A stretch of DNA of 40,354 bases, from NCBI GenBank assembly GCA_021850705.1, contig JAJZKU010000007.1:1-40354 (forward strand), given 5' to 3'. A program made the position numbers and the translations under genes. How positions within the stretch are numbered: the first letter of the stretch is position 1; every line of letters starts with the position of its first letter. The notes beneath the pieces were generated by a model. That model had not been told where the DNA came from. It ran no database searches and saw only the letters and a program-made list of their open reading frames with translations. The DNA comes from Microcaldota archaeon (GTDB lineage Archaea; Micrarchaeota; Micrarchaeia; Micrarchaeales; CABMGC01). Below are positions 1 through 40,354 of the stretch, in pieces.

Positions 1-14
1 AACTTAAGTAGAGA

Positions 15-86
15 AGCCCCGAGAGGGATTTGAACCCTCGGCTTCCAGTTTACGAAACTGGCACTCTGCCACTGAGTTACCGGGGC
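15..86 (-). tRNA. tRNA-Thr (anticodon CGU)
   Basis: The reverse complement folds as a complete 72-nt cloverleaf. The seven-pair acceptor stem begins GCCCCGG, the D arm reads ACTCAGTGGCAGAGT, the anticodon stem CCAGT/ACTGG encloses the loop TTCGTAA, and the T arm is GAGGG-TTCAAAT-CCCTC. Loop positions 34-36 read CGT, which decodes ACG threonine codons. Discriminator base 73 is U, which fits archaeal threonine tRNAs. No CCA is encoded and no intron is present. It is transcribed away from the surface-protein gene at 158. Confidence 0.95.
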
Positions 87-118
87 AAGGCTTTCTGCAA
101 TAAGCAGTTTGGTAGCGA

Positions 119-132
119 TATTAATAAATATT
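119..132. promoter_or_regulatory. AT-rich core, probable shared TATA box for tRNA-Thr and the surface-protein gene
   Basis: The near-palindromic block ATATTAATAAATAT sits about 28 bp before the ATG at 158 on the plus strand and about 35 bp before the tRNA-Thr 5' end on the minus strand. It is the only TATA-like sequence in the 71-bp gap, so one core element may serve both divergent genes. The role is inferred from position and composition. Confidence 0.45.
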
Positions 133-157
133 GAAGATATTAGGGTATATTGGTTTA

Positions 158-3100
158 ATGGCAGATGATGATACAATAAGCTATCATGATTCAGAAGATT
201 CTTCTAATCAAAGCAGCTCTCAGGATTCAGGCAGCTCTTCACAGAGTTCAGGTCAGTCAGCTCCTCAGGGAGCAGGAGGAGCAGGCAGCTCAGGCTCACA
301 GGGAAGCGGCTCATCACAAGGTTCTTCTATAGATTCATCATCTCAAGGTTCATCTTCAGGATCATCTTCTGGTAATTCCAGTGGTTCATCACAGGGTTCT
401 TCTTCTGGAAGCTCTTCAGGTTCATCTTCTGGAGCTTCATCTGGTGGTACTTCGTCTGGCAGCTCTTCAGGAAGCAACTACGACTGGAGCACACCTACAG
501 AGGAAGAGGGAGGAGTGGTTGAGGAGACGCCGACTCCTGATGAATCCAACCTGATAAAGCCGAAGGCTTCAGAAGCTGTGTCTGAGGCTGCTGAGAGCGC
601 TTATGGAAGGGCTGTGGAGCTTGGAGAGAAGGGTGCAGAGAAGGCATCTAACAGGAAGATAATCGCAGCAGCGGCAATAATCATAGTGATAATAGTAGCT
701 GCATTCCTGTTCTTCAGGAACAACACAGGGACAGGCAGCAGCACAATAACTTATACTACTACAGTTAAGCAGAATTACCAGCTCAGCTCATGCGGAGTGA
801 TAAGCTCCCCAGGCAACTACACTGTACAATCAAGCATACTTACAACAATAACAAACGGACCTTGCATAGTCATCAAGAGCGGGAACGTGAGGCTTACAGG
901 CAGCAGTGTACGTCTTACAGGCAGCGGCCCGTTTGTAGACAAGCCGCCATTCACATATGGAATACTTGTGGAGAATGCCTCAGGCGTGTCTATACAGGGC
1001 TTCAACGTTACAAGGTTCTCCTATGGAGTATACCTTGAGAACTCATCAAATATCTCTTTGGAGAACTCCTTTGTAGGCAATTCAACAATATCAGACATAT
1101 CGATATCTAACGCTCCGTTCACCCTGGTCTCAAATGATATAGTCTATGGTGCTTCAAACCCTTCAGGCGCGATATTGATAGGGACGGGAAGCAACGGAAC
1201 CTCTGTCACAAACAGCATAATAGAGTTCAATGCATACTATGGCACAGCCACCTACTCTACCAATACCATCTTCCATGGAGATACCTTCCTAGGCAACCAG
1301 GTGGACCTGTACTGCGGAGCTGGAGCTCCTGCATACAAATCCTCCGGAAGTTATTCGGATTCGGTTTGCAGCGTAAACAGGCAGTGCAACTTCGCAACAT
1401 GCACAAAGTCAAATTATGATTACTCAATGGCATCGTACAATCTTAGCAATCAGGTATCTACATGCGGAGCTCTTGCCTCTCCCGGAACGTATACGCTTGA
1501 CTCAAACCTTGACCTTGCCAATTATGTGAATCTTTCAAGAAGCAATGGTGCATGCCTTACGGTCACCTCTCCTGATGTAAAGCTGAACTGCAATGGAAAG
1601 AGCATAATAAACTCATACTATGGCATTTACGGAAACAAGACCTTCAACTTCAGCATGGAGGGCTGCAGCTTCTCAAATGATACTTATGGAGCATACTTCA
1701 ATGACAGCGCACTCCTGAAGTTCAGGAATGTAAGCTACACCAAGGGAACATATGGAATATACCTGAACAACGACTCATTTGCAAACATAACAGATTCCCA
1801 TTATCTAAACAATGTATATGGATTGTATCTGGATAACAGCTCTGCAACAGTTTCCGGAATAGTTTCAGAGGACAATACATATGGATTTGCAACAAATGGA
1901 AGCGCAACTGGCGTACTGAACAATGGAACTGTACTGAGGAACAAGGTAGACCTTTACTGCAGCGCCAACTCATACAATAAGACAGGAATAACGGCTTCAA
2001 GCGTCTCATGCAGCACCTCTGACTGCAACTGGGCAGCAGGCTTATGCACTACAAAGGTGCTTCCGCCTCTTGCAGCATATCCGATAAACAGCTGCACGAC
2101 ACTGAGCGTTCCTGGGAATTACTCGCTCAACACCAATCTCATACCAAAGGCTACGTGCATGACCTTTGCAGCAAGCAATGTGAAACTGGACTGCAACGGT
2201 CATCTGCTCAACTATGACGGTTCATCGCAGACAGCAAGCGCGTTTTATGCAAGCGGCGTGTCGAACATAACACTCATAGACTGCAATACGGACAACTTCC
2301 CATACGGCTTCTCCGCATACAATTCATCAGGCATAGTTGTCGGTACCGCTACATTCTCGCAGGCGCATACTGCTGTTAACCTTTACAATGTCACCTCTTC
2401 CGTATTCAGAGACATATCAAATTACAATTACTCCGATTATGGAATACATGCTGACAAGCTTATGCAGTCCTTTGTGATAAACAACCTTGCATACAGCTTA
2501 TCAAACAATGCAACAGGATTTGTCCTTATGGGCAATTCTACAAGGGATACCTTCATGAACAACACAGCTTCGAACAACAAGAATACGGGTTTTGTCTTTG
2601 ACAGCTCGAACAACAACCTTGTTGCAAACAACACGGCAAGCTCCAATGCGAATGATTATGCATGCAATGCGGCTTCATCCGGGATATATGCTGAATTGAA
2701 TGGAATAAACCATGGCCTGACAAAGGTCGGGTGCACATGGCTTGTAGACCTTCCTCCAAGCTCGCTTGCTCCTTCATGCACAGCGATAAACACGGTCAAC
2801 GGCTATCACATATCATATGACATGCTCTACACCTATGGAACTACCTGTTTCAGCATATACAACAGCAACAAGACGACAACATCAGATAATTCTTACATAA
2901 ACTGCGAAGGCCACACGATATATGCGCTGCATGGGGGAATATTTGCGAACATATACAATACAAGCGATATAAAGATAGAGAACTGCTACCTGAAGAACTT
3001 CACGGATGCTGTCATCTCATCTGCAAAAGCGACAAGCGTATTGAACTCTACCATAGCCAATTCCGTTAATGGAATAGTGCTCAACGGGGCTAATGGTTCA

Positions 3101-3376
3101 ACGATAAACAATGTCAACATATTCAATGCTACGGATTATGCAGTATACCTGAACAAGTCCTCGAATGATGCGATATCAAATGTCAACATAAAGGACTCAG
3201 GCACAGGCATAAACTTCAACGCCACCTTCTCGACACTGAGCGGAAGCAGCGTGTATGGAAGCGCATTCGGCATCTACTGCCCTGCATCCGGATCGAATGG
3301 CAACAGTGATCAGGGCGGAAACTCCTGCAGCACTACAAACTGCTCATGGTTGACCTCAACAGCGTGCAAGGCGTAA
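158..3376 (+). CDS. Membrane-anchored surface protein with four beta-helix (NosD/PbH1-like) modules
   Basis: A 1072-aa protein in three parts. Residues about 10-115 are a Ser/Gly/Gln low-complexity tract, followed by an acidic and then a charged helical stretch. One membrane helix lies at about 168-186, with Lys/Arg before it (SNRK), which predicts an N-in, C-out topology. The rest is an Asn/Ser/Thr-rich ectodomain with dozens of N-x-S/T sequons and the 'short strand, turn, N' rhythm of right-handed parallel beta-helices. It contains four modules beginning near Cys212, Cys436, Cys646 and Cys874. Each opens with a C-x-x-(L/I)-x-x-PGNY-like motif and a later Cys before a VKLNCNG-like strand, and closes with a Cys-rich motif such as CNWA or CSWL. 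An in-frame TTG at 131 would add nine residues; the ATG at 158 is preferred because it sits about 28 bp after a TATA-like box. The likely role is cell envelope or adhesion; substrate unknown. Confidence 0.85.
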   Translation: MADDDTISYHDSEDSSNQSSSQDSGSSSQSSGQSAPQGAGGAGSSGSQGSGSSQGSSIDSSSQGSSSGSSSGNSSGSSQGSSSGSSSGSSSGASSGGTSSGSSSGSNYDWSTPTEEEGGVVEETPTPDESNLIKPKASEAVSEAAESAYGRAVELGEKGAEKASNRKIIAAAAIIIVIIVAAFLFFRNNTGTGSSTITYTTTVKQNYQLSSCGVISSPGNYTVQSSILTTITNGPCIVIKSGNVRLTGSSVRLTGSGPFVDKPPFTYGILVENASGVSIQGFNVTRFSYGVYLENSSNISLENSFVGNSTISDISISNAPFTLVSNDIVYGASNPSGAILIGTGSNGTSVTNSIIEFNAYYGTATYSTNTIFHGDTFLGNQVDLYCGAGAPAYKSSGSYSDSVCSVNRQCNFATCTKSNYDYSMASYNLSNQVSTCGALASPGTYTLDSNLDLANYVNLSRSNGACLTVTSPDVKLNCNGKSIINSYYGIYGNKTFNFSMEGCSFSNDTYGAYFNDSALLKFRNVSYTKGTYGIYLNNDSFANITDSHYLNNVYGLYLDNSSATVSGIVSEDNTYGFATNGSATGVLNNGTVLRNKVDLYCSANSYNKTGITASSVSCSTSDCNWAAGLCTTKVLPPLAAYPINSCTTLSVPGNYSLNTNLIPKATCMTFAASNVKLDCNGHLLNYDGSSQTASAFYASGVSNITLIDCNTDNFPYGFSAYNSSGIVVGTATFSQAHTAVNLYNVTSSVFRDISNYNYSDYGIHADKLMQSFVINNLAYSLSNNATGFVLMGNSTRDTFMNNTASNNKNTGFVFDSSNNNLVANNTASSNANDYACNAASSGIYAELNGINHGLTKVGCTWLVDLPPSSLAPSCTAINTVNGYHISYDMLYTYGTTCFSIYNSNKTTTSDNSYINCEGHTIYALHGGIFANIYNTSDIKIENCYLKNFTDAVISSAKATSVLNSTIANSVNGIVLNGANGSTINNVNIFNATDYAVYLNKSSNDAISNVNIKDSGTGINFNATFSTLSGSSVYGSAFGIYCPASGSNGNSDQGGNSCSTTNCSWLTSTACKA
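200..477 (+). repeat. Serine/glycine/glutamine low-complexity coding tract
   Basis: Degenerate triplet repeats (TCT/TCA/AGC with GGT/GGA and CAG/CAA) encode runs such as GSSSGSSSG within the surface protein. Codon choice varies between units, so it is not a pure DNA microsatellite. The tract lies before the membrane helix, on the side predicted to be cytoplasmic. Confidence 0.85.
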
Positions 3377-3408
3377 GGAATATAGCTTTTGCCCTCTTAT
3401 TGTTAATC

Positions 3409-3714
3409 ATGCCACAGATAACCAATAGCGATGTTATAAAAGCGCTCAGCGGCTGCGTCGACCCTGAGATAGGGATAAACATAATAGACTTGGGGCTGGT
3501 ACACTGGATAAAGATAGATTCAGCGAATAACGTAGACATCAGAATGACCATGACAAGCCCGATGTGCCCTGTCACAAGCGTTATATTGGCAGATGCGCAG
3601 CTTAGGATAGAGAGGATACAGGGAATTGGCAATGTGAATATAGAGCTGGTCTGGGAGCCTGCATGGAGCCCTGAGATGATCAGCGAAGAAGCAAGACTCA
3701 ACCTTCAGGTCTAA
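3409..3714 (+). CDS. MIP18 family (DUF59/PaaD-like) protein, probable iron-sulfur assembly factor
   Basis: A 101-aa single-domain protein. The family core is visible: an N-terminal helix (SDVIKALSGCVDPEIG), then NIIDLGLV, a hydrophobic strand, and the MTMTSPMCPVTS segment carrying the conserved cysteine region. MIP18/SufT/PaaD proteins act in Fe-S cluster assembly or transfer and often pair with Mrp/ApbC ATPases, which are not visible here. The ATG at 3409 is chosen because the domain starts right after it; extending the frame upstream would run into the 3' end of the surface-protein gene. The stop codon directly abuts the stop of the convergent NDP kinase gene. Confidence 0.8.
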   Translation: MPQITNSDVIKALSGCVDPEIGINIIDLGLVHWIKIDSANNVDIRMTMTSPMCPVTSVILADAQLRIERIQGIGNVNIELVWEPAWSPEMISEEARLNLQV

Positions 3715-4278
3715 TCAGCCGTAAAGAGCCTCTTCATCTGCCCTGTTGTATGCGCATATCTCCTTGTCAGTAAACCATACCTTTATCTCCTTCTCAGCTA
3801 TCGTGCTGTCCTCAGATACGTGCACTATGTTGCGCACCGATCTCTGCTTCTTGTCTGCAAGCGCATAGCTGTCATTTGAGTATCTTCCGCGTATGGTGTA
3901 TGGATCTGCCTTCTTTGGTTCCGTCCCTCCCGCTATCTTTCTTGCAACCTCAGCAGCAGCATTGCCCTCAAGGACAATCGCAACTATAGGGCTTCTCGTA
4001 AGTTCGTTTACAAGGAATGACCTGACTCTCATCCCTATCTCGCGCTCGCTCTCCTTTACCTCTATTCCTTTGTCAAGATAGGACTGCTTTGTCTTCTTCC
4101 CTACTGAGAGCAGCCATGATTCATCATCAGTATAGTGCTTTGAGACCTGTTCATTACCAGCCTTAAGCATCTTGAGCGCAGTGACCTTCAGCCCTGCCTC
4201 TTCAAACTGTGCTATTACCCTTCCTATTAGAGCCCTTTCAACTCCGTCAGGTTTTATCAGTACCAATGCTCTTTCCAT
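3715..4278 (-). CDS. ndk: Nucleoside diphosphate kinase (extended form)
   Basis: A 187-aa protein that would transfer the gamma phosphate of NTPs to NDPs through a phosphohistidine. The N-terminus ERALVLIKPDGVER is the family signature. The active-site segment reads RNIVHVSED, with the catalytic His at about 153 where most relatives have NxxHGSDS. NDP kinases are usually 130-155 aa. The extra length lies at about 49-85, a lysine/glutamate-rich insertion between the first beta-alpha unit and the MRVRSFLV segment. The ATG at 4278 has GTGAT five to nine bases upstream, so the GTG at 4287 looks like part of the ribosome-binding site. Transcribed divergently from aIF5B. Confidence 0.88.
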   Translation of the reverse strand: MERALVLIKPDGVERALIGRVIAQFEEAGLKVTALKMLKAGNEQVSKHYTDDESWLLSVGKKTKQSYLDKGIEVKESEREIGMRVRSFLVNELTRSPIVAIVLEGNAAAEVARKIAGGTEPKKADPYTIRGRYSNDSYALADKKQRSVRNIVHVSEDSTIAEKEIKVWFTDKEICAYNRADEEALYG

Positions 4279-4379
4279 TTTTATCACGTATTCAGTATAG
4301 CAGGTTATTGCGTACAGCTATTTATATTATTTTGTTCTAAGTTTAGTAGCTTATACTATGTGCAGCTCTGGTGATTTAC
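4279..4379. promoter_or_regulatory. Divergent promoter region ndk / infB
   Basis: An AT-rich block at about 4317-4335 contains TTTATATTATTTTG on the plus strand and, read on the minus strand, AATAATATAAATAG. It lies about 40-55 bp from both starts. A perfect Shine-Dalgarno GGTGAT at 4370-4375 precedes the infB ATG by four bases. Promoter roles are inferred. Confidence 0.45.
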
Positions 4380-6125
4380 ATGATAAGGCAACCGATAATA
4401 ACAGTGATGGGTCATGTAGACCATGGAAAGACCACACTGCTTGACAGGATAAGGAATACGAGGATGGCAGGGAAGGAAGCCGGAGGAATAACGCAGCATA
4501 TAGGAGCAAGCGAAGTGCCTGCGGACGTGATAAGGGAGATATGCAAGGGGATGCTGAGCAGGATGAATGCGAACATAGTCATACCTGGGCTTCTTTTCAT
4601 AGACACGCCTGGCCACGAAGCCTTTACCAATCTGAGGAAGAGAGGAGGAGCCGTATCCGATCTTGCGATAGTGGTAGTCGACGTTACGAAGAATTTTGAG
4701 CCGCAGACTTATGAGACGATAGACATACTCAAGGGATACAAGGTACCTTTCATCATAGCGGCAAACAAGATAGACCTGATAACAGGATGGCGTGCCACGG
4801 GCAAGCAGTCCTTCCTTGAAGCTCTTGCAGAGCAGCAGCAGGGAGTTGCGGAGCTGTTAGAGGCAAAGATATACGAGCTTATAGGCTCGCTGAGCGAGAC
4901 AGGGTTCAGCAGCGAACGCTTTGACAGGGTGAAGGATCCTACAAGAGAGATATCGATAATACCGATAAGTGCAAAGACAGGAGAAGGAATGGCAGAGCTC
5001 CTCATGTACACAGCAGGGCTTGCGCAGAGATTCCTGGGGAAGAACCTTGAGATAGACGTAAGCGAGCCTGGAAGGGGAAGCATAATAGAGAAGAAGGAAG
5101 AACGTGGACTGGGAACGACGCTTGATGTTATACTCTATGATGGAACGCTTAAGGTGAATGATACAGTGGCGTTCGCCACACCTTCCGGAATAAAGCAGGG
5201 GAGGATAAGAGCTATGCTCAAGCCAAAGGCGCTGAGCGAGATGCGCGACAGCTCATCTAAATTCTTCTACATAAACATGGCAAGCGCTGCCTGCGGTATA
5301 AAGATAAGCGGCTCGGGCTTCGAGGATGCCCTTTCAGGATCGGAGATAGTCTCAACAGGAGCTGCAGACTACCAGAGCGAACTTGCAAAGGAGATAGCAG
5401 AGATATTCGAAGTGGATAAGGCTGGCATAATACTCAAGGCAGATACCATAGGGAGCTTGGAGGCACTCTCCAGACTGCTCAAATCCATAAATGTGAACAT
5501 AGGCAAGAAGGATATAGGCAATGTGACAAAGCGTGACGTTCTTGATGCCTTTGCAATGCGCGGAGTCGAGCCGATGGGTGCAGTAGTGCTTGCGTTCAAT
5601 GTAAGCATAGAGCAGGAAGCGACTATGGAGAGCGAGGCTACAAGGATAACTGTGATAAGGGACGAGATAATATACAAGTTAATAGACGATTATAAGGTAT
5701 GGGTTGGCAATGAGAAGGCACTTGAGAAGGAGGGTTATGAGAAGTATGTGACCTTCCCGGGAATGGTAAAGATACTGCCGAACTCCTGCTTCAGGATAAG
5801 CCATCCTGCAGTCTTCGGCGTAGAGGTCATGGCCGGGAGAATAAAGCCCTCTTACCTTCTGATGAAGGATAACGGGGATGTGATAGGAAGGATAAGGGAG
5901 GTGCAGGACAACGGGATAAACAAGGCGCAGGTTGTCAAGGGAGAGAGCGTTGCCATATCCATAGACGATATAACCTTCGGCAGGCAGATAAAGGACAATG
6001 ACATACTCTATACCTTCATGAATGACGAGAGCATAAGCGTCCTCAGGTTCAAGAAGCCTGAGCTGCTCAGCGAGGAGGAGCGCGTGCTTCTTGACAGGAT
6101 CTATGATATAGAGAGGGTGAAGTGA
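4380..6125 (+). CDS. infB: Translation initiation factor aIF5B (IF-2 family GTPase)
   Basis: A 581-aa translational GTPase that promotes subunit joining and initiator-tRNA placement, typical in length for the archaeal form, which lacks the long bacterial/eukaryotic N-terminal extension. All five G motifs are present: GHVDHGKT at 11-18, GGITQHIGA, DTPGHEAF, NKID and SAKTGEG. These are followed by beta-barrel domain II (GLGTTLDVILYDG), domain III (ADTIGSLEAL) and the C-terminal tRNA-binding barrel. The ATG at 4380 is chosen over the in-frame GTG at 4371 because that GTG belongs to the GGTGAT ribosome-binding site. Three bases separate its stop from the next gene. Confidence 0.96.
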   Translation: MIRQPIITVMGHVDHGKTTLLDRIRNTRMAGKEAGGITQHIGASEVPADVIREICKGMLSRMNANIVIPGLLFIDTPGHEAFTNLRKRGGAVSDLAIVVVDVTKNFEPQTYETIDILKGYKVPFIIAANKIDLITGWRATGKQSFLEALAEQQQGVAELLEAKIYELIGSLSETGFSSERFDRVKDPTREISIIPISAKTGEGMAELLMYTAGLAQRFLGKNLEIDVSEPGRGSIIEKKEERGLGTTLDVILYDGTLKVNDTVAFATPSGIKQGRIRAMLKPKALSEMRDSSSKFFYINMASAACGIKISGSGFEDALSGSEIVSTGAADYQSELAKEIAEIFEVDKAGIILKADTIGSLEALSRLLKSINVNIGKKDIGNVTKRDVLDAFAMRGVEPMGAVVLAFNVSIEQEATMESEATRITVIRDEIIYKLIDDYKVWVGNEKALEKEGYEKYVTFPGMVKILPNSCFRISHPAVFGVEVMAGRIKPSYLLMKDNGDVIGRIREVQDNGINKAQVVKGESVAISIDDITFGRQIKDNDILYTFMNDESISVLRFKKPELLSEEERVLLDRIYDIERVK

Positions 6126-6128
6126 GCG

Positions 6129-6809
6129 ATGGAGATACTTGTTGATGGGAAGCAGGTAAAGCTCAGGTACATGAAGAAACCGCATATAAGGAATGCATAT
6201 CTGAGGTTCAAGGGGGACATGCTCGTAGTGACTGCAAGGGATGAGAGGAAGGCTGAGCAGATAATAAGGGAGAACAGGAAGTGGATAGAGAAGCACTACA
6301 GGAGCATAAGGGAATCAAGAAGATTATTCGATGCAAATTCAATACTCTTCAGCGGGAAGAGATTCGTAGCGTTGCTCGACAAAACAGCAAGAAATTCGGT
6401 AGAGACAAATTCCGATGTGATAATATTCAGAGCCAAGAATGAGGATTCTGCCGAGAGGCTCCTTGACAGATGGCTCTCGGAAAGGAGTATCAGCATGGTA
6501 TCCGACATTGTTGTCTCAAAGGCAAAGGAGCACTGTGCAGAGTTCAGGAGCATAGGCATCTGCAGGGGCAGCAGGTGGGGCAGCTGCTCTTCAAAGAAGG
6601 AGCTTAAGTTCAACAAGTACATCTGCATGATACCGATAGACATAACAGAATATGTGGTTGCCCATGAATTAGCGCATACGCACCAGCTGAATCACTCGCG
6701 CGCTTTCTGGGATGAAGTAGAAAGAATGTGCCCTGATTATAGAACGCTTAGAAAGGAGCTCAGGAGTTATGACAGCTACAGGCGTTCCGTATTCAGGAAG
6801 CTTGAATAA
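6129..6809 (+). CDS. YgjP-like (DUF45) zinc metallopeptidase
   Basis: A 226-aa predicted metalloprotease. The zinc-binding helix reads VVAHELAHTHQLNHS with HELAH at 179-183, followed by the downstream FWDEVERMCPDYR segment that is characteristic of the family. The upstream signature GSRWGSCSSKKEL, also typical of YgjP/WLM-type proteins, is complete. The gene starts three bases after infB, with the ribosome-binding sequence lying in the end of infB (AGGGTGAAGTGAG), so the two are probably co-transcribed. Its 3' end overlaps the convergent NUDIX gene by 34 nt. The substrate is unknown; some relatives are linked to DNA-protein crosslink or restriction systems, but nothing here supports that. Confidence 0.87.
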   Translation: MEILVDGKQVKLRYMKKPHIRNAYLRFKGDMLVVTARDERKAEQIIRENRKWIEKHYRSIRESRRLFDANSILFSGKRFVALLDKTARNSVETNSDVIIFRAKNEDSAERLLDRWLSERSISMVSDIVVSKAKEHCAEFRSIGICRGSRWGSCSSKKELKFNKYICMIPIDITEYVVAHELAHTHQLNHSRAFWDEVERMCPDYRTLRKELRSYDSYRRSVFRKLE

Positions 6810-7300
6810 TATAGCAGAGCTGCAATGGTCTTCGTGTCGACTATCTTTCCTTCTTTTACCATGCTCATAGCCTTACTTACGCTTATTGGGTGCAGGCTTA
6901 TCACCTCGTCCTTGTCAAGTTTTGCCTGGCCTTTCTTGAGCCCTGTTGCAAGATAGAAGTACATCATCTCATTCATAAGCCCAGGAGCAGGATAGCCTTT
7001 GAAGAGGAATCTCATGCTCTTTGCAGTGTACCCTGTCTCCTCTTTCAGTTCCCTTATCGCTGTCTTCTTAGGAGGTTCTCCCTTGTCCACAGTGCCTGCA
7101 GGCAGCTCGTATATGTACTTGTCAACAGGATACCTCCACTGCCTCTCCATCAGTATCTTGCCGTTGTTAAGGACAGGTATTATCAGTACCGTGTCGCTCT
7201 TCGTGATTATCTCGTATTTTCGGCGTATGCCCTTTACCCTGTAGAGCGCTTGCCTGACTGAAAAGTTCTTTGTGCTGAATAGATTCTGCACGCTTGTCAC
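6776..7300 (-). CDS. NUDIX hydrolase, ADP-ribose pyrophosphatase-like
   Basis: A 174-aa protein with a complete Nudix box, GxxxxxExxxxxxxRELxEETG, within GTVDKGEPPKKTAI followed by RELKEETGY. The preceding RQWRYPVDKYIYELPAG and the following PAPGLMNE are typical of ADP-ribose pyrophosphatases, which cleave ADP-ribose to AMP and ribose 5-phosphate. The start used is a GTG whose GTGA overlaps the TGA stop of the AIM24-like gene. A second in-frame GTG at 7291 would have that GTGA as its ribosome-binding site and would give 171 aa; I cannot decide between them. Last gene of the gatD-gatE operon; its 3' end overlaps the convergent metallopeptidase gene. Confidence 0.88.
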   Translation of the reverse strand: MTSVQNLFSTKNFSVRQALYRVKGIRRKYEIITKSDTVLIIPVLNNGKILMERQWRYPVDKYIYELPAGTVDKGEPPKKTAIRELKEETGYTAKSMRFLFKGYPAPGLMNEMMYFYLATGLKKGQAKLDKDEVISLHPISVSKAMSMVKEGKIVDTKTIAALLYYSSFLNTERL

Positions 7301-7986
7301 TTCTTTTTCTGGGCCTGATTGAGTCCATCATTGTATATTGCATATGTTAGCTTGTGCCTTGAGACGCTGTGCGTTATTACTCTGCCCTTCCCGCTCATGG
7401 TAGCAAGGAAGAGACCAACTCCTCCAAACATTGCGGTCCTTACATTGTCTACGAACTTTATCTTGTAGCTTATTCCACTGTCAAAGGCCGCAATGTGCCC
7501 TGGGTCTATCTCCATGTTGAATGTCCCGTCAAGCTTGTACTCTATTATGTCACCGACAACGTGTATCGCTACTACTCCTGGGCCGGTGAATTTCTGGAAG
7601 AGCAGGCCCTCTTTTCCGAAGAATGCGGCACCAAGGCCTACTGCCATCATTGATATCTTTACGGTTTCATCGGCAGCAAGGAAGGCATAATGCTCTGCTA
7701 CAAACTCTTCCCCTGGTCCTAGCTTGACAGCATATATCTTCCCAGGATAGATTCCTGAAAGAGTGACTGTTGCATTGTCATCCTTTGCGCTGAACTCGGT
7801 AAGCATTGCCGTCGCTCCGGTCCAGTGCCTTTCAAGCGCACTGATAACTCCACCTGCCAGCTTCGGTTCCATGACCGCATTGTCTGATTTGCTTACGAAG
7901 TTTCCTGAATCTGCGAAGAACTTCTCCCCCTTATTCAGCTTCACCTTAAGATACTGCATGTTGCTTCCGATTATCTCATAGTTCAT
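7297..7986 (-). CDS. AIM24 / TIGR00266 family protein
   Basis: A 229-aa protein of the AIM24 family, a beta-rich fold related to bacterial TRAP-like barrels whose function in prokaryotes is unknown. Recognisable pieces are MQYLKVKLNKGEKFFADSG near the start, the glycine-rich centre (GLGAAFFGKEGLLFQKFTG) and GGVGLFLATMSGKGRV near the end. The C-terminus is lysine-rich (QAQKKK). The ATG at 7986 lies one base after the gatE stop, and the GGTGG ribosome-binding sequence is inside the last codons of gatE, so translation is probably coupled. The link to GatDE is positional only. Confidence 0.82.
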   Translation of the reverse strand: MNYEIIGSNMQYLKVKLNKGEKFFADSGNFVSKSDNAVMEPKLAGGVISALERHWTGATAMLTEFSAKDDNATVTLSGIYPGKIYAVKLGPGEEFVAEHYAFLAADETVKISMMAVGLGAAFFGKEGLLFQKFTGPGVVAIHVVGDIIEYKLDGTFNMEIDPGHIAAFDSGISYKIKFVDNVRTAMFGGVGLFLATMSGKGRVITHSVSRHKLTYAIYNDGLNQAQKKK

Positions 7987-7987
7987 A

Positions 7988-9829
7988 TTATCCACCAAAT
8001 ATCTTCTTGATAGCAGAGTTGAGCTCAGAACCGTCCACATTAATCCTGTACTTTGCCATTATCCTGTTCCTTGTCTCATCCGCATTCGCTCCTTTGTTAT
8101 CCTTTACCAGTTTTTCTACAGCATGGCCGCTTATCCTTTCAAGATTCTTTTCCTTTATGTATCTGCTTACCTCTGCTTTGGACTTTGGAACCGTCTTCAA
8201 AAGCTCCTCTATTCCAAGTTTTGTTATTCTCTCTTCAGAATAATTTTCAAAGATAGCCTTCAATGCTTCATTGCTTATCTCGTCTACGCTTACTCCCTTC
8301 CTCCTTAATTCCGTGAACTTCTCCAGAAGAGTCGAGGCTATTATGCTGGGCTGTACCTTTGTGTTCTCCCGCAGATAGGTATAGAGCTGGTAGTTGTAGG
8401 ACCAGAGCATCTGCTCCGCAAGCTGCTTGTTCCCTATATCCTTTTCAAGATCTTTTCTTATCTCCTCAGGGCTTAGTTTATTCTTGACCATGCGTGCGTA
8501 TGCATCCTTGTCAGGATTTATCGGAAGTATGTCGGTTTCAGGATACATCCTTGATCCTCCTGGCAGCGGGCGCATGAATCGCGTGGTATCTGCGTTAGGC
8601 TCCGCGGCTCTTGTCTCAGGAGGCACTCCCTGCAGAGAGAGCTCGGCGCGCATCAGAGCATAATCCATGGCCTTCTCAGCAGTCTGCTTCTCCGCAGCTA
8701 TGAGTATAAATGAATCGCTATCAGAGAGCTTTAGCTCCTTTTCGAGCTCCTTGATCTCCTTTTCTGATATGCTGTACTTCTCCATGCTCTCGTCGCTGTG
8801 TATTATGCCCTTCACTCCTCCCTTCTTCGCATAATCGCTTATCTCAGTGCCAAGGCGCTTCCCTTCGTTTATCTCCTTGCCAATCAGGCCTTTGAACTTC
8901 GAAAGCTTTGCTCCGATCACTACACCGTTATGCTTTATGCCGTTGGAGATTATCTGTGACTTTGTATTTGCAAATATCTTGGTAATGTTCTCCGCTTTTC
9001 CTACCGATGCTCCGCGTCTCTTAAGCTCCTCTGCTATCTCCACAAGGTTTACCTGCCTCTCAACCTCCTTTTCTATTATAGCATCCATCCTGTCAAGCTC
9101 CTGCAAACCCTTTACCTCGACTCTCGTTCCCTTCTTTATCGAGACATTGACATCCTGCCTTATCGAGCCTATCCCTCTCTGCACCTTTCCGCTCAGCCTC
9201 AGAAGCAGCCCTATCTGCATCGCTATCTCCTTTGCCTCTTTCGGATTTGCTATTGTAGGAGCAGTATCTATCTCTATCAGAGGTATGCCGAGCCTGTCCG
9301 TCCTGTATACTGCAAGCTCTCCCTTGGTGTCCTCTATGCCGCTTGACTCCTCCTCAAGGAATATCGATGGTATCTCTATGGATATCTTGCCGAAGGACAG
9401 CTTTCCGCCGTACCCTATCATCATGCTCCTTTGGAAGGAGCTCGGATTGCTCCCGTCAACTACCTCCTTTCTCATAGGTTCTATCTCATCAGGCACGTTA
9501 GTGTCGAGATACGCAGCTATCCTCAGTGCGGTTTCAAGGGCATCCTGGCTTGCGCCATGCGGCGGCTCTTCATCCATGTCAACAAGACAGGTAGTCTTCC
9601 TGAAGACTCTATACCTGAATTCACGCTTCCTGCCGCTCTCGAAACTCGTAGACCTGTCAACATGACCTGTCTCTCCTGCTACTGCGCGCTGGTATCTCTC
9701 TATATTCAGAATAGGTTCCTCTGTTTCTATTGATGTGCCGCACCTGCAGAACAGCTTTGTCGAGGTGTCCAGCCTTTGGTGTATCTCAAGTCCGCACTTG
9801 AACCCCAGCTCTTTGTAGTTAAACGCCAT
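7988..9829 (-). CDS. gatE: Glutamyl-tRNA(Gln) amidotransferase subunit E
   Basis: A 613-aa archaeal GatE. With GatD it converts Glu-tRNA(Gln) to Gln-tRNA(Gln). The N-terminal GatB-like kinase region starts KCGLEIHQRLDT and has the zinc-type cysteines LFCRCG, then DMDEEPPHG and ERYQRAVAGE. The AspRS-like GAD insertion that separates GatE from bacterial GatB is visible at about 290-410 (FKGLIGKEINEGKRLG). The C-terminal helical YqeY-like tail binds tRNA (NEALKAIFENYSEERI). The ATG at 9829 overlaps the gatD stop by one base (TGATG) and is preceded by GTGAT, so an in-frame TTG at 9832 is not needed. No separate GlnRS is seen, which fits the transamidation route. Confidence 0.96.
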   Translation of the reverse strand: MAFNYKELGFKCGLEIHQRLDTSTKLFCRCGTSIETEEPILNIERYQRAVAGETGHVDRSTSFESGRKREFRYRVFRKTTCLVDMDEEPPHGASQDALETALRIAAYLDTNVPDEIEPMRKEVVDGSNPSSFQRSMMIGYGGKLSFGKISIEIPSIFLEEESSGIEDTKGELAVYRTDRLGIPLIEIDTAPTIANPKEAKEIAMQIGLLLRLSGKVQRGIGSIRQDVNVSIKKGTRVEVKGLQELDRMDAIIEKEVERQVNLVEIAEELKRRGASVGKAENITKIFANTKSQIISNGIKHNGVVIGAKLSKFKGLIGKEINEGKRLGTEISDYAKKGGVKGIIHSDESMEKYSISEKEIKELEKELKLSDSDSFILIAAEKQTAEKAMDYALMRAELSLQGVPPETRAAEPNADTTRFMRPLPGGSRMYPETDILPINPDKDAYARMVKNKLSPEEIRKDLEKDIGNKQLAEQMLWSYNYQLYTYLRENTKVQPSIIASTLLEKFTELRRKGVSVDEISNEALKAIFENYSEERITKLGIEELLKTVPKSKAEVSRYIKEKNLERISGHAVEKLVKDNKGANADETRNRIMAKYRINVDGSELNSAIKKIFGG

Positions 9830-11163
9830 CAAATATCACTTGTCCAATCCGCTTCTGTCCTTGCAGTTATCTCTCCTGCAATATCCTTTGCCATAAGCTT
9901 TTCGGCTTCCTCTCTGTTGTTGGCAAGGAGGAATCCTAGCTTCACATAAGCTGTTTCAGGAAGCATATCCTCGCAGTATATTATTCCCAAGTCTGTCAGC
10001 TCCCTTGCAGTGCTGTACACTCTCGGATTCACTCTTCCATAGAGGCACTGCGAGGTCATCCCTATGACCATTCCCGAGTCTATCGCCTTTTTCAGCGTTG
10101 CTTTCCAGTTGTATTCCGAGTGTTTGGTATTGATAGGCATGTGGCCTAGTCCCGTACCTGCAAGTATGACCCCTTTGTAACCTTTTGAGACAAGGAATTC
10201 AAGGATCTCAGGAGACGAATCAGGATGCACATATAGAATTTCCACCTTTGGTTCGAATGAGGTCTTTGCGACTATCTTGCCCTTTGCTTCTTCGTGCTTC
10301 TTATACGCAGATACGTACTTTATCTCGCCCTTTCTCGATACGTAAGCTATTGCACTGTTGTTAACCGCTTTGAACGCGTCCCTTCTTGAGGTGTGCATCT
10401 TCCTTGCCTTCGTCCCTCTTATCAGTACGCATTCGTTGTCGGATGAATTTGCATGCATGCATATCACGACTTCTGCTATGTCGCTATGCCCTGCAGCGTA
10501 TGCAGCGCATATCAGGTTCATGAATGCGTCGCTTGATCCACGGTCACTGCTTCTCTGTGCACCTGTCAGAACAACAGGGACATTCAGGTTATGGAGCATG
10601 AAGCTGAGCGCAGATGCAGTATAGTGCATTGTGTCTGTGCCATGCGTTATTATCACTCCCTTTGATCCTTTGTTCACAGCTTCGGCAACTTCTTCTGCAA
10701 TTTTCTTCCACTCCGCGTGAGTCATGTCCTCGCTGAATACGCTCATTATCTGCTTTACATCCAGTTCCACTATCCCGCTGAGCTCAGGAACCTCTGCAAG
10801 AAGCTCCTCGGCCTTTGTAAGCGCCTTTACCCCTCCTGAAACATAATCAAGCTTGCTCCCTATCGTACCTCCGGTATATAGAAGCGTTACCTTGGGCAGA
10901 CCTTTCTGCTGCTTTACAGATGGTTTTTTATCAGGAGCAGCAGCCGGTTTTCCGGATACCTTTTTTATTTTGGTATTTTTTGCATGCTTTATGCCGATGT
11001 TGTAGCCGTCGTCCCTCTTTATTATGATTATGTCGCTCTCTCCGACATCCGGCCTTGGCATCAGCATTCCCTCGTTTGTGCCTTTTGAATCTGTTATCGA
11101 TATCCTGTCCCCTATCGCTATGCCGTGTTTTTTGAACTCCTCACCAAGTTTTACAGAGTACAT
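9829..11163 (-). CDS. gatD: Glutamyl-tRNA(Gln) amidotransferase subunit D
   Basis: A 444-aa asparaginase-like subunit that releases ammonia from glutamine for GatE. An N-terminal barrel domain (about 1-80) is joined by a Lys/Pro/Ala linker (GKPAAAPDKKPSVKQQKG) to the asparaginase domain. That domain carries TLLYTGGTIGSK, with the first catalytic Thr, THGTDTMHYTA, with the second Thr-Asp pair, and the lysine in SRRDAFKAVN. The ATG at 11163 fits the start of the N-terminal domain; two in-frame TTG codons upstream (11178, 11172) are less likely. It is the first gene of a four-gene operon with gatE, AIM24 and NUDIX genes. Confidence 0.95.
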   Translation of the reverse strand: MYSVKLGEEFKKHGIAIGDRISITDSKGTNEGMLMPRPDVGESDIIIIKRDDGYNIGIKHAKNTKIKKVSGKPAAAPDKKPSVKQQKGLPKVTLLYTGGTIGSKLDYVSGGVKALTKAEELLAEVPELSGIVELDVKQIMSVFSEDMTHAEWKKIAEEVAEAVNKGSKGVIITHGTDTMHYTASALSFMLHNLNVPVVLTGAQRSSDRGSSDAFMNLICAAYAAGHSDIAEVVICMHANSSDNECVLIRGTKARKMHTSRRDAFKAVNNSAIAYVSRKGEIKYVSAYKKHEEAKGKIVAKTSFEPKVEILYVHPDSSPEILEFLVSKGYKGVILAGTGLGHMPINTKHSEYNWKATLKKAIDSGMVIGMTSQCLYGRVNPRVYSTARELTDLGIIYCEDMLPETAYVKLGFLLANNREEAEKLMAKDIAGEITARTEADWTSDI

Positions 11164-11316
11164 AAGATACAATCCCAAGTCTGGCCCAAGTTTGACAAAC
11201 AGATATTAGTTATTTTGACACTTACTTAATATAAAGTTGTCCCTTTTTATCAAAATCCCGAGGAGCAAGGTTAATAAATCAGTCTTGGTTTGTTAACTTA
11301 TCTTTTGGTGAATACC
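11164..11316. promoter_or_regulatory. Divergent promoter region gatD / orphan paralogue pair
   Basis: On the minus strand, CTTTATATTAAG (11225-11236) is a good TATA-like box for the gatDE operon and would give a leader of roughly 35 nt. On the plus strand, GTTAATAAATC near 11270-11280 lies about 40 bp before the ATG at 11317, with a Shine-Dalgarno GGTGA at 11307-11311. Boxes are assigned by sequence and spacing only. Confidence 0.5.
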
Positions 11317-11694
11317 ATGTTGACTAAGATAAACAATGCATTGGAAGTAAGAGACGCTATGAGGGTAGCGAGAGAGGGAGTACCTGGAGCTTATGAAAAA
11401 GCAAGGATTATGGGAATAGTTGCTAAGTATCAGTTGATTGGCAGCGGGCCGGATTGCTCTGCTAATTTGATAAGAGAGCATGTGCTGTGTGCAAGATATG
11501 AGGTGCATCTGAAGGCAGCTTATTCTAATGCGAGTGAAGATTCTGTAAAGGATGCAGCACAAAAAATCGCAACAGTAGATGCGAATTATTGCAGTTATAA
11601 TTCTCATGAATATGTTGATGCGGTAAGATCAATAAGGGGCATGATCGACGAGCATAAGGCAAACTCAAAGCTTGTCTCTTCATTAAGGAAATAA
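11317..11694 (+). CDS. Orphan small helical protein, paralogue 1
   Basis: A 125-aa protein I do not recognise. It has no membrane segment or signal peptide and looks all-helical. It aligns along its length with the next gene: shared features are an R-x-A-x-R-x-AR-x-G-x-x-G motif (RDAMRVAREGVPG here), a conserved His near the middle (IREHV), and KAAYSNASEDS. Two cysteines here (DCSA and VLCARY) and a third, NYCSY, are absent from the paralogue. The ATG at 11317 has GGTGA five bases upstream, so the in-frame TTG at 11290 is unlikely. The gene stands alone after its own promoter, with a 65-bp gap to the paralogue. Confidence 0.7.
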   Translation: MLTKINNALEVRDAMRVAREGVPGAYEKARIMGIVAKYQLIGSGPDCSANLIREHVLCARYEVHLKAAYSNASEDSVKDAAQKIATVDANYCSYNSHEYVDAVRSIRGMIDEHKANSKLVSSLRK

Positions 11695-11759
11695 TAGCAA
11701 TGTTGTCGGTTGATTCCTTATCCATTGAAATAATAAGGTAGTTAGCAGGTAATTTTATA

Positions 11760-12149
11760 ATGAATAAATTTCTTGCAAGATTGGAAATGTCCAACGAGAC
11801 TAGGAGAGCATTCAGAATAGCGAGAGATGGGATTGACGGATACCGTGATGAAGCGGAAGTTGCAGCAGAGATAGTTGGTAAGGCGATGGATAACAGTAAA
11901 CATGATTATTCAGAATCTTACAAGGACGCCCATGTAAGGTCTGCAATGTATAGGGTATATTTCAAGGCAGCTTATCCTAATGCGGATGAGACATCCATAG
12001 ATATGGCGGCGCTCAGCGTAGCCTGGGCCAGTTCGCGGATTATCACTAAAGAGGCACACAAAGAGAGCATGAAGGATGCAAGAATATGGATAGGAAAGAT
12101 GCTTACTGAGAATGATAGGGCATATCCTTTTGCCATAGCTAAGAGATAG
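11760..12149 (+). CDS. Orphan small helical protein, paralogue 2
   Basis: A 129-aa relative of the preceding gene. Matching blocks are RRAFRIARDGIDG against RDAMRVAREGVPG, DAHVRSAMYRVYFKAAYPNADE against REHVLCARYEVHLKAAYSNASE, and a C-terminal SMKDARIWIGKML helix against DAVRSIRGMIDEH. It contains no cysteine. The start is uncertain: the ATG at 11760 sits inside TTTATAATG, which could itself be a TATA box for a leaderless start at the second ATG (11787). Its stop is two bases from the stop of the convergent methylthiotransferase gene. Function unknown; a lineage-specific tandem duplication is the simplest reading. Confidence 0.68.
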   Translation: MNKFLARLEMSNETRRAFRIARDGIDGYRDEAEVAAEIVGKAMDNSKHDYSESYKDAHVRSAMYRVYFKAAYPNADETSIDMAALSVAWASSRIITKEAHKESMKDARIWIGKMLTENDRAYPFAIAKR

Positions 12150-12151
12150 GA

Positions 12152-13429
12152 TTAGGAGTATCTTTCGGCAAGGAGGCATACTGAAGAATTGCCTGTTATC
12201 CTTACAGTTATCTCGGAACCAAGCTCCTCTTTATCCTTCAGTGCTATGTTCCTGTAGAAGCTGTCCCTTGCTATGTTTGACTTTTGGTTGGATTCTGTTA
12301 CACAGACCTTTTCAGTAGTGCTTATCGCCATGGATAGATCCTCGTACTGTATCGCCTTTGCAAGCCTTGCCATCCTTATGGATCTTTCCTTTATCGTTGC
12401 GTTTGAGAGCCTGCCACTTCTCTTTGCAGTTGCGTTCGGCCTCTCCCAGAACTTCGATACGTTGGTAACTGCGGGTCTGATATCATTAAGCATGTTTATT
12501 GACATTTCAAAATCTTCTTCCGTCTCCGTAGGATAGCCCACTATCATGTCTGTCGCGATGCTTATCCCTGGAATCTTCTCCCTTATCTCCCTGATGTAGG
12601 TACGGAATTCTTCTGCAGAATAATTCCTCTTCATGTCCTTAAGTACGGAATCGCTTCCTGACTGTACCGGGAGATGGAGGAATTTGTAGACCTTATCGCT
12701 CTTGTAGCACTCTATAAGCCTGTCAAGGTATTTATGCAGATGCTCGGGATTGAGCATGCCTATTCTTATCCTGAAATTGCCGCTTATATCAGCTGCCTTT
12801 GAGACAAGATATGCGATATCTGTCTTCTTATCTGCACCGTATGCACCGGTATCCTGAGATGCGAGCTCTATCTCCTTTGCACCCTTTGAGACAGCATTTG
12901 ATACAGCTTTTAGTATCAGCTCTTCTGAAAAGCTGTTCAGTGGTCCACGGGCAAACTTCGTCTCGCAGAAGGAGCATGATGAAAGGCAGCCGTCGCTTAT
13001 CGGTATCCTAGCTATAACCCCCGTAGGATTGTATATGAATTTGGATCTGTCCATCCTTTTGTAGGCAAACATGTTAGTATCAGGATTGCCATTTAGCAGC
13101 TTTGGGAGCATCTCGGGCATATTGTTTATGGAGATGATCCTTGCTTTTGGTGCAGCCTTCCTTATCCTGTCAGGATTGGCTGATGCCATGCAGCCGGTAA
13201 CTATCAGCTTGTCCCCCTTCCCATTCATCTTCTGTATTCTGTCTAGTATTTTCTGCTCCGTTGGCTTCTTTACAGTGCAGGTATTGATTATCACGTAATC
13301 TGCATCTGCTTCATCAGAGTGTATGCCCCTCTCTGTCTGCACCCCTTCCTGTCTTAATATGCCCTCAATCATGTCGCTGTCTGCCTGGTTAAGCGTGCAT
13401 CCATAGGTCTCTATCAAAGCATGTTCCAA
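12152..13429 (-). CDS. tRNA t6A37 methylthiotransferase (MtaB/CDKAL1-type radical SAM enzyme)
   Basis: A 425-aa enzyme expected to add a methylthio group to t6A at tRNA position 37. The N-terminal UPF0004 domain carries its three cluster cysteines at 11 (ETYGCTLN), 51 (NTCTV) and 80 (TGCMA). The radical-SAM motif CLSSCSFC supplies Cys148, Cys152 and Cys155. A C-terminal TRAM domain (GSEITVRITGNSSVCLLAE) follows. The short linker and the archaeal/eukaryotic style of the motifs favour the MtaB/CDKAL1 group over bacterial MiaB. The start is a TTG at 13429, the only start codon consistent with the family's N-terminus; the TATA-like block at 13447-13463 leaves almost no leader. Confidence 0.92.
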   Translation of the reverse strand: MEHALIETYGCTLNQADSDMIEGILRQEGVQTERGIHSDEADADYVIINTCTVKKPTEQKILDRIQKMNGKGDKLIVTGCMASANPDRIRKAAPKARIISINNMPEMLPKLLNGNPDTNMFAYKRMDRSKFIYNPTGVIARIPISDGCLSSCSFCETKFARGPLNSFSEELILKAVSNAVSKGAKEIELASQDTGAYGADKKTDIAYLVSKAADISGNFRIRIGMLNPEHLHKYLDRLIECYKSDKVYKFLHLPVQSGSDSVLKDMKRNYSAEEFRTYIREIREKIPGISIATDMIVGYPTETEEDFEMSINMLNDIRPAVTNVSKFWERPNATAKRSGRLSNATIKERSIRMARLAKAIQYEDLSMAISTTEKVCVTESNQKSNIARDSFYRNIALKDKEELGSEITVRITGNSSVCLLAERYS

Positions 13430-13523
13430 AGTAACCGCCCGCGCATAAGATTATATATCTTATTATATATGCTTAACTTATAATTTGATTCCTATAGTAT
13501 GAATCGGATTTATTAGTGATAAT
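13430..13523. promoter_or_regulatory. Divergent promoter region, methylthiotransferase / four-CxxC protein
   Basis: An AT-rich block (GATTATATATCTTATTATATAT, 13449-13470 without quoting flanks) contains TATA-like boxes in both directions. Read on the minus strand, one box is centred about 25 bp before the TTG at 13429, which suggests a leaderless transcript. On the plus strand, CTTAACTTATAATTTG (13472-13487) lies about 40-50 bp before the ATG at 13524, with GTGAT at 13516-13520. Confidence 0.45.
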
Positions 13524-13715
13524 ATGTTGTGTGCAAGGTGCGGCAAGACTATATACAAGTACAGGACATGCAACTACTGCAAGAGAAAGATATGCGAGAG
13601 TTGCGTCAAGAGCTCAAGAAAGATGTCCAAGACTATAAAGCTTGTAATATGCAAGGATTGCTGGTCGAAGATGCCTTCGAGGAAGATCTTCAAGAGTGCA
13701 AGGAAGGAATCATGA
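13524..13715 (+). CDS. Small four-CxxC zinc-ribbon/treble-clef protein
   Basis: A 63-aa basic protein with four CxxC knuckles: Cys3/Cys6, Cys16/Cys19, Cys24/Cys27 and Cys43/Cys46. The pattern C-x2-C-x9-C-x2-C-x4-C-x2-C-x15-C-x2-C can hold two zinc ions in a cross-brace or tandem arrangement, as in RING/FYVE/LIM-like domains. The remainder is rich in Lys and Arg, so RNA or DNA binding is plausible. GTGAT ends three bases before the ATG. Its last six bases overlap the convergent IleRS 3' end. I cannot assign a family or a function. Confidence 0.75.
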   Translation: MLCARCGKTIYKYRTCNYCKRKICESCVKSSRKMSKTIKLVICKDCWSKMPSRKIFKSARKES

Positions 13716-16700
13716 TATGGATAGCAGAGCGAGCATGAGCCTCTCCCCTTCTATATCGAACTCCTTGGCTACAAAGCGGTTTAGCAATTCCTGTTCATTC
13801 ATGCCTGAGTGCTTCTTGGCACTCTCGAAATCTGTTCCTCCCCTTCTGAGTGACTTTGCCGCTACTATCTTCAATATTCTCTCCTTGTTCTTTTCCACTA
13901 TATTAGCAGTGTCGCTTCCTGTATCGTAGAATACCTCGACCTTCTGCGTCTTCTTAAGCCCCAGATCCTTTCTCAACAGCTGTACCCTTCTTTCGAACTC
14001 TCGTACAAGCGCCTCTTCCTTAAGCTCCTCGCTTATCTTCGGATCCACATATGCAACTCCGTACTTGAACTGGACATGATTATCCTCTGCTGCCTTCTCC
14101 ACGGCTATGAAGTGCTGCGGGCCTATCTTGAAGACTCCTTTAGAAGTATGAAGGTCGTATGTCCCCGATCTCGCTATAGAATCTTCTATAGCAACAGGAT
14201 CTGCGCTCTTTATCGCTTCTGCCACAGCTGATGCATTCTCCCTGAAGTCAGGACCTAGCTTTCCGAATACAGGCTTTATCTCCGTGCCAGATTTTGCCAT
14301 ATCCTTTATTACCAGCTCCTTTGCATTCGCATACTCTTCTATTATGTAACTGTACTTTGCAAGTATCGGCTTTGCATCCTCGTTTGCCGTCTCTATTGTT
14401 GCAGAGCTTACAGGCCATCTCAACCTCACTCCGAATTTGTCCCTGCTGTTGAGCGTTGCGGTTATGGCAGACATTACCACATCGAATTCCGCCTCTATCT
14501 GCTTGTTTATGAGTGCTTTTGATACCTTTGGCCACTCATTAAGGAAGATTGATTCGCCTTTGTATCTCTCCACGTAAACCTTCTCCGTAGAGAATGGTAT
14601 TATCGGGGAGAGCATTATGATCAGGTTGTAGAAGATGTAATTGACTACGTTTATCACCTTCCTTGCATCCGCCTTGCCCGAGTATAATATCTTCTTCTTC
14701 GCAGTTTTCAGGTAGAACCTGCTGAAGTCCTCGACCATGAAATTGGTGAGCATGCCTGCTGCTTTGTGCAGCGCGTAATTATCATAAGCCTCTGTAACAT
14801 CGGTTATCAAACTGCTGAACCTCGAGAGTATGAATTGCTCTTCCGGGTCTAACCCTTTTGCAGAAGGCGCTTTTGCCGACTCAGGATGATACCCTATGGC
14901 TTCTTCATAATCCTCTAGCAGTTTCTTCACGTTGTATATCAGCAGTATGTTCTTGTCAGCGTCGCGTATCTCGGAGTATGAGAGGTTTCTGTTCAGTATT
15001 GGTACGTGGTTAATCGACCATAGCCTGAACGCGTCCGCAGTAGATTCCTTTAGCATCTCTCCTAGAGGTGCGAAGTTGCCAAAGCTCTTTGACATCTTCC
15101 TGCCGTCAGAACCCGCCATTATCCCATGAACGACTATGTTCTTTATAGGGCCATAACCGTATGCCATGGTTCCGCACTTCGTCAGGGCCTGGAACCATCC
15201 GCGTAGCTGCTCCATGTATTCCAGTATGAAATCTACTTTCTTCAGCTCCTTGAACTGCTGCTCAGTGATACTTGCCCTGAAGGTTATCCCTGAATCGAAC
15301 CACACGTCGAAAATATCGGGTATCCTCGTCATCTCTGATGAGCATTCGCATCTTATCTTGATTTGGTCTATGTAAGGCCTGTGGAGATCCTGCAGCGACT
15401 CCGCAGCCTTCCTGTCAATGGCCTTTTCCACAAGTTCCGCGTGCGATCCTATTACCGTACGCTTGGAGCAGTTGGCGCACTCCCATATAGGTATTGGAAT
15501 GCCCCAGTACCTCTGCCTTGATATGCACCAGTCAGGCGAATTCTCAATTATCGACTGCTCCCATCCCTTTGCCTCTTCGGGATACCAGTTTATCTTGCCG
15601 TTTATGTTTATCAGCTTGGACTTTATCTTCTGTATGTTAAGGAACCATTGGTCTGTTGCAGCAAATATCAGTTTTGAGTGGCAGCGCCAGCAGTGAGGAT
15701 AACTGTGGGTTAGCGTGCTTGTGTGAAGAAGCATGCCTGATTGCTCAAGAACCTTAAGGACTGTGGCATTTGCCTCTGCAGGTACCTTCAGTCCTTTGAA
15801 TTCTCCGGCTTCTTCATTGTATGTGGCATCAGGATTGAGAGGGGATAGTATTGGCAATTTGTTCTTTATGCCTATGCCATAGTCCTCTATACCGTGTCCA
15901 GGAGCGACGTGCAGAAGACCAGTTCCTTCTTCCATGGTGACAAATTCTTCGGATGCTATGACCTTGTGATACTTTCTTATCTCTTTCTGCTTAGGCACCT
16001 TGTCTTCAATAGGACTCACGTACCTTGTTCCTAGGAGCTCGCTTCCGAAGAACTCTCCCTCTATTATCAGATTCTCTCCGGTTATCTCTGCGAACTTGTC
16101 GGTTCTCTTCTTTGCCATCACCAGGCGTTTGCTTCCCGCTTTTGCGATTACGTATATCTCCTTTGGATTTACAGCTATCGCCACGTTTGCAGGAAGGGTC
16201 CATGGAGTAGTCGTCCATACTGCAAGATAAGCGTCCTTTCCAAGCTCCACCTTTGAATCTTTAGGACTTCCAGTTATCTTAAATGAAACGAATAGTGATG
16301 GATCTTTTTCATCGCTGTACTCCACCTCCATGCTTCCTTGTGATAATGGGGTTTCGCAGTGCGGACAGTATATCAGTGTCCTTTTGCCTTTGTACAGGAA
16401 CTTTCTCTGGGCTATCAGCTTGAACATCTGCCAAGCAACTTCCATGTACTCTTTTTTATAAGGCAGGTACGGGTTCTTGAAATCGAGGGAGATGCCAAAC
16501 CTGTCATAATCCGCATCCATCCTTCCCATATACATGTCTACGTACTTCCTGCACTCCTGGACAAATCTTTCTATGCCTATCTTCTCCTCTATCTCCTTCT
16601 TCGATTTTATGCCCAGATCCTTCTCTATCTTGTTCTCTATAGGAAGGCCGTGCAGGTCATAGCCAGGTCTGTCTATCACATTGAAACCGCAATACCTCCT

Positions 16701-16892
16701 ATACCTGACAAAGGCGTCCTTCATGCCTTTTGTCCATATATGGGCAGGATGAAGGTCTCCTGTCACATACGGTGGACCGTCTAGGAAGTAGAAGGTCTTG
16801 CCGTTAAGGTTCTTGGCCTTTACAGCTTCGGTTATGCGCTTGCTCTGCCAGTATGCAAGAACCTCCTCTTCATTGTGTATTATGTCAACCAT
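13710..16892 (-). CDS. ileS: Isoleucyl-tRNA synthetase
   Basis: A 1060-aa class I synthetase. The Rossmann domain begins FLDGPPYVTGDLHPAH, where the HIGH motif appears as HPAH (about 48-51). RPGYDLHGLPIENKIEK and the editing-domain entry AVWTTTPWTLPANVAIAV follow. WFDSGITFRAS and the KMSKS loop RKMSKSFGN (599-603) complete the catalytic core, and then come the anticodon-binding helices and the archaeal/eukaryotic C-terminal region. The ATG at 16892 is preceded by GGTG, which contains the rejected upstream GTG. It is the only gene of its transcript; the 3' end overlaps the small zinc-protein gene by six bases. Confidence 0.95.
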   Translation of the reverse strand: MVDIIHNEEEVLAYWQSKRITEAVKAKNLNGKTFYFLDGPPYVTGDLHPAHIWTKGMKDAFVRYRRYCGFNVIDRPGYDLHGLPIENKIEKDLGIKSKKEIEEKIGIERFVQECRKYVDMYMGRMDADYDRFGISLDFKNPYLPYKKEYMEVAWQMFKLIAQRKFLYKGKRTLIYCPHCETPLSQGSMEVEYSDEKDPSLFVSFKITGSPKDSKVELGKDAYLAVWTTTPWTLPANVAIAVNPKEIYVIAKAGSKRLVMAKKRTDKFAEITGENLIIEGEFFGSELLGTRYVSPIEDKVPKQKEIRKYHKVIASEEFVTMEEGTGLLHVAPGHGIEDYGIGIKNKLPILSPLNPDATYNEEAGEFKGLKVPAEANATVLKVLEQSGMLLHTSTLTHSYPHCWRCHSKLIFAATDQWFLNIQKIKSKLININGKINWYPEEAKGWEQSIIENSPDWCISRQRYWGIPIPIWECANCSKRTVIGSHAELVEKAIDRKAAESLQDLHRPYIDQIKIRCECSSEMTRIPDIFDVWFDSGITFRASITEQQFKELKKVDFILEYMEQLRGWFQALTKCGTMAYGYGPIKNIVVHGIMAGSDGRKMSKSFGNFAPLGEMLKESTADAFRLWSINHVPILNRNLSYSEIRDADKNILLIYNVKKLLEDYEEAIGYHPESAKAPSAKGLDPEEQFILSRFSSLITDVTEAYDNYALHKAAGMLTNFMVEDFSRFYLKTAKKKILYSGKADARKVINVVNYIFYNLIIMLSPIIPFSTEKVYVERYKGESIFLNEWPKVSKALINKQIEAEFDVVMSAITATLNSRDKFGVRLRWPVSSATIETANEDAKPILAKYSYIIEEYANAKELVIKDMAKSGTEIKPVFGKLGPDFRENASAVAEAIKSADPVAIEDSIARSGTYDLHTSKGVFKIGPQHFIAVEKAAEDNHVQFKYGVAYVDPKISEELKEEALVREFERRVQLLRKDLGLKKTQKVEVFYDTGSDTANIVEKNKERILKIVAAKSLRRGGTDFESAKKHSGMNEQELLNRFVAKEFDIEGERLMLALLSIS

Positions 16893-17005
16893 GATAAACA
16901 CCGTATAGCATAGGACTATTAATTAGGAATCCAGCGTATTTAATAAATTGTGTACAAACTGAATTATTATATGCTTTCTTTTGAAGGCTTTACTGTTGGT
17001 AGTGT
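16893..17005. promoter_or_regulatory. Divergent promoter region ileS / CDP-alcohol transferase
   Basis: Minus strand: TTTATTAAATAC (16937-16948) is a TATA-like box about 45-55 bp before the ileS ATG. Plus strand: GAATTATTATATGC (16961-16974) is one about 32-45 bp before the ATG at 17006. The boxes are distinct, unlike the shared cores next to the two tRNA genes. Confidence 0.45.
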
Positions 17006-17638
17006 ATGAGATCCGCGGATGCGACAACGATAGTACGTGTGCTTCTGATAATATTCGTAGCATACCTGATAATATACAAGTTCAATCCTTTTGTCATAGC
17101 AGTACTTATTGGAATAGCCATATTGCTTGATGCGATTGACGGCTTCTTCGCCCTTCACGAGGCTTCAAAAGGAAGGATAACCTTTGGCAAGTATGTATCT
17201 GCGCTCAGAGGCAATGAAAGGGCAAAGGCAGAGGTAGCTGCGGTCAAAAAGACCCTGAAGAAAAAAGCAAAGTACGGGGCAAGGATGGATGTTGCAGGTG
17301 ACCGTGCGGTAGAATACATATTATGGATAACCTTTGTCTATACAGGAGTAGTGCCGATATTCGTGCTCTTCCTTATTGTGATAAGGCACTCGTTTGTCGA
17401 TGCGGTAATGGCTGCGAATGGAACCTCTTCGAAGATGAAGACAAGATTCGCAAAGGTTGTCTACTCTTCAAACATAGGAAGAGGATTTGTTAATGTCTTT
17501 AAGTTCATTACATTCGCATACCTGCCATTCGTATACATAAGCGGCTATCCGATAATAGTAGGATATGTGCTTGTTACCATACTTGTGGGATATATTATGC
17601 TAAGGGGAGCTGCTGAACTGTATGAGAGTTTTGCGTGA
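17006..17638 (+). CDS. CDP-alcohol phosphatidyltransferase family membrane protein with split motif
   Basis: A 210-aa integral membrane protein with about five or six hydrophobic helices. CDP-alcohol phosphotransferases join a CDP-activated lipid to an alcohol using the motif DGxxAR-x8-G-x3-D-x3-D. Here the first half is DAIDGFFA (Asp41, Asp44) and the second is GARMDVAGD, so all four metal-binding aspartates are present. The halves are separated by about 41 residues instead of about nine, through a Lys/Ala-rich insertion, and the motif arginine is replaced (FFAL). Likely in polar lipid headgroup synthesis. The downstream GT2 gene overlaps or abuts its stop, suggesting a two-gene envelope operon. 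Confidence 0.8.
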   Translation: MRSADATTIVRVLLIIFVAYLIIYKFNPFVIAVLIGIAILLDAIDGFFALHEASKGRITFGKYVSALRGNERAKAEVAAVKKTLKKKAKYGARMDVAGDRAVEYILWITFVYTGVVPIFVLFLIVIRHSFVDAVMAANGTSSKMKTRFAKVVYSSNIGRGFVNVFKFITFAYLPFVYISGYPIIVGYVLVTILVGYIMLRGAAELYESFA

Positions 17639-17643
17639 AATTT

Positions 17644-18357
17644 ATGCGTACGAATCCGGAGATAAGCGTCATCATACCTGCAATGAATGAGGAGAAGTAC
17701 ATAGGCTTCCCGCTCAAAGGCTTCAGGAACCAGTCCTTCAGGAATTTTGAGATAATTGTTGTGGATGGGGGAAGCAAGGACGATACTGTTAAGATATCAA
17801 AAAGATACGGGGCAAAGGTGCTTGTCGAGAGGAAGAGGGGAATCTCACCCGCAAGGAATAGAGGGGCCGAAGCTGCAAAGGGAGAGATTCTTGTATTCCT
17901 GGATGCAGATACCAAACCTTCCAGGAATCTTCTTGCAGTCTACAGGAAGGTCTTTGCCGACAAGGATGTGATAGCCGCGACAGGGCCGATACTCCCGCTT
18001 GAGGATGCAGGATTCAGGATAAGGAGCGGGTACAAGTTTGTATCTGTATTCTTTGTCAAGAGCAGCATAAAGGTGGGAAGGCCTTCCATAGTAGGTTCTA
18101 ATTTTGCTGTGAGGAAGAGCGTCTTCATGAAGCAAGGTGGCTTTGACGAGAAGCTGATAACGTACGAAGACTGGGATCTTTCCGGAAGGCTGAAGAAGAG
18201 TGGTAAGATAGTATACGCAGATAAAGCCGTAGTCTATACCAGCGTACGCAGGATAAAGGCATGGGGAGTGAGCGGTTTCTTCATCTTCCATGTATCGAAT
18301 ATATTCAGGTATCATATGCTGAGAAAGCCAAAGGAGTACTATAAGGAGATACGGTAG
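17644..18357 (+). CDS. Family 2 glycosyltransferase
   Basis: A 237-aa GT-A fold enzyme. The N-terminal SVIIPAMNEEKYI and IIVVDGGSKDDT bind the nucleotide sugar, the metal-binding DAD lies at about 87-89 (FLDADT), and the acceptor region shows GGFDEKLITYEDWDLSGRL. It has no strong membrane helix, although WGVSGFFIFHVSNIF near the C-terminus could sit at the membrane. The ATG at 17644 is chosen because the in-frame GTG at 17635 forms GTGA with the upstream stop and would be the ribosome-binding site. Sugar and acceptor are unknown; neighbouring lipid-headgroup synthesis suggests glycolipids or surface glycans. Confidence 0.88.
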   Translation: MRTNPEISVIIPAMNEEKYIGFPLKGFRNQSFRNFEIIVVDGGSKDDTVKISKRYGAKVLVERKRGISPARNRGAEAAKGEILVFLDADTKPSRNLLAVYRKVFADKDVIAATGPILPLEDAGFRIRSGYKFVSVFFVKSSIKVGRPSIVGSNFAVRKSVFMKQGGFDEKLITYEDWDLSGRLKKSGKIVYADKAVVYTSVRRIKAWGVSGFFIFHVSNIFRYHMLRKPKEYYKEIR

Positions 18358-18430
18358 TTAATCAGTCTGTATTCTGCTTTTGGGCAGCTTATACAGAATC
18401 AATAAAAGAATTGCGAACTGATTTTACAGT

Positions 18431-19213
18431 ATGGCTGGAATTACCTTTCCAAAAGTAGGGGAGAAGCATAGGCTTGTTCCTTTATACAGTCCGGATAATG
18501 TATTGGATAGCACGCGCATTAAGACTCGTAAGCGAGCTATACTGATATACAGCAAGGATCTGGAAAAAGTAATGAAGAGAGAGCTTGGATTCTTAGCAGA
18601 TAAAAGACTTTCAAGATTGATTCCGAATCCTGAGAGCATATATCTATGCAGATCGGTCAAGGATCTGATTGTGGTAAAACTGGGCATAGGAGCACCGCTT
18701 ACCGCAGTTGTCGCAGAGGAGCTGTATGCCGCTGGAGTTAAGGAGATTCTTATAATGGGCATTGCAGGATCACTGAACAGGAAGCTTGACTTTGGTGATC
18801 TCGTAGTGTGCAGCAGGGCGGTACGGGATGAAGGCACATCGCACCATTATCTGAAGAATTCAGTGTATGTAAGCCCTAGTTCCGGACTTACCGTTAAATT
18901 ATGCAGAATCATGGATAAACTTGGCATAAAATACGCTAAAGGGACGACATGGACCATAGACGCACCGTATATGGAGACCGTGCACGAGGTTAAACGCTAT
19001 CGCAAAAAGAACGTTCTTACTGTGGAGATGGAAGCGGCTGCGCTCTTTGCTATTGCAAAGAGGAGAGGAAAGGGTGCGGCTGCGCTCTTTACAATATCGG
19101 ATATTCTTGACCCGGAAGGATGGAGCGGCTTTGATAAGTGCGGAAAGAGGAAGAGGAGGAGAGAGGCGTATCCGAAGATGGCAAGGGTAGCCAGGGAGTT
19201 TGGAAAAGGATAG
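18431..19213 (+). CDS. Nucleoside phosphorylase (uridine/purine phosphorylase family)
   Basis: A 260-aa PNP_UDP_1-family enzyme that would cleave nucleosides with phosphate to a free base and ribose 1-phosphate. It carries the phosphate-loop region KLGIGAPLTAVVAEEL, the family strand ILIMGIAGSL, and the nucleoside-binding signature TVEMEAAALFAIA, followed by the ISDIL segment with the catalytic Asp. The C-terminus is a strongly basic stretch (KCGKRKRRREAYPKM). CAATAAAAG about 25-30 bp before the ATG suggests a leaderless single-gene transcript. Base specificity cannot be read safely. Confidence 0.88.
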   Translation: MAGITFPKVGEKHRLVPLYSPDNVLDSTRIKTRKRAILIYSKDLEKVMKRELGFLADKRLSRLIPNPESIYLCRSVKDLIVVKLGIGAPLTAVVAEELYAAGVKEILIMGIAGSLNRKLDFGDLVVCSRAVRDEGTSHHYLKNSVYVSPSSGLTVKLCRIMDKLGIKYAKGTTWTIDAPYMETVHEVKRYRKKNVLTVEMEAAALFAIAKRRGKGAAALFTISDILDPEGWSGFDKCGKRKRRREAYPKMARVAREFGKG

Positions 19214-19272
19214 ACAGCATTGGCATTATGGGCAGCTTTGGCTGGTTTAAGAAGGAGGGCTGTTTTGATAAA

Positions 19273-19282
19273 ACTTTAAAAG
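19273..19282 (+). promoter_or_regulatory. TATA-like box for rpoK
   Basis: ACTTTAAAAG lies about 45-50 bp before the rpoK ATG in the 111-bp gap after the phosphorylase gene. It would place the transcript start near 19305, leaving a short leader. Confidence 0.45.
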
Positions 19283-19324
19283 CCTTTTTATCCAATAGAG
19301 ATATGCGTTTTTGATTCTTATAAT

Positions 19325-19522
19325 ATGGTCTTTACTATGGAGTATACAAAATTCGAGAAGGCAAGCATAATAGGGGCACGCGCCCTTCAGCTGGCATACG
19401 GAGCGCCTCCGCTGATAAAGGTGCCTGCGCACGTCTATGACCCTCTTGAACTCGCAGAGATAGAGTATGAGGAGAAGGCAATACCTATAGTAGTGATAAG
19501 AAGGAGAGCAGGATCATCATGA
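19325..19522 (+). CDS. rpoK: RNA polymerase subunit K (Rpb6/omega family)
   Basis: A 65-aa subunit that clamps the C-terminal region of the large RNA polymerase subunit during assembly. The family signature covers most of the protein: YTKFEKASIIGARALQLAYG, then GAPPLI, DPLELAEIEYEE and IPIVVIRR. Length is normal for archaeal RpoK. A second in-frame ATG at 19337 would give 61 aa and still keep the whole domain. The stop overlaps the start of the next gene as ATGA, so this essential transcription subunit is coupled to a lipid-biosynthesis gene. Confidence 0.95.
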   Translation: MVFTMEYTKFEKASIIGARALQLAYGAPPLIKVPAHVYDPLELAEIEYEEKAIPIVVIRRRAGSS

Positions 19523-20961
19523 AGCATACGGAATACGACATAATAGTGGCAGGAGCAGGAATAGCGGGCGCCCTTGCCGCAGCTGCTGCTGCAAGAGGAG
19601 GGGCAAAGGTAGTGATGCTGGACAGGAACCCGGATACGACGGTTGGAAAGAAGACCAACTGGGGATGGGTCTGCGGAGATGCGGTCGCAAAGACGCATAT
19701 TGATTTTATACACAAGAAGATAGGGCTTCAGCTCACCGAGCCTGAACTTGACCTTAAGGTAGATGGGGTGCTTGTCTTCAGCCCTGACCTTGAGAGGAAG
19801 TTCCAGTTCGAGGGAGCGGGATACAGCCTTGACAGGCCAAAGCTTGCAAAGAAGCTGGTCAACTATGCGGTCAAGGAAGGTGCCGAGTATGTGCCTCTGC
19901 ATGAGGTAGAAGGGCCTATAGTGGAAGATGGAAAGCTTGTAGGGGTCTTCGGAAGGGACCATAAGGGAGAGCAGTTCAGGATAAGGAGCAAGCTCGTGAT
20001 AGACTGTTTGGGAGTTGCAAGCACGATAAGGAGGAAGCTTCCTAAGAACGATTATATAGAGAACATGGTCAGCACGGATGACATAGAGTCTACAGGAAGG
20101 TACATCTACAAATTCACCCCTGAAGGCTCGGATGAACGCTACTATGATCCTAAGAATGCACTTATACACCTGAACCAGCAGCTCGCACCAGGAGGCTATG
20201 GCTGGGTCTTCCCTAAGACTGGAACCAGAATAAATGTAGGTCTTGGAGTGGAGAAGAAGAGCCTTGAGGTAAGGAACGAGAGGCTCGGAAGGAAGGATAC
20301 GCTCCACATGCTTATAGATGAATATGTTAAATGGAATCCGAATGTCAAGGATACTGTTATAGACGAGACTGACAGCAACGGAAAGGGATACTGGTCTGTT
20401 ACGGTAAGGAGACAGTTCGACAGTCTGGTCTACCAGAATTACCTTGGCGCAGGGGACACGATGGCTATGCCTAACCCTATAAGCGCAGGGGGGATAGGAC
20501 CGGCGATGGTTGCAGGTGTTCTTGCAGGAGAGGTTGCTGCAGAAGCAGTAGCAGCGAAGGACACAAGCATGGAGTTCCTGTGGAAGTACAATCTGAAGTT
20601 CAACGAGTCATATGGAAACAAGACAGCAGGCCTTGAAGCCTTCCGCGTCTATCTGCAGTCGCTCAACAACGACCTGATAAACTATGGAATGCACCACTTC
20701 CTTACAGAGGAAGAGGCTGTTGACATAAGCTACGGCAACATACCGAAGATTACAATCGCAAGCACCTTCCACAAGGTACTGCACGGAATAGCAAATATCG
20801 ACGCTTTCAAGAACCTGCTCTTCACCGTAAAGAAGATGCAGAAGATGAACGAGATATACCAGAGCTATCCCAGTACAGTAAGTGAATTCGGCGCATGGAA
20901 GCACATGGTCAACACGGAGATGAAAGAGGTTAAGGAAAAGTTCCACCCTAACCCTATATAG
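19519..20961 (+). CDS. Geranylgeranyl reductase family FAD enzyme (archaeal lipid saturation)
   Basis: A 480-aa FAD-dependent oxidoreductase. The dinucleotide motif GAGIAG is at 12-17, with the adenosine-binding MLDRNP after it. The family motif PGGYGWVFP, which lines the lipid site, and the second FAD motif GAGDTMAMPNPISAGGIGPA are both intact. Such enzymes hydrogenate the geranylgeranyl chains of archaeal ether lipids. The C-terminal third (about 370-480) is helical and longer than in minimal members. Translation is coupled to rpoK by a four-base overlap, and the 3' end overlaps the convergent ATPase gene by eight bases. Exact substrate cannot be told from sequence. Confidence 0.9.
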   Translation: MKHTEYDIIVAGAGIAGALAAAAAARGGAKVVMLDRNPDTTVGKKTNWGWVCGDAVAKTHIDFIHKKIGLQLTEPELDLKVDGVLVFSPDLERKFQFEGAGYSLDRPKLAKKLVNYAVKEGAEYVPLHEVEGPIVEDGKLVGVFGRDHKGEQFRIRSKLVIDCLGVASTIRRKLPKNDYIENMVSTDDIESTGRYIYKFTPEGSDERYYDPKNALIHLNQQLAPGGYGWVFPKTGTRINVGLGVEKKSLEVRNERLGRKDTLHMLIDEYVKWNPNVKDTVIDETDSNGKGYWSVTVRRQFDSLVYQNYLGAGDTMAMPNPISAGGIGPAMVAGVLAGEVAAEAVAAKDTSMEFLWKYNLKFNESYGNKTAGLEAFRVYLQSLNNDLINYGMHHFLTEEEAVDISYGNIPKITIASTFHKVLHGIANIDAFKNLLFTVKKMQKMNEIYQSYPSTVSEFGAWKHMVNTEMKEVKEKFHPNPI

Positions 20962-23176
20962 TCAGCTCCTGGCTCTTTCCGCCGTAAACAGAGAACCTCT
21001 TTGTGTCTTTTTTCTTCTCTCCTAGCACCGCCAGTTCATACCTCTTGTCCACCAGCATACCAGTAAATACTGTACAGCCGTCCTTGTCTGACATTGATTC
21101 GGATATGCGCTCTCCGAGGTACAGCAATTGCACGTTTGCCCCTTGCACTGCAGTACCTTCCTTGTTCTTGATTATGAACCGCGTATCAGAAAGCCTTGAA
21201 CTGCCCTCGTTTATGCTTGAGTCTTCATGGAATTCCTCTTCGGTTACCTCAGGCACTTCCACGAATACAGATGCCTCAGGAACCTTCCGCTTCCCATCCA
21301 TGCCGATATAGCTTACGGCACATACCCTCTGTCCAAGAACCTTCATCTTCTTAACAATCTCGGCATCTTCAGCCTCGTTGAATATCAGATCGTTTGAAGC
21401 GTACTTTGCCACGTCTGCGCTCTGCCTGAAGTACATCTTGAACTGCAGGAGCCTGCGTATCCTTGGGCTTATATCAGTGGCATTATGCGTTATCAGGAAT
21501 AATCCTATCCCTTTTTTCCTGAAGTTCTGGACCCTGTTTTCAAGGTCCTGGTTCGCAGCCGATTCCACATCATTGCTGAATACCACCTGTGCCTCCTCAA
21601 GGCAGATAAGCATGCGCAGCTTGCTGTCTCCGTATATGTCGAATGATTCTGCAAAGCCGTATATCTGGTTCAGGATAAGAGCGTAGAAGAATGGCTTCAT
21701 GTTGTTGCTCACATTTGAAAGGTCAAAGACGGCACCTCTCTCTATTATCGATCTGAAGTTTATCCCGTTGTTGTATGCGAACTCAGGCCTTGATATTATG
21801 AGGCGCAGATTCTGCAGCGCTGCCTTGATGTTTTCTCCATGCTTCGTATACTTTACAGAGGTGTTTGTCACCTTCGCATGCTGCTCTATCACAGCAAGCT
21901 CTATGTTTGCATATACGGTATTCGGATCGGGATCCTTTGTATCCTTGTAAGATTTGTTGAATGCTGAAAGAAGCACCTTCTCTATGGAATTCCTGTAAGG
22001 GCCGGCGTTTGAGGCAGAAGCTATAAGCATGCTGAGGTCTTCATAGAATCTCTCCGCATTTATCGTGCTGTCGCATCTGAAGAAATTTATCGGCTTCTGC
22101 GAATTGTATATCCTTATCACTTCGAGGCCGTTTGAACGGCCGAAGCCGTCCCATTCGTCATTCGGGGATATGATGACTATCCTGGTATCGCCTTCCTTTG
22201 CGACCTGGCCTATTATGCTCTTTGCAGAAAGGGTCTTTCCGGAACCTGGAAGACCTGATATCATGGCACCAAGATTCAGGGACTCTTTCATTATGCACAG
22301 CCTTTCATCTGTACTCTTTATCCCATTCTGCACGTAGCTGCCTACGACTATCCCTTCTTCCGAAGCATTGAATGAGGTCTTTATGGCAGGGAGCTTCCTT
22401 GTCCTGTCAGAGAAAGAGAGTAGTCTGCTGCATCTTTCCGTGGAAAATGGTATGCAGTTGACCTTTTCTATATTGGCATAGAGTTCGGGCATGGATTTTG
22501 CGGTTATCTCGCTCTCTTCCAGTATCAGAAGTTTGCTTTTGATGTATTTCTCGGCTTCTTCTGCCCCTGCAGACATATCTATCAGTACATAGAATTTGTA
22601 GGATGTCCCGTTGCTCATTATTATGTCATTAAGCATGTTGAGCGCAGAGCCGAGGACTCTTTTCTTATCTGAATCGTGGTAGATCTCCACTTGTGCAGAG
22701 TAATCCCTGTTCTCCAATATTGGCCTTGAATTCCTTGTCGCCCTTACCTCCATCTCGCTTATATCCTTCTCTATCTCTTTCTTTATCCTGTTTGTGCTTA
22801 TTATTTCAGAAGGGCAGAATGCGGTTATAATCTTTGCACCTGTGCCGTTTAGTATAACATACAGGTCTGAGAGCCTGGACTCCTGCACACTGTCCACTTT
22901 TTTATACGGAAGCGTATTGTCCTCGAATAAGTAGGTGGCGAAAACCTTGAATCTCTTTGCACTTCCTTCTGTCCAGCCATAATCCGATTCATCCATAGAG
23001 ATGCCGAAGTTATGCATTGCCGTGCTTACATCTGGAGAGTCGGTTATTATCGAGGTATGGCCTGCAGATATGTCATGCAGCACCATGAACTTTGAGTTGA
23101 GGAATGCGCTCAGAAGCAGTAGGTTGTCTGAGTTTGAAGGTATGGCGTTTACTCTTATGCAGCGCAATTCCGACAT
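20954..23176 (-). CDS. VirB4/HerA-superfamily ATPase with C-terminal beta-sandwich domain
   Basis: A 740-aa protein. Residues about 1-285 form a weakly conserved domain that resembles VirB4/TraC N-termini in layout. The motor has Walker A GLPGSGKT at about 308-315, Walker B MLICLEEAQ with Glu-Glu at about 527-528, and the FRKKGIGLFLITHNATDI segment typical of HerA/VirB4 proteins. Residues about 663-740 look like a carboxypeptidase-regulatory or transthyretin-like beta sandwich (NKEGTAVQGANVQLL). It has no membrane helix. GGTGA is seven bases before the ATG and overlaps the stop of the small membrane gene upstream. Last gene of a six-gene operon; no nurA or mre11 nearby, so a HerA-NurA repair role is less likely than secretion or DNA transfer. 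Confidence 0.85.
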   Translation of the reverse strand: MSELRCIRVNAIPSNSDNLLLLSAFLNSKFMVLHDISAGHTSIITDSPDVSTAMHNFGISMDESDYGWTEGSAKRFKVFATYLFEDNTLPYKKVDSVQESRLSDLYVILNGTGAKIITAFCPSEIISTNRIKKEIEKDISEMEVRATRNSRPILENRDYSAQVEIYHDSDKKRVLGSALNMLNDIIMSNGTSYKFYVLIDMSAGAEEAEKYIKSKLLILEESEITAKSMPELYANIEKVNCIPFSTERCSRLLSFSDRTRKLPAIKTSFNASEEGIVVGSYVQNGIKSTDERLCIMKESLNLGAMISGLPGSGKTLSAKSIIGQVAKEGDTRIVIISPNDEWDGFGRSNGLEVIRIYNSQKPINFFRCDSTINAERFYEDLSMLIASASNAGPYRNSIEKVLLSAFNKSYKDTKDPDPNTVYANIELAVIEQHAKVTNTSVKYTKHGENIKAALQNLRLIISRPEFAYNNGINFRSIIERGAVFDLSNVSNNMKPFFYALILNQIYGFAESFDIYGDSKLRMLICLEEAQVVFSNDVESAANQDLENRVQNFRKKGIGLFLITHNATDISPRIRRLLQFKMYFRQSADVAKYASNDLIFNEAEDAEIVKKMKVLGQRVCAVSYIGMDGKRKVPEASVFVEVPEVTEEEFHEDSSINEGSSRLSDTRFIIKNKEGTAVQGANVQLLYLGERISESMSDKDGCTVFTGMLVDKRYELAVLGEKKKDTKRFSVYGGKSQELTI

Positions 23177-23180
23177 TAAT

Positions 23181-23444
23181 TCACCTTATTATTGAGAGCA
23201 ATACTAGTACGGAGAAGAGGTTGGGAAGCATCAGCATCAGGTATATTCTGGCTCTGCCGGAAATTCTTTTCCTTGCCAACGCTATTGAAATTATAGCTGC
23301 AATCGATGCTGCGATGATTGCATATCCTCCTATGCCGATAGACAGCGCTATTGAGAGAATGGCGATCTGTACATTTGCGTATGCCAATGCAAGTGAGATG
23401 TGTTTTTCATACCAGGGGTCATTTGTGTTGCGGATGTACTTCAT
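23181..23444 (-). CDS. Small two-to-three-helix membrane protein of the ATPase operon
   Basis: An 87-aa protein of unknown family. The first 15 residues are polar and charged (RNTNDPWYEKH). Two hydrophobic helices follow at about 20-55, broken by a Gly-Ile-Gly-Gly turn, then a basic loop ARKRISGRAR, then a third helix (IYLMLMLPNLFSVLVLLSII) to the C-terminus. The start ATGA overlaps the stop of the upstream gene and the stop lies four bases before the ATPase ATG. Size, basic loop and position before a VirB4-like ATPase recall VirB3- or CedA2-type components, but sequence similarity is not evident to me. Confidence 0.72.
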   Translation of the reverse strand: MKYIRNTNDPWYEKHISLALAYANVQIAILSIALSIGIGGYAIIAASIAAIISIALARKRISGRARIYLMLMLPNLFSVLVLLSIIR

Positions 23445-23638
23445 TGAGCCACCATATACACTGCTGAAGAGAGAATCATTATTACAGAGAATATCAGGAT
23501 TTGCTTTGTCAGAATTTTTTGGCCAGCTTTCGTACTTTGGCCATTATTTGAGAATACCAGTATTATCGATAAGACAGAGACAACGATTACTGAAGACTCT
23601 GTTATGTATCTGAATAAGAATAGAAAATCGTTCATCAT
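23441..23638 (-). CDS. Tiny two-helix membrane protein of the ATPase operon (pilin-like?)
   Basis: A 65-aa protein with two membrane helices, at about 14-30 (SSVIVVSVLSIILVF) and 46-63 (ILIFSVIMILSSAVYMV), joined by a polar basic loop (SNNGQSTKAGQKILTKQ). A helix hairpin of this size with a charged loop is the layout of mature VirB2/TrbC pilins and of archaeal CedA1; I see no clear signal-peptidase site. The ATG at 23638 overlaps the upstream stop (TGATG) with GGTG just before it; the ATG at 23635 is an alternative start. The relation to pilins is a layout argument only. Confidence 0.7.
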   Translation of the reverse strand: MMNDFLFLFRYITESSVIVVSVLSIILVFSNNGQSTKAGQKILTKQILIFSVIMILSSAVYMVAQ

Positions 23639-24207
23639 CACACCATACTAAGATTATATCCTGCGGCTGGGATGAGAAGAATGCATGGCCACCCCTCCCT
23701 GTCTAATATCTTATTGAGGAAGGATGCTTTATCCGGGAAGGCCAGTTCAAGCTTGTTCTGCTCTTTTACGCGTTCAGATATGGCATTGCACCTGTAAAGG
23801 TCTATTATTCCGAATCTTCTGGCCGCTGTTTCCAATACCTCACTTTCCGATACTTTTCTTGAGCGGATGCCCTCTGTTATGAGCCGGTCAGTGACTATGC
23901 TTGATAGTGCTGCCTTGCGAGGCTCTGCAGAACTTGTTACATAGTTGCCAAATCTGTTCATTCCCAGATAGATATAGCGGTAGAAGGAATAGGCCTTGTC
24001 CGGTTCTTCCGACAGGTCCTTTATGTCTTCCACTCCGTTTAAGTTAATAGAGCCGCATGATCCAATATCTTCTTTTGCTACCGCAGTATCAAGATCTATG
24101 CGCGTCTTGTGCTTCAGCAGGTTAAGGGACTTTAGCAGCGCGAATATGAGTATGCCTATTATCAGGGGGTAGAATTGCGACAGGTATGGTATAATTAGCT
24201 GGGTCAT
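23638..24207 (-). CDS. Single-span membrane protein of the ATPase operon
   Basis: A 189-aa protein. One hydrophobic helix at about 12-28 (FYPLIIGILIFALLKSL) is followed by LKHKTR, so the soluble domain of about 155 residues should be cytoplasmic. That domain is mixed: an acidic stretch (KDLSEEPDK), aromatic residues (YSFYRYIYLGMNRFG) and a helical region (SESEVLETAARRFGIIDLYRCN). I do not recognise a family. Start and stop both overlap neighbours (ATGA and TGATG), so it is translated with the operon. It could dock the cytosolic ATPase to the membrane; this is inference from topology. Confidence 0.7.
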   Translation of the reverse strand: MTQLIIPYLSQFYPLIIGILIFALLKSLNLLKHKTRIDLDTAVAKEDIGSCGSINLNGVEDIKDLSEEPDKAYSFYRYIYLGMNRFGNYVTSSAEPRKAALSSIVTDRLITEGIRSRKVSESEVLETAARRFGIIDLYRCNAISERVKEQNKLELAFPDKASFLNKILDREGWPCILLIPAAGYNLSMV

Positions 24208-24869
24208 ATTTTCACGATGTTCAGCTTGTTTCCTCTTGAAGGGATTATCCTGTATCCAAGCTCAGGTAGCTCGTTAAGCGCAGATTGGACCTCTGATTTG
24301 TCCAGTCCGGTGTATTCCATGATCTCTTGCAGTGTGGCTTCCCTGCCTGACCTTGCAATTATCAATTCAGGAGCAGTTTGGTATAATTTATTGCGGAGTT
24401 TTGCATTGCCGTTCTCCAGTTCAAGATTCTTCTTCCTGAGCTCTATTATCCTCTTGGAGAGCAGAATATCGGAGTACTCGTTGGAGTTCATCTCCTTTAA
24501 CGCGCTCGAGTAATGATTTAGCTGGTTCTTTATAAGAGATTCTGAGACATGTGCATACACCTCGGACAATTTTATCTCGTATTTCCATTTGCAGTTGGAG
24601 AGAAGTTCGAAGAGCCTTAGAAGAATATCCCGCTTCGGGTTTTCCAGTACGGTATTTGATAGAAGTTCTATGGAAATGAGCTTTCCGTCAAGGTGGAATA
24701 CAAACCTTCTGTCCTGCTCTTCGATAGTGGCGCAGATGCTGCTCCCTTCTCCCGTTAGCTTGTAGGTTTTTACTCCTGAAAGGTACTCCCTTATCAGGCT
24801 TGCGCTGGCAGTCATGTCCGCATTTATGGACAGGGCATAGCTTATTGCGTACTTATTCTGCTTTTTCAT
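24204..24869 (-). CDS. Coiled-coil / helix-turn-helix protein of the ATPase operon
   Basis: A 221-aa soluble protein of unknown family. The N-terminal 100 residues are mixed alpha/beta (IEEQDRRFVFHLDGKLISIELL). A coiled coil runs through about 125-165 (SKRIIELRKKNLELENGNAKL). The C-terminal 50 residues read as a helix-turn-helix or winged helix (REATLQEIMEYTGLDKSEV then a short strand). A ribosome-binding AGGTG sits six bases before the ATG at 24869 and contains the rejected GTG start at 24878. It overlaps the previous gene by 17 bases and the next by four. It could be an operon regulator or a structural component. Confidence 0.68.
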   Translation of the reverse strand: MKKQNKYAISYALSINADMTASASLIREYLSGVKTYKLTGEGSSICATIEEQDRRFVFHLDGKLISIELLSNTVLENPKRDILLRLFELLSNCKWKYEIKLSEVYAHVSESLIKNQLNHYSSALKEMNSNEYSDILLSKRIIELRKKNLELENGNAKLRNKLYQTAPELIIARSGREATLQEIMEYTGLDKSEVQSALNELPELGYRIIPSRGNKLNIVKI

Positions 24870-25125
24870 TCTTGGCACCTGCTGCTATGTCATTTACCGC
24901 TCCTGCAAATGCATCTGCTATCTCACTGTCACTTATCCTGAGCCTGCGCAGCTCTGAAAGTATGGCTCTCCTGTCCGCACCGCACAGTATCATTTTGTAG
25001 ATAAGCTCGCTTAGCCCTACCTCCGAAGAAGAATTCACATACGCAAGCAATGCTGCTCCTTCCTCGGGACCGCAAAGCCGCAAGATAATGCCATGAAGTT
25101 TGCCTGTGTCTACTTCCATCTCCAT
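24853..25125 (-). CDS. Small soluble protein, first gene of the ATPase operon
   Basis: A 90-aa protein of unknown family, acidic at the start (MEMEVDTGK) and helical after it, with two cysteines (LRLCGPEEG, ILCGADRRA) and an Ala-rich end. The segment GADRRAILSELRRLRISDSEI looks like a helical hairpin. ATG 25125 is preferred, giving a near-leaderless transcript, because a TATA-like stretch (25145-25155) lies 20-30 bp upstream. ATG 25119 is possible, and a longer form from 25158 would run through the promoter. The 3' end overlaps the next gene by 17 bases. Confidence 0.62.
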   Translation of the reverse strand: MEMEVDTGKLHGIILRLCGPEEGAALLAYVNSSSEVGLSELIYKMILCGADRRAILSELRRLRISDSEIADAFAGAVNDIAAGAKNEKAE

Positions 25126-25328
25126 CCGATCAGCTTGTTTATTTAAGTATAATATCATGTACTATAATATATAAACATTTCTTTTATGTTAAGAATTTAA
25201 TATGTTAAGCCGTCCGAATTATGTACCGTCACACCTGCATCAGGATAATGATGCGTGAACTGGAAAGAAACCCCTTTAGAGCAAGCTTTTTATTCCTTAA
25301 ATCATAGTAATTTTTGGCGATCAGGAAC
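25126..25328. promoter_or_regulatory. Divergent promoter region, ATPase operon / smc
   Basis: A 203-bp gap without a supported gene. On the minus strand ATATTATACTT (25145-25155) lies 20-30 bp before the operon's first ATG. On the plus strand CTTTTTATTCCTTAAATC lies about 25-45 bp before the smc ATG, with GGCGAT and AGGA close to the start. Further AT-rich sequence (25160-25200) has no clear assignment. Confidence 0.45.
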
Positions 25329-28300
25329 ATGTTACATCTAAAATCACTCACTATACACAGGTTCAAGTCATTCAAGCATGCAGAGCTTCTTTTCAACGAT
25401 GGATTTACCTGCATAGTGGGACGCAACGGTTCTGGCAAGTCAACAATATTCGATGCGCTTACGTTCGGCCTTGGGGTTACGTCGAAGAAGAGGCTGAGGG
25501 TAAACAGCATGAAGGACCTCCTGTCCGATTCATTGAAGGAGAAAAAGGGGCTGCACACCGCTTATGTCAAGCTCACCTTTACAGGGGATGAGAACGTAGA
25601 GGTGGCAAGATATATACGATCCGATGGAAAGCATGCGTACCGGGTCAACGGCAAGAGAATGAAGAAAGGAGACGTGATGGAACTCCTTGCGAAGCATGGA
25701 ATAAAATCAGATTACACTAATACGATGCTGCAGGGAGAGATAAACCGTGTTATAGAGATGAATCCTAAGGAGAGGAGGGAGCTCATAGACATAGCCTCAG
25801 GCATACAGGAGTTTGACATCAAGAAAGATGAGAGCCTTAAGGAGCTTGACAAGGTGGATCAGAAGATTTCCGAGGCAAGAGTCTCTCTGAATGAGAGGAC
25901 AGGATTCCTGAGGGAGCTCGGCAAGGAGAAGGAGGTTGCGGAATCTTATCTTAATTACAATAAGAGGTTCAAATCCTTAAGGTACAGCCTGCTTTCAATG
26001 AAGAAAGACGCACTGCAGATGTCCTACGATGATGCAGGCAGAAAGATTACAGTTATAGAGCAGAGGAAGAACGGGCTTAGGCAGAAGTATGAGGATATGA
26101 GCAAGAAGATAGAGCAGCTCAATGATGAGAGGCAGAAGTTAATATCCGAAATGAATGAGCGCACTGCTTCTTCTGGAGAGAGGAGCAAGAAGCTGGAGCT
26201 CTCTGCGGCAGAACTGGCAAAGGTGAAGGCAGAGCTTTCAAACGGGGAGCAGCAGATAGTCCAGTGCAATTCGGATATAACTGCTCTCGAGACTGAACGC
26301 AAAGGGATATCGGAGAAGATGACTGCCAATTCAAAGGAGATAGAAGGGCTTAAGGAAGATGAGAATGCGTATGCAAAGGTTGTCTCTGAACTTGATTATC
26401 TTGGAATCGCCGATGAGAAAGCGGATGAGATACGCCTGATAAACCAGAGGATACTCGAGCTGAGCGGCAGGCTTATGCAGGAGCAGGAGCATATATCCAG
26501 GATAGGTGCGGATAAATCCGCAATGCTCGACAGGAAGGAATTCTACAAGAAGCAGGCTGATGAGGTATCCAAGAGTACGGTGAGTCTTGTCTCTGAGATG
26601 AACGGGCTTGGCAAGCGCGTTCCGGAGATAGAGGCACGGCTGAAGGAGATAGAGATTGAGCTGAAGAAGCTTGACTCTGAATCGAAAGGTCTTTCCGCAA
26701 CAATAGAGAGGGCCGACGAGAAGCTTATAGAGCTGAGGGAGCAGAGGTCGTACGCAAGGCAGAGGAACAGCCAGCTTGAGACCAGACTCACGTCTGCCTT
26801 CAAGGAGAAGGACGGTTTCTATGGAAAGGCTGCTTCGTTATGCACTTATGAGCTTGAGCACTCCGCAGCGATAGAGGCTGCAGCAGGAGCGAGGATGGAG
26901 TACTTCGTAGTAGATGACATTGACGTTGCAAACAGGATAATAGAATACGTAAAGAGGAACAGCCTTGGCAGAGCCACCTTCATACCGCTTAAAGAGATAA
27001 AGACAATCGTGCAGAAGGAAGATGAGAGTATGGAGAGGCTTGTCGATCTGGTAAAGTTCGACAAGAAGTTCGGAAGGGCTTTCGAGTACATATTCGAGGA
27101 TACCTTCCTTGCCGAGAGCGTCGCACAGATAAAGAAGAAGGGAATAGGAAGGCACAGGTATGTCACAATTGATGGAGAGCTTGTAGAGCGCTCAGGCATA
27201 ATAAGCGGAGGATCAGGTTATGGGAAGGTATCGGTAAGGACAATAGACATGAGTATAGAGAAGTTTGAGGCTGAGAAAAGAGCTGCACGTGAAGCGATAG
27301 ATGCTATTTCAGGAAAGCTGTTTGATTCAAGGAAGGAGAAGATGCTCCTGGAGAGCGAACTCAAGTCGATAAATGAGAGGACAGGCAGGCTTTCCTCTGA
27401 GATAGCGATAGCTGAGAAGAAGCTCAACGATTCTGTTGCTGCAGCGAAGGAGATAGAGGTCAAATCGGCAGATATGGAGAAGAGCATACAGGAGATGGAC
27501 AGGGCAAAGCTTGAGACGGCTATGGAGATAGAGAGATTAAAGGCAAAACTGGCCTCTGCGGAGAAGGGCAAGAAGGGCAGGGGGGCGATGGAGGAGGAGA
27601 GAAAGAGGCTGGATGAGGCACGTTCAAACCTCGACAAGGCAAGGATAAGGATCGCAGAGCTTTCCAAAGAGAACCAGATGATAGGGGAGAGGGATGCCAG
27701 TATAACTTCGTCCATAAAGAAGAGGAATAGTGAGATAGAAAAGAGCAGGAAGGAGATAAAGGAGCTTACGCTTAGGAAGCAGGTCCTTGAGGATTCAAGA
27801 AAGATGATAGAGGAAGAGATAAAGAACAGCAGCAGTGTCACTTCAAAAGCTTATGAGAAGATGCAGAAGATGGAGGCGGAGCTCCAGAAGATGGGCATCG
27901 AGAATGGCAAGACCTCCGCGGAGCTCTCAGGTGCGGAGAGGGAGCTCAATGAACTCAGCATAGTAAGAGGGCAGACAGAGACGAGATTGAGCGATATAAA
28001 GGCAGAATTTGCCTCATATGAAGGAGAGATAGAGATAATAGATGGAAGACTGGAGGATATGGAAGCCGAGGCGAACCTTCTGAACCTTAAGATAAAGGAA
28101 CTGGGAAATGTCAACCTTAAGGCCCCCGAGATATATGAGCTTAAGAAGAAGGAGGTTGACGAGGCAGATGCAAAGGTGCTTACGCTTGAGGCTGAGAAGG
28201 AAGCCGTTCTTAACATGATAAACGAGATAGAGTCAAAGAAACTGCAGATATTCATGGATACGTTCAACGATGTGAGCAAGAATTTCACGAAGCTGCATAA

Positions 28301-28706
28301 GCACATATCTGAGGTAAAGGATGCGACCCTTAAGCTGAGCGACATGTCGAATCCGTTGCAGAGCGGGCTTGAGATATCGATAAAAGAAGCTGGCGCATCC
28401 AGATCGGTGATGCAGTTGTCGGGAGGGGAGAAGGCCTTTGCAGTGCTGGTATTGATCTTTGCGATATTCACAAGGAATCCTTCAAGGATATATGTATTTG
28501 ACGAGGTTGACTCTGCTCTTGATAAGGACAATTCAAGGCTGCTCTCCAAACTGATAAAGGATATGTCAAAGAATGCGCAGTTCGTAGTCGTAAGCCATAA
28601 CGACTCACTAGTAGTGGAGGCAGACGCCGCAGTAGGTGTAATAAAGGATTCTGCAGAATCAAATGTAGTAGGAGTCGAGATAGCGGAATTGACAAGAGGC
28701 AGATGA
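25329..28706 (+). CDS. smc: Chromosome segregation SMC ATPase
   Basis: A 1125-aa SMC that would form the core of archaeal condensin. The N-terminal head begins HLKSLTIHRFKSFKHA and has Walker A GRNGSGKST at 31-39, then QGEINRVIEMNPKERRELID. A coiled coil of about 300 residues leads to a hinge at about 495-630 with its glycine-rich GIISGGSGYG. The coil then returns to the C-terminal head with signature LSGGEKAFA (from 1030) and Walker B VFDEVDSALD (Asp1058-Glu1059). The ATG at 25329 is chosen over a TTG at 25314. No scpA or scpB lies next to it. Its stop overlaps the signal peptidase start by four bases. Confidence 0.96.
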   Translation: MLHLKSLTIHRFKSFKHAELLFNDGFTCIVGRNGSGKSTIFDALTFGLGVTSKKRLRVNSMKDLLSDSLKEKKGLHTAYVKLTFTGDENVEVARYIRSDGKHAYRVNGKRMKKGDVMELLAKHGIKSDYTNTMLQGEINRVIEMNPKERRELIDIASGIQEFDIKKDESLKELDKVDQKISEARVSLNERTGFLRELGKEKEVAESYLNYNKRFKSLRYSLLSMKKDALQMSYDDAGRKITVIEQRKNGLRQKYEDMSKKIEQLNDERQKLISEMNERTASSGERSKKLELSAAELAKVKAELSNGEQQIVQCNSDITALETERKGISEKMTANSKEIEGLKEDENAYAKVVSELDYLGIADEKADEIRLINQRILELSGRLMQEQEHISRIGADKSAMLDRKEFYKKQADEVSKSTVSLVSEMNGLGKRVPEIEARLKEIEIELKKLDSESKGLSATIERADEKLIELREQRSYARQRNSQLETRLTSAFKEKDGFYGKAASLCTYELEHSAAIEAAAGARMEYFVVDDIDVANRIIEYVKRNSLGRATFIPLKEIKTIVQKEDESMERLVDLVKFDKKFGRAFEYIFEDTFLAESVAQIKKKGIGRHRYVTIDGELVERSGIISGGSGYGKVSVRTIDMSIEKFEAEKRAAREAIDAISGKLFDSRKEKMLLESELKSINERTGRLSSEIAIAEKKLNDSVAAAKEIEVKSADMEKSIQEMDRAKLETAMEIERLKAKLASAEKGKKGRGAMEEERKRLDEARSNLDKARIRIAELSKENQMIGERDASITSSIKKRNSEIEKSRKEIKELTLRKQVLEDSRKMIEEEIKNSSSVTSKAYEKMQKMEAELQKMGIENGKTSAELSGAERELNELSIVRGQTETRLSDIKAEFASYEGEIEIIDGRLEDMEAEANLLNLKIKELGNVNLKAPEIYELKKKEVDEADAKVLTLEAEKEAVLNMINEIESKKLQIFMDTFNDVSKNFTKLHKHISEVKDATLKLSDMSNPLQSGLEISIKEAGASRSVMQLSGGEKAFAVLVLIFAIFTRNPSRIYVFDEVDSALDKDNSRLLSKLIKDMSKNAQFVVVSHNDSLVVEADAAVGVIKDSAESNVVGVEIAELTRGR

Positions 28707-29722
28707 GTATTTTGAAGAAGGAAAAGGAGAAGCATGACTATGTAAGCTGGTTACTTTATGCACTGTTGGTAGTTGCAGTAGTTGCTTACGCATTTACAAG
28801 CATTGTGTTAATAGGCATAGGGGCTTTTGCGCTAGTAGTCATAATACTGATGTATGAGTTCAGGCAGAGTGTTAAGGAAGAGGGAGCAAAGGGCACAGTA
28901 GTTGATGTGGCAAAGGCTCTTGCAGTAGTAGCTGTCATATGGTTGGTGCTGATATTGGTGCTCGGCACTACGCAACCCGTAAACGTCGTGGCAAGCTGCA
29001 GCATGCTGCCTGTGCTGAATAGGGGAGATCTTGTCTTCCTCCATGGAATAAGCAATATGTCATCATTCCTTCAGAGCAACCATATACCTGTAATAAACAT
29101 TAGCCAGAGCCAATTCAACAGCATGGAAGGAAACATGAACAGCGAATTCCTTGCATACTTCGCATATGCAAAGGCAGACCATTCAGATATAGGATATATA
29201 GGCAACTTCAATAATTCCGCTTATGGCATAGGACTGTACAACACCCGCTGTATAGATTATTACTCGAATTTGTCAGAGCCTACGGAATACGCTAGATGCG
29301 CAGTTCCCGCAGGTTACCAGAGCCGTAATCTGATAAGGTACAATTATTCCATGGGCAAGGCGGTAATAAACGGTATCACTGAGAATGCGGTCTATACCTC
29401 TTCGATAACCATAGCAAACCATACTGTGATAGAGAACTACTCCAACCCGATAATCATTTATCAGACAACGCCTTCTGATTACTTCAGCGGGGATATAATA
29501 CACAGGGTTGTCGCTGCACTGAATGTCAATGGTTCCTATTATATACTTACAAAAGGAGACAACAATCCTGGCCTTGATATGGAATTCGGCAATTACCCTA
29601 TAAACCAGAGCAGCGTTATAGGATATGATATTGCAACCGTACCACTCATAGGCTATCTGAAACTGATACTGAGCGGGCAGCTTGGGGCAGTAGCAGGATG
29701 CAACCAGACAATGCTCAGGTAA
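28703..29722 (+). CDS. Signal peptidase I, archaeal Ser-His-Asp type, with large insertion
   Basis: A 339-aa membrane protease that would remove signal peptides from exported proteins. Three hydrophobic helices occupy about 15-95. The catalytic serine is Ser100 in SCSMLPVLNRGDLVFL, the histidine is His267 in GDIIHRVV, and the aspartate is Asp286 in TKGDNNPG, matching archaeal/ER Sec11 enzymes that use His instead of Lys. About 165 residues separate Ser and His, where Sec11-type enzymes have about 40-60; the added part is rich in Asn, Tyr and Ser and carries several N-x-S/T sequons. Coupled to smc by ATGA. Confidence 0.92.
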   Translation: MSILKKEKEKHDYVSWLLYALLVVAVVAYAFTSIVLIGIGAFALVVIILMYEFRQSVKEEGAKGTVVDVAKALAVVAVIWLVLILVLGTTQPVNVVASCSMLPVLNRGDLVFLHGISNMSSFLQSNHIPVINISQSQFNSMEGNMNSEFLAYFAYAKADHSDIGYIGNFNNSAYGIGLYNTRCIDYYSNLSEPTEYARCAVPAGYQSRNLIRYNYSMGKAVINGITENAVYTSSITIANHTVIENYSNPIIIYQTTPSDYFSGDIIHRVVAALNVNGSYYILTKGDNNPGLDMEFGNYPINQSSVIGYDIATVPLIGYLKLILSGQLGAVAGCNQTMLR

Positions 29723-29726
29723 TTAT

Positions 29727-29981
29727 ATGAAGATAATATTTGAAGAAGGAAAAATATGGGCGAAGACAGAGCATGGCGAGGCGGAGTTGGACTACAGGAT
29801 AAAGGATAATTACATGATAATATACCATACAGGCACTCCTGAAGAGGATAGGGGAAAGGGCATAGCCGAGGAACTCACTGACAAGGCTTTCGAATTTGCC
29901 AAGAAGAAGGGATTAAGGATAATGCCTGCATGCCCCTATACACAGTATTACATAAAGAAGAAAAAGATAACCGAATACTGA
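29727..29981 (+). CDS. Small GNAT-family N-acetyltransferase (YidJ-like)
   Basis: An 84-aa minimal acetyltransferase-like protein. The acetyl-CoA loop motif is present as TPEEDRGKGIAEELT (R/Q-x-x-G-x-G/A), followed by the FAKKKGLRIMPACPYTQYYI segment typical of the short YidJ/Gcn5-related group, and it ends with a lysine-rich IKKKKITEY. The N-terminal strands contain AELDYRI and MIIYHTGT. It starts four bases after the signal peptidase stop, with AGGTAAT upstream. The substrate is unknown. Confidence 0.85.
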   Translation: MKIIFEEGKIWAKTEHGEAELDYRIKDNYMIIYHTGTPEEDRGKGIAEELTDKAFEFAKKKGLRIMPACPYTQYYIKKKKITEY

Positions 29982-29995
29982 TCTTGAGATACTAA

Positions 29996-30628
29996 CTACT
30001 CTTCAAATATGGACCTTAGAGCTTCTAACAGTTTGGGATCCAGAGTCTGCTTCTTCCGCAGATATGCCTTTCTTGCAGCATCGAACCTTATTGCAGGTAT
30101 CATTATAGCATCATTTCTTTTCTTATTTGCCGTATTTTCCGTCATTATTCTCCCTTCATCCTGCGCGTATACTATCACAGGTGCTTCTGCCATCGGTTGC
30201 CTTACACCGCTCATGCTCGTTATGCCTCCGTGCTTAGACGTCTTCCACATGTCTATGGTGATAGGGCCGTTTCCCTGATGGAAGTATACTCTCCTGTTAA
30301 AAGGCAGGTTATCAAGCTCTTCTGTCCATTGCATCGATACGAAACGTAATTTCTTACTTTTGCCGTCAATGTCTATAGCATAATAGCCGTTTAGGTTGGT
30401 GCCTATTGCCCCTGTCCAGAACCATATGTAACTGTTTTGACTGTAGAAGCTGGTTCTTTCCAGAGCCATCAGGAAACGCTCATTGTCAAGCTGGTCCACG
30501 AGCCTCTCTGGAGTGATAAGTTTGGTCCTTTTTTTCTCTGCGAGCAGGTATGAACTGAAGTAGTTTGATGACTTTTCCACTACTACAGGTGTTGATACAT
30601 CGCTCTCGGCGTCCTTGTTTTTCAGCAT
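29996..30628 (-). CDS. Hypothetical soluble protein
   Basis: A 210-aa protein that I do not recognise. It lacks a signal peptide and membrane helices. The central part is beta-rich and aromatic (YIWFWTGAIGTNLNGYYAIDIDG, then RFVSMQWTEELD and RRVYFHQGNGPITIDMW). The ends are charged and helical (ERLVDQLDNERFLMALERT; DPKLLEALRSIFEE). It stands alone between a convergent GNAT gene and a divergent secreted-protein gene, and AT-rich sequence (TTATTAAAAATATAAGG) lies within 30 bp upstream of the ATG. Confidence 0.72.
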   Translation of the reverse strand: MLKNKDAESDVSTPVVVEKSSNYFSSYLLAEKKRTKLITPERLVDQLDNERFLMALERTSFYSQNSYIWFWTGAIGTNLNGYYAIDIDGKSKKLRFVSMQWTEELDNLPFNRRVYFHQGNGPITIDMWKTSKHGGITSMSGVRQPMAEAPVIVYAQDEGRIMTENTANKKRNDAIMIPAIRFDAARKAYLRKKQTLDPKLLEALRSIFEE

Positions 30629-30691
30629 AAAATCCTTATATTTTTAATAAAATGACCTCATATATAAAGAATACAGACCTCTCTGATATAG

Positions 30692-30701
30692 ATTTATAAA
30701 G
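30692..30701 (+). promoter_or_regulatory. TATA-like box for the secreted glycoprotein gene
   Basis: ATTTATAAAG ends 22 bp before the ATG at 30724, which would give a transcript with essentially no leader. A second AT-rich run, ACTTATAAAT, touches the ATG and is too close to act as its TATA box. Confidence 0.5.
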
Positions 30702-30723
30702 TCCAATTGGTAGACTTATAAAT

Positions 30724-31500
30724 ATGCACAGATTGGCCGGCTACATACTGCTCGCATCTGCCTTGAGTTCCGTCTTCCTATTTGCAAGTGCCAGCGCGTA
30801 TTTCAACATGACATATGTCAATACAACGGTTATACTTTACAAGAATACCAGCGCCCATGTTGTAGAATCGTTCACGATATTCATGTCTAATTCTTCTATT
30901 TCACAGTATAACCAGGACAGGAAGGCAATAAATCTGACACTCAGCGAGTGGCAGCATGCGTTGAGCAACGATTACCTGATGGAGCACATAATAAATCCTA
31001 AAGGCAGCATACGGGACGTAACCTTCCTTCCGGGTCCGATAGGCTATACTAACAATTACGGAGGAACTGCGATAATAACGCTTGATTACTGGGTGAATAA
31101 TGTAACCAACGTGCAAAATATTGCACCTAGGGAGTTTGAATATACCTTCAACGATTCGGTGCTTAATTTCCAGCATACCTCAAGCGGAGAGGATCTTCCC
31201 CCTGAAACCAGATTCAACATAATAATACCCAAGGGAACTGATGCGATATCTGTTTATCCGTCTCCGGATTTCCCTAATCCAAGCTTCACGGGCAATTATA
31301 CAGGGCATGTGCTCTTCTCGTGGTTTGAGAGCGAGCCTTTGAACAAGTTTACCTTTGCGTATACGCAGCAGCAATCAATGCAGGCAGAAGTATTGGCATA
31401 TTTCAGCGGAATTTACTACGGCTACACTGTGGAGATATATCTGGCGATATTGGTCGTTGCAGCTGCTGTCGGAATTTACGCATACAGGAAGCTGAAATAA
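30724..31500 (+). CDS. Secreted, C-terminally anchored glycoprotein
   Basis: A 258-aa exported protein. The N-terminal helix (LAGYILLASALSSVFLFASASA) is a good signal peptide with cleavage likely after ASA near residue 26. The ectodomain is beta-rich, with sequons such as NMT, NTT, NTS, NSS, NLT, NVT, NDS and NYT. A single helix (YLAILVVAAAVGIYAY) at about 236-252 is followed by RKLK, so the C-terminus faces the cytoplasm. No family is recognised. The layout matches archaeal surface proteins that are substrates of signal peptidase, which is encoded about 1 kb upstream. Confidence 0.75.
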   Translation: MHRLAGYILLASALSSVFLFASASAYFNMTYVNTTVILYKNTSAHVVESFTIFMSNSSISQYNQDRKAINLTLSEWQHALSNDYLMEHIINPKGSIRDVTFLPGPIGYTNNYGGTAIITLDYWVNNVTNVQNIAPREFEYTFNDSVLNFQHTSSGEDLPPETRFNIIIPKGTDAISVYPSPDFPNPSFTGNYTGHVLFSWFESEPLNKFTFAYTQQQSMQAEVLAYFSGIYYGYTVEIYLAILVVAAAVGIYAYRKLK

Positions 31501-31509
31501 GGTGTGTTT

Positions 31510-32994
31510 TTGCATAATTATGAGATTAAGGTGCTTCGATTATTGGTAAGGACGGGAAGCGCATCGCTTACAGAGCTTGAGAAGCACACAGAGCTTAGCA
31601 GGGATCAGGTTCTCTGGGCCCTTCATGGTCTTGAGGATAAAGGTTTTGTAAAACTTCATTACAAGGAAGAGCGCAGGATAATCCTTACTGCTGAAGGGAA
31701 GAAGTATGCTGAAAGCGGACTTCCTGAAAGCAGACTGCTTCAACGAATAAGTAAGTCTGAGGTGAAGACAGCATCGCTAAGCAGCAATGAGGATAAGATA
31801 GGACTGCAATGGCTCATGAGGAAGAGGCTTGCGCAGGTGGATAATGGCGCTTTGAAGATAACAAGTACGGGAGAGAGTGCTTTGAAGAAGGAATTCCCTG
31901 AAGAGCGTCTGCTACGGGCAATAGGAAAGGATGATCATGGCAAACTTGCTTCGGAACATAGAGAGGAATTGGATACCCTGAAGAGAAGAGGGCTTCTGGA
32001 TATCGAGAATGTAACTGAATTCGAAAAGGCGGAGATAACGCAGAAGGGAAAGGAAGCTTCCAAGAATTCATCTGAAAACACTGATGAGATAGGCAGCATA
32101 GACCGTGAGATGATTGCCAAGATGGGCTGGAAGGGCAGGAAGTTCTCCGAATATGACGTATCTGCAAAGGTGGACCGCGAGTTTGCTGCAAAAAGGCACG
32201 TGTTGAAACAGACGATTGACAGGATAAAGGATGTTTATATGTCGATGGGCTTCAAGGAGATATCGGGCCCGACAATAGATTCGGCCTTCTGGGTATTTGA
32301 CTCCCTCTTCGTTCCGCAGGATCACCCTGCAAGGGATAAGCAGGATACCTTCTTCCTGGAAAACCCGAAGGATATGGAGATAGAGGAGAAAGACTATGCC
32401 AAAAGGATAAAGGAAGAACATGAAAGGTCATGGAAATATGATTGGGATATCGATAAGGCAAGACAGAGCGTCCTTAGGACACATACTACAAGCGTATCTG
32501 CAAGATTCGTCCAGGAGGCGGTTGCAAAGATAGTCTCGGAGGAGAGCGATGAAGCACTACCGTTAAAGGCCTTCTCCCTTGGCAGACTGTTCAGGAATGA
32601 GAATATCGATTACAGGCACCTTGCGGATTTCTACCAGCATGACGGCGTAATAATAGGGAAGGACCTTACCATGGCAAATCTTTTTGATACTCTGATAAAG
32701 ATATATGCAAAACTCGGGATAAAGATAAAGTTCAAGCCATCATACTTCCCGTTCGTAGAGCCTGCTGCAGAGTTCTATGGCTACTCTGACGTAACTGATG
32801 AATGGGTAGAGTTAGGAGGTTCAGGGATAATGAGGAGCGAGGTGACAGGGATTGCAAGAAGCAAGATAAGCGTTCTTGCCTGGGGAGCGGGAGTGGAACG
32901 CGTACTGCTTATGAGCAAGGACAATGGCATAAAGTCCATAGCAGAGCTCTACAACAACGGGATAGGTTTTGCAAGGAATATGAGGTCTGTGTAG
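31510..32994 (+). CDS. pheS: Phenylalanyl-tRNA synthetase alpha subunit
   Basis: A 494-aa class II catalytic subunit of archaeal type. The N-terminal 200 residues are winged-helix/helical tRNA-binding repeats (SLTELEKHTELSRDQVLW). The catalytic domain shows motif 1 around GFKEISGPTIDSAFWVFD, motif 2 GRLFRNENIDYRH, and motif 3 GAGVERVLL, with FKPSYFPFVEPAAEFYGY between them. The start is uncertain: GGTG at 31501-31504 fits as a ribosome-binding site for a TTG at 31510, whereas a GTG at 31504 would overlap it. pheT follows without a gap. Confidence 0.93.
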   Translation: MHNYEIKVLRLLVRTGSASLTELEKHTELSRDQVLWALHGLEDKGFVKLHYKEERRIILTAEGKKYAESGLPESRLLQRISKSEVKTASLSSNEDKIGLQWLMRKRLAQVDNGALKITSTGESALKKEFPEERLLRAIGKDDHGKLASEHREELDTLKRRGLLDIENVTEFEKAEITQKGKEASKNSSENTDEIGSIDREMIAKMGWKGRKFSEYDVSAKVDREFAAKRHVLKQTIDRIKDVYMSMGFKEISGPTIDSAFWVFDSLFVPQDHPARDKQDTFFLENPKDMEIEEKDYAKRIKEEHERSWKYDWDIDKARQSVLRTHTTSVSARFVQEAVAKIVSEESDEALPLKAFSLGRLFRNENIDYRHLADFYQHDGVIIGKDLTMANLFDTLIKIYAKLGIKIKFKPSYFPFVEPAAEFYGYSDVTDEWVELGGSGIMRSEVTGIARSKISVLAWGAGVERVLLMSKDNGIKSIAELYNNGIGFARNMRSV

Positions 32995-34650
32995 ATGCCG
33001 GTAGTTAAGATAAACAAGCGTTACTTCAATTCGCTATTAAAGTTGAGGATGAGCGACGAGCAGCTGAAGGACCAGATATCAAAGCTTGGGCTTGAAATAG
33101 AGAGCATGAGTAAGGATGAGATTGAGATAGAACTGAGCCCTTCAAGGCCTGACCTTCTCGATCCGGTAGGAATTGCAAGGGCTTTGCGCTACTTCATGCA
33201 TAAGAGCGATAAGTTCCACTACACGCTTGATAATAAGAAGCCCGAGATGACAATAACTGTCTCCAGCAGCGTAAAGAACGTAAGGCCGTTTATTGCAGGC
33301 ATGGTCGTCAAAGGGATTAAGCTTGATGAAACCTCTCTGCAGCAGCTGATGTCATTCACAGACAAGTTCTGCGATACTTTCGGCAGGAAGAGGAAGAAGA
33401 TTGCGATAGGGATACATAACCTTGATTCCATAGAATCGATGGATCTCTCGTATACGCTTGCAAAGGATGAAAAGTTCACTGCGCTTAATTCAGAAGGGCA
33501 TGAGAGTTTCAGCAGTATTCTGAAAACTAACAAGAAGGGCATCGGCTATGGAGAGGTTATAGAGTATGGAAAGTCAGGATATCCTGTGCTGAGGGATTCC
33601 AAAGGGGTCCTTGCCCTTATACCTATAATAAATTCGGAGAGGACAAAGGTAACAAAGTCCACAAAGAACCTCTTCGTCGACGTGACTGGAAATTCTGAAT
33701 ATGCAATCGGCAAAAGCATTGACATGCTTGCGGCTATGTTCATGGACATTGGTGCAGCTGTCTATCCCGTAGTCACCTCTTATGGAAGCTCCAGGAAAAT
33801 TTATCCTGTAATGGAATCCGGTTATATCTCCATTGCCCTTGAGGACATATGGAAGAGCCTTGGTGTCAGGTTTGACTACAGGGCAGCAATATCGCTTGCA
33901 AACAAGATGGGTTATGAAGCCGCGTCTGTGGGCAAGAGGATAAGGTTCAGTCTGCCAGAGTATAGGATAGACATAATGAACGAACAGGACATAATTGAGG
34001 ATATGGCTATTGCATACGGCTATGACTATATACAACCCATAGGATTGCCAAGCTATAATGCAGGATTGCTTGAGAGTACGACACTGAAGAACAGGAATCT
34101 GGAGAGCATAATGACAGGCATGGGATTCACACAGGTCATGAATTCCTATCTGACAAATCCGTCTGCAAATTATGAGAAGATGGAGGTAATGAAAGCCAGG
34201 GATGAAGCGGTGACGATTGCGAATTCAGTCAATTCTTCCATATCGATGCTTAGGACGTGGCTCCTTCCTTCCCTTATGGGAAATCTTTCAAAATCCCAGC
34301 ATGAAAAGATGCCGCAAAGACTGTTTGAACTGGATATGGCATTTTCCGTGAATGCATCAAAGAAGGCAACTGAGGAGTATCGCATTGCAGCAGTGGTATC
34401 TGACCCTAAGGCCAATCTTAATGACATAAAAGCGGTTTTGGAGGAGCTGATGTATATGAATAGAGTAAAGTATACGGTATCGAAATGCTCGCATGGAAGT
34501 TTTATTGAAGGAAGATGCGGAGAGATAAAGGCTGATGGCAAGAGCGTTGGATTCTTCGGTGAGATACACCCGAAAGTTCTGAACAACTTCTCTATAGATG
34601 AACCCGTATCAGCATTTGAGATAAACATTCAGAATCTTGGAATCTACTGA
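32995..34650 (+). CDS. pheT: Phenylalanyl-tRNA synthetase beta subunit
   Basis: A 551-aa archaeal/eukaryotic-type beta subunit, without the bacterial OB-fold and anticodon-binding extension. Recognisable parts are ELSPSRPDLLDPVGIARAL near 45, the B3/B4 editing region in the middle, the B5 domain (LPEYRIDIMNEQDIIED with AYGYDY), and a class II-like pseudo-catalytic domain to the end (FFGEIHPKVLNNF). The ATG directly follows the pheS stop codon, so the two subunits are translated together. The last seven bases overlap the convergent rfcL gene. Confidence 0.93.
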   Translation: MPVVKINKRYFNSLLKLRMSDEQLKDQISKLGLEIESMSKDEIEIELSPSRPDLLDPVGIARALRYFMHKSDKFHYTLDNKKPEMTITVSSSVKNVRPFIAGMVVKGIKLDETSLQQLMSFTDKFCDTFGRKRKKIAIGIHNLDSIESMDLSYTLAKDEKFTALNSEGHESFSSILKTNKKGIGYGEVIEYGKSGYPVLRDSKGVLALIPIINSERTKVTKSTKNLFVDVTGNSEYAIGKSIDMLAAMFMDIGAAVYPVVTSYGSSRKIYPVMESGYISIALEDIWKSLGVRFDYRAAISLANKMGYEAASVGKRIRFSLPEYRIDIMNEQDIIEDMAIAYGYDYIQPIGLPSYNAGLLESTTLKNRNLESIMTGMGFTQVMNSYLTNPSANYEKMEVMKARDEAVTIANSVNSSISMLRTWLLPSLMGNLSKSQHEKMPQRLFELDMAFSVNASKKATEEYRIAAVVSDPKANLNDIKAVLEELMYMNRVKYTVSKCSHGSFIEGRCGEIKADGKSVGFFGEIHPKVLNNFSIDEPVSAFEINIQNLGIY

Positions 34651-35873
34651 TTCTTTCCTCTCTCCTTTATGAAATCTGCTTCATCAGACTCCAGATTGAA
34701 GTGCTTCTCCATGAATGCCATGGTCTCATCATTGCCGTATGATTTCTCTCCGCTTTCCATCATCAGCTTCAGCAAAGGCATGTAGCCGTTGACTATCTCC
34801 TTCTTGTTTACATGGAATACCGGGGAGAGCTTGCCGGCTATCTCCTTGATGTACTGGCGCTCGGCTTTTGTGGTGCTCAGATATCTTATCACGCTTGGAA
34901 ATAGGTATGGATTTATCGTGCTTATGTAACCTGTATTCTGAAGGCTTACCCCTCCTGACATGAGGTCGTTCGAATATCTTAGATAACCATAGTAGTTCGT
35001 GCGTGTCGCATTGTTGTTGAACCTGCTTGCAAGGGCAAGGACGGAGTATGCATTTGCGACATCCTTCTTTGACAGATATCTTACAGGTATGTTCTGGTCC
35101 ACCCATTTGAGCAGCATGTCCTTGTCTATTCCGGAAGCAAGAGCCGCATTTCTCGATGCAAGCTTCTTTGAAGTGAATATCTTATCCAACACAGCAAAGG
35201 TCTCTACCTTCCTGTCCCTCATTCCAAGGTGCTCCAGCAGGTCAGGGCTTGCATCAACCATCGCCTCAAGGTCGTTTAGCGCAGCTCTTACATCCCCGTT
35301 TGCCCTGTTTGCTATTATGTCTACAGTTGCCTTGTCCATCGATATGCCCTCCTTTGTCAGTATGTTGTTCATCAGTGCAACTACATCGTTTGCACTTGGT
35401 TTCTTGAACTCTATCCTTTCCACATACTCCCTTAGGAAGACAAGGCTCCTGCTCCAATAATCGTTTGCCGTGAGTATGACAGGACATTTTGATTCCCTGA
35501 AAAGCTTTGTCAGGATTCCTTCTATGCCTTTGTCAAACCTTGCAGATATCTCGTCTATCTCATCGAATATGACTATGATCTTGCTGCCGAAGAGATTCCT
35601 GGATGTCGTTGCGGGGAGAAGCCTTTTCTGCAGCGTTTCCGCATCGCGGTAGTCGCTTGCGTCAAATTCTATTATCTCAAAACCATTAGAATATGCAAAC
35701 GCGTGCGCAGCTGCAGTCTTTCCTGTCCCCGTTGGCCCGTATATCAGTAGCGGCCTTTGCTTCTTGCCGGATTGCACTTCTGCACCGTAATTTATCAGCC
35801 TGTCAATCTGGTTCCTATTACCAATAATCATGTTGAGCGTAATAGGAGCATATTTCTCGCAGAATGAGGGCAT
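34644..35873 (-). CDS. rfcL: Replication factor C large subunit
   Basis: A 409-aa AAA+ clamp-loader subunit that loads PCNA onto primed DNA. Walker A GPTGTGKT is at 46-53, Walker B FDEID at 103-107, sensor 1 VILTAND and sensor 2 ANGDVRAALND are present, and a helical collar domain follows (about 230-400). Many archaeal RfcL proteins carry a C-terminal lysine-rich tail and a PCNA-interacting Q-x-x-L-x-x-F-F box; here the protein ends NLESDEADFIKERGKNQ with no such box. Promoter shared or overlapping with tRNA-Glu. Confidence 0.93.
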   Translation of the reverse strand: MPSFCEKYAPITLNMIIGNRNQIDRLINYGAEVQSGKKQRPLLIYGPTGTGKTAAAHAFAYSNGFEIIEFDASDYRDAETLQKRLLPATTSRNLFGSKIIVIFDEIDEISARFDKGIEGILTKLFRESKCPVILTANDYWSRSLVFLREYVERIEFKKPSANDVVALMNNILTKEGISMDKATVDIIANRANGDVRAALNDLEAMVDASPDLLEHLGMRDRKVETFAVLDKIFTSKKLASRNAALASGIDKDMLLKWVDQNIPVRYLSKKDVANAYSVLALASRFNNNATRTNYYGYLRYSNDLMSGGVSLQNTGYISTINPYLFPSVIRYLSTTKAERQYIKEIAGKLSPVFHVNKKEIVNGYMPLLKLMMESGEKSYGNDETMAFMEKHFNLESDEADFIKERGKNQ

Positions 35874-35894
35874 AGTATTAATTTATCTGTAAGG

Positions 35895-35904
35895 AATATA
35901 ATAG
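35895..35904. promoter_or_regulatory. AT-rich core, probable shared TATA box for rfcL and tRNA-Glu
   Basis: AATATAATAG lies 22-31 bp before the rfcL ATG on the minus strand and 25-34 bp before the tRNA-Glu 5' end on the plus strand. No other TATA-like sequence in the 55-bp gap has better spacing for either gene. Confidence 0.45.
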
Positions 35905-35928
35905 TTCTCAATTAATTCTAAGTGCTAT

Positions 35929-36003
35929 GCTCCGATCGTCTAGTCCGGTCAAGGACGCAGGCCTCTCACGCCTGTAACCCGGGTTCAAATCCCGGCCGGA
36001 GCA
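35929..36003 (+). tRNA. tRNA-Glu (anticodon CUC)
   Basis: A 75-nt cloverleaf including discriminator A. The acceptor strands are GCTCCGA and CCGGAGC, with one mismatch at the base of the stem (A7-C66). The anticodon stem CAGGC/GCCTG encloses CTCTCAC, giving anticodon CTC for GAG glutamate codons. The T arm is CCGGG-TTCAAAT-CCCGG. No CCA and no intron are present. It is immediately upstream of the small-membrane-protein repeat array. Confidence 0.95.
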
Positions 36004-36038
36004 CTTTTGTCAGAACAAGGAAGAAAGATAAGAATGAA

Positions 36039-36224
36039 TTATCGCTGCTTTTTCTGCTTGGATTTCTGTTGTTCTTGGCGCTCCAGATCCTTCATTATGG
36101 AACGGTACCACCAGCGCAAACCAAGGTAAGACCCAATCCCAAAAAACGCCGAACCCAGAATCACAATCAGTAGTCCAATCCATGGAAAACTCATTATATC
36201 AAATACAAACTCGTCCAAGGTCAT
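36039..36224 (-). CDS. Array protein A1, one-helix membrane protein with basic tail
   Basis: A 61-aa protein, the most downstream of the five array genes. The N-terminus is acidic (MTLDEFVFDI), one hydrophobic helix spans about 13-36 (FPWIGLLIVILGSAFFGIG), then comes LRWWYRSIMKDL and a Gln/Lys tail ending KQKKQR. The last two codons (QR) are not in the other copies. With positive charge at the C-terminus, the tail should be cytoplasmic. The ATG is the only start after the conserved 53-nt spacer; longer open frames that run back through the spacer into the previous gene are artefacts of the repeat. Function unknown. Confidence 0.75.
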   Translation of the reverse strand: MTLDEFVFDIMSFPWIGLLIVILGSAFFGIGSYLGLRWWYRSIMKDLERQEQQKSKQKKQR

Positions 36225-36277
36225 TTTTAAGCTTTGTTGGGAAGTCGACACTTGGAATAGTATAGGATAGGCCACTA
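36225..36277 (-). repeat. 53-nt array spacer (copy 1)
   Basis: Lies between the stop of B2 and the start of A1. Read on the minus strand it ends GCTTAAAA directly before the ATG and contains CCTATCCTATACTATTCC about 30-45 bases upstream, a possible promoter. It carries the GTCGAC variant. It differs from the other spacers by one or two bases at most. Confidence 0.85.
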
Positions 36278-36529
36278 TCACTTTTTCTGCTTGGGTTTCT
36301 GTTGCTGTTGGCGTTGCAAATCCTTCATTATGGAACGGTACCACCAGCGCAGTCCATACGCAGACCCAACACAACTCGGTACAAACACTAGCAGGAAGAC
36401 AGGAAATAGTACCATTATTGCAGGGCCATTCAAGAGATATGACACTAACGTCACTAGGACAGCAAGTACAAGCGACACAATCAGTACCAAGTACAGGAAC
36501 TTCATCAGATATAAATACCGCATTTTCAT
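36278..36529 (-). CDS. Array protein B2, two-helix membrane protein with basic tail
   Basis: An 83-aa protein. Two hydrophobic helices at about 8-33 (FLYLVLIVSLVLAVLV) and 36-57 (IMVLFPVFLLVFVPSCV) are separated by a tight NGP turn. From GSAYGLRWWYRSIMKDL onward it matches the type A proteins, and it ends QQQQKPKQKK. The N-terminus is short and basic (MKMRYLY). A second ATG two codons in is possible. All arginine codons are CGN. Function unknown. Confidence 0.78.
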   Translation of the reverse strand: MKMRYLYLMKFLYLVLIVSLVLAVLVTLVSYLLNGPAIMVLFPVFLLVFVPSCVGSAYGLRWWYRSIMKDLQRQQQQKPKQKK

Positions 36530-36582
36530 TTTTAAGCTTTGTTGGGAAGTTGACACTTGGAATAGTATAGGATAGGCCACTA
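36530..36582 (-). repeat. 53-nt array spacer (copy 2)
   Basis: Between the stop of A3 and the start of B2; same length and nearly the same sequence as the other three, with the GTTGAC variant. Confidence 0.85.
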
Positions 36583-36762
36583 TCACTTTTTCTGCTTGGA
36601 TTTCTGCTGCTGTCGGTGCTCTAAATCCTTCAGTATGGAACGGTACCACCAGCGCAAACCAAGGTAAGACCCTATCACGCCAACAGTCAAACAAGCAACC
36701 ACAATCAATAGTCCAATCCATGGAAAACTCATTATATCAGATACGATCTCATCCAAAGTCAT
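36583..36762 (-). CDS. Array protein A3, one-helix membrane protein with basic tail
   Basis: A 59-aa member of type A (MTLDEIVSDI, helix FPWIGLLIVVACLTVGVIG, then GLRWWYRSILKDLEHR and the tail QQQKSKQKK). Its last 20 residues are the same as those of B4 next to it rather than those of A1, so the 3' ends seem to be exchanged between neighbours of different type. Arginine codons are CGC, CGT and CGA. Confidence 0.76.
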   Translation of the reverse strand: MTLDEIVSDIMSFPWIGLLIVVACLTVGVIGSYLGLRWWYRSILKDLEHRQQQKSKQKK

Positions 36763-36815
36763 TTTTAAGCTTTGTTGGGAAGTTGACACTTGGAATAGTA
36801 TAGGATAGGCCACTA
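36763..36815 (-). repeat. 53-nt array spacer (copy 3)
   Basis: Between the stop of B4 and the start of A3; GTTGAC variant, as in copy 2. Confidence 0.85.
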
Positions 36816-37067
36816 TCACTTTTTCTGCTTGGATTTCTGTTGCTGTCGGTGCTCTAAATCCTTCAGTATGGAACGGTACCACCAGCGCAGTCCATACGCA
36901 GACCCAACAGCGCTCAATACAAACCCTGGCAGGAAGACAGGGAATATCACTATTATCCACGGGCCATTCAAGAGATATGACGCTGACATCACTAGGACAG
37001 CAAGTACAAGCGACACAATCAGTACCAAGTACAGGAACTTCATCAGATATAAATACCGCATTTTCAT
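36816..37067 (-). CDS. Array protein B4, two-helix membrane protein with basic tail
   Basis: An 83-aa member of type B. The first 27 residues are identical to B2 (MKMRYLYLMKFLYLV onward), the middle diverges (VMSASYLLNGPWIIVIFPVF against VTLVSYLLNGPAIMVLFPVF), and the end GLRWWYRSILKDLEHR with QQQKSKQKK matches A3. Two membrane helices and a basic cytoplasmic tail are predicted. Confidence 0.78.
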   Translation of the reverse strand: MKMRYLYLMKFLYLVLIVSLVLAVLVMSASYLLNGPWIIVIFPVFLPGFVLSAVGSAYGLRWWYRSILKDLEHRQQQKSKQKK

Positions 37068-37120
37068 TTTTAAGCTTTGTTGGGAAGTCGACACTTGGAA
37101 TAGTATAGGATAGGCCACTA
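37068..37120 (-). repeat. 53-nt array spacer (copy 4)
   Basis: Between the stop of A5 and the start of B4; GTCGAC variant, as in copy 1. The sequence upstream of A5 shares only the first 24 bases of this spacer (to GTTGGCAAGTTGG) and then differs. Confidence 0.85.
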
Positions 37121-37300
37121 TCACTTTTTCTGCTTGGATTTCTGTTGCTCGTGGCGGTCTAAATCCCTCTTTATGGAACGGTACCACCAGCGCAGGCCAA
37201 AGTAAGACCATATCAAACCAGCAGTCAAACCAGCAACCACAATCAGTAGTCCAATCCATGGAAAACTCATTATATCAAATACAAACTCGTCCAAGGTCAT
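37121..37300 (-). CDS. Array protein A5, one-helix membrane protein with basic tail
   Basis: A 59-aa type A protein, the first gene of the array in the direction of transcription. It reads MTLDEFVFDI, helix FPWIGLLIVVAGLTAGLIW, then SYFGLRWWYRSIKRDLDR and HEQQKSKQKK. It is easily missed because it is under 60 codons. It contains the only AGG arginine codon of the array. Upstream, CATATATC about 35-45 bases before the ATG, read on the minus strand, could be the promoter of the whole array. Confidence 0.76.
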   Translation of the reverse strand: MTLDEFVFDIMSFPWIGLLIVVAGLTAGLIWSYFGLRWWYRSIKRDLDRHEQQKSKQKK

Positions 37301-37358
37301 TTTTAAGCTTTGTTGGCAAGTTGGCAGATATATGATACGTAGATAGTTTAGAATAAGT

Positions 37359-37613
37359 TCAGTCCTTTCTCTTCATGGCTTTTAGTTCCTTCAGTATAAC
37401 GATGGATGAAGCAATTCCGGCTATGCTTAAGCCTATCGCTGCGCCTGCAGCAATATGAAGCAACTGCTTTTCTGGCACATCTGCAGTATTTATCCCAGAG
37501 AAGCGTATCCCTGCCAGCCCTGCACCTAAAATAGAGCTCGTTGCCGTGAATTTGATCCCTTCGTTTATCAGGTACTTTTTAGGGCCATCTTGTCTTTCTC
37601 TTTTGAAGTGCAT
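37359..37613 (-). CDS. Small two-helix membrane protein, divergent paralogue a
   Basis: An 84-aa protein of unknown family. A basic N-terminus (MHFKRERQDGPKKYL) is followed by two Gly/Ala-rich hydrophobic helices (SSILGAGLAGI; LLHIAAGAAIGLSIAGIASSIVIL) and a basic end (KELKAMKRKD). It resembles the protein encoded at 37756 on the other strand: both have (K/R)-x-L-x-x-E-x-x-KF-x-A, GA-x-x-AGI, and end in KELK plus lysines. A TATA-like CAATATTTAATAATC lies about 30-44 bp upstream. Confidence 0.66.
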   Translation of the reverse strand: MHFKRERQDGPKKYLINEGIKFTATSSILGAGLAGIRFSGINTADVPEKQLLHIAAGAAIGLSIAGIASSIVILKELKAMKRKD

Positions 37614-37755
37614 GATAAACGAAGAACTAATATGAGTATTATGATTATTAAATATTGTTTTTTACAGGAGGAACTCAATACGATGTGTGCCGTATAAAAC
37701 TGTGATTTGTAGTTATCTTTAAAAATCATAAATTTTATTAGTGACATGTGAAGAG
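37614..37755. promoter_or_regulatory. Divergent promoter region between the two related small membrane-protein genes
   Basis: Minus strand: CAATATTTAATAATC (37643-37657) for the gene ending at 37613. Plus strand: CTTTAAAAAT (37717-37726), about 30 bp before the ATG at 37756. The 142-bp gap holds no other gene that I can support. Confidence 0.45.
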
Positions 37756-37995
37756 ATGGAGATTTCAAAAAAACTGAAAGATAAATACGCCGAGAACAGG
37801 CATCTCGTACCTGAGGTGCGTAAGTTCGCTGCGTCAGGAGCTTTCGTAGGAGCTTCTGTAGCAGGTATTGGAGGGGTTGCTGCAGGTATGCACGGAGTAG
37901 GTGTTGGAGAGATTACAGCGTATGTAGGATCTTCTGCTTTGATCGGCGCTGTTGGATTAGGGATAATGGCTTTCAAGGAATTGAAGAGAAAGTAA
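37756..37995 (+). CDS. Small two-helix membrane protein, divergent paralogue b
   Basis: A 79-aa protein related to the one at 37359. A charged N-terminus (MEISKKLKDKYAENRHLVPEVRKF) precedes two Gly/Ala-rich helices (GAFVGASVAGIGGVAAG; AYVGSSALIGAVGLGIMAF) and the end KELKRK. The small-residue pattern suggests tight helix packing or oligomers. GTGA four bases before the ATG at 37756 supports that start; a GTG at 37741 would add five residues. Function unknown. Confidence 0.66.
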   Translation: MEISKKLKDKYAENRHLVPEVRKFAASGAFVGASVAGIGGVAAGMHGVGVGEITAYVGSSALIGAVGLGIMAFKELKRK

Positions 37996-38377
37996 TAGAC
38001 TGGAATAGCATAAAGCAAGTATATTGCGCGATCTGTTGACGCATTTTGCATTTTTATTAGGCATCCGCAGGTATGGCCGGAAGGATAGGAAGTGTTAAAT
38101 ATCTAGCAGTGCATATAGTAGTGAAAGAATTTCTGGTACAGATAGGTCATCTTATCCTGAAAAGATTAAGGTAAACATGGCGGCAATCTAAATATATAGA
38201 ATTACTTTTTGAGATTTTAGCCGTTTTGCAGATTTTATAACAATCGGTCATTTTGCCAGGAGTTCTTTTGACATTCAAAGTATGCAGGGTTTTGAAAAGA
38301 TATAAAAACCTTGAGTTATACATACACTTACAGAATTTTTATACAAAGCACAGCGATGGCTTTATACAGGTCTATTT
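37996..38377. other. Apparently gene-free 382-bp interval
   Basis: No open frame of convincing length or composition is seen on either strand. The last 80 bp hold likely promoter elements for the uL30 gene: AAGATATAAAAACC near 38300 and ATTTTTATACAAAG near 38335-38348, the latter about 30-40 bp before the ATG. The remaining 300 bp are AT-rich with short GC patches (for example CATCCGCAGGTATGGCCGG near 38065) and could hold a small RNA, but I see no fold I would defend. Confidence 0.5.
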
Positions 38378-38803
38378 ATGAAGACGCATCTTGAGAACAA
38401 GCTAATTGCCATAGTAAGAGTTAGAGGAACCTATGGAGTAAGGCATGATATAAAGGAGACCATGAAGAGGATGAACCTTAACAGGGTCAACAGCATGGTA
38501 CTGCTTTATGGCAATAAGGCCAATATAGGCATGATCAACAAATGCAGCGACTTCGTGACTTACGGAGAGATAGATAATGAGACATTGGAGCTCGTCGCAA
38601 AGAGAAAGGAGATTAAGGTTGAAAAAACGGACATTGATAACGTCTCGACAGGGAAGAAGAGCCCTAAGGAGGTTATCCCTATGCCAATAAGGATGCATCC
38701 TCCAAGAAAGGGCTACAGGGGCATAAAACAGAGCTACAAGGCAGGAGGAGACCTTGGATACAGAGGCAAGGAGATAAACTCACTGATAAAGAGAATGGCA
38801 TAA
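38378..38803 (+). CDS. Large-subunit ribosomal protein uL30 (L30/L7e)
   Basis: A 141-aa archaeal-length uL30. The N-terminal core IAIVRVRGTYGVRHDIKETM and the RMNLNRVNSMVLL strand-helix unit are diagnostic, and the C-terminal extension (MHPPRKGYRGIKQSYKAGGDLGYRG) is the archaeal/eukaryotic L7e feature. The ATG follows a TATA-like box by about 30-40 bp with no obvious ribosome-binding sequence, so the transcript may be nearly leaderless. Ten bases separate it from uL15, the usual archaeal order at the end of the spc-type ribosomal operon. Confidence 0.94.
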   Translation: MKTHLENKLIAIVRVRGTYGVRHDIKETMKRMNLNRVNSMVLLYGNKANIGMINKCSDFVTYGEIDNETLELVAKRKEIKVEKTDIDNVSTGKKSPKEVIPMPIRMHPPRKGYRGIKQSYKAGGDLGYRGKEINSLIKRMA

Positions 38804-38813
38804 GGTTATTTTT

Positions 38814-39209
38814 ATGGTATTAAGAGTTAAGAAAAAGAGCAGGAAGTTTTTAGGAAGCAGGAGCTGGGGAGTAGGCAACATAAAGAACGCCAGAGGCTCC
38901 GGAGACCGTGGAGGGACAGGAAGAGGAGGAAAGAAGGGAAAGTGGACACACACGGTAGTTTATGAGAAGGATTCGATAAAGAAGGTAGGTTTCAGCCCTT
39001 GGAGGAAGAAGAACTATTCTGAGATAAACCTTGAGGACATCTCAAAGAACATGGATAAGCTCAAGAAGGACAATGAGATAATGTTAAGGAATTACAAGGT
39101 ACTCAGCAGGGGAGAGATAAACGTGCCTGTAAAGATATCCGCAAAGTCATTTTCAAAGAAGGCTGAAGAGAAGATAAAGGCAGCAGGAGGAGAAGCGGTA
39201 AAGCTTTAG
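38814..39209 (+). CDS. Large-subunit ribosomal protein uL15
   Basis: A 131-aa uL15. The basic, glycine-rich N-terminal extension (KSRKFLGSRSWGVGNIKNAR, then GGTGRGGKKGKW) binds rRNA, and the C-terminal domain carries YKVLSRGEINVPVKISAKSFS with KAAGGEAVKL at the end. It is shorter than many archaeal homologues (about 145-155 aa). In most archaea secY follows; here a glycosyltransferase begins seven bases after the stop. Confidence 0.94.
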   Translation: MVLRVKKKSRKFLGSRSWGVGNIKNARGSGDRGGTGRGGKKGKWTHTVVYEKDSIKKVGFSPWRKKNYSEINLEDISKNMDKLKKDNEIMLRNYKVLSRGEINVPVKISAKSFSKKAEEKIKAAGGEAVKL

Positions 39210-39216
39210 TGTATAC

Positions 39217-40354
39217 ATGGAGAAATTAAGGATTGCTTTTTATACTGACACCTATCTACCTAACGTCGATGGTGTCGTTACCTCGATAATAAATTTCAGG
39301 AAGGAGCTGGAGAAAAGAGGGCATACTGTTTATGTGTTTGCCAGTGCAAGCTCGAAGAACAAGGCACTCTATTCCAATAACAAGACCTTCCTGTACACAG
39401 GATTGAACTTTAAGCCCTATCCGCAGTACAGCATCGCGATATTCCCTTACAATTCCGCAATAAAGCTAAGGTCCCTGGGCGTTGACCTTATACATGCGCA
39501 GACGCCTTTTGCCATGGGCTTTTCAGGCCTTATGGCTGGAAGGATATCGCAGTACCCAGTATTGGGATCTTTCCATACCTTTGTCAACAACAGACATATA
39601 GTAGAACACTATTACCCGAAGAGCAGACCTCTGAAGAAATTTGCAAGCACTTACATGAAAAAGTACCTGCGCTTCTTCTACAGGAGGTGCGACGGCGTCA
39701 TAGCCCCTTCGGTGACAGTGGAGAAGATGCTTTACAAGGGAGGGATAAAGAACTTGTATGTGGTACCAAACAGCATAGACACATCAAAATTCAACAATAA
39801 GGTAAGCGGCGATAAGATAAGGAAGAAATACGGGATAAGGGACAGGGACAAGGTATTGCTCTATGTGGGAAGGATCTCTGCTGAGAAGAGGATAGAGACT
39901 ATGCTTAAGGCTGCAAAGCTGCTTATGGATAAGGATGATAAGATAAAGGTCATAATTGCAGGAAAAGGCCCTTCGGAGGCATATTACAAGGATATAGCGC
40001 ATAAGCTCGGAGTTGCAGACAGGGTGCGCTTTATAGGCTTTGTTGACCAAAAGACACTCCCGCAGGTATACGCATCTTCGGATGTAGTCTGCATGCCCTC
40101 GACATTTGAGACCCAGGGAATCGTCTCCATAGAGGCGATGGCCTGTGGAAAACCGGTAGTCGGCGCAGACTATCTCTCGACAAAGGAGCTGATAACCAAC
40201 GGTTTCAACGGAGAAAAATTCCGTGCGGGGGATTACAGGCACTGCGCTAAAAAAATAGATAAGGTTTTAAATGATACTAAACCTTATATTAAAAATGCCC
40301 TTAGTACAGGGCGCAATTTCTCTTCGGAGAAGATGACAGACAAACTGATAGATG
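39217..40354 (+). CDS. Family 4 glycosyltransferase (partial, cut by window end)
   Basis: 379 codons are visible and the frame is open at the window end. The N-terminal domain starts IAFYTDTYLPNVDGVVTSI, with the donor/acceptor loop typical of GT4 enzymes, and continues DLIHAQTPFAMGF and GSFHTFVNN. The C-terminal Rossmann domain has VLLYVGRISAEKRIETML, VIIAGKGP, RVRFIGFVDQ and the E-x7-E motif in PSTFETQGIVSIEAMACGKPVVG. Similar proteins are mannosyl- or glucosyltransferases acting on lipid-linked acceptors. It begins seven bases after uL15, so it may be expressed with the ribosomal operon. Confidence 0.92.
   Translation, partial: MEKLRIAFYTDTYLPNVDGVVTSIINFRKELEKRGHTVYVFASASSKNKALYSNNKTFLYTGLNFKPYPQYSIAIFPYNSAIKLRSLGVDLIHAQTPFAMGFSGLMAGRISQYPVLGSFHTFVNNRHIVEHYYPKSRPLKKFASTYMKKYLRFFYRRCDGVIAPSVTVEKMLYKGGIKNLYVVPNSIDTSKFNNKVSGDKIRKKYGIRDRDKVLLYVGRISAEKRIETMLKAAKLLMDKDDKIKVIIAGKGPSEAYYKDIAHKLGVADRVRFIGFVDQKTLPQVYASSDVVCMPSTFETQGIVSIEAMACGKPVVGADYLSTKELITNGFNGEKFRAGDYRHCAKKIDKVLNDTKPYIKNALSTGRNFSSEKMTDKLID

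Follow-up and report, generated by a model that had tools for sequence, protein, structure and literature searches.

Alternating genes for predicted one- and two-helix membrane proteins with a common basic tail form a tandem array in a Micrarchaeota genome

Organization of the array

Five short genes in the order A1-B1-A2-B2-A3 were found on the minus strand, from position 37300 to position 36039 of the window, by which the whole analysed stretch of 40,354 nucleotides is meant. The A-B-A-B-A array was confirmed to be real: coordinates, alternation of the two gene types, a 538-bp period and four gaps of 53 nt, as described in the first-pass annotation, were all exact upon re-measurement. The first ATGs of A1, B1, A2, B2 and A3 are located at 37300, 37067, 36762, 36529 and 36224 and the genes end at 37121, 36816, 36583, 36278 and 36039, respectively. 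First ATGs of like type (37300, 36762 and 36224 for A, 37067 and 36529 for B) are exactly 538 bp apart, with exactly 53 nt between a stop codon and the following first ATG in all four cases. A3 is longer than the other A genes by two codons at the 3′ end, beyond which the minus strand is rich in T.

The copies had also been described as having almost no base differences. This is correct for the four internal spacers, which differ from each other by 0–1 nt, but not for the two full units (50 of 538 positions differ, 90.7% identity) or for the genes. Pairs of A genes differ at 23–31 of 180 positions (83–87% identity) and the B pair at 25 of 252 (90% identity). These differences cluster in the membrane segment and in portions of the tail.

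Open frames of 152–193 codons cross the spacers in 36039–37300 and continue in the frame of the gene that follows. The frame that overlaps B encodes a Cys-rich sequence and is open as well in the B-type gene of a second species, Candidatus Micrarchaeota YP3.bin49 (here G005). These frames were rejected as genes and treated as by-products, since differences between the two species are most frequent at the third codon positions of the A/B frame.

Promoter-like elements and probable start codons

The family-specific, BRE/TATA-like element CCRACAAAGCTTWWAWA overlaps each ATG that was proposed as a start in the first-pass annotation. The 17-base BRE/TATA-like element CCAACAAAGCTTAAAAA has as its terminal base the A of the first ATG in five of five array genes, and is located at 37300–37316 for A1, 37067–37083 for B1, 36762–36778 for A2, 36529–36545 for B2 and 36224–36240 for A3 (minus strand). 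From its first base to a downstream ATG, the distance is 46 nt for the three A genes (ATGs at 37270, 36732 and 36194) and for the A-type gene of G005, and 40 nt for the two B genes (37043 and 36505) and the B-type gene of G005. Element and subtype-specific distances are kept across species, while the surrounding spacer is not.

Scanning the sequence of the array genome (G000; 647 kb in 24 contigs, estimated to be 79% complete) yielded five exact matches, each preceding one of the five array genes. Three further matches appeared when up to two mismatches were allowed, and downstream of the nearest of these (C6:44543, one mismatch) no family gene was found. In G005 the element was matched only twice, each time just upstream of a family gene, at unrelated loci.

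TTTAWA words in G000 peak at 30–44 nt before the ATG in 103 genes. In the array, TTAAAA lies 36 nt (A) or 30 nt (B) from the downstream ATGs and 6 nt from the upstream ATG. The published archaeal consensus places the BRE at −36 to −32 and the TATA box at −30 to −23 (PMC6640164); with this spacing, transcription would start approximately at the start of B and some 6–8 nt before the start of A. In G005, stop codons close the upstream frames and thereby exclude the upstream ATG as a start: in the A-type gene (L022) the frame that begins at the element-overlapping ATG is just five codons long, and in the B-type gene (L020) the frame is closed four codons before its ATG.

The starts first annotated, falling inside the promoter-like element, fit less well than the downstream ATGs, which are probably the true ones, the upstream ATGs overlapping the TATA-like part. 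The downstream ATGs preserve the 538-bp period. Because they fit the element spacing, the proteins are most likely 49, 75, 49, 75 and 51 aa long. With these starts, A1 spans 37121–37270 (49 aa, instead of 59 aa in the frame 37121–37300), B1 36816–37043 (75 aa, instead of 83 aa in 36816–37067), A2 36583–36732 (49 aa; formerly 36583–36762), B2 36278–36505 (75 aa; formerly 36278–36529) and A3 36039–36194 (51 aa, instead of 61 aa in 36039–36224), all on the minus strand. Each array gene would have its own promoter. An ATG overlapping a TATA box can mislead start annotation wherever leaders are short or absent.

The encoded proteins

Hydropathy analysis indicated a single helix in A and two helices in B. 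Both continue into a common tail with a net charge of +5 or +6, in agreement with the first description of one-helix and two-helix membrane proteins with the same basic tail. The C-terminal tail is predicted to be cytosolic (C-in) by the positive-inside rule. A and B share the motif GxxRWWxxSIxxDLxxRxxQ in this segment, continued by a Lys/Gln-rich tail. The tail (GS.Y..RWW..SI..DL..R..Q plus Lys/Gln) is conserved between the genomes and the helices are not. Exactly 26 residues precede RWW in A and in the A-type protein of G005, and 52 and 53 residues in B and the B-type protein. All five array copies are open in frame, as are the G005 genes up to the contig ends. The predicted structure of B, built on a shallow alignment, is one long helix and is uninformative (pTM 0.35).

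In line with the first-pass annotation, to which no described family with this layout was known, neither A nor B had a significant match in Pfam, PADLOC, PHROGs, NCBIfam or PDB sequences. PHROGs yielded weak matches only (E above 0.01), and LapA_dom (PF06305) matched A1 weakly, with an E value of 0.0063 and 16.8 bits against a gathering score of 28.

Mosaic structure of the copies

The first 62 nt of the outermost A genes, A1 and A3, are the same, and the two have a 79-nt exact stretch in common, after which 18 of the next 44 nt differ, within the membrane segment. At the 3′ end, A2 differs by 1 nt from B1 and by 9 nt from A1, and the 3′ regions of A2 and B1 contain an exact match of 81 nt; between the 3′ ends of B1 and B2 there are 7 differences. 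Sites at which the A copies differ group together by pattern, forming 10 runs over 26 core sites (permutation p ∼0.001). The array copies are mosaics. Since the pairing of 3′ ends differs from that of 5′ ends and the sites are clustered by pattern, duplication was probably followed by exchange between copies, A with B included. Of the origins first considered, recent duplication or recombination, duplication with recombination is borne out; simple recent duplication by itself does not account for the mosaic pattern.

In the four within-array pairs dN was below dS each time, at few sites, with a dN/dS of about 0.4–0.7 on very few sites; substitutions within the array are about equally distributed over the codon positions. 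Constraint at the protein level is weakly shown by these within-array comparisons.

A variable locus beside tRNA-Glu(CTC)

The neighbours of the array are RfcL, tRNA-Glu, two 84-aa genes and rpl30. The tRNA-Glu(CTC) gene is located at 35929–36004 on the plus strand and the variable locus starts just past its 3′ end. In a close relative (G001), with an RfcL 97% identical and flanks that align at 88–91%, the array-bearing segment of 1,349 bp (36010–37358) is replaced by 13 nt. Between the array and rpl30 lie two divergent 84-aa genes encoding glycine/alanine-rich, hydrophobic proteins (37359–37613, minus strand, and 37741–37995), both conserved beside the near-empty site in G001; the gene at 37359–37613 belongs to the backbone of the locus, outside the array.

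From tRNA-Glu(CTC) to rpl30 (35929–38378; L066, L067, L068, L069, L071, L072), the content differs in each of six genomes, which makes this stretch a variable insertion locus across the genus. By reading of the translations, G003 has an HD-type hydrolase gene at this locus and G005 a phosphoribosyltransferase-like gene with small membrane genes; G004 contains, immediately adjoining the tRNA-Glu 3′ end, an element of about 4.2 kb (L067:1362–5518) with a transposase-like gene and inverted ends of 155 nt that are 95% complementary. The locus comprises about 16 kb in G002 (L072:1100–16600), where glycosyltransferase-like and HAD-like genes, large repeat-rich surface-type proteins and a ParA-like ATPase were recognised in the same way.

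A tRNA-integrated mobile element was considered for the array segment, and its position by tRNA-Glu and the near-empty site in G001 do fit. No integrase was recognised in the translations of the window and no repeat of the tRNA 3′ end was found within 36010–37800. Gain of the array in G000 appears simpler than loss elsewhere, because G001 has 13 nt at the site and four other congeners have other sequence between tRNA-Glu and rpl30.

Distribution of the family

Homologues of A and B, for which a search in DPANN genomes and viruses had been suggested, were found in a second Micrarchaeota species and in none of the viral sets. A profile search of 79 genomes of the taxonomic family recovered the small-protein family in G000 and in its congener G005 only, and a pattern-based scan of 84,980 species matched three G005 contigs only. 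Two of these three matches are overlapping contig ends with variants of one gene: the contigs of L020:1–420 and L021:1–330 terminate in one and the same family gene, which has a different first helix in each. Their differences lie mostly around the first helix and the hairpin, as if the contigs were broken by strain variation in this gene.

The one A-type and one B-type gene of G005 are on different contigs, in unrelated neighbourhoods. These genes are intact, so that homologues are not limited to the decayed fragments that the first-pass annotation had allowed for. The A-type gene is placed between a VirB6/TrbL-like gene, named by reading the sequence, and a convergent gene; no family gene was present at this site in the other congeners whose contigs reach it. 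The two subtypes occur together in each of the two genomes that have the family, and neither is present in the genus's four other genomes, in a very small sample of incomplete genomes. Because identical or nearly identical lengths before RWW and the same element distances recur in G005, the one-helix type A (49–51 aa) and the two-helix type B (75 aa) are probably subtypes older than the array.

One weak further match (E 4.6e-7) came from a search covering 164 genomes of the order and 301 of the phylum. It is a 47-aa protein with a single helix, RWW and a basic tail, encoded without the element at L073:1498–1641 (minus strand) in another family of the order, next to a HerA-like ATPase gene, and may be a distant member or a chance likeness. 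Weak matches in other genomes of the taxonomic family (E 0.01–0.1) looked like chance likeness of membrane segments and were dropped. There was no match among 2.9 million viral contigs or 50,697 phage records, and no family match was found in plasmids.

Origin and possible function

The explanation that we favour as a whole, and hold to be probable, is that small membrane proteins of a lineage-restricted family, divided into two subtypes, are encoded by amplified promoter-gene cassettes. The part concerning anatomy, promoters and recombination is very likely correct. Each gene would be a self-contained cassette of about 230–305 bp, in which the gene is preceded by its own BRE/TATA-like element and by a leader that is very short or lacking; these cassettes would have been amplified into A-B-A-B-A in the variable locus at the 3′ end of tRNA-Glu(CTC). 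Recombination between copies, also of A with B, would keep spacers and portions of the tail uniform while the membrane segments diverge. Both proteins may insert with a cytosolic tail, come together via their helices and have an accessory role at the membrane, of a mobile-element, defence or host-interaction type.

The nearest working model would be a holin-like pair in which one protein has two helices and the other has one, with an LDR-like toxin array as a speculative second. A membrane-active, holin- or pore-like role is itself tentative and rather doubtful. The alternation had been taken to suggest a hetero-oligomer; since A and B are separated in G005, on different contigs, adjacency is not required and alternation need not mean a complex. 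Joint action of the two may be suggested by the co-occurrence of the subtypes in two genomes, its sole support and a very small sample. The boldest version, a long shot, would be an archaeal membrane-permeabilising system with B as two-helix regulator and A as one-helix effector, in which copy number and mosaic exchange tune or diversify the pair, possibly with antisense RNA from the symmetric TATA element. If this is true, the pair would constitute, in a DPANN archaeon, a new module of small proteins that serves in conflict, defence or host interaction.

An unlikely but conceivable alternative is neutral tandem duplication of an unconstrained small gene in a hypervariable locus, the copies being kept until they decay and the alternation being a functionless by-product of one A-B duplication. 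Restriction of the family to two species, the variability of the locus and the near-equal substitution across codon positions in the array agree with this. It accounts poorly for five copies and G005 genes that are all open in frame, for the conserved tail, for dN below dS in four of four pairs, and for an element that is kept across species with its two distances in a spacer that is not.

Less probable still, with a slim chance, is a type I toxin-like array in which each unit consists of a membrane-damaging peptide and a restraining antisense RNA. The model is the E. coli LDR, a large repeat in three tandem copies, each with a gene for a 35-aa peptide and an antisense RNA (PMC4147584). The TATA-like element in the spacer is nearly symmetric and could fire both ways, so that the gene before it would be covered at its 3′ end by antisense RNA. 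Size, the single helix, the C-in basic tail and the repeated units agree with LDR, and bidirectional archaeal TATA boxes have been described, but the authors who describe them consider the RNAs from bidirectional transcription to be non-functional (PMC6640164). Moreover, an Rfam search found no RNA family match, and no antisense RNA, at the array, and the elements of G005 precede single genes that follow unrelated genes, with no family gene as antisense target.

Finally, an assembly artefact, in which at least two strain variants of one or two genes were joined end to end, is very unlikely: a genome in 24 contigs that is 79% complete, and two G005 contigs ending in strain variants of one family gene, would allow it, but the longest exact repeat inside the array is 100 nt and every copy has private differences, which speaks against a collapsed or looped assembly. 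The array also has intact flanks on either side that match G001, and the alternating copies are two distinct subtypes.

Tandem genes for small membrane proteins and variable loci beside tRNA genes are both known kinds. What appears to be undescribed, as far as our searches reach, is a DPANN archaeon in which two subtypes with one tail alternate, exchange segments and have a putative promoter in each cassette, and no description of an alternating A/B array was found in the open-access literature. In archaeal genomes, small membrane proteins are easily overlooked, and knowledge of them in the DPANN group is scant. The A/B family is tractable, with two defined subtypes, copies exchanging segments within one genome, a second species in which they are dispersed and a close relative without the array, and its specific promoter-like element predicts further members and their correct starts.

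Comparison with known systems

LapA_dom (PF06305) resembles A in having a helix followed by a charged cytosolic helix, but the score of A1, 16.8, is well below the cut-off of 28. To our knowledge, archaea have no lipopolysaccharide assembly. Among anti-phage defence systems, no PADLOC model matched A or B.

Both A and B have the predicted build of holins, which are small, contain between one and three helices and carry a basic, charged C-terminus. Among the neighbours of the array there was no endolysin gene and no viral or proviral lysis cassette, and no significant sequence match to a holin family was obtained in Pfam or PHROGs. The closest likeness is to LysF1a and LysF1b of F1 cluster mycobacteriophages, whose genes are neighbours: LysF1a, of 88 aa and with two helices (N-in C-in), matches the predicted topology of B, and LysF1b, with a single helix (N-out C-in), matches that of A (PMC13056207). 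Unlike these, the array is without endolysin, lysis cassette or phage genes, and A and B have the same tail sequence.

The LDR or Ldr-Rdl loci of E. coli are also tandem copies of a long repeat, three in number, each encoding a small membrane peptide whose C-terminus is proposed to be cytosolic (PMC4147584, PMC7472228). They are bacterial, with one peptide type and an antisense RNA per unit, whereas the array alternates two types; the Fst/Ldr-type build, a small hydrophobic C-in peptide with one helix, applies in its predicted orientation to A only, with its 49–51 aa and tail charge of +5, B having two helices. Because no lysis cassette accompanies the array and an antisense RNA of the LDR type is only hypothetical here, the terms holin-like and LDR-like claim no membership. 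Both systems may be seen as functional analogues of the array, the likeness being one of size and topology only.
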